Positions 1 through 31,930 of a DNA stretch of 31,930 bases are shown here, piece after piece. The position numbers and the translations under genes were made by a program. Below the pieces are notes generated by a model. The model was not told the DNA's origin, did not search any database, and saw only the letters and a program-made list of their open reading frames with translations. Origin of the DNA: a bacterium (GTDB taxonomy: Bacteria; Spirochaetota; UBA4802; UBA5550); NCBI GenBank assembly GCA_024224995.1, contig JAAENB010001021.1, forward strand, positions 1 through 31,930. The letters run 5' to 3'. Positions within the stretch are counted from its first letter, which is position 1. Every line of letters starts with the position of its first letter.

Positions 1-335
1 CTCCCTTTTATTAATTTGAAATATTTTTTAGGCCCTTATATATAGGACGAATGGGAAAGCCTTTTGATGAAATTTTTTTGGTTTTTTTTTGCATAAAATT
101 GAATTTTTTTCAAAAAAAGCTGTTTTTTGCGGGGTTACGACCTCAGAGCTCTTTATAGGAGCTCTTTCGGAGAGAAAAGACCTCAGAGCTCTTTTGTGGA
201 GCTCTTTTGTGGAGCGGAACCCCAACTGTTGAAAATTGACACTCGTTGTCAGAATTTGACAGTGGAGCCCGCTTTTTCAAAGAGTTGGTTCCGTCCGGGG
301 GTATTATGTTTCATCATTATAGCGGATTTATAGGG
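1..335. other. Gene-free AT-rich leader region
   Basis: I see no convincing gene here. The short open frames lack ribosome binding sites and recognisable protein character. The stretch has long T and A tracts around 70-125 followed by a GC-richer block with direct repeats (139-216) and then an intrinsic terminator (336-376). It may be the downstream part of a transcript or repeat element that begins left of the window. Confidence 0.5.
139..216. repeat. Short direct repeats with a TCAGAGC core
   Basis: The 16-mer GACCTCAGAGCTCTTT occurs at 139-154 and 179-194, exactly 40 bp apart. Each copy is followed by a GGAGCTCTTT box (158-167 and 198-207), so the region is two imperfect 40-bp tandem units. 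The core TCAGAGC also lies inside the 12-bp repeat of the array at the right end of the window. With only two copies, that resemblance may be chance. Confidence 0.6.
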
Positions 336-376
336 GCTTCTTAAGCAAAGATCCTGCTGAAGAAGTCTGTTTTTTC
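336..376 (+). terminator. Intrinsic terminator
   Basis: CTTCTT-A-AGCA pairs with TGCT-G-AAGAAG across a 7-nt loop, giving ten base pairs with one A/G mismatch, followed by TCTGTTTTTT. It ends a rightward transcript coming from, or from beyond, the gene-free 1-335 region and insulates the gene at 473. Confidence 0.6.
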
Positions 377-431
377 CAAAAAAAATCAATTCAGGATAAA
401 TATCAGCATTAATTTATCTTTTTTTCTTACC

Positions 432-447
432 TGGCATGAATCTTGCA
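432..447 (+). promoter_or_regulatory. Sigma-54 (RpoN) type -24/-12 promoter
   Basis: TGGCATGAATCTTGCA matches the sigma-54 consensus TGGCAC-N5-TTGCA with one change, and the invariant GG and GC are separated by the required 10 bp. It lies 25 bp upstream of the ATG at 473, so transcription would begin near 458 and leave a short leader containing AGGAGG. No sigma-54 activator gene is visible in the window. Confidence 0.65.
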
Positions 448-472
448 ATATAAATTAGCAGGAGGGGAAACC

Positions 473-1276
473 ATGAATAACTTGAATATCAAACATATTT
501 TACAATACTCCCGTTGGATTATGCTTTTTTTGCTGATCTGCTCCGGCAGTGCCCTGGCCGATACCGTCTACATGAAGGACGGATCTCGCCTCACCGGAAA
601 GATCGTTAAAGGAAACGGGGCTGTTGTTCTTAAAAACTCATTCGGGGTCTTTACGATCGACGAAAACAATATTATCAAAATTGTTGAAACAGCTGATAAA
701 GAGAAACCGGTTGCCGTTAAAAAAACAGCTCCGAAGAAAAAGACCCGCTATTCTTATAGAAAGAAACGTTTTGCGGATACCAGGCTCTGGACCGGCGGGT
801 GTCTCTCTCTTTCGAGCTCCAATTATCACGCACTGGGGCAGATGGACAACACGCTTCCTTATTTTTTAGCGACCCATCTTTCTTTTGACCAGGGCCTGGA
901 CGCAATTACCGGGAAACGGCACTTCTGGATGCCCGGTGTCCGCCTTGATGGCGGGTATATTTATTCCCGGGAAGAAGGAAAAATGATCAGCGGTTTTTTG
1001 GGTTCTCTCGGACCTGTCTGGGCGCTGCCCTCTCCCAAAAATGACTGGGGATATTTTGTATTTGGTACCCTGGCTGGAATGGGCTATCTTTCAATTGAAA
1101 ATGAAATACGGAAGGCCAACAGTCTTACCTTTTCGGGACAGGCCTTTTTCGGCTTTCATTATTCTCTTGAATATGTTACCTTTTTCGCTCACGCGAAATA
1201 CCTGTTTATCTATGATAAAGATATCGCCTTTCATTCCCTTGGCGGTGAGTTCGGCATTGGGGTAAATGTATGGTGA
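473..1276 (+). CDS. Exported beta-barrel-like protein with N-terminal small beta domain
   Basis: The start is the ATG at 473, preceded by a strong AGGAGGGG site; an upstream in-frame start at 443 has no such site. The 267-residue product has a signal peptide (hydrophobic about residues 17-30, ending SALA). A compact domain of about 40 residues follows (VYMKDGSRLTGKIV...), then a Lys/Arg-rich linker. The C-terminal two thirds alternate polar and aromatic residues and end in GIGVNVW, the terminal-aromatic ending typical of outer-membrane beta-barrels. The small domain recurs at the C-terminus of the convergent neighbour. I do not recognise a named family for the whole protein. A sigma-54-type promoter lies directly upstream. 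An outer-membrane location is inferred. Confidence 0.75.
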   Translation: MNNLNIKHILQYSRWIMLFLLICSGSALADTVYMKDGSRLTGKIVKGNGAVVLKNSFGVFTIDENNIIKIVETADKEKPVAVKKTAPKKKTRYSYRKKRFADTRLWTGGCLSLSSSNYHALGQMDNTLPYFLATHLSFDQGLDAITGKRHFWMPGVRLDGGYIYSREEGKMISGFLGSLGPVWALPSPKNDWGYFVFGTLAGMGYLSIENEIRKANSLTFSGQAFFGFHYSLEYVTFFAHAKYLFIYDKDIAFHSLGGEFGIGVNVW

Positions 1277-2665
1277 TTACAGAATGAATATAATATTTTT
1301 TATTTCTTTTATTTTTATTTTGGCAAGACCGGCTAAATCATTTTTTAAAAGGATGAAGTCTTTGGTCTCCCGGACAATAGTCCCTTTCATAATTTGTCCG
1401 TCACGGGTATAAATCTCATAGGTTTTACCGATTCGAGTTGAATTCACCGTGCCCGGGCTTTCCTCAATGGCTGAATCTGCCTTTTGAATGATCCGTTCTA
1501 TTTTTTTGAGTTCATCGGCGGTAAAAACCGGCGCTGTTTTTTCAATCTTTTCCAGAGCCCTGGTATAGGCATCATCCTGTCCGGAGTCCTTTGCGGCATT
1601 GAGCTGCTCATTAACGGCTTCCATTCCCGATAATACATCATCCTTGAGAACACGGTTATTCTTTTGAGAAAGCTCCTTAAGCGTCTCCCCGTTATACGCA
1701 AGGGCTCCGGCCATATAGATCCGCCGGTTTGAATACCGGGCATATTCCGATTTGGGATCGCTTGTTATTATCTCCTGAAAGGCCTGGAGTGCCTTATTTT
1801 TACTTGCCAGTTCTTCGTAACACCGTCCCTTATAATAATTAATCGTTGACCGCTCTTTCCGTCCGGCGATTTTTTCCACTTTCAAAAAAACATCAAGCGC
1901 TTCCCGGTACGCGATAAGGTCGTACAGTTTTTTCCCCTTGTTAATCGAAAGTTTCTCTTCTTTAATAATCCGCTTTATCTCAGTGGTAAACCCTTCAAGG
2001 TAGCGGAGGAGTATGGCCGCGGTTATTGCGGCTTTTTCATTTCCATAATCCTTTATTACAAGGGTATAGAGTTCTACTGCCTCATTATAATTCCCCATAA
2101 TGGAATTGCAATAACCCTGGTGAAGCAGTATCCCGGCAACAACAGAGTTGTCCAGGGTCTCTTGTTCCAGTATCGCTTTATAAATATCAATTGACCGTTT
2201 GTAGAACTTGTTCCGTTCATAATAATAGGCGATATCCAGGTTCACCAGAGCCTTCCCCTGTTCAAGGTGACCCACGGGTTCCTTGCCTATGGTAAATCGA
2301 AAAAAATTAATAATTGTGATAACCGGCTTCGCAAGCAGACTTTTCTCTTCCGAAGCAGCCGAGCCCCGTTCATATCCGTACGCGAGAATTGAATTGACCC
2401 GCATCTCCACCAGGTCGCTATTATTCTGAGAGCATCCTTCTTCATAACTCTTTTTATGGAGCCGGTAATTCATTACCAGGCCAATATGATCCAGCCCGTT
2501 TCCGTCCCTGTTCTTTTGCTGCAGGAAGCCCTTGAGTTCGTCAAAATGAATATCCTTAATGGTACTGTTAAGAAGAAACAAAAAAAACAATATAAGAACG
2601 GTTATTAGCAAGAATACAATTTCTATTGTATAGGACCGCCAATTTAATTTTGATGTGGGTGACAC
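1277..2665 (-). CDS. Membrane-anchored TPR protein with C-terminal small beta domain
   Basis: The 462-residue product starts at a GTG six bases after AGGAG, and that site overlaps the stop codon of the upstream phosphatase gene. This indicates translational coupling. One transmembrane segment lies at about residues 13-33. The middle (about 130-320) carries tetratricopeptide-like helical repeats, such as the stretches around LDIAYYYERNKFYKRSIDIY and YYKGRCYEELASKNKALQAF. The last 45 residues (YEIYTRDGQIMKGTIV...) resemble the small domain of the convergent gene at 473-1276. The two stop codons abut with no bases between. The topology suggests a periplasmic TPR scaffold. Operon position links it to the SpoIIE phosphatase; its function is unknown. 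Confidence 0.8.
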   Translation of the reverse strand: MSPTSKLNWRSYTIEIVFLLITVLILFFLFLLNSTIKDIHFDELKGFLQQKNRDGNGLDHIGLVMNYRLHKKSYEEGCSQNNSDLVEMRVNSILAYGYERGSAASEEKSLLAKPVITIINFFRFTIGKEPVGHLEQGKALVNLDIAYYYERNKFYKRSIDIYKAILEQETLDNSVVAGILLHQGYCNSIMGNYNEAVELYTLVIKDYGNEKAAITAAILLRYLEGFTTEIKRIIKEEKLSINKGKKLYDLIAYREALDVFLKVEKIAGRKERSTINYYKGRCYEELASKNKALQAFQEIITSDPKSEYARYSNRRIYMAGALAYNGETLKELSQKNNRVLKDDVLSGMEAVNEQLNAAKDSGQDDAYTRALEKIEKTAPVFTADELKKIERIIQKADSAIEESPGTVNSTRIGKTYEIYTRDGQIMKGTIVRETKDFILLKNDLAGLAKIKIKEIKNIIFIL

Positions 2666-2674
2666 TACGTGCTC

Positions 2675-4222
2675 CTATTTAATATCTATTATAATAAGCG
2701 TGGTATCGTCTTTCAGGTTTTCCATACTTGAAAAATCGTTCATATCGTCTATGATCGCTTTTAAGATCTGGTCCCCGGAATTATTAAAATTCTTTTTCAT
2801 GGTTCCCAGAAGCCTGTCATTGCCGAATTCTTCTCCTGATTTATTGGAATGTTCGGTAATCCCATCGGTGTAGAGAATAATCTTATCGCCCGTTTCAAGC
2901 TCCGTTGATCTGGTTTCGTACATGTGTCCCATATCGGGTGAAATTCCCACCAGGAACCCGTTTGTATTTAAGAGCCGTATGCCTTTCTTTTTCTTCCGGA
3001 TAATATACGGCACCACGTGCCCGGCATTACAAAAGGTTATCCTTTTTTTATCATCCAGGATAAGATAAAAGGCGGAAAAATAAAACCCCAGCGCGTTTTT
3101 TAATATCGCCGTAATCTCACTATTGACTTTTTTAAAAAGCTCTGCCGGGTCATCAATGACGGGCGCGTGAACCCTGAACTGTTCTTTTACGATCATTGTT
3201 AAGAGCGCGGCTGGTACGCCATGTCCCGACGCGTCAACAAGAAGAAATCCGTGGCGGGAGTCGCCAAGATCAAAAATATCATAATAATCGCCGCTGACCC
3301 TGGCAAAAGCCTCAAAAAACAGGGAATATTTATAGGAATCCGTCTCTTCCACCCGGGGAAATACGATACTTCTTTGAACATCTCCGGCTATGGAGAGTTC
3401 CGTGTCCATCTTTTCGTTATATTGTTTGAGCCTGGTATTATACTCTTCCAGCATTTCAATCTTTTCCTGGATTGATGCTGCCATCCCGTTAAACGCCGTG
3501 CCCAGCCTCCCAATCTCATCATCATGTCCAATGTCGGTTCTTACGGTGAGATCTCCTTCGCTGATTTTCATACTGCTGGTAGACAGGGACTTTATTGGCC
3601 GGATTATGAGCCTGAACAGGAAAAAACCAAATAGCAGGTGAAAGACCGTTATGAAACCTATCACCACAGTGATTATACGGTATACTGTTGACATCTTTTC
3701 ATCAAAGTTTTCCATACTCATCTGCAAGGTGAGAATAGTCCCTTTTAGTCTGTATATCTCAAGGGGGATATAAAAACTGATAAGATACAAATCCTTATCA
3801 ACAATTGAATAATACTTGCTCCCGGCGAATTCCACCCCCGACGGGGCCATTATGCCGTGATTAATATCTTTATCCGAGACCTTAAGCTCCGGGTCCGAGG
3901 CATAGAGTTTCTTTCCCTGCTCCGTAAAGATCATTACCCTTTTAATCATCCGGTTATGCTTCATTTTTTGTTTGAATTCCGCGTCTATGGCCGCCAGCAC
4001 CGCTTTCCGGCTCTTCTTTTGTGAGGCCATTTTTTCCGAAAGCTCATTCAAGGATCCAAGAAGGCTGGCAGTATATTCCGTTATCTGGTATTGGGTATTC
4101 TCTCTTATAAGATCTACCTGGTTCTCATAAATAAGTATGGTAAATATGGATATATTAACTATTGCAAGAAAAACATATAAGAGACCAATCTTGGTGCTTA
4201 TAGACTTGATCTGTATCCGCAT
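2675..4222 (-). CDS. Sensor-HAMP-SpoIIE (PP2C) serine phosphatase
   Basis: This 515-residue membrane phosphatase probably acts on phospho-Ser/Thr of a regulator such as an anti-sigma-factor antagonist (family knowledge). The order is: TM1 at about 12-32, an extracytoplasmic sensor region of about 150 residues, TM2 at about 185-210, HAMP to about 260, a short coiled coil, and a SpoIIE phosphatase domain from about 285 to the end. The metal-binding motifs are intact: SGDYYD, DASGHG, NAGH, YTDG and the terminal DDTT. It lies 9 bp upstream of the TPR gene in one operon. Its ribosome binding site contains a run of eight G residues, a possible slippage site. No cognate STAS or anti-sigma kinase gene is present nearby. 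Confidence 0.92.
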   Translation of the reverse strand: MRIQIKSISTKIGLLYVFLAIVNISIFTILIYENQVDLIRENTQYQITEYTASLLGSLNELSEKMASQKKSRKAVLAAIDAEFKQKMKHNRMIKRVMIFTEQGKKLYASDPELKVSDKDINHGIMAPSGVEFAGSKYYSIVDKDLYLISFYIPLEIYRLKGTILTLQMSMENFDEKMSTVYRIITVVIGFITVFHLLFGFFLFRLIIRPIKSLSTSSMKISEGDLTVRTDIGHDDEIGRLGTAFNGMAASIQEKIEMLEEYNTRLKQYNEKMDTELSIAGDVQRSIVFPRVEETDSYKYSLFFEAFARVSGDYYDIFDLGDSRHGFLLVDASGHGVPAALLTMIVKEQFRVHAPVIDDPAELFKKVNSEITAILKNALGFYFSAFYLILDDKKRITFCNAGHVVPYIIRKKKKGIRLLNTNGFLVGISPDMGHMYETRSTELETGDKIILYTDGITEHSNKSGEEFGNDRLLGTMKKNFNNSGDQILKAIIDDMNDFSSMENLKDDTTLIIIDIK

Positions 4223-4231
4223 GATATAACT

Positions 4232-4246
4232 CCCCCCCCAAAAAAA
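4232..4246 (-). promoter_or_regulatory. T7-G8 homopolymer at the phosphatase ribosome binding site
   Basis: On the minus strand seven T are followed directly by eight G and then AGTTATATC before the ATG at 4222. The G run forms the Shine-Dalgarno region. Length change by slippage would alter translation rather than the reading frame. Confidence 0.5.
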
Positions 4247-4312
4247 CAGTTTGAAGTTCGAAGTTTGAAGTTTTCCGACCTGGATTCTTTTAACTTTTAA
4301 CTTTAAACTTCT
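4247..4312. repeat. Heptad-like AAGTTTG/AAGTTAA microrepeat, inverted
   Basis: Tandem AGTTTGAAGTTCGAAGTTTG-type units at about 4249-4274 face AACTTTTAACTTTAAACTTC-type units at about 4290-4312. The two halves are loosely complementary and could fold back on each other. The repeat fills the gap between the phosphatase start and the YqeY stop. Confidence 0.5.
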
Positions 4313-4314
4313 TC

Positions 4315-4758
4315 TTATCCTAACTTCGCTGTCAGGACCTTCTTAACAACCCCGCCGTCGACCTTGCCTTTGAGCTCTTTCATCATGGAGCCCATGACAC
4401 GGCCAAAATCCTTTTGACTCACTTCTCCCATTTCCGCAAGTTTTGCGCTTATAAAGGCTTCCACATCGGCTTCGGACATCTGTTCCGGCAAATATTCCTG
4501 TATTATAACGAGTTCGCTCTCTTCCTGTGCCGCCAGGTCTTCCCGCTCTCCTTTGCGGTATTCCAGGATGGATTCTTTTCTTCTTTTGGCTGCCCGCGAT
4601 ACCACTTCAAGCATCTTTTCGTCCGTGAGATCTTCGCCGGTTTTTGCTTTTTCGTACATAAGATCGGATTTTACCATTTTCAGGGTTCCTGCCTTGTTGG
4701 TGTCCCCTGCTTTGATGGCGTCTTTTAAGTGGGAATCAATTGTTTCAAGAAGATTCAT
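4315..4758 (-). CDS. yqeY: GatB/YqeY domain protein
   Basis: The 147-residue length is typical of stand-alone YqeY proteins, which share the C-terminal tail domain of the amidotransferase subunit GatB and are thought to bind tRNA. Recognisable signatures are RKESILEYRKGEREDLAAQE, then IIQEYLPEQMSE, and the C-terminal region around DFGRVMGSMMKELKGKVDGG. The start is the ATG after AAGGAG, eight bases away. The usual rpsU/dnaG/rpoD neighbours are absent. A TTGACA box on the same strand at 4820-4825 with a TATAGA 14 bp downstream is a weak promoter candidate. Confidence 0.9.
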   Translation of the reverse strand: MNLLETIDSHLKDAIKAGDTNKAGTLKMVKSDLMYEKAKTGEDLTDEKMLEVVSRAAKRRKESILEYRKGEREDLAAQEESELVIIQEYLPEQMSEADVEAFISAKLAEMGEVSQKDFGRVMGSMMKELKGKVDGGVVKKVLTAKLG

Positions 4759-4863
4759 GGTTTCGCTCCTTATTGTGGAATGGGTTGTTGAGGGCCAACT
4801 CTATAAAGGGGGGTATTACTGTCAATGAATTCTGCGTTCTTTTATTAATTATTGCAGTCTGCC

Positions 4864-5119
4864 CAAATACCGGGGCGCGGCGCTCGCGCGCCGCGCAAGA
4901 GCAGGGGGTTGAGGGGGCTTCGCCCCCTCAACCCCCATTATGCTTAGCGCAGCGTTAGCTGCGCCTCTCCCGGGGGTACGGCTAGTCCCGATTACTTCGG
5001 GATAGTGACACCTCTTCATACGGCTGCGGAACTCGCTTCGCTCAAACAGTCCTCACCTTCTGAAGAGGTGTCACTATCCCGATGCAATCGGGACAAATAA
5101 CGTTAACCACCGGTATTTG
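4864..5119. repeat. MITE-like structured element with nested palindromes
   Basis: The ends are a perfect 10-bp inverted repeat (CAAATACCGG at 4864-4873, CCGGTATTTG at 5110-5119). Inside, in order: a GC hairpin (GCGCGGCGC/GCGCCGCGC, about 4874-4896), a 15-bp perfect stem (GGGGGTTGAGGGGGC with TTC loop), a GCGCAG/CTGCGC stem near 4950-4970, and a 34-bp inverted repeat. There is no open frame with coding character. A non-autonomous mobile or REP-type element is inferred. Confidence 0.7.
4985..5094. repeat. 34-bp inverted repeat with REP-like arms
   Basis: The arms at 4985-5018 and 5061-5094 match at 32 of 34 positions around a 42-bp spacer. The outer part of each arm is itself a small palindrome of the GTCCCGAT...ATCGGGAC type. 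The same palindrome recurs at 30442-30464, at the 3' end of the RAYT-like gene. Confidence 0.8.
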
Positions 5120-5145
5120 AGAAGTTACGAATTAACAAAAAAAGA

Positions 5146-5173
5146 CAAAAAAAAATCCCTCTGGGGAGAGGGA
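5146..5173 (-). terminator. Intrinsic terminator of the endonuclease I gene
   Basis: Read on the minus strand, TCCCTCT-CCCC-AGAGGGA forms a 7-bp stem with a 4-nt loop followed directly by nine T residues. It lies about 60 bp downstream of the stop at 5231. Confidence 0.85.
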
Positions 5174-5230
5174 AAAGAGAGTAAAAGGAGTAATTAAGAA
5201 GACGTTTTTTGGATTATATTTTTATCAATC

Positions 5231-7507
5231 CTATGGAATATAAAAGATAACATAACTTGTCTCGTATGTAGGCAAATCAGTTGTATTTGAGTCAGCCATC
5301 TCCCAGATATATACAGGATGAGTATACCCGGTCATATCCGCAGGAGAAGTTGTTACATCAAAAAATTCACCTGTTGACTGGTTGTCTGAAAATTCATCTA
5401 TGTCAATCCTGGTACGGTGTTCACTTTTGAACTCTCCAAAACTGTTGACATCACCAACAATAAAACTATCAACCGGGGTGCCTGAAAGTCTTATTACTGC
5501 TCCGTCATCGCTTTCGCCGCTATAATTAGGATGGGTTGCATTTACATAGTAAACCCTGTTGCGGATAGATAAATCAAAGTCTTTAGCTGTTATAACAGTA
5601 TCCCATTCGTCGAAGGTATTATAAGATGCGCCCCCCCTGACCATAACAACAAAACTTCCATTCAGGAACATTCCGCCTCCCTCGCCATAGGGATCAACTG
5701 CGCCGCAATTTACTACTACCTCTTTACTATCGTTCCCGGCCATTACAAGCGTATAATTCGTAAGATTCACATAAGTGTTGCCGGGATTAAAGCCGGTAAA
5801 ATCGACAGTACTGTTTGCCGTGATGACATGGTTGTCCGTATCTTCTACATTATTAACAGTTATGGTATATGCCTGGCTCAGTGTTTGAGCGCTGGTGGTT
5901 AATACCAGGTCTACATTATTGGCGTCAAGCACGGCAGAAAAAACCATAAGGCCGCCGTCTATGCCGTAATTTCCAATAGTTTCCGCTATAGTTTCATCAA
6001 CTGCTTTACTAAAAGTTATTTTAACCGTAGTACTCGATTCGGCAACTGCTCCGTCAAGTTCCGGCAGGGTAAACCATATTTTCGATACAGTATCCGGATA
6101 GTCGATAAAAGGATTCCGGTTTCCCTGTAATTCAAAGATCCGTTCGTTCCGTCGATATTCAGTGAGGTCAACGGGGTCCGCTTCGTGCCATTCCAGCAAG
6201 GTTTCCATGTTGCCGTGATAGGGATCGGCGCCGCCGCTGGTGCCTGTTTCCAGTTCCAGGTCGTAGCTATGATCAGTGGCGGCCTCACCTTCGTATCGAG
6301 CAGCCATGTAAAAGATCATGCGGGCGATATCGCCTTTAACCGCGTCTCTTGGCTCCCAGGAGGTTGATCCGTTCTTGAAACAGCCCGTAGCAGCACTATC
6401 ATCAACATATGCGGTTCCGCCATCGTCGAAATAAAGATTGCCCCTGGCGGAGTTTACGCTCCGGTCCGAAGGTCTCAGGTGATGCAGGTCCGTACCGGGA
6501 CCAGTGTCGGTTCCAAAATCGCCATGATATTTTGCCCAGACGTGTTCCCGGTTCCAGTAGGCGTCATTGTTGGCATCGTCACCCGTAGCCATACTGGTTT
6601 TAGGAATGGACCAGCCCGTATGTATTAGAATTACATTATCCGTATTAGAAACATCTTCATCGGTATAAGAAAGATGACTCCAGAGTTCGTCATAAGAAAA
6701 TTCAGTGTGCCCTTTAATAATATTATGAAAAGCGCTTTTCAGAGGATCTCCCGTTAGCAGGTTTGCTCCCGCGTAATAACTATCTGCCCCAACAGGACCA
6801 ACAGGGGTCGCCTCTACAGGAGTACCGGTGGTTGGCGCGGTGGCAGTAATGGGAGTAACTTCAAATTTAATATATTTGGTTTCATCCGATGTCGTGAGCA
6901 CGTAAGCGGAGTCGGTTGCCCCGGCAATGACAGTGTAAGGACCGGCAAGCGCGTCCGCGCGATACCATTGATACGTAGACCCGCTTTCAGGGTTCCCGTT
7001 AAGATCACTATAGGTATAATTTCCCGTAAGCATTCTTAACACTTCAGTGGTTCCTGTTATGGATACGGCAAGGGCTTCCGGTGCAGCAGGAGCGTTGCTT
7101 GCTGAATTTATCGTAACAGTATAATCAATAGTGCTGTTGTCTGTGGCAACAACAGTATACACAACAGGATTGGTAAAATCACGGGGAGAGCTGTCCTGTC
7201 CGGGCTGCGCTTCACCGCTAACCTTAACTACAAACCCGTTAATAGAAAAAGAGGCTGTTAAAGCGGTAACATCAGTATTTTCCGGAACCGTTACTAAAAC
7301 AGTATAATCTCCATTGTTAATGGAACCGTCCACATCGCTTATTATTGGAAAGGAATTATTCTCAGCCTTAAAAGAGAAAGCAGTAAATTCTTTAACGGAA
7401 GAAATACCTGCGGAATCAACAGGGCTCTTCAAATCCTCGGGAACGGTACAGGCGGCAGCCATGATCATGGCAATGAGGAATATGTTTTTGATACTGAATT
7501 GTTTCAT
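5231..7507 (-). CDS. Endonuclease I family lipoprotein
   Basis: This 758-residue protein begins with a lipoprotein signal (AAAC, Cys20). Residues about 35-135 are a beta-rich surface domain and about 140-240 another Ig-like segment. About 245-475 is an endonuclease I nuclease domain: NREH with Glu321/His322, DLHHL at 340-344, then NSARGN at 352-357. These are the conserved residues of the secreted EndA/Vvn-type non-specific nucleases. The C-terminal 280 residues contain an SbsA/Big-like Ig domain and a further beta domain. The family cleaves DNA or RNA outside the cytoplasm. The gene is divergent from a phospholipase D-fold lipoprotein, and a strong terminator follows it. Surface-anchored degradation of extracellular nucleic acid is inferred. 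Confidence 0.88.
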   Translation of the reverse strand: MKQFSIKNIFLIAMIMAAACTVPEDLKSPVDSAGISSVKEFTAFSFKAENNSFPIISDVDGSINNGDYTVLVTVPENTDVTALTASFSINGFVVKVSGEAQPGQDSSPRDFTNPVVYTVVATDNSTIDYTVTINSASNAPAAPEALAVSITGTTEVLRMLTGNYTYSDLNGNPESGSTYQWYRADALAGPYTVIAGATDSAYVLTTSDETKYIKFEVTPITATAPTTGTPVEATPVGPVGADSYYAGANLLTGDPLKSAFHNIIKGHTEFSYDELWSHLSYTDEDVSNTDNVILIHTGWSIPKTSMATGDDANNDAYWNREHVWAKYHGDFGTDTGPGTDLHHLRPSDRSVNSARGNLYFDDGGTAYVDDSAATGCFKNGSTSWEPRDAVKGDIARMIFYMAARYEGEAATDHSYDLELETGTSGGADPYHGNMETLLEWHEADPVDLTEYRRNERIFELQGNRNPFIDYPDTVSKIWFTLPELDGAVAESSTTVKITFSKAVDETIAETIGNYGIDGGLMVFSAVLDANNVDLVLTTSAQTLSQAYTITVNNVEDTDNHVITANSTVDFTGFNPGNTYVNLTNYTLVMAGNDSKEVVVNCGAVDPYGEGGGMFLNGSFVVMVRGGASYNTFDEWDTVITAKDFDLSIRNRVYYVNATHPNYSGESDDGAVIRLSGTPVDSFIVGDVNSFGEFKSEHRTRIDIDEFSDNQSTGEFFDVTTSPADMTGYTHPVYIWEMADSNTTDLPTYETSYVIFYIP

Positions 7508-7640
7508 CTTTATTACTCTCTCTTTTTCTGAGTGTTGGGTACAAAGTTTTAAAATAAGCCCAACTGGGCGGATTAAATACTTTGCTTAAATAAATTACTG
7601 AAATTATTCGGTATCGTCAAGAGGGGGCTCTAAAATTAAT

Positions 7641-7734
7641 CCTGACAATTTCGTCTTAAACATTTTCAATTATTTAAACAGATTTTATTTTATAGACATA
7701 AACCCATCAAACGTTTAAGACACTTTTTGTCAGG
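7641..7734. repeat. Interrupted inverted repeat in the divergent intergenic region
   Basis: CCTGACAA...GTCTTAAAC (7641-7661) is matched by GTTTAAGAC...TTGTCAGG (7713-7734). There are 17 paired positions per arm with a short mismatched interior and a 51-bp AT-rich spacer. It sits between the divergent nuclease lipoprotein genes. It could be an operator pair or a remnant of a small element. Confidence 0.6.
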
Positions 7735-7754
7735 AACTTTTTCACCGGCCCCTG

Positions 7755-7783
7755 TTGACGTTCGGTATTAATAGTATTAAATT
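7755..7783 (+). promoter_or_regulatory. Candidate sigma-70 promoter for the phospholipase D-fold operon
   Basis: TTGACG is followed by a 17-bp spacer and TAAATT. The -35 matches 5 of 6 and the -10 matches 4 of 6 consensus positions. It lies about 90 bp upstream of the start at 7871. Confidence 0.4.
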
Positions 7784-7804
7784 ATATAAGGTTAAACATT
7801 TTCC

Positions 7805-7823
7805 GCCCGCACGGGCTTTTTTT
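7805..7823 (+). terminator. Small terminator-like hairpin in the leader of the phospholipase D-fold gene
   Basis: GCCC-GCAC-GGGC followed by seven T residues. The stem is short. It lies between the candidate promoter and the start codon at 7871, so it would act as an attenuator or a weak stop for leader transcripts. Confidence 0.45.
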
Positions 7824-7870
7824 GATAATTATAAAAATATAAAAAAAAACATTTTAAAGGGTAAAAGAGT

Positions 7871-9091
7871 ATGAGCAGAAACACAAACAAAAGAAAAAGA
7901 TCAAATCCCATAACAACGGTTCTCTTCTTATTGATAACAGCCGCGGCAATCATCTCCTGTAATCCGGGTGCCGACTATAGTGATGATGTTGTTGAACTGA
8001 GCTTTGATTCATACCAGTCGGAAGAAGCTGTCCTTACCATGATCGACAAGGCCGAAGAGTCAATTTATATTGCTCTGTACGGCTTTGACAATGATTCCAT
8101 TGCCGAGTCTATGATCCGGGCCAAAAAAAGAGGCGTTACCATTGAAATGGTTACGGAGTACGATTCCGAACATTATTCCAGCTACCAGAGAGTTATTAAA
8201 GAAGGAATTCCCGTGAAACTTGCCAACTGCGGCAATTCCGCAGATTACGTATACGACGCCCTTATGCATAATAAATATTTTATTATCGACGGAAAATATA
8301 TTATAACAGGATCGACCAATTTAACATCAGGGATGTTTATCCATTTTAATAACCTTATTGTTCTTAAAAGCGCCTCCCTTGCTGCTGAATTTAAAAAAGA
8401 TTTTGATGTTATGAATGCCGGGTACTTTGGCTCTTATAAGACTGCGGGTTACACTGCTGTTCACGGCGGGAACTGGGACGAAACAAGCCATACAATCGGC
8501 GATTTCGAGGTCCAGGTATTTTTTACTCCCTATCATACAAGTTTCAGTCCTGCGGTAACTACGGTTTATCCAACGAATTACGCAACAACAGCCTATACTT
8601 TTTATAATCACGATGACGGCTATACGGAAAGCACTTCATATTCCGACGCCCGGAATGTAATTATCAAGCTGCTGCAAAACGCTCAGAGTTCCGTGCGCTT
8701 CCTGGTTTTCTCTTTTACCGACAGGGTCATTATTGACGAACTGATGAACGCGAAAGACCGGGGCGTGGATGTAAAGATCTGGATGGACCACCTCAGCGCC
8801 GAGCAGAGCGATTTTATTAAAGGATCTTACCTGGCTATGGCTGCAAAACTGGGAGATGAGAACGCTAAAAAATGCTGGCGTCCCAATGACGGCCTGCTTC
8901 ACCATAAAGTCCTTATTGTAGACAACACCATTGTTATTGGTTCGCTCAACTTCAGTAAAAGCGGCGCCATGCGGAATGATGAGAACTTTTTAGTGATCCG
9001 GAACGCCGATCCCATTGTGAAAGCATTTAATGAAGAAATGCATAGAATAGATGGCGAGTCACTTCCCATCTCAACAACTCTTTCGAAATAA
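7871..9091 (+). CDS. Phospholipase D-superfamily (HKD nuclease-like) lipoprotein
   Basis: The 406-residue product starts at the ATG at 7871, after AAAGGG. A lipoprotein signal ends at Cys30 (IISC). Two complete HxK(x4)D motifs are present: His133/Lys135/Asp140, followed by the usual GSTN, and His344/Lys346/Asp351, followed by GSLN. This is the two-copy arrangement of the phospholipase D superfamily. The compact size and the style of the motifs resemble Nuc-like endonucleases and PLD-like hydrolases rather than large phospholipases; the substrate cannot be read from sequence. It heads a run of three exported-protein genes and is divergent from an endonuclease I lipoprotein. This favours a role in nucleic acid breakdown at the cell surface. 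Confidence 0.88.
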   Translation: MSRNTNKRKRSNPITTVLFLLITAAAIISCNPGADYSDDVVELSFDSYQSEEAVLTMIDKAEESIYIALYGFDNDSIAESMIRAKKRGVTIEMVTEYDSEHYSSYQRVIKEGIPVKLANCGNSADYVYDALMHNKYFIIDGKYIITGSTNLTSGMFIHFNNLIVLKSASLAAEFKKDFDVMNAGYFGSYKTAGYTAVHGGNWDETSHTIGDFEVQVFFTPYHTSFSPAVTTVYPTNYATTAYTFYNHDDGYTESTSYSDARNVIIKLLQNAQSSVRFLVFSFTDRVIIDELMNAKDRGVDVKIWMDHLSAEQSDFIKGSYLAMAAKLGDENAKKCWRPNDGLLHHKVLIVDNTIVIGSLNFSKSGAMRNDENFLVIRNADPIVKAFNEEMHRIDGESLPISTTLSK

Positions 9092-9134
9092 ACAGGTATA
9101 TGAATATAGATCTCACGAAGTAAAAGGTATTGCA

Positions 9135-10931
9135 ATGAAAATGAAAAATAAAAATAAAACGACAATCAAAAAGACAATCAGCCTGATATTCACTGCCCTG
9201 GTCCTTACCCTGGTTACGGTCTCCTGCAGCACTGAGCAATTCAGCCGGCAGGAAGGAGTGGCTCTTTACAAAGGCCAGGATATACTGCTTTCCGAGATCG
9301 CGGAAATGGATACTCCCCGGGGAATTCTTCCCGCATCACTGGGCTATTCCGACGCGACAGGCAATATTACTAACGTAACTGAAACCACTACCTATAAAGA
9401 ATTTTTTGTATTCGACAAAGAAGTATCCTTGATTGTACTATCAACCTATCCCATGTACTTTATCAAGATTGAATCCGAAGACTTTTATTATCATTTAAAC
9501 AATGAATGTGAGCAGATCAAAGCAGGAAAGCGGGGAACCGACAAAGACCCTCAATCAACTTCCTTCTATAAAGAAGTTGGAAATTACAGTATTGAAATAT
9601 ATTTCAGTCCCGAAGAGATTAAGTATAATAACTCCGAAGGCGGCGATAATGAATACCGTATTTGTATTCTTAATGATAACCTCAGACAGGATCCCTGGAG
9701 ATTTATTAACGCTGCTAAAAAAAATACCATGTATGTTCCCACCCTGGAACAGACCAAAATCTATGAAGACCTTAATTACGGCTCTTACAAGAACGGTCAA
9801 AGCAATGCCGTCTTTACCAAAGCCTCAAGCCTTACGAACGTGAACCCGGTAAATTACACCATTGTTGATACCAATATAGAATTCTCCTTTTTTCTCGGCG
9901 AAGACCTGGAAATGACCGATAATCTCACGCCGCCGCCCTATCCCGGTCCTGTTGTTATGGATGACGAGAGCGAACTGACCAGGGATTTTGCCCTTTTCTT
10001 TTCGCTTCCCATTGGGGATTCCATGGACAGTACTAAAGATTATTTGAACGATAATGACGGTATCTCCGTTATTATCCGGGGTGATGACCTCTCCAGGATC
10101 AAGACCTTTTTGGAATATGAAGGGGTGAGCCACAGCAAAAAATCCGCGGCCAATCCCTGGCTCCTCCTTGAAGATTCGGGCAGCTATACCCTTGACATCA
10201 AGTGGTTCGTTGAAAAGGATATCAAACTGTATTACGCTAAAGAATCCTCCACATACGGTGATCCGGAAGCATATGGCGACCCGGTAACACAGGGAACAAT
10301 GTCAAGCTACTCGCTTCCTATTGACCGGGGATGCAAATACTTTGTAAAACTGACCGACAGCGATGACAATCTTATTGGTGAAGAGAGCATTCTTCTGCCT
10401 ACCAATGAACTGGCTATAACCGAAGTTATGTATATGGGTACAACGGTAGATAGCAGTGATGAATGGTTTGAAATAAAAAACATTTCCGCCAGGAAAATAG
10501 ATCTCAGTACCGTTGAATTCTGGTATGAAAATTCCGACAATAACCGGGAAGATCTTGCCCAAAAGTTTGCCCTTTCCGCTGCCTCGTTTGAGCTGCTGCC
10601 CGGCGAATATATGGTTATGGCGAAATTTGAAGCCGGTGGTTCGGACGCCACCATATTTGACATACTGGATACTTCCGGTATAAAGATCAAATATAATAAC
10701 GCTTTGAGTCTTAACAGCAACTATACCCTTGAACTCCGGGACACAAGCGGCAAGGTCATAACCACTGTTTACGAACAGAAGGGTGGAAAAAGTAGAGATT
10801 ACGATTATAATATCTCCTTATATAAATCAACGATTCTTAACATAAGCGGCGAATGGGAAACCAGCGGGAACGGCTCCGGCGTTTCCATCAATGTCTGTTC
10901 CCCGGGATTCGCGGCAGAAGGCGAGTTCTAA
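9135..10931 (+). CDS. Lipoprotein with C-terminal lamin-tail domain (LTD)
   Basis: The start at 9135 places an AAAAGG site and a lysine-rich lipoprotein signal (Cys31 in VSCS) at the N-terminus; an upstream in-frame start at 9051 lies inside the previous gene. The product has 598 residues. Residues about 40-420 are a beta-rich region I do not recognise. From about residue 424 the sequence LAITEVMYMGTTVDSSDEWF and the following EIKNIS, LLPGEYMVMA and NSNYTLELRD segments fit the lamin-tail domain, an Ig-like fold. In bacteria this domain is often attached to secreted nucleases and surface proteins. It lies 43 bp after the phospholipase D-fold gene and probably shares its transcript. A binding or scaffolding role for the nearby nucleases is inferred. 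Confidence 0.8.
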   Translation: MKMKNKNKTTIKKTISLIFTALVLTLVTVSCSTEQFSRQEGVALYKGQDILLSEIAEMDTPRGILPASLGYSDATGNITNVTETTTYKEFFVFDKEVSLIVLSTYPMYFIKIESEDFYYHLNNECEQIKAGKRGTDKDPQSTSFYKEVGNYSIEIYFSPEEIKYNNSEGGDNEYRICILNDNLRQDPWRFINAAKKNTMYVPTLEQTKIYEDLNYGSYKNGQSNAVFTKASSLTNVNPVNYTIVDTNIEFSFFLGEDLEMTDNLTPPPYPGPVVMDDESELTRDFALFFSLPIGDSMDSTKDYLNDNDGISVIIRGDDLSRIKTFLEYEGVSHSKKSAANPWLLLEDSGSYTLDIKWFVEKDIKLYYAKESSTYGDPEAYGDPVTQGTMSSYSLPIDRGCKYFVKLTDSDDNLIGEESILLPTNELAITEVMYMGTTVDSSDEWFEIKNISARKIDLSTVEFWYENSDNNREDLAQKFALSAASFELLPGEYMVMAKFEAGGSDATIFDILDTSGIKIKYNNALSLNSNYTLELRDTSGKVITTVYEQKGGKSRDYDYNISLYKSTILNISGEWETSGNGSGVSINVCSPGFAAEGEF

Positions 10932-11022
10932 AAAGAGCCCGGTTTTCTGTTTTTTATCTTGTAATAAAAATCATTAGCAGTTAAAATATATAAAGAAATA
11001 CGTTTATTTAAGGAAGTTCACA

Positions 11023-12513
11023 ATGATGTCCAGCACGAAGTTTGTAATAACGATAATCACGGCGCTTGTTCTTTTCGCCGGTTTTATTTCACCGGCCAAT
11101 GCCCTGGAACTGAATTTTACCACCAATTCCTATACCTTTAATAACGCGGACCTTGAAAACTACAACCAGGCAAAATACGAGGCCAGAAGAGGCTCCAGCT
11201 ATAATGATACCGACGACCTTTCCACCTTCATCTACGGCCGCCTGGGTCTCACCTACAACCACAAACTAAAAAAATCGGAATTTTTTATCGATGCCTACCA
11301 TGAATCATTCTGGGGCTCCGACAACTATGAAGGACGGGATAACAAAGGGAACGCTATTATGTTCAGAACTCTCTACTTCACCTATCATCCCACTGAATCC
11401 CTGGCAGTCAGCCTGGGCCGCTTTGAATACGGGATTGGCAACGCTGTTACGGAATACTTTTTCCTGGACCTGGTCGATGGTATCCGGGTTGACTATAAAT
11501 TCACTGATGATATTTCCCTCTCCTTTATGGGTGATGTTATGGGTGTTGGCGCAAAACCCTATGACGCCCAGACATCTTTTACCACTACCAATTGGGCCGG
11601 TATGGACAAAGACGATATGCACCTCAAAGACTTTGGCGGTGATGTTATCTCCTTTAGAGGCGGGGTAAACAGCAAAATCTATTTTGCCAATGTTTTTGCC
11701 TATGCCCTCAGGTACGGCGCTTCAGAAGACGAAGGTGCCGCGGACATTTCCGAGAGCGGCAACAACGATATTAACAAGGCCGACGGCGATTTCCTGCTTA
11801 TGGGAGGAGCCAGGCTCCACTTTACCACTCCCTCAAAAAAGACAAAATTGGATCTTACGGGTGCCTACAGCTATGGCAAGGATTACCAGTATTCCACCAC
11901 TAAAACCTATAATGGTTTTGGCGCTGCCATTAATGGGGAATATAACTCCGAAAACATTTACAGCAGCCTGAGATTTATTGGTGTGAGCCTGGGCTATTTT
12001 CACCCCGATTTCTGCTCTATGAATTCCGAATCCATGGGCGGAATGCTCCTTTACAGTTACAAGCGATATCATGCTGCTCCGTATGCCTATTTTTATCACT
12101 TCAAGGATTATGCCAAAAGGGATAATATTGCCACTCCTTATGTTGACAGAACGGTTTCAAAGACCTTTGTCAAAGCCTATACCCAGCTCACCCTGGGAAA
12201 AGTCTCCATTGATTTCAGTTCCCTTTTCCTTTTCGCGAACGAAAAAATCGCTTCCCCCATATATATGGGCATGGAATACGAACTGGGAGCAGCGCTGGAA
12301 GTTGACAATATTACCGTAAACCTCATTGGCGGTATTTTCATTCCCAGCTCTTATTATAAAGACCGCTCTGCCTCAAACCAATATATGCCCGAAGGTACCG
12401 ACCCCTTTTACGGCGTAAATGCTTCTGTTAATTATAAGCTTGATTTATCCGCTCCTGAAGCGGATGAAGCTCCCGAAGCCGATGAAGCTCCCGAAGCTAA
12501 AGAAACCGATTAA
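11023..12513 (+). CDS. Outer-membrane beta-barrel protein with acidic repeat tail
   Basis: The 496-residue product has a Sec signal peptide (cleavage after ANA near residue 28) and then alternating aromatic/polar beta strands throughout, with many Tyr, Gly and Asp residues, like a porin or alginate-export-type barrel. The ribosome binding site is AAGGAAG; a second ATG follows the first immediately. After the last apparent strand (VNASVNYKLDL) comes a tail of repeated APEADE units, so the protein does not end in the usual aromatic residue. It is the last gene of the nuclease-locus run, 91 bp after the lamin-tail lipoprotein. It may be a channel for products released by the surface nucleases (inference). 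Confidence 0.78.
   Translation: MMSSTKFVITIITALVLFAGFISPANALELNFTTNSYTFNNADLENYNQAKYEARRGSSYNDTDDLSTFIYGRLGLTYNHKLKKSEFFIDAYHESFWGSDNYEGRDNKGNAIMFRTLYFTYHPTESLAVSLGRFEYGIGNAVTEYFFLDLVDGIRVDYKFTDDISLSFMGDVMGVGAKPYDAQTSFTTTNWAGMDKDDMHLKDFGGDVISFRGGVNSKIYFANVFAYALRYGASEDEGAADISESGNNDINKADGDFLLMGGARLHFTTPSKKTKLDLTGAYSYGKDYQYSTTKTYNGFGAAINGEYNSENIYSSLRFIGVSLGYFHPDFCSMNSESMGGMLLYSYKRYHAAPYAYFYHFKDYAKRDNIATPYVDRTVSKTFVKAYTQLTLGKVSIDFSSLFLFANEKIASPIYMGMEYELGAALEVDNITVNLIGGIFIPSSYYKDRSASNQYMPEGTDPFYGVNASVNYKLDLSAPEADEAPEADEAPEAKETD
12451..12504 (+). repeat. Three 18-bp in-frame repeats (APEADE units)
   Basis: GCTCCYGAAGCSGATGAA occurs at 12451-12468 and 12469-12486, with a diverged third copy at 12487-12504. 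Each encodes six residues. The copy number may vary between strains. Confidence 0.75.
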
Positions 12514-12546
12514 CATTCCTTTTTGACCAGCCTGTAAAAATAATAC

Positions 12547-12575
12547 TTGCAAATCTATCCACTATTTTACATTTT
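12547..12575 (+). promoter_or_regulatory. Upstream box shared by the two signalling genes (copy 1)
   Basis: AATACTTGCAAATCTATCC precedes the 12611 gene, and a near-identical box with an extra base occurs before the 14311 gene at about 14234-14255. Both regions end in TTACACAAGG at the ribosome binding site. As a sigma-70 promoter this copy is weak (TTGCAA at 12547, poor -10). Confidence 0.35.
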
Positions 12576-12610
12576 AGCAAATAACTCTTACACAAGGCGG
12601 GATCAATCAG

Positions 12611-14224
12611 GTGCAGCTTTTCTATTATTCAATGTTTATGGTCACATTAGTGGGACTTTTATTCGGCTCTCATTATTTACGAATGAAAGGCCATAGAGCT
12701 CCCTTTATAATGTTCTTTTCATTCCTCTGGATCTTGAGTATTACAGCCGGCCAGCTAAGTTATAAATTACCTCTTGATTTATGGGGTTATTTTACAATAA
12801 ATCTAAAATATTCTTCATCTATTTATGTCCTCATCTTTTCCTCTATATTACTGGTATATATTTGTGAAGGAGTACAGGCAGCCAGGGATATCATATTTGC
12901 TTCAATAGGGATACAGGCAATAACAGTACTATACCACCATTTCCTGGGTTCAGTTACGCTTCCCCTTCTCAGCGCTGAAAAGATGCAGGCAGCAAAATTG
13001 ATCTTTAAATCCTCATTCCGGCAGCAGATGGTCTCAACTCTAACCACCGTCATTGATCTCTTTTTCGCAGTAACATTTTTTCAACTCCTGGTAAACCGCT
13101 TAAAAAAAGTCCCTATGGGTCTGCTTATATACCTGGCGCTGCTGGGCACACTCTACCTGGATTCCCTGCTCTTTCTGGCAGGAACACGGTTCGAGACGTT
13201 TTTTTCCGCATTAACTTCTCATCTTATTTTCAAAACTATAATAGTGAGCGCTGTAGCAGTTCCTTTTTCCCTGTACGTAAACCGGTTCAAGGAGCTAGGC
13301 GGGCTCGACCTTAACCGGGGGAGCCTGGATATTTTCAAGAAACTGGAAGAAATAAAAGAAGAGCTGTCCGTAGCCTACGAGCATTTACGGGAATACGCCG
13401 CAACCCTGGAAAAAAAGGTGCAAGAACGGACACAAAAACTGGAACAATCAAATAAAGACCTGAGAGAAGCGCACAGAATCGCAGCGCAGGATCTTAACAT
13501 GGCAATCCGTATACAATCAAGGCTCATGCCCAAAGAAAACCCGGACCAGTCGAAGTGGGATATTGCTTTTGAGTTCAAACCCATGGCCGGAGTCTCCGGT
13601 GATCTATATGATTTCTATGAAATTGACGGCGTGCTCTATGGAGTTGGACTTTTTGATGTATCGGGTCATGGTATTGCTTCGGGGCTTATTACTGTTATCG
13701 CAAAAACCGTAATTTACCATATTTTCAAACAAATGAAGAACAACAGTCTCGATGAAGTAATAAAAAAAATAAACATAGAGCTGCAGCAGGCAATGGGGAA
13801 TACGGACAACTTCCTTACCGGTGTATTACTACGATTTGATGAAGATTCAATTGAATACGTGAACGCCGGTCACCCGGATATCATCATAAAAAAATCAACA
13901 AAGGTCGTTGAAAGAATGACCCGGGATGATATAGACTGGAAAGGATCAATCCTGGGAATTAAAGGGCTGCTTTCCGATTTTTCAACACTCAAATTCAACG
14001 CGGAAAAGGGAGATACCATACTCATCTATTCCGATGGCCTGTCCGAAAGCAGGATGCCCAATGGAGAAGAATACTCAGAAGACAGCATTGCGGAATCTCT
14101 CAACAATACGCCCGATGGAACGGCCCGGGAAATTCTGGATTCTGTTATGTTTAAATTTTACGACTCTGTAAAAACAGAGAACCTGGATGATGATTTGTCG
14201 GTTCTTTTATTGAAAAAAAATTGA
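12611..14224 (+). CDS. 7TM-SpoIIE serine phosphatase (paralogue 1)
   Basis: The 537-residue product starts at GTG (12611) after AAGGCGGGA. The N-terminal 230 residues form about seven hydrophobic segments. The later helices (region around LDSLLFLAGTRF and HLIFKTIIVSAVAVP) loosely recall the VUT/YhhQ transporter family, a weak impression. A coiled coil (about 240-295) leads into a SpoIIE/PP2C phosphatase domain with SGDLYD, DVSGHG, NAGH, YSDG and terminal DDLS. It probably couples a membrane signal to dephosphorylation of a cytoplasmic protein. A close paralogue is encoded at 15095-16732, and a kinase gene follows in the same operon. Confidence 0.9.
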   Translation: MQLFYYSMFMVTLVGLLFGSHYLRMKGHRAPFIMFFSFLWILSITAGQLSYKLPLDLWGYFTINLKYSSSIYVLIFSSILLVYICEGVQAARDIIFASIGIQAITVLYHHFLGSVTLPLLSAEKMQAAKLIFKSSFRQQMVSTLTTVIDLFFAVTFFQLLVNRLKKVPMGLLIYLALLGTLYLDSLLFLAGTRFETFFSALTSHLIFKTIIVSAVAVPFSLYVNRFKELGGLDLNRGSLDIFKKLEEIKEELSVAYEHLREYAATLEKKVQERTQKLEQSNKDLREAHRIAAQDLNMAIRIQSRLMPKENPDQSKWDIAFEFKPMAGVSGDLYDFYEIDGVLYGVGLFDVSGHGIASGLITVIAKTVIYHIFKQMKNNSLDEVIKKINIELQQAMGNTDNFLTGVLLRFDEDSIEYVNAGHPDIIIKKSTKVVERMTRDDIDWKGSILGIKGLLSDFSTLKFNAEKGDTILIYSDGLSESRMPNGEEYSEDSIAESLNNTPDGTAREILDSVMFKFYDSVKTENLDDDLSVLLLKKN

Positions 14225-14238
14225 GAACCATTAAATAC

Positions 14239-14267
14239 TTGCCAAATTTTATCCCCCTATATATACT
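14239..14267 (+). promoter_or_regulatory. Sigma-70 promoter upstream of the LOG-family lipoprotein gene
   Basis: TTGCCA, 17-bp spacer, TATACT: 5 of 6 consensus matches in each box. It lies about 45 bp upstream of the start at 14311 and just after the phosphatase stop, so the downstream genes can be transcribed separately. An overlapping perfect TATAAT (14267-14272) lacks a good -35. Confidence 0.5.
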
Positions 14268-14310
14268 ATAATTCTATATAACCAATCTTACTTACACAAG
14301 GAAGCAGCCC

Positions 14311-15081
14311 ATGAATATACTACGCATAAATCTATTTCTACTGATTTTTCTCCTCACTGCTTGCGGGTCACCGGACAGCACAATCATTCAATTCCCGGAA
14401 AATTTATGCGAATCTCCGGGCAGACTGGTGCCAAAGGGAGAGATCCCAACTCCGGAAGACCTGGCAGCTGACGCCTATTGCGCGAAACAGATAATGCAGA
14501 GAAAAGCGCCAAATGGGGTAATAACCATATTCGGCAGTTCCCGGGCAAAAGAAGATATGGAGTCGTATAAAATTACCCGGAAATTCGCCAATCTCTGGAC
14601 AAAAGAGACAAATAAAGCGACAGGAAAAAAGTATCCCATTCTTACGGGCGGCGGCCCCGGGCTTATGGAAGCAGGGAACCGGGGAGCAAAAGAGGCTGGC
14701 GGTGAGAGTTTAAGTTTCGCGCTCTATTTTAGAAAAGGGGACGCAACCTATAATAAGTATACAACAGAGGGCTATGTCTTCTCCAGCTTCTCACAAAGAG
14801 AAGCAGACATGATAGACTACGCGGCAGGGGTTGTTGTCGTACCCGGAGGAATCGGTACTGAATGGGAACTCTATGAGACCCTGGCCAAGATCCAGACAGG
14901 TAAAAAGAAACCCTGCCCGCTTCTCTTACTGGGGAAAAAGCAGCTCTGGGCAACAGTTTTCGCTCGATTAGAGTACTTAAAAAAAATAAAAACCATATCA
15001 CCGGAGAACATTGATCTGCTCAGGATTGTGGAAACACCTGAAGAGGCAGTTGCCATATTAAAAAAGACTTTAATAAAATAA
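14311..15081 (+). CDS. LOG-family (lysine decarboxylase-like Rossmann) lipoprotein
   Basis: The 256-residue product has a lipoprotein signal ending at Cys18 (LTAC), followed by a LOG-fold domain. The glycine-rich motif GGGPGLMEAGNRGA is at 113-126, SQREADMIDYA at 161-171 and PGGIGTEWELYE at 178-189. These correspond to the nucleotide-binding and catalytic Arg/Glu motifs of LOG phosphoribohydrolases, which release a base from nucleoside monophosphates. Export of a LOG enzyme is unusual because its known substrates are cytoplasmic. The gene lies between two paralogous phosphatase genes, 4 bp or slightly more before the second. Ligand sensing or nucleotide salvage in the periplasm is inferred. 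Confidence 0.82.
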   Translation: MNILRINLFLLIFLLTACGSPDSTIIQFPENLCESPGRLVPKGEIPTPEDLAADAYCAKQIMQRKAPNGVITIFGSSRAKEDMESYKITRKFANLWTKETNKATGKKYPILTGGGPGLMEAGNRGAKEAGGESLSFALYFRKGDATYNKYTTEGYVFSSFSQREADMIDYAAGVVVVPGGIGTEWELYETLAKIQTGKKKPCPLLLLGKKQLWATVFARLEYLKKIKTISPENIDLLRIVETPEEAVAILKKTLIK

Positions 15082-15094
15082 CAGGATGGACCTG

Positions 15095-16732
15095 GTGCAG
15101 CTTCTTTATTTTTCACTATTTATTATCATATTAATGGTACTGATATTCGGTTTTCATTATTTACGAATGAAAACCTATAGAACTCCCTATATAGTGTTAT
15201 TTTCATTTCTCTGGCTGCTCAGTATGATAACCGGTCATCTTGGTTATAAAATACAGCTCGATCTCTGGGGTTATTTAACATTAAATATCCGGTATTCTTC
15301 ATCTATTTATGTACTCATCTTTTCCTGCATCTTATTAGTATACGTTTGTGAAGGAGTACGGGCAGGCCGGGATATCATTATTGCTTCAATCGGGATCCAG
15401 GCAATAATGGTAATTTGCCAGTATTTCCTGGGGTCTATTACCCTGCCTCTTCTGAGCGATGAAAAGCTTCAGGCAGCTGTACTGGTGTTTGAGCCGTCAT
15501 TCCGGCGGCAGGTAGTATCAATTTCCAGCACCATTGTTGACCTCTTTTTCGCGGTTACATTCTTTCAATTTCTGGTTAACCGCTTAAAAAAGGTCCCAAC
15601 AGGTCTGCATATTTACCTGGCGCTCCTGGCCACTCTCTATCTGGATTCCCTGCTCTTTGTTGCAGGAACACGGTTCGATACCTTTCTTCCTACGTTAACC
15701 TCTCATCTTATTTATAAAACAGTGATAGTAAGCGCTATAGCAGTCCCTTTTGCCCTGTATGTAAACCGCTTTAAGCAGCGGGGAGGGCTCGACCTTGACC
15801 GGGGCAGCCTGGACATTTTTATGAAGCTGGAAAAAATGGAAGAAGAGCTCTCCATAGCCTACCAGCGCTTGCAGGAATACGCGGCAACCCTGGAAGAAAA
15901 GGTGCAGGAACGGACAGAGGATCTCCAGTGCGCGAACCGGAAACTGGAACGGTCGAATAAAGAACTGACCGAAGCGCAGCGGGTCGCGGAGCAGGATCTG
16001 TGCATGGCAATCAGTGTACAATCGAGGCTCATGCCCAAAGAGAACCCGGACCAGTCGAACTGGGATATTGCTTTTGAGTTCAAACCCATGGCCGGAGTTT
16101 CCGGGGATTTGTATGATTTTTATGAAATAGACGGCACGCTCCATGGCGTTGGACTTTTTGACGTTTCGGGTCACGGCATCGCGTCAGGGCTTATTACTGT
16201 TATTGCGAAGCCAATTATTTACCGGGCATTTAAGCGAATGAAGAACAACAGGCTCGATGAAGTGATAACAAAAATAAACCTGAAGCTGCAGCAGGCTATG
16301 GGGAATACGGACAATTTTCTTACGGGTGTATTATTGCGGTTTAACGAAGATACCATTGAATACGTTAACGCGGCTCACCCGGATATAATCATAAAACGGT
16401 CAAACGGCAGCGTAGATAAAATAATCCGGGATGACTTAGAGTGGAAAGGATCGGTCCTGGGAATAGAAGAAATGACTTCCGAATTTAAGACTCTTAAATT
16501 CAATACCGGAAAGGGAGATATTGTACTTATTTATTCCGACGGCCTGCCCGAAAGCAGGAACCCCGAAGGAGTAGATTACACTGAAGCCCGCATTGTGGAA
16601 TCCATCACCAGTGCTCCGGACGGAACGGCCCAGGAGACACTGAATTTTGTTATGAATAACTTTTACGACTTTGTAAAAACAAAAAAATTAGGTGATGATT
16701 TGTCGGTCCTGCTGCTTAAAAAAAACCGGTAA
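15095..16732 (+). CDS. 7TM-SpoIIE serine phosphatase (paralogue 2)
   Basis: This is a close paralogue of the 12611 product over its full length, with the same seven hydrophobic segments, a longer coiled coil and a C-terminal SpoIIE domain (SGDLYD, DVSGHG, YSDG, DDLS). The motif reading NAGH in the paralogue is NAAH here. I prefer the GTG at 15095, because its codons (GTG CAG CTT) match the start of the paralogue and AGGA lies eight bases upstream. The ATG at 15086 is in frame but has no room for a ribosome binding site; with it the protein has 548 residues. The gene follows the LOG lipoprotein by a few bases and precedes the kinase gene by 28 bp, so the three are probably cotranscribed. Confidence 0.88.
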   Translation: MQLLYFSLFIIILMVLIFGFHYLRMKTYRTPYIVLFSFLWLLSMITGHLGYKIQLDLWGYLTLNIRYSSSIYVLIFSCILLVYVCEGVRAGRDIIIASIGIQAIMVICQYFLGSITLPLLSDEKLQAAVLVFEPSFRRQVVSISSTIVDLFFAVTFFQFLVNRLKKVPTGLHIYLALLATLYLDSLLFVAGTRFDTFLPTLTSHLIYKTVIVSAIAVPFALYVNRFKQRGGLDLDRGSLDIFMKLEKMEEELSIAYQRLQEYAATLEEKVQERTEDLQCANRKLERSNKELTEAQRVAEQDLCMAISVQSRLMPKENPDQSNWDIAFEFKPMAGVSGDLYDFYEIDGTLHGVGLFDVSGHGIASGLITVIAKPIIYRAFKRMKNNRLDEVITKINLKLQQAMGNTDNFLTGVLLRFNEDTIEYVNAAHPDIIIKRSNGSVDKIIRDDLEWKGSVLGIEEMTSEFKTLKFNTGKGDIVLIYSDGLPESRNPEGVDYTEARIVESITSAPDGTAQETLNFVMNNFYDFVKTKKLGDDLSVLLLKKNR

Positions 16733-16760
16733 AGACACAGAACGAGACAGAGCGAGAGTT

Positions 16761-19700
16761 ATGGACCTGAGCCGTAGAATTATTAATAACAAGTATAAAA
16801 TTACCGAAAGAATCGCCGAAGGACGCATCAGCACGCTCTACCGCGCTTACGAGATTAGCAATGAGAACAAACCTGTTGCCATTAAAATTCTTAAAAACAA
16901 TTGTATCTCCCACCGGATTGAAGATATAATACGGTTCAGGTCGGAAGTAGAAAAACTGGCAGGTATTCAACATGAAAACCTTCTTCAAATATATGAGTTT
17001 GGCGAAGTAATCGGCTTACACTACATCGCAATGGAATATATGGCGGGTAAAAGTCTCGCGGAGCTGCTCGCGGAAGGAGAGATCCCTCTAAAAAAAAGTA
17101 TCGATATTATTACCGGGATTTGCCGGGGAATTGAATTGACCCATAAAATGGGAATTATCCACCGCGATCTTAAACCGGAAAATATTATTATTACCGCGAA
17201 CACGAATATTGTTAAAATAATCGATTTTGGTCTTGCCCGCATAAAAGAATATAATGAAATAGTTGAAACCGGGGAAATTTCAGCCATCTTTGGGTATATT
17301 GCTCCTGAACAGAGCGGTATTTTAAAAAGAAATATTGATGAACGGAGCGATCTCTATTCCCTGGGAGTATTATTCTACCGCTTGCTCACGGGGAAACTCC
17401 CTTTTACCGGTACTGATATCTGCACAATTATGCACCAGCAAATTGCTCATTCTCCTGACGCTCCCGGTACGGTAAATCCGGAAGTCCCTGAGATCCTGGA
17501 TAAAATAATCCTGAAACTGCTGGAAAAAGAACCGCATAACCGTTACCAGGGAACCGGGGGACTTCTTTCGGACCTGGGCAAGTATACCAAAGGACAGACT
17601 GATTTTATTCCGGGGCTCAATGACCGTTTTCTGAACCGGGGCTACCGCACCAGGCTGGTGGGAAGAACAAAAGAACTGGACGCGCTTAAAGAGCTGTTTC
17701 ACCGGACCAGGCAGGACAAGGGCGGCGCCTGCTTCATCAGCGGAGAAACAGGCGCGGGAAAATCAAGGTTGATAGAAGAATTCAGAGACTATGTCTGTTT
17801 AAACGAAGGGCTTTTAATAGAAGGAAGCTGTTTTGCTTCCGGCCATACCACTCCCTACCTGCCCTTTAAAGTGCTCCTTGATTCCTATTTGAAACAATAC
17901 GCCACCTATTCCGATTCCAGGCAGGAAGAAATTTCAAAACAACTCTGGAAAGAGTTTAAAGAATTAGGGGAGATAATCATTCGCCTCAATCCCATGATGA
18001 AGAAGATCCTGGGCGTTTGCAGGGAACTTCCCCCGCTTCATCCCAACAAGGAAACAAACCGCTTTCACATGGTGATAGAGCGGTTTTTTACCAGGCTCAG
18101 CGAACTTGAAAAAGGACTGATTATTGTAATAGAGGATTTGCACTGGTCGGACCCGGGAAGCATAAATCTTTTAAACGGGCTTATCGAGAATATCAAAACA
18201 CTTCCCCTGGTTATTGCGGGTACCTACAATAAGCGGACACTATCCCATGAAGATATCCTGAATCTCCATACCGGTGACCAGTTTGTGAGGGAACTGGATC
18301 TTGATCTTCCGAACCGGGATGAAACAAATACATTTATTGCCGGTCTCCTCCAGGAAGAAGAGACCAATACCAGGGAACTATCACACTTTATTTTTAAAAA
18401 AAGTAAAGGAAACCCCTTTTTTACGATTGAGATCATTAAACAACTCATAGAAGAAAAAGCTCTTCTTTACAAGGATAGTTCCTGGAAAATAGCTTCCCCG
18501 GTTCTCGAGAGCATTGATGTTCCTTCATCTATTACCGATATCATTCTAAAAAGAATTGAACTTCTTGAGGCGCAGGAAAAAGAGATCCTCTCCTATGCTG
18601 CGGTAATTGGCAAAGAATTCGATTTGCAGCTGCTCTTTTCCCTGAGCGATTCAGGCGCTGAAGAGATTGTCGCTATTGTGGACAAGGCTATTGACCTGCA
18701 GCTCCTGGAAGCGGGACCGCTCGAAAAAAACACGATCCGTTTTTTTCATGACCGCGTAAAAGAAGTCTTTTATAATTATACGGGTGAGCTGCAAAAAAGA
18801 GAACTCCACCGGTCTATTGCCTATACAATAGAAAAAATTAACAAGGATTCCATTGGCAGTGTTGTTTTTGATCTTGCCTGGCATTTTTACGAAGCCGGTG
18901 AAAAAGAAAAATCGATTGAGTATGTATACCCCGCAGGCCTGCAATCAAAAGAAAATTTTTCCAACGAAGAGGCGGTCCGTTTTTTCACCAAAACCCTGGA
19001 ACTCCTTGAAGAGACTTCTCCGGAAAAAAGAAAAAACGGACAACTCAAGATCGATTGCCGGGGAGAGCTTGCCGGGATTTACCTGAGAACCGGCAATTAC
19101 GATGAAGCGATTACAATCCTTAATGAAATTCTCCCCTTGAGTACGGATGGAATTGCCAGGGCAAAAATCTTCCGGCAATTAAGTGAGATATGCTACCGCA
19201 AAGGAGAGTTGACGAATTGTGAGGAATATGCCGCCAGGGGACTTGCCCTGCTGGGGAAAAAATTACCGCGTACGAAGTTCCGGGTAATCACGTCACTTGG
19301 GAAGGAGCTGGTTCGCCACATTTTTCACCAGGTCTTTTCCGGGATAATTATCCGCCCTAAGGAGAAACCGCGCGCTGAAGAATACCGGCTTCTTATTACC
19401 TTTTACGAATCTCTGATGCGGATGTATAGTCTGTATGATTTTTCAAAACTTGCTCATTCTATTTTGCAGGGCCTTAACTACTTTGAGAGCCGCTTTGGCA
19501 TTTCAGAGGAACTTGCTGTGGGCTATATCGCGTACGCGTCAATGTGTATGTCCGTTCCCTTATTTAACCGCGCCCGCAAGTTCCATGAAAAAGGGCTGGT
19601 CCTTAACCGGACGCTCAACTCCAGACCGGGGATCGCGAAAAGCTGCCATTATCTCGGTTTTTTTCACGAATGGACCGGTGATTTTGCTCTTGGTGCCGAA

Positions 19701-21395
19701 TACCTGAATAAAAGCCTGGATCTCCACAGCAAACTGGGTGATATCAAAGAAGTCACCATGACCCTGAACGGCCTGGTTGACTGCCACTATTACCGGGGCA
19801 GCTATTCCGAGGCTCTCTCGCTTAACAAGCGCAATAGTGAGATGGCGTGCCGGGCTCGTGATGATTACGCTATTGCCACGGCAGATTCGGGGTTTGCTAA
19901 AATTTACCGGGAAAGCGGTGACCTTGAAAAAGCGAACATGCATGCCGGTAACGCGAACCGCTTGAGCCTGGAAAAAGAGATATGGTTCTGTTTTTGCCAA
20001 TCATTGATTGAATCGGGATGCAACGCCCTGGAGCAGGGCTGTCCGGAAAAAGCGGTTATGTACCTGGAAGAAGCGAAAGAGCTGAATGAAAAAAATTCAT
20101 TCCTCAAGCAATATACGGTGGCGGTTTATTTTAACCTTGCCAGGGCATATATAGAAGAGTATCTTTTAAAAGAGCAGGAGTTACCCGGAAAAAAACGTGC
20201 CCTGTATATAAAAAAAATAAAAGAAGCGTCTTTCCTGGCGCTTAAAAAAACTAAAAAATGGGCTGCTCACCTGGGCGGGGCCTTACGGGTTATGGGCTCC
20301 TACTACGCGCTCATTGGCAGCAATGACCGGGCAAAAAAATTCTTTCAACTCAGCATTGACCATTGCCTCAAAACAGGGAGAGAATTCGAACGGGCCAGGA
20401 GCCTGTACCAATACGGTCTCTTTCTTACCCAGGTTGGTGAACGGGAACTTTCCAAAAAAAAATTTGAAACCGCGTACCAGGTTTTTTGTGAAATTGCCGC
20501 CATGCTCTATATTGAACGGGTGGGAAAACTCCTGGGCATTAAAGAACAGGAGATTGATTCCACTTCCATTCAGCGATTACTGGACAAAGAACGGACCTCC
20601 TCTATTAACCGGCTCAGCCGCAAGATCAGCATGATCCCGGATATTGACCAGCTTCTGAACGAAGTTATTTCCGAAGCGACGCTTCTTACGGGTGCCCAGC
20701 GGGGATACCTGTTTATTATTGATCAGAAGAGCGGGGAACTCATAATTGAAGCAAAAAAAGATCTGCTTGGTCCGGGTAAGGACGAATATTCCAGTGAAAT
20801 TGTTGAAAAGGTTCTGGAAACAGGAAAATATTGTATCCTGCCGAATGAAGAGAGTTCCTACATGGGCTCAGTGTTATGCATCCCCATTAAATCACGCTAC
20901 CGGGTTATGGGTGCCTGTTATTTTAGTAATCCTCTTTCGAGCGGTGTTTTTACCGAACAGAACGCCGACCTGCTTCTTACGTTTCTCTCCCAGGCTGCCG
21001 AAGCTATTGAAAACGCTTTTCTTCACCGGGATTCGAAAAGCGGGAAGGAATCCCAGTTAGTGATGACTCCTGCCACTGAGGCAAAGATTAAAAAGGCCAT
21101 GGCTTTTTTAAATGAAAATTATCAATCGGAAATATCCCGGGAAGGATTAGCCGCGTTTCTCGATATGCACCCCGACAACCTGGGAAGGTTTTTTAAAATA
21201 TATACGGGTAAAAAGATCAAAGAATATATTAACGAACTTCGCGTAAAAGAGGCCGCCCTCAAATTAAGAGAACAGGACGACAGTATTATTAATATCGCGC
21301 TGGCCTCGGGCTTTGAAAGCCTGAGAACGTTTAACAGGGCGTTCTTAAAAATAATGAGTGTCTCTCCGAAGAAATACCGTGACGGAGAACCGTAA
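16761..21395 (+). CDS. Ser/Thr kinase-AAA ATPase-TPR-GAF-AraC fusion regulator
   Basis: The 1544-residue cytoplasmic protein (ATG at 16761, with GAGAG upstream; an in-frame start at 16692 overlaps the phosphatase gene) has five parts. Residues 11-275 are a Hanks-type kinase: Lys42, HRDLKPEN with Asp136, DFG with Asp155 and APEQ. About 300-560 is an STAND-like ATPase with Walker A GETGAGKS (328-335) and Walker B IIVIEDLHWSD near 455. About 720-1250 is TPR-rich. About 1290-1425 is a GAF domain. The end (from about 1440) is an AraC-type double helix-turn-helix. The kinase glycine loop is degenerate (EGRIST), but catalytic residues are present. It resembles PknK-type regulators with an added AraC output, so phosphorylation and ligand state could control DNA binding directly. 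The upstream SpoIIE phosphatases are likely opponents. Confidence 0.92.
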   Translation: MDLSRRIINNKYKITERIAEGRISTLYRAYEISNENKPVAIKILKNNCISHRIEDIIRFRSEVEKLAGIQHENLLQIYEFGEVIGLHYIAMEYMAGKSLAELLAEGEIPLKKSIDIITGICRGIELTHKMGIIHRDLKPENIIITANTNIVKIIDFGLARIKEYNEIVETGEISAIFGYIAPEQSGILKRNIDERSDLYSLGVLFYRLLTGKLPFTGTDICTIMHQQIAHSPDAPGTVNPEVPEILDKIILKLLEKEPHNRYQGTGGLLSDLGKYTKGQTDFIPGLNDRFLNRGYRTRLVGRTKELDALKELFHRTRQDKGGACFISGETGAGKSRLIEEFRDYVCLNEGLLIEGSCFASGHTTPYLPFKVLLDSYLKQYATYSDSRQEEISKQLWKEFKELGEIIIRLNPMMKKILGVCRELPPLHPNKETNRFHMVIERFFTRLSELEKGLIIVIEDLHWSDPGSINLLNGLIENIKTLPLVIAGTYNKRTLSHEDILNLHTGDQFVRELDLDLPNRDETNTFIAGLLQEEETNTRELSHFIFKKSKGNPFFTIEIIKQLIEEKALLYKDSSWKIASPVLESIDVPSSITDIILKRIELLEAQEKEILSYAAVIGKEFDLQLLFSLSDSGAEEIVAIVDKAIDLQLLEAGPLEKNTIRFFHDRVKEVFYNYTGELQKRELHRSIAYTIEKINKDSIGSVVFDLAWHFYEAGEKEKSIEYVYPAGLQSKENFSNEEAVRFFTKTLELLEETSPEKRKNGQLKIDCRGELAGIYLRTGNYDEAITILNEILPLSTDGIARAKIFRQLSEICYRKGELTNCEEYAARGLALLGKKLPRTKFRVITSLGKELVRHIFHQVFSGIIIRPKEKPRAEEYRLLITFYESLMRMYSLYDFSKLAHSILQGLNYFESRFGISEELAVGYIAYASMCMSVPLFNRARKFHEKGLVLNRTLNSRPGIAKSCHYLGFFHEWTGDFALGAEYLNKSLDLHSKLGDIKEVTMTLNGLVDCHYYRGSYSEALSLNKRNSEMACRARDDYAIATADSGFAKIYRESGDLEKANMHAGNANRLSLEKEIWFCFCQSLIESGCNALEQGCPEKAVMYLEEAKELNEKNSFLKQYTVAVYFNLARAYIEEYLLKEQELPGKKRALYIKKIKEASFLALKKTKKWAAHLGGALRVMGSYYALIGSNDRAKKFFQLSIDHCLKTGREFERARSLYQYGLFLTQVGERELSKKKFETAYQVFCEIAAMLYIERVGKLLGIKEQEIDSTSIQRLLDKERTSSINRLSRKISMIPDIDQLLNEVISEATLLTGAQRGYLFIIDQKSGELIIEAKKDLLGPGKDEYSSEIVEKVLETGKYCILPNEESSYMGSVLCIPIKSRYRVMGACYFSNPLSSGVFTEQNADLLLTFLSQAAEAIENAFLHRDSKSGKESQLVMTPATEAKIKKAMAFLNENYQSEISREGLAAFLDMHPDNLGRFFKIYTGKKIKEYINELRVKEAALKLREQDDSIINIALASGFESLRTFNRAFLKIMSVSPKKYRDGEP

Positions 21396-21419
21396 AGGGG
21401 GAAGGGGGCAAGCAAAAAG

Positions 21420-21572
21420 AGTTTCTTGAGAGTGCGGACCCGGCAGGGCCGGAAGACAGGGTTCAGGGATCGGGGTTCAGGGGTCAGTAAAAGAAAGAGG
21501 ATTGGGAATAAAAAAACTGGTTGCCGGAACTCTGTCAACTGCCAACCGTCAACGGACCTTAGTTTCTTGAGA
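21420..21572. repeat. Intergenic low-complexity block with direct repeat
   Basis: AGTTTCTTGAGA occurs at 21420-21431 and 21561-21572. Between them lie GGTTCAGGG/GGTTCAGGGGTC-type microrepeats (21469-21487) and a GTCAACTGCC/GTCAACGG pair. No open frame looks coding. The block separates the kinase gene from the PLP enzyme gene. Confidence 0.5.
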
Positions 21573-21610
21573 ACCGTGTCCATACAACATAACAGTAAAG
21601 GAGCAATACA

Positions 21611-22720
21611 ATGATCAAACCGGGTACAAAAATCGAAGAGCTCGACACACCCGCGCTTATAGTAGATCTTGATAAAATGGAACGGAATATCCGGACCTGG
21701 CAGGAGGCCATTGGCGCGGAAGGGGTTTCGCTGCGGCCCCATGTGAAGACGCATAAAATTCCCGAAATCGCGCTTATGCAGTTAAAAGCTGGCGCGGGCG
21801 GAATTACTGTCGCAAAAGTTTCGGAAGCCGAGGTCTTTGCCTCAGCAGGTATCCGTGATATTTTTATTGCCTATCCCGTTATTGGTAAACAAAAATGGGA
21901 AAAGGCCGCTCATCTTGCCCGGTTTAATAAAATAATTGTTGGGGTCGATAGTGAAACCGGCGCCCGGGGCTTGAGCAAAGCCGCGGCAATTGCCGGTTCT
22001 GTTATTCGCGTGCGGGTGGAAATAAACATGGGTCAGAACAGGTCGGGTGTGCTTCCGGAAAACGCGGAAGCCTTATGCCGCCTGGTGCTGTCCCTTCCCT
22101 CCCTGGAACTGGACGGTATCTTTGGATTCCGGAGCCTGTTCTTTGCTGGCGCGAATAACCGTCCCGCTGAAGAGCTGGGTCGCGAGGAAGGTGAGATTAT
22201 GGCTGCCCTGGCGGAAGAACTTCGCAGCAGTGAGATCCCGGTTACATCTATCAGCATTGGCTCCACTCCCACTGCCCGGTTCGCTGCCGCGGTTCCGGGC
22301 ATAACGGAAGTACGCCCCGGCACCTATATTTTCGGCGACTATATGATGGCGGAACTGGGCGCTGTTTCTTATGACGATATTGCTCTTTCCATACTCTGCA
22401 CGGTTATAAGCCGTCCAGTCCCGGGCCGGGCTGCCATTGACGGCGGATCTAAAACCTTTTGCGGTGATGTGAAACCCGATACCGTGGGCTGCCGGGGTTA
22501 TGCCCGGGCTGTGGGCAGGGAAACCTTTATTGAAAGCATGACTGAAGAGCACGGAGTCCTGTCTCTTGAGGAAGGGCACGACCCCGGTATTGGAGAAAAG
22601 ATCGCGTTATATCCCATCCATGTATGTACCGCAATAAACCTGTGCGACAGGCTTATTGGCGTGCGGAACGGGCTTGTGGAAAAAAGCTGGTTTATCCATG
22701 CCCGGGGGAAGAACCGGTAA
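21611..22720 (+). CDS. DSD1-family PLP-dependent enzyme (D-serine dehydratase / D-threonine aldolase-like)
   Basis: The 369-residue product has the alanine racemase-like N-terminal barrel: LDTPALIVDLDKMERNI, then RPHVKTHK with the PLP-binding Lys46. The C-terminal D-serine dehydratase-like domain carries the probable zinc ligands His/Cys in PIHVCTAINL. Length and motifs fit the fold-type III family that acts on D-serine, D-threonine or hydroxyaspartate with PLP and a metal; the exact substrate cannot be read. The start is the ATG at 21611 after AAAGGAG. It is a stand-alone gene converging on the efflux operon. Confidence 0.88.
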   Translation: MIKPGTKIEELDTPALIVDLDKMERNIRTWQEAIGAEGVSLRPHVKTHKIPEIALMQLKAGAGGITVAKVSEAEVFASAGIRDIFIAYPVIGKQKWEKAAHLARFNKIIVGVDSETGARGLSKAAAIAGSVIRVRVEINMGQNRSGVLPENAEALCRLVLSLPSLELDGIFGFRSLFFAGANNRPAEELGREEGEIMAALAEELRSSEIPVTSISIGSTPTARFAAAVPGITEVRPGTYIFGDYMMAELGAVSYDDIALSILCTVISRPVPGRAAIDGGSKTFCGDVKPDTVGCRGYARAVGRETFIESMTEEHGVLSLEEGHDPGIGEKIALYPIHVCTAINLCDRLIGVRNGLVEKSWFIHARGKNR

Positions 22721-22761
22721 TATCGCCATTCCGATTCACCGGGCACTCTTTTAGTATTTTA

Positions 22762-25700
22762 TCACCCTGAACTTTCTTCTTCAGTCTTTTTGACTCTTTT
22801 TCTTTTTGCTTTTACTTTTTTTTTGGTCACGGTAACAGGGTCAACCGGTTTTTTGGACTCTCCGTTCCCCATGGGATTATAAATCGAACTTCTCATATTT
22901 ATTCCAAAGCGGCCAACAAGCCGGGCAACTCCTCCCTTCATATCTTCGGCGATATAATAAAAACAGGGAATAAGAATAAGGGTGATAAAAGTCGCGAAAA
23001 TGAGTCCATACCCAAACGACATAGCCAGCGGCGCGACGAAATAATTCTTGTCTCCAAAGGCATAGATCGTAGGCATAAGCCCCAGCACTGTTGTGCCTGA
23101 TGTTAGAATAACCGGGCGCAGCCGTATTACGCCGCCTTCGATAAGCGCTTCCTTAAGCGTTCGTCCTTCGTCCCGTTTGTTATTAATAAACTGGACCAGC
23201 ACCAGGGTGTTGCTCACGATGACCCCGGCCAGGCTGAACAAGCCCAGCACACTCATAAACGACAGCGGTTCTCCATGAAAAAAAAGCGCCAGCACTACTC
23301 CTACCAGTGAAAAGGGTATCGCAACCATTACCACCACCGGCAGCGCGAGAGAGTCAAAGAATACAGCCAGTATGATATAAATTACCAGGATCGCGAATAT
23401 AAACAAAACTCCCAGCTCTCCCATACTCTTATTCGTATCCTCTTGTTCTCCTCCGTATGCTATGGAATAACCGGGATACTCATTTTCTATATTCTTAAAC
23501 TTCTTTGTGAGCATTTTGTTCACTTTCATTGAAGTGATCTTACTCGTATCCACATTAGCCTGAACCTGTACAATCCGTTCATAATTGAGCCTGTTTATTT
23601 GCGAATAGCCGGGCTGCTTTTCCACCCGCGTTACCAGGCTCAGGGGAATCAGTCCTCCTTGCTGGGTGGATATCATCACATCATTAAGGCTTTTTAATCT
23701 CTTTCGAGAGCGTTCGGGAAACCGTACCCGTATATCGATATCGTCCTCTTTTTCCCGTACACTGGTTGCCACCATTCCTTCGAAAGAAGCGTGCAAAGCC
23801 ATTGCCGCGTCATAGACCGAAACTTTTGTTCTGGCTGCCATAACTTCATTGATCACATAACGGTATTCCTGTTTTCCTTCTTCAAGATCTATGCTTATGT
23901 CCGACACCCCGTCAACAGTTTCCAGGTAGCCCGTATATTCTCCGGCGATTTTTTTCAAGGTCGCGAAATCTTTTCCCCGCAGCTCCACGTTTACCGGTTT
24001 CCCCACGGGCGGGCCGCTCTCTAAGATATGAAACTCGAATTTCATTTTTCTCGATATTTCTCCGCTCCCCTGAGCGCCTTCAATGCCGCTTCTCAGGGCA
24101 GCCATAATTGTATCGGCAACCCGTTCCCTGTCTTTTTCCGGTGTCAGGAATATCTGCACTGTTGCTTTATGCGTCCCCTGCCCCGGTTTGGGATCGAGGA
24201 AACCTCCGGAGGAATCTATTCCCACACTGGTATGCAGTGCCGACAGCTCTCCCTCCGGGAGTTTAAGAATGATATCATTCACTTTTTTTATTTCCCGTAA
24301 GTTGGCCTTAAGATTCGTCTCCTGGGGCATCTTTGTTACGATCAAGAGATTCTCCGATCCGCCGCCCGGTACAAAGACAAAGTCAATTACACTGGCAAGC
24401 CCCATTGATCCCACAAGCAGCATAAACAATATAAGCACAGTTATATACCGGTGTTTTAACGCCACTTCCAACAGTCCCATATACCGGCGCTGGATCTTTC
24501 CCCAGACCCCTTTTTCGAAATGCTCCGCGTCCTGCTCTGCCTCTTCAGGAGGTTTTTCAACGGTCCTGGTTCTGGAGAACATATTCAAGAACGTGGGAAT
24601 TACAAAGATCGCGATAAACCATGAGGCACCCAGACAGATCATCAAGACCAGGGGTATGGCGATAATAAATTTCCCCATAAGTCCCGAAAGGAACAGGAGC
24701 GGCGCAAATGCAGCGCAGATACATAAGAGCGTTACCGTAAGAGGCCACACTATCTCGGAGACCCCTTTCTCTATGGCACGAAGCTTGTCATACCCCATTT
24801 CCAGGTAGCGGTGCGTGTTCTCTGAGACCACTATGCCAAAGTCAACTATCATCCCCAATACCATGATCATCCCAAAGAGGCTTACCACGTTCAGGGTTAC
24901 TGCTGCCGATTTCATTCCCACAAAGGCAACCATAAAGGACATGGGTATACAGGTTGTTACCAGGGCTGCCATTCGGTAGCCCAATATGAGCATGAGTATT
25001 GCCACGAGCAAAATAAAACCCGTTACTGCGTTGGTGACCACTGAAGAGATATTATTTTTTGTAAACCTGCTGGTATCGTTAAAAAAGGCCAGCTCAACAT
25101 TTTGTTTACTTTTGTTTTCTTTGTTTTCTATATTTTCCGGTTCCTTATTCTTTTCCCCGGGCTCTGCTTTTAACCGTGCTCCCTTGAAATTTTTGAATTC
25201 ATCCCGGATCTTGTTTACCAGGCGAATTTCATCGGCGCTTCTTTTTTTCCAGATCTTAAAAATGATTGCTTCTTTTCCATTGAAGTATTCCAGCTCATCG
25301 GCTTCTTTAAAGGTATCACTTATCCTGGCTATGGCGCCCAGGCGAACTGCCACTCCCGCGTCGTTTGCCATAATAACGGTATTTCGTATCTCATGAATAT
25401 TTTTATATTGTCCCTTTGTCCGAAGGATAAATTCCTTATCTCCTATGCGCAGCGCTCCCCCGGGCAGATCCAGGTTCCGCATTTTCAGTTTATTGATAAC
25501 CGTATTCATCCCAATGCGGTATTTCCTCAATGCCGATGGTTTTACCTCTACCAGATACTCCCGGTCGTAATACCCTTTGTCTTCTACGTCCGCGACCCCA
25601 TCAATTTTGTATATAAAGTCTTCAAGCTCATCGGCAACTTTTCGCAGCTCCTTATACGGTACCTTTTCTCCAATTCCGTATATTGCCACATCTATTACCG

Positions 25701-26112
25701 GGGTTTTGTCCAGTTTAATCTCTTTGGATACAGGCCGCTCTGCCTTATCGGGCAGGTTCTCAACCTGCTCTACGGCGTCTTTTATATCCTGAACCGCTGC
25801 CGCGGGATTTTTTACGTCATCTTCTATATAAACAAGAACTACGGAGGCGTTCTCTATATTATACGCTCTGACCTTGTCGATTCCATCGACCTCGCGCAGC
25901 TTCTTTTCTATGGGAATGGAAATTAGTTTTTCCATTTCATCGGGTGAGCCGCCGGGATAAATGGTTGTTACCGATACCATGTCGAAGTTTACTTCAGGAA
26001 AGGCTTCCCTGTTTATGCTCTTTAAGGTAAAATATCCTGCCAGCATTATGAGTACAACCAGGAGGCTGATGAGCAGCTTCTGGTGTATTAAAAATTTTAT
26101 CAGTTTTATCAT
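22762..26112 (-). CDS. RND-family efflux transporter
   Basis: The 1116-residue inner-membrane pump has the full two-half RND layout: TM1 at about 11-29, two large periplasmic loops and two six-helix bundles (about 360-560 and 890-1065). It probably exports hydrophobic compounds using proton force. The TM4 motif is GMIVDFGIVVSEN: Asp424 is kept, but the second Asp of AcrB-type pumps is Phe425. The TM10 Lys is replaced by Ser967 (VIVSNTLVLVQF). A charged Lys/Glu-rich insertion lies in the first loop just before TM2, and the C-terminus is a basic tail. It follows the TolC-like gene by 3 bp and is last in the operon. No adaptor gene is present. Confidence 0.92.
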   Translation of the reverse strand: MIKLIKFLIHQKLLISLLVVLIMLAGYFTLKSINREAFPEVNFDMVSVTTIYPGGSPDEMEKLISIPIEKKLREVDGIDKVRAYNIENASVVLVYIEDDVKNPAAAVQDIKDAVEQVENLPDKAERPVSKEIKLDKTPVIDVAIYGIGEKVPYKELRKVADELEDFIYKIDGVADVEDKGYYDREYLVEVKPSALRKYRIGMNTVINKLKMRNLDLPGGALRIGDKEFILRTKGQYKNIHEIRNTVIMANDAGVAVRLGAIARISDTFKEADELEYFNGKEAIIFKIWKKRSADEIRLVNKIRDEFKNFKGARLKAEPGEKNKEPENIENKENKSKQNVELAFFNDTSRFTKNNISSVVTNAVTGFILLVAILMLILGYRMAALVTTCIPMSFMVAFVGMKSAAVTLNVVSLFGMIMVLGMIVDFGIVVSENTHRYLEMGYDKLRAIEKGVSEIVWPLTVTLLCICAAFAPLLFLSGLMGKFIIAIPLVLMICLGASWFIAIFVIPTFLNMFSRTRTVEKPPEEAEQDAEHFEKGVWGKIQRRYMGLLEVALKHRYITVLILFMLLVGSMGLASVIDFVFVPGGGSENLLIVTKMPQETNLKANLREIKKVNDIILKLPEGELSALHTSVGIDSSGGFLDPKPGQGTHKATVQIFLTPEKDRERVADTIMAALRSGIEGAQGSGEISRKMKFEFHILESGPPVGKPVNVELRGKDFATLKKIAGEYTGYLETVDGVSDISIDLEEGKQEYRYVINEVMAARTKVSVYDAAMALHASFEGMVATSVREKEDDIDIRVRFPERSRKRLKSLNDVMISTQQGGLIPLSLVTRVEKQPGYSQINRLNYERIVQVQANVDTSKITSMKVNKMLTKKFKNIENEYPGYSIAYGGEQEDTNKSMGELGVLFIFAILVIYIILAVFFDSLALPVVVMVAIPFSLVGVVLALFFHGEPLSFMSVLGLFSLAGVIVSNTLVLVQFINNKRDEGRTLKEALIEGGVIRLRPVILTSGTTVLGLMPTIYAFGDKNYFVAPLAMSFGYGLIFATFITLILIPCFYYIAEDMKGGVARLVGRFGINMRSSIYNPMGNGESKKPVDPVTVTKKKVKAKRKRVKKTEEESSG

Positions 26113-26115
26113 TGC

Positions 26116-27714
26116 TTAGTCCTTGGGTATGTATTTATCAACATCAATTTTGTAATATTCAAACAGTTCATTTTTGGATACCTGGAACATTAGCAGTTTT
26201 ACGTTATACTGTACCAGGGATCCTAATTCCTGCTGCCGGGTCTCTACCAGGCCGTCCAGCGCGTTCTTCACAAAGGTTACGGATGAGCGCCCTCTCCTTA
26301 AACTGGTGAGCATCCTTCTGTAGGAAAGCTCCGCCTGTATCCTGGCTCTCCGGATATCGTTATAGAGTCCGTAATACGTTTCAATGTGTTCTATTGACTG
26401 TATTACATCATCACGGGTTAGCCGCTTGTATTTTTCCAGTTCTATCTTTGCCTGCTTTAGCTTATACCTGGCATTTCGTTCATTGATCTTTTGCTCATGG
26501 TCATTGAGCGGATAGGTCACCTTCATCCGGACTTCTATTGATGGACTGGTCATAGTCCCCATATCGCCATAGGCATCTCCTACGCCGTCACGCTGTGCCA
26601 TGCTAGAGGCATTCAGTTCCGCTTTAAGCGATGGCAGCGCTCCATTTTCAGATATCTCCAGCCCCAGCCGGGAATTCTCAAGATTCAAAATCGCGTTTTG
26701 ATAATCTGCCCGCTTGGTATATGCCGCTTTTATCGCGGCATTCCGGTCTATCTTCGGGAGCTTGTTGGAAAGCACGGTAATTCCCGACACCGTGACCTTT
26801 TCATCCATGTTGGTTGTTCGCAAAAAAATTCTAAGCGAATCTTTATAATTCTGCCGCGCGATCTTCTTTGAAGCCTCTGCCGCCGCTACCATGGAATTGT
26901 AAGAATTAAGCATATACCGTTCTGCCAGGCCAAGCCGCACATTCTGCGCGATAATATTCCGTACTATTCTGGTCTCCTTCAACTGGAGCGTCGCGTTCTC
27001 CAATGCCGATTTCTGCACGACCAATGTCCAGTAATCAACAATAACATTTACAACCACTCCCGAGAGCATAAACAGGATATAATCCCGCTGCATGGTTGCG
27101 GCGTTTTTCAGTATCTGCTCCTGGCGCCGTTCCGAATATCCAAACATGTTTTTTAATAACTCCTGCTGTATACTGACAAAAAGTACCGGGCGATGATAAT
27201 TGGGATCCCCAAACACAATTGGTTCGGGTATTCCTATGGCCGACAGGTCTATTGGCACATATGACGTTTTCGCATATTCATGTTTGATACCGGCTGCCAC
27301 CGTTGTTCCCGTTGAGAACATTTTAGCAATCGACGCTGACGCATCCACTCCCCGCGTGTCAGTGCCGCTTACGGAACTCATGTCACCGGGGAACTCCTGG
27401 TATTTCGCTCCCACATCTCCCTGCAAAAAAATAGAATACTTCTTTTGAAATTTCCGGTACAGGGAATCGGCCATGGCAACATCATACTTCCCTGCCAGGA
27501 TCTCATGGTTCCGGTCCAGCGCGAATTTAATCGCCTCTCCCAGGGTAAACTCCTGTCCCGCCAGCACAACTGCCGCGTCCTCTGAAAGCTCCACTGATAC
27601 TGCTGAGCCTCTGGCAGGTTTTTTATCGGCCTTTGCTTTCTTTTGAGCTCCCGCGGGAAGTACGCTCAAAAAAATTATTATCAACCATACTACAACTGTT
27701 TTATATCGGTCCAT
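26116..27714 (-). CDS. TolC-like outer membrane efflux protein
   Basis: The start is the ATG at 27714, whose A is the last base of the tetR stop codon (TAATG overlap), with GGAG six bases upstream; a TTG start at 27726 is possible. The 532-residue product has a signal peptide ending near AGAQ. It then has two repeats of long amphipathic helices, for example FTLGEAIKFALDRNHEIL at the first repeat and a second set near 330-480, as in outer membrane efflux factors. It would form the outer-membrane channel for the RND pump encoded 3 bp downstream. Confidence 0.88.
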   Translation of the reverse strand: MDRYKTVVVWLIIIFLSVLPAGAQKKAKADKKPARGSAVSVELSEDAAVVLAGQEFTLGEAIKFALDRNHEILAGKYDVAMADSLYRKFQKKYSIFLQGDVGAKYQEFPGDMSSVSGTDTRGVDASASIAKMFSTGTTVAAGIKHEYAKTSYVPIDLSAIGIPEPIVFGDPNYHRPVLFVSIQQELLKNMFGYSERRQEQILKNAATMQRDYILFMLSGVVVNVIVDYWTLVVQKSALENATLQLKETRIVRNIIAQNVRLGLAERYMLNSYNSMVAAAEASKKIARQNYKDSLRIFLRTTNMDEKVTVSGITVLSNKLPKIDRNAAIKAAYTKRADYQNAILNLENSRLGLEISENGALPSLKAELNASSMAQRDGVGDAYGDMGTMTSPSIEVRMKVTYPLNDHEQKINERNARYKLKQAKIELEKYKRLTRDDVIQSIEHIETYYGLYNDIRRARIQAELSYRRMLTSLRRGRSSVTFVKNALDGLVETRQQELGSLVQYNVKLLMFQVSKNELFEYYKIDVDKYIPKD

Positions 27715-28442
27715 TATACGCTCCAATCTCTTGCTTTTTTCATTTCCAATACCAGGTCATCAAGTGACCGGATTAACTCTTCGGGCATTTTTTCAACAAC
27801 AACGGGACTCTTTTCCGGTTTGAGCGCCTTAAAGGCGTGTTCCAGGGCAAAATCCATTAGCTTTTCTTTCATATTCTCTCCAAAAAATTTATCGTGCCAT
27901 TTGGTTCCTTCAAAAAGCCGGATATCGGAATTATACCTGCTAAAGAAAAAAATCAGGTTAAAAACTTCAAGCAAAGGATTCTTTGTGGCAAACTCGCCCT
28001 GGCGTACTCCCTCTTCTATTATTTCTTCCAGGATTTCCAGCTGAGGAATATAATACTCCTGCACCAAAGACTTTAAAAACCGGTGCTCTTCCGCCATCTC
28101 CCTGGCTATAATCTTATGAGTATCCTGATCATCAGCTTCCAGGTTCATGGTTACCATCACATAGATTGCCATTTGCAGATTTTCCGATGGTGTCATGTTC
28201 CACTTTTTTTTTAGCGCGAGAAAATCCTCAACATTTGAGGGAGCAAGCAATCGTATTAAAACCTCTTTATAAAGATTATCCTTATTTTCAAAATAATAAT
28301 GGATAAGCGCCTGGTTTGCCTCTGCCATCTTAGCAATGGACCCCATTCGAGCGCCTGAAAACCCTTTGGCGGCAAATTCTTTTTTTGCTGCCAGTAGAAT
28401 TCGATCTTTTGTCTCCTGCTGTTCCTTTTCTGTTTTTTTCAT
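27714..28442 (-). CDS. TetR-family repressor of the efflux operon
   Basis: The 242-residue product has an N-terminal TetR helix-turn-helix (about 12-58: RILLAAKKEFAAKGFSGARM, then GSIAKMAEANQALIHYYFENKDNLY). A C-terminal ligand and dimerisation region follows, somewhat longer than the usual 190-210 residues. It is first in the operon, with a 1-base overlap to the TolC-like gene. A strong promoter and a palindrome overlapping the transcription start lie upstream, so autoregulation of the whole operon is likely. Confidence 0.92.
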   Translation of the reverse strand: MKKTEKEQQETKDRILLAAKKEFAAKGFSGARMGSIAKMAEANQALIHYYFENKDNLYKEVLIRLLAPSNVEDFLALKKKWNMTPSENLQMAIYVMVTMNLEADDQDTHKIIAREMAEEHRFLKSLVQEYYIPQLEILEEIIEEGVRQGEFATKNPLLEVFNLIFFFSRYNSDIRLFEGTKWHDKFFGENMKEKLMDFALEHAFKALKPEKSPVVVEKMPEELIRSLDDLVLEMKKARDWSV

Positions 28443-28477
28443 GACTCCCTGCCGTTTTTATAAATTAATCAATCAAT

Positions 28478-28497
28478 TTAATTAACCAGTTAGTTAA
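28478..28497. promoter_or_regulatory. Probable TetR operator
   Basis: TTAATTAACCAGTTAGTTAA is a 20-bp imperfect palindrome with 8 of 10 half-site positions symmetric. It lies immediately downstream of the -10 box and covers the expected transcription start of the tetR-tolC-RND operon. Confidence 0.6.
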
Positions 28498-28526
28498 AAT
28501 ATATACAATTAATGCCTTTTCGTCAA
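28498..28526 (-). promoter_or_regulatory. Sigma-70 promoter of the tetR-tolC-RND operon
   Basis: On the minus strand, TTGACG, a 17-bp spacer and TATATT: 5 of 6 matches in both boxes. Transcription would start near 28491, inside the palindromic operator. Confidence 0.65.
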
Positions 28527-28615
28527 GTATATGCGGTCTTTTTTTGTCAAAAAGTGCCCTTTTTTAGTATATTATTTGAAGACGACTCATTCTTTGGGGA
28601 GTTGATCGCACGTAT

Positions 28616-28843
28616 TTATTCTGAATTTAATTTTACTTTTATCAATACATTTTTAAAGTCATCGTTGCTGCGAATTGGATCAAAGTCTCTGTCATGTTCG
28701 ATCTCACGAAGACACTTGAACGCACTACGATTATTTTCTTTTTTCCAGAGACTCCGGAGTTTTCTTAAATATTTAACAGCATTTGAGCTATCCCCTACCT
28801 TTGAATAGACACAGGCAAGGCCGTAAAATTTTCTAATAATCAA
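28616..28843 (-). CDS. Short TPR-like protein
   Basis: The 75-residue frame overlaps the end of the upstream membrane protein gene by 11 bp and appears to start at TTG, so it is probably translated by coupling. The sequence YGLACVYSKVGDSSNAVKYL is a single TPR hairpin, and DPIRSNDDFKNVL is the ending commonly seen after the last TPR of longer proteins. It may be a genuine small protein or the surviving 3' end of a larger TPR gene. Confidence 0.55.
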   Translation of the reverse strand: MIIRKFYGLACVYSKVGDSSNAVKYLRKLRSLWKKENNRSAFKCLREIEHDRDFDPIRSNDDFKNVLIKVKLNSE

Positions 28844-29393
28844 ATTTGTTCCGGATTACAGTATAGATATATCCTACAAAGAAAAGAAGGAAAAAAGCAC
28901 TGACGACTAAAAATATAAAAAATAACAATCTCCATAATTTTTCGTATGGATCATAGTCAAATGAAATAATTGAACTCCCGATATGTTCAGGATTATATTC
29001 AATTAAGATATCACCGCCTATTGGATACTTTTTTTTAAAATTTTCAATACGATCCTTATCCGTACCATTTCTGAACTCACTTTCATAAATAAAAGGACCG
29101 TCTATTTCGCAGCTACCATAATATACGTTAGAGTGTATACTATATGAATATTTAATATCCGCAGAATAGGACAAATGATCATTGTGATGGTTAAGATTCG
29201 ACAGCAAAGGAGCTTCCAATTCTACAGAATCAATTTGACCGGTTACCGGTATCCATGTTTCTGTCATTTCAAAAATGATAATATCTTTAATTGGGCTATA
29301 AAAAAATAGTGAAAAAATACCAATAAAAAAAACTACAGCCCCAAAGTAACTTATAGATTTTTTTATACATTTTTTGATTTTTATAAATTTCAT
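28833..29393 (-). CDS. DUF3592-like membrane protein
   Basis: I place the start at the ATG at 29393, which has GAGGAGG eight bases upstream; an upstream in-frame start at 29453 has none. The 186-residue product has a transmembrane helix near 15-38 and another near 150-175, with a beta-rich loop of about 110 residues between. The loop pattern (W.PVTGQIDSVE, then YSADIKYSYSI, YPIGGDILIEYNPE) matches the DUF3592 family of unknown function. The surrounding DNA is clearly more AT-rich than the rest of the window. Confidence 0.7.
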   Translation of the reverse strand: MKFIKIKKCIKKSISYFGAVVFFIGIFSLFFYSPIKDIIIFEMTETWIPVTGQIDSVELEAPLLSNLNHHNDHLSYSADIKYSYSIHSNVYYGSCEIDGPFIYESEFRNGTDKDRIENFKKKYPIGGDILIEYNPEHIGSSIISFDYDPYEKLWRLLFFIFLVVSAFFLLFFVGYIYTVIRNKFDY

Positions 29394-29453
29394 GTAAAGA
29401 TCCTCCTCGTTTATTATAATTGATAACAAAGGCCTGGATTTTCCTACAATCAA

Positions 29454-29582
29454 AGATACTGTAATGCCGTATTGAGCTTATTTATATGTATATTGTATAT
29501 TGTATATGAACAAATATAATATTTAGATTTAAAAAACAAGTTTATTTTGTATTCGGGGAGAAAATATGCGAATATTAAACCT
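29454..29582. other. AT-rich gene-free stretch
   Basis: Contains GTATATT-type microrepeats near 29487-29508 and no supported gene. The compositional change marks a boundary between the small-gene cluster and the next genes. Confidence 0.5.
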
Positions 29583-29693
29583 ATGAAGAAATGGTCGAAT
29601 AACAGGGATGATTTTCCGGACCTGGCCCGGGAACTCTTTCCTAAAGCAGAACTCCCGGATCAGGCCGGATTAATATCGCCCCATTGCCGTTGA
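29583..29693 (+). pseudogene. Short frame, possible gene remnant
   Basis: A 36-residue frame (MKKWSNNRDDFPDLARELFP...) ends at a TGA at 29691. Its codon use resembles the GC-richer coding DNA of the window rather than the flanking AT-rich spacer. It has no clear ribosome binding site, and I recognise no family. It could be a remnant of a deleted gene or a tiny protein. Confidence 0.25.
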
Positions 29694-29707
29694 CAATGAT
29701 TAAAAAA

Positions 29708-30262
29708 CTATTTTGATCCAAAGGATCGATCAAACAGATCTCCAATTGCGCTTTTGGCATCATCTGAAAGATTTCTTGTTCCGGAGCCGCAAAAAGTTTT
29801 ATGTTCAATTACCGGAGTATCTTCTCCCCATGCGTTATCGGCCCAGGTAAACCATGCTTTCCGGTCCTGATCATAAACACTCACGGGTCGATTAAAAAGC
29901 TTTGCAAGTTCTACGCCCCAACCGGTTCCGCCTTTTACTGTATTGTCTTCCTGTATCCAGCCGATAGCAAAAACCTGGAAGCCTTTATTTACCATATGAA
30001 AAATCGACTGTATTACCTTCCGGATTTGATCTACCTGGGAAAAATTTCTTTTCATTTTCATAGAGACTATCTCCATGCTTACATCACCTTCTGCCAGCTG
30101 CTCAGGACTCAACATACACATTCCATTAGCGCGTTCCATTTTATGGCCCTCAAAAGAAAAATTAACTTCGTTAACTCCATATTTTTCTGCCTGTATTCCG
30201 AATTCGGCTTCCGCGCCTTTGTGCCCGCCGCTGTACATTGTAAAATCTGATACGTTTTCCAT
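29708..30262 (-). CDS. SLOG-like Rossmann-fold protein
   Basis: The 184-residue product starts at an ATG eight bases after AGGAG. YSGGHKGAEAEFGIQAEKYG at about 10-29 has the SGG.KGAD-like loop seen in SLOG/DprA-related nucleotide-binding proteins. Later, VKGGTGWGVELAKLFNRPVS and VYDQDRKAWFTW give a second glycine motif and a strand-helix ending typical of this group. No catalytic role is clear. Family members are often annotated as hypothetical, and the fold binds nucleotides or their derivatives. It has its own promoter at 30303-30331. It is the second LOG/SLOG superfamily member in the window, unlike the exported one at 14311. Confidence 0.6.
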   Translation of the reverse strand: MENVSDFTMYSGGHKGAEAEFGIQAEKYGVNEVNFSFEGHKMERANGMCMLSPEQLAEGDVSMEIVSMKMKRNFSQVDQIRKVIQSIFHMVNKGFQVFAIGWIQEDNTVKGGTGWGVELAKLFNRPVSVYDQDRKAWFTWADNAWGEDTPVIEHKTFCGSGTRNLSDDAKSAIGDLFDRSFGSK

Positions 30263-30302
30263 TATTTGCTCCTATTATTTTTTATGATTTCATTTTCATT
30301 AT

Positions 30303-30331
30303 TTTATAGTTAATTTAACGCTAGCGGTCAA
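30303..30331 (-). promoter_or_regulatory. Sigma-70 promoter of the SLOG-like gene
   Basis: On the minus strand, TTGACC, a 17-bp spacer and TATAAA: 5 of 6 matches in both boxes, with the expected start about 35 bp upstream of the ATG at 30262. Confidence 0.6.
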
Positions 30332-30390
30332 AAAATACACACCCCCACTATTTGTCAATAAATTTACTGCATCCAGTATAAAATTATCGG

Positions 30391-30464
30391 CTTCCGGGCG
30401 CGCCCTGCGGGCCGGGCTTTCCAGGGCTCCGCTTCGCTCCGGTCCCGATGAAATGAATCGGGAC
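30391..30464. repeat. GC-rich REP-like block at the 3' end of the RAYT-like gene
   Basis: GTCCCGAT (30442-30449) and ATCGGGAC (30457-30464) form an 8-bp stem with a GAAATGA loop, and the last base overlaps the stop codon of the RAYT-like gene. The preceding 50 bp contain GGGCGCGCCC and GCCC-TGC-GGGC palindromes and a CTCCGCTTCGCTCC motif. The palindrome recurs in both arms of the 4985-5094 inverted repeat. Confidence 0.7.
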
Positions 30465-31207
30465 TAAACCCCTCCAATCCCTCGCGCTCTTCCGTTAACG
30501 GTTCCATTCCGGATCGGATAAAAAGCAAAATAAGCCGGAGTCTTCTCCCTATACTCCGCTTCATACTCCCAAAACTTCCTCACCCTCTCCGCAAATGTCG
30601 CTCCCAACTCAATAAAATACTCATGATGCACAAGCGGCACCGGCGGGTCATAATCCGATTCCAGGTAAAACTTTATCGAACTGTATTTATAATGCCGCGG
30701 GTCTTCCACCAACCCCTCCTCTACCGGTATGTGCCCCAAATCCCAGAGCAAGGTTCGCAGATGCTCTTTTGGCTCCTCGTAAAATTCTACTATTTTGTCG
30801 CAAAATCGCTCGTTCCAGAATACCCCCGTCTCCCCTTTCTCCCGGTTAAACCGCTGCGCATATACCGATTTTATATACTGTACGATCTGCGATGAATTCG
30901 CGCATATCTTCTCATCTTTCACATCCCTGGCCTTCTTAATTTCTTCGTACTGCTCCTCCGTATACGTCCTTATTACAAACTCAAACTCATTATTCATTAT
31001 CGTAAACGCTACCAACTCAAACGCGAACCGGTTCGTTGCCATCTCTATTACCTCATACATCATTGTCATCAATTCATCCGTCTTTATCAACGGAGATAAC
31101 TGCCGACAGCGTGATATTATATGATGCATGTATCCCAGATCCATAAACCGCGGCTTCTTCCGCTTTAGCCTGTTATACCTGTCTTTTTCTTCCTGTGTAT
31201 AACACAT
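30464..31207 (-). CDS. RAYT-like (Y1 transposase fold) protein lacking catalytic residues
   Basis: The 247-residue frame starts at an ATG after GGGAGGA. The family framework is visible: HHIISRC near residue 28, then QYIKSVYAQRFNREKGETGV, FWNERF and GLVEDPRHYKYSS, as in IS200-like and REP-associated transposases. The HUH position, normally MPNHxH, reads MNNEFEF, so both metal-binding His are Glu. The helix normally reading YIxLNPVRAGLV reads DLGHIPVEEGLV, so the nucleophile Tyr is Asp. The frame is otherwise intact, so it looks like a domesticated DNA- or RNA-binding protein rather than decay. A REP-like palindrome touches its stop codon, and a tandem repeat array lies 200 bp upstream. Confidence 0.82.
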   Translation of the reverse strand: MCYTQEEKDRYNRLKRKKPRFMDLGYMHHIISRCRQLSPLIKTDELMTMMYEVIEMATNRFAFELVAFTIMNNEFEFVIRTYTEEQYEEIKKARDVKDEKICANSSQIVQYIKSVYAQRFNREKGETGVFWNERFCDKIVEFYEEPKEHLRTLLWDLGHIPVEEGLVEDPRHYKYSSIKFYLESDYDPPVPLVHHEYFIELGATFAERVRKFWEYEAEYREKTPAYFAFYPIRNGTVNGRARGIGGV

Positions 31208-31404
31208 ATGTTCCTCCCGTTAAGGCTGTTGAGTTTTTTTTGATTTATTAAATAGCCCCTACTATTAATACGATTGGGGAGGTCAAACCAGTAAATTTTT
31301 TTTGCTTTTTTTTCAAAAATTCGAAAAAAAGTTCAAATTACCGGCTTTTTTGTTGTTTTGTGCATAAATTTTGTGTTGATGCTGATCCCGGTGGCGTCTG
31401 AAAA
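31208..31404. other. AT-rich leader between the RAYT-like gene and the repeat array
   Basis: No gene is seen. It contains long T and A tracts, including a fold-back CTTTTTTTTC/CGAAAAAAAG at about 31300-31330, and a GCATAAATTTT segment near 31362. A similar T-tract plus GCATAAAATT arrangement occurs at 75-100 at the left end. It probably holds the promoter of the minus-strand gene and possibly one for the array. Confidence 0.45.
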
Positions 31405-31930
31405 GTGTCAGAGCATCTGCGGCTTTTTAGGGCGGGAAGCCCGTTCCCGGGTGCAAAAAGTGTCAGAGCACTGATGTCTTTTCCGGGTGGGGGCTCGTTT
31501 CCGGGTGCAAAAAGTGTCAGAGCACTGACGTCTTTTCCGGGCAGGAGCCCGTTTCCGGGCGCAAGAAGTGTCAGAGCACTAACATCTTTCCCGGGCAGGA
31601 GCCCGTTCCGGGTACAAGAAGTGTCAGAGCACCAACATCTTTCCAGAGCAACAGCCCATTCCCGGGTACAAAAAAAGTGTCAGAGCACCAACGTCTTTCC
31701 CGGGCAGGAGCCCGTTCCGGAACAAGAAGTGTCAGAGCACCAACATCTTCCCAGAGCAACAGCCCATTCCCGGGTACAAAAAAAGTGTCAGAGCACCAAC
31801 GTCTTTCCCGGGCAGGAGCCCATTCCCGGGTACAAGAAGTGTCAGAGCACCAACATCTTCCCAGAGCAACAGCCCATTCCCGGGTACAAAAAAAGTGTCA
31901 GAGCACCAACGTCTTTCCCGGGCAGGAGCC
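31405..31930. repeat. Tandem array of a 12-bp repeat (GTGTCAGAGCAC) every 52-56 bp
   Basis: Ten copies begin at 31405, 31460, 31514, 31568, 31621, 31677, 31729, 31785, 31839 and 31895; the array continues past the window end. The first copy ends CAT instead of CAC. The 40-44 bp between copies is also conserved, with a GGGC-AGGA-GCCC hairpin in one type. From 31621 on, two spacer types alternate, giving a 108-110 bp higher-order unit. The 12-mer is a weak palindrome (GTGT/GCAC with one G-T pair). It is not a CRISPR array, because the spacers are near-identical. Confidence 0.9.

Follow-up and report, generated by a model that had tools for sequence, protein, structure and literature searches.

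The closest described kind of system to the locus considered here is the TIRYT/TIRtron, which it resembles in having a Y1 gene flanked by short inverted repeats and not by GTAG REPs (PMC3733652, PMC6006769). In the parts of these accounts on which we draw, the TIRtron repeats share the motif GGGGWSAS and are also found as genomic dimers and clusters, the HUH and tyrosine residues are conserved in all TIRYTs aligned (PMC3733652), and REPtrons do not transpose as a unit (PMC6006769). Here we describe a 31,930-nucleotide stretch of bacterial DNA (the window) in which a Y1-type gene lies beside an array of the 12-mer GTGTCAGAGCAC. From sequence comparison we consider it likely that the locus derives from a TIRYT-type element that has become defective: immobilised, catalytically dead and carrying an amplified cluster of its own tag. 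As to the repeats, GGGGTCAG of the transposase family fits GGGGWSAS as given in that part of the source, whereas the window's AGTGTCAG differs from it at two positions. The window protein departs from the TIRYT pattern in lacking HUH and tyrosine (E74, E76 and D156 stand in their places), both of which its relatives keep. Further differences are that GTGTCAGAGCAC has no right-hand partner in the window, that the cluster is a long tandem array, and that the relatives' element seems to move as a unit, with tag variants that differ between loci. Spirochaetota are not named among the hosts in the sections of PMC3733652 and PMC6006769 used here. Because two defining TIRYT features are absent from the window copy, we do not file it as a TIRYT member.

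Other known systems share less specific features with the locus. RAYT/TnpAREP proteins have the same fold (4ER8), and the relatives of the window protein show the class-2 Y---NP signature, dispersed short elements and mosaic clusters; REPtrons (with their REPs, REPINs and BIMEs) differ in that no GTAG-tagged hairpin is found at the tag, and no GTAG occurs in the printed sequence of any of the ten array units. We considered one exact hairpin per unit and rejected it, as folding is modest and confined to some units (z -2.0 to -0.4 over four plus-strand stretches). The IS200/IS605 TnpA proteins (IS608, ISDra2) share the HUH-Y1 fold and the IS-like multicopy behaviour of the relatives, but they differ in signature (Y---N-P/A in the relatives and D---I in the window, not Y---Q), in that no subterminal hairpins were found at the tag (judged from the surrounding base composition), and in that no tnpB is seen beside the window gene. 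CRISPR-like arrays differ in having diverse spacers, where those of the window are near-identical.

Table 1. Features of the locus (positions in the window).
Feature	Position	Strand	Remark
Gene for Y1 (HUH) transposase-like protein, 247 aa, ATG start	30464-31207	minus	
Leader, AT-rich, 197 bp	31208-31404	minus	
Tag cluster, ten GTGTCAGAGCAC	31401-31930	plus	reaches contig end
Gene-proximal tag, diverged, GTGTCAGAGCAT	31405-31416	plus	occupies left-element-end position
GC-rich element with palindromes	30385-30500 (limits approximate)	no strand	overlaps gene 3' end

Both sequence and fold relate the protein to the Y1 transposases. PF01797 scores 23.6 bits against a cutoff of 23, and NCBIfam REP_Tyr_transpos scores 34.5 bits, below its cutoff of 80 (78.3 for the relative P0002); E. 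coli TnpAREP (4ER8) is the best fold match, the fold itself being confident, whereas a search of solved structures with the single window sequence gave no relevant match. A direct protein search returned one other protein at an E value of 1e-3 or better, namely P0002 with 46% identity. A second search, using both proteins, gave 494 matches, the best 120 of which, the window protein included, were aligned.

In that alignment, the window protein is alone in having lost all four active-site residues, through the replacements H74E, H76E, Y156D and N160I, a combined loss that none of the other 119 shows. These 119 all have both HUH histidines, the tyrosine column holds Y in 116 and H in three, and the asparagine column holds N in 118 and D in one. 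Open reading frames from 71 related loci give the same picture, with HUH kept in 58 of the 58 that cover its columns and tyrosine in 66 of 67 (H in the remaining one). When the profile is aligned to 4ER8, Y115 and N119 (numbering counted by hand) fall on the replaced tyrosine and asparagine columns; N119 of the E. coli protein is described in the part of the source cited as a metal ligand (PMC6006769). The WNERF stretch, which aligns with the E. coli guide-recognition region from W94 onward, is intact. The window protein keeps the TnpAREP fold but not the HUH pair that binds metal, the tyrosine that serves as nucleophile or the asparagine that assists; its chemistry is apparently lost. An earlier note on this DNA had proposed just such a Y1/RAYT-type protein with its chemistry apparently lost, and the alignments to 119 relatives, the 71-locus reading frames and 4ER8 bear this out.

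Divergence is not limited to the active site. The window protein (P0001) retains 37 of the 48 columns that are at least 90% conserved (77%), the lowest value among the 120 aligned (next lowest 85%, median 96%), and the 11 lost columns include all four of the active site; the chance of these four falling among 11 lost of 48 is 330/194580, or about 0.002. The protein also has the longest end branch in the tree (1.92), where its position is not resolved, and it has an additional C-terminal tail as well as an insertion around residues 82-103. The tag labels of L004, L007, L009, L017, L033, L039 and L052 on that tree are defaults or ties and are unusable. No second dead homologue appeared in the direct search or among the best 120 of the 494 matches. 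Plasmids gave no match to the window protein, and none of 39 pattern matches in viral contigs was confirmed as a relative.

Nine of the array's tags are exact copies of GTGTCAGAGCAC and the gene-proximal one has a single mismatch. Their spacing is 52-56 bp, and the number of ten is a minimum, because the contig ends within the array. The array is far beyond chance. No further copy with up to one mismatch lies elsewhere in the window, nor does the array spacer match anything else there. Tandem Repeats Finder reports periods of 54 and 108, the distal units alternating as a near-identical 108-bp higher-order repeat; in this the array differs from the clusters of relatives, and it points to tandem duplication. 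A plus-strand open frame of 175 aa spans the array (31405-31929) and is probably a by-product of the repeat period and not a gene.

The origin of the tag becomes apparent from the relatives. We collected 71 related loci (679 kb) from Spirochaetota MAGs and from the uncultured-bacterium assembly CALEUQ, around which the most over-represented 10-mer is GGGTCAGAGC, with 304 copies in 57 of the 71 loci and a 284-fold enrichment over third-order expectation. It belongs to an 11-bp tag, GGGGTCAGAGC, found at the element ends of this transposase family of Spirochaetota. The degenerate form GKGTCAGAGC occurs 325 times in the 71 loci, with a density of 3.5 per kb over the first 500 bp upstream of the gene and of about 0.03-0.3 per kb in bins beyond 3 kb. 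The core of the window tag is one base away from this 10-mer, with GTG for GGG. The GTG form is itself present in relatives (21 copies) and is seen beside L019, L166 and L167. Read in the orientation of the gene, the array tags are GTGCTCTGACAC, which is how upstream tags of the family are more often turned, and upstream tag clusters are also present in relatives. We therefore take GTGTCAGAGCAC to be a variant of the element-end tag GGGGTCAGAGC. The leader string AATCGTATTAATAG is common to the window and the relative L022 (by eye, in this one relative). The gene and the array are real and belong together, as the earlier note had held, the array carrying a variant of the family's own tag; the accompanying view that the array motif differs from that of the transposase does not survive this comparison. 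A literature text search for the tag strings gave matches which, for the part judged, and by title, fall outside bacterial repeats.

Tag variants differ between loci and include GGTCAGAGC, GGTCAGAGT, GCTCAGAGC, GCTCAGAGT and TGTCAGAGC. When one variant was taken per locus, at least two copies were found near the gene in 42 of 47 loci and at least three in 33 of 47, against 8 of 77 and 0 of 77 for far segments; two of those eight are the tag itself. Variant-tag loci include L004, L015, L025, L035, L048 and L108, with GCTCAGAGC/T, TGCCAGACC, GCCCAGAGC and TGCCAGAGA. These loci suggest that tag and transposase change together. No conserved flank is seen outside the tag in the relatives.

Several genomes show the tag marking the limits of the element. 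Six near-identical copies in G023 share sequence up to the GGGGTCAGAGC that follows the stop codon and diverge directly beyond it, and four copies in G025 share sequence inward from GCTCTGACCCC (both by eye). An upstream tag in the left-end orientation is present in all ten copies in G033, further out in one that has a mutated tag nearer the gene, and a right tag lies close to the stop codon in only five of the ten. Across loci, 34 of 66 have a plus tag in the first 60 bp beyond the stop and one has a minus tag there, while upstream (-280 to -20) minus tags occur in 41 of 58 and plus tags in 25 of 58. The window has tags upstream only; the 300 bp that follow the stop contain none. The tag-bounded end pattern is strong but not universal, as the right-end counts for the 66 loci and for G033 make plain, and the missing right-end tag of the window is consequently weak evidence.

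The site where relatives often carry that right-end tag is occupied in the window by a palindrome, GTCCCGAT (30442-30449) and ATCGGGAC (30457-30464), which overlaps the stop codon by one base; a second palindrome, GGGCGCGCCC, lies at 30397-30406. The gene had been proposed to be bracketed by a REP palindrome here, but a palindrome of 8 bp is by itself weak evidence of a REP. The surrounding GC-rich stretch is absent from the related loci, a 23-base piece of it is absent from the 46 genomes of the order at up to three mismatches, and its only plasmid match is a Hymenobacter plasmid (74% over 60% of the stretch). As a cognate element, the palindrome was rejected: it was not found in the loci or, searched as the 23-base piece, in the genomes of the order, and is unrelated to the tag system. 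The GC-rich element is possibly a dispersed repeat of another system, and it may account for the additional C-terminal tail of the protein.

A survey of 247 genomes of the phylum, 38 of which match the window protein at E 1e-8, places transposase and tag together. Of the 38 gene-bearing genomes, 32 reach 20 tags or more, as do 3 of the 209 others (Fisher p 1e-30), the 20-tag threshold having been picked after the counts were seen. Among the gene-bearing but tag-poor genomes, G003 and G013 carry GCTCAGAG[CT] variants and G101 carries TGCCAGAGA; G098, G052 and G087 have no such explanation, the matches in G052 and G087 being weak. The three converse cases (G166, G186 and G208, with 22-31 tags and no protein match at E 1e-8) belong to the same order as the strong matches. 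Strong matches are confined to that one order, 34 of whose 46 genomes match P0002 at E 1e-30. The best matches there to the window's RND-type transporter have 62-64% identity, and the window host is therefore probably a member of this order. Eight of the 247 genomes have a counterpart (59-78% identity) of the neighbouring gene at 29708-30262, with no transposase match within 80 kb of it, so the window arrangement is not conserved synteny.

Within genomes, the association of clusters with the gene is looser. Of 26 genomes searched for paired tags, 20 contain regular pairs, and the reversed control gave none. Merging by hand gave 77 cluster places: 15 have a transposase match no more than 1.5 kb away, 18 lie at the edge of a contig and the other 44 are found in other positions. 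The proposed co-occurrence of gene and array consequently holds by genome but often fails by place, since 44 of the 77 regular clusters have no adjacent gene; this fits a dispersed repeat and not a fixed two-part system. Short-period tandem arrays of the tag (18-20 bp) occur in L163 and L164 (G012) and L160-L162 (G017), partly at contig edges and with no transposase gene detected nearby. Loci L166 and L167 (G025) carry GTG-type tags, six in the first and four in the second, spaced 47-68 bp apart before leader-like sequence at the contig end, the transposase gene itself being off the contig. In L166, L167 and L168-L183 of the same genome, tag-bounded modules of about 50-70 bp recur in different orders, forming mosaic clusters. 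We counted 49 inter-tag modules in G025, which group into 23 clusters; 42 modules are left after removal of double-counted loci (L068-L071 are L174, L183, L181 and L177). Module M8 occurs in seven places with differing neighbours, and M9 has M8 as its neighbour at one site but M15 and M7 at another, an arrangement that we read as mosaic shuffling at tag boundaries.

On the window as a whole, Rfam (at gathering thresholds) and ARAGORN gave no matches. From a reading of the sequence alone, there are three PP2C/SpoIIE-type phosphatase look-alikes (2675-4222, 12611-14224 and 15086-16732), two of them adjoining near-paralogues, followed by a 1567-aa Ser/Thr kinase look-alike with a C-terminal AraC-type domain (16692-21395). 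A coding tandem repeat of 18 bp (APEADE) lies at the C-terminus of a 496-aa protein (12451-12497).

We can now propose how the locus arose. Working relatives are bounded by the tag of which the 12-mer is a variant, and the window cluster shares both position and commoner orientation with their upstream tag clusters. Such relatives would cleave single-stranded DNA at the tag or next to it, mobilising the whole unit as well as short modules (about 50-70 bp) of tag plus spacer, which could then pile up at existing tags. The window cluster may have begun by such a pile-up, its distal part then growing by tandem duplication of the 108-bp pair. With neither a nucleophile nor a right-end tag, the window copy would be unable to move itself. 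If the protein is made, tag binding would be its likeliest residual activity, and a binding-based function is possible and plausible.

What remains is whether the dead copy is still of use to the cell. It may be a decaying relic that has lost its activity and is turning into a pseudogene, its reading frame open only on account of its age and its array inert, grown by slippage or unequal recombination. The lowest conservation of the 120 aligned proteins and the long tree branch are consistent with decay, as are the missing right-end tag, the foreign GC-rich element over the 3' end and the near-identical distal units typical of tandem duplication. Against this, 247 codons have stayed free of stops and frameshifts despite strong divergence, and the losses are concentrated on the active site. 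The same intact frame, together with the confident fold, would be expected of a domesticated protein kept to bind the tag cluster that precedes its own start, whether to regulate itself or to compete with active relatives and silence them. Retention of 37 of 48 conserved columns alongside loss of all four catalytic ones, and an intact WNERF stretch, argue in the same direction. Nonetheless, a domesticated binder is represented by a single sequence, with no second dead homologue among the best 120 of 494, and its branch length and 77% column retention are equally expected under decay. With only one sequence, we slightly prefer the relic, which we judge a little better than an even bet, and hold domestication to be possible but doubtful. 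We are similarly tentative about a broader scenario, in which a pseudo-transposase would be a retained tag-binding regulator sitting on the amplified cluster before its own gene and blocking active relatives in the same cell, in the manner of pseudoenzymes elsewhere, while the family transposase would shuffle modules of about 50-70 bp and tag variants would be lineage-specific.

Two further explanations can be given little weight. An unrelated minisatellite might lie beside the gene by chance, as tandem repeats are common at contig ends, the array spacer is not found elsewhere in the window and the relatives' clusters are often (44 of 77) away from the gene; with a core that is the family tag bar one base, the GTG variant beside L019, L166 and L167, and the commoner upstream orientation, this is largely refuted and we consider it improbable. 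The order of gene, AT-rich leader and regular repeats, and nothing else, recalls an adaptive or defence array of leader, repeat and spacer read by the protein, a comparison the earlier note had drawn. It fails on near-identical units and spacers, on the lack of cas-like or other recognised defence genes beside the gene, and on relatives that are transposases with mobile ends, whose clusters are mobile-element tags; we give it practically no credence.

The preferred reading of a defective TIRYT-type descendant links a previously orphan repeat array with a family of transposases. More generally, one order of Spirochaetota harbours a tag-and-transposase pair, in which the tag varies between loci, is dispersed through genomes, bounds a mobile unit and organises mosaic clusters. 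With such a pair, a simple recognition code relating transposase variant to tag variant becomes testable. Finally, if other genomes were to show the same, a dead copy with a kept fold next to an amplified cluster of tags would represent bacterial transposase domestication by loss of chemistry.
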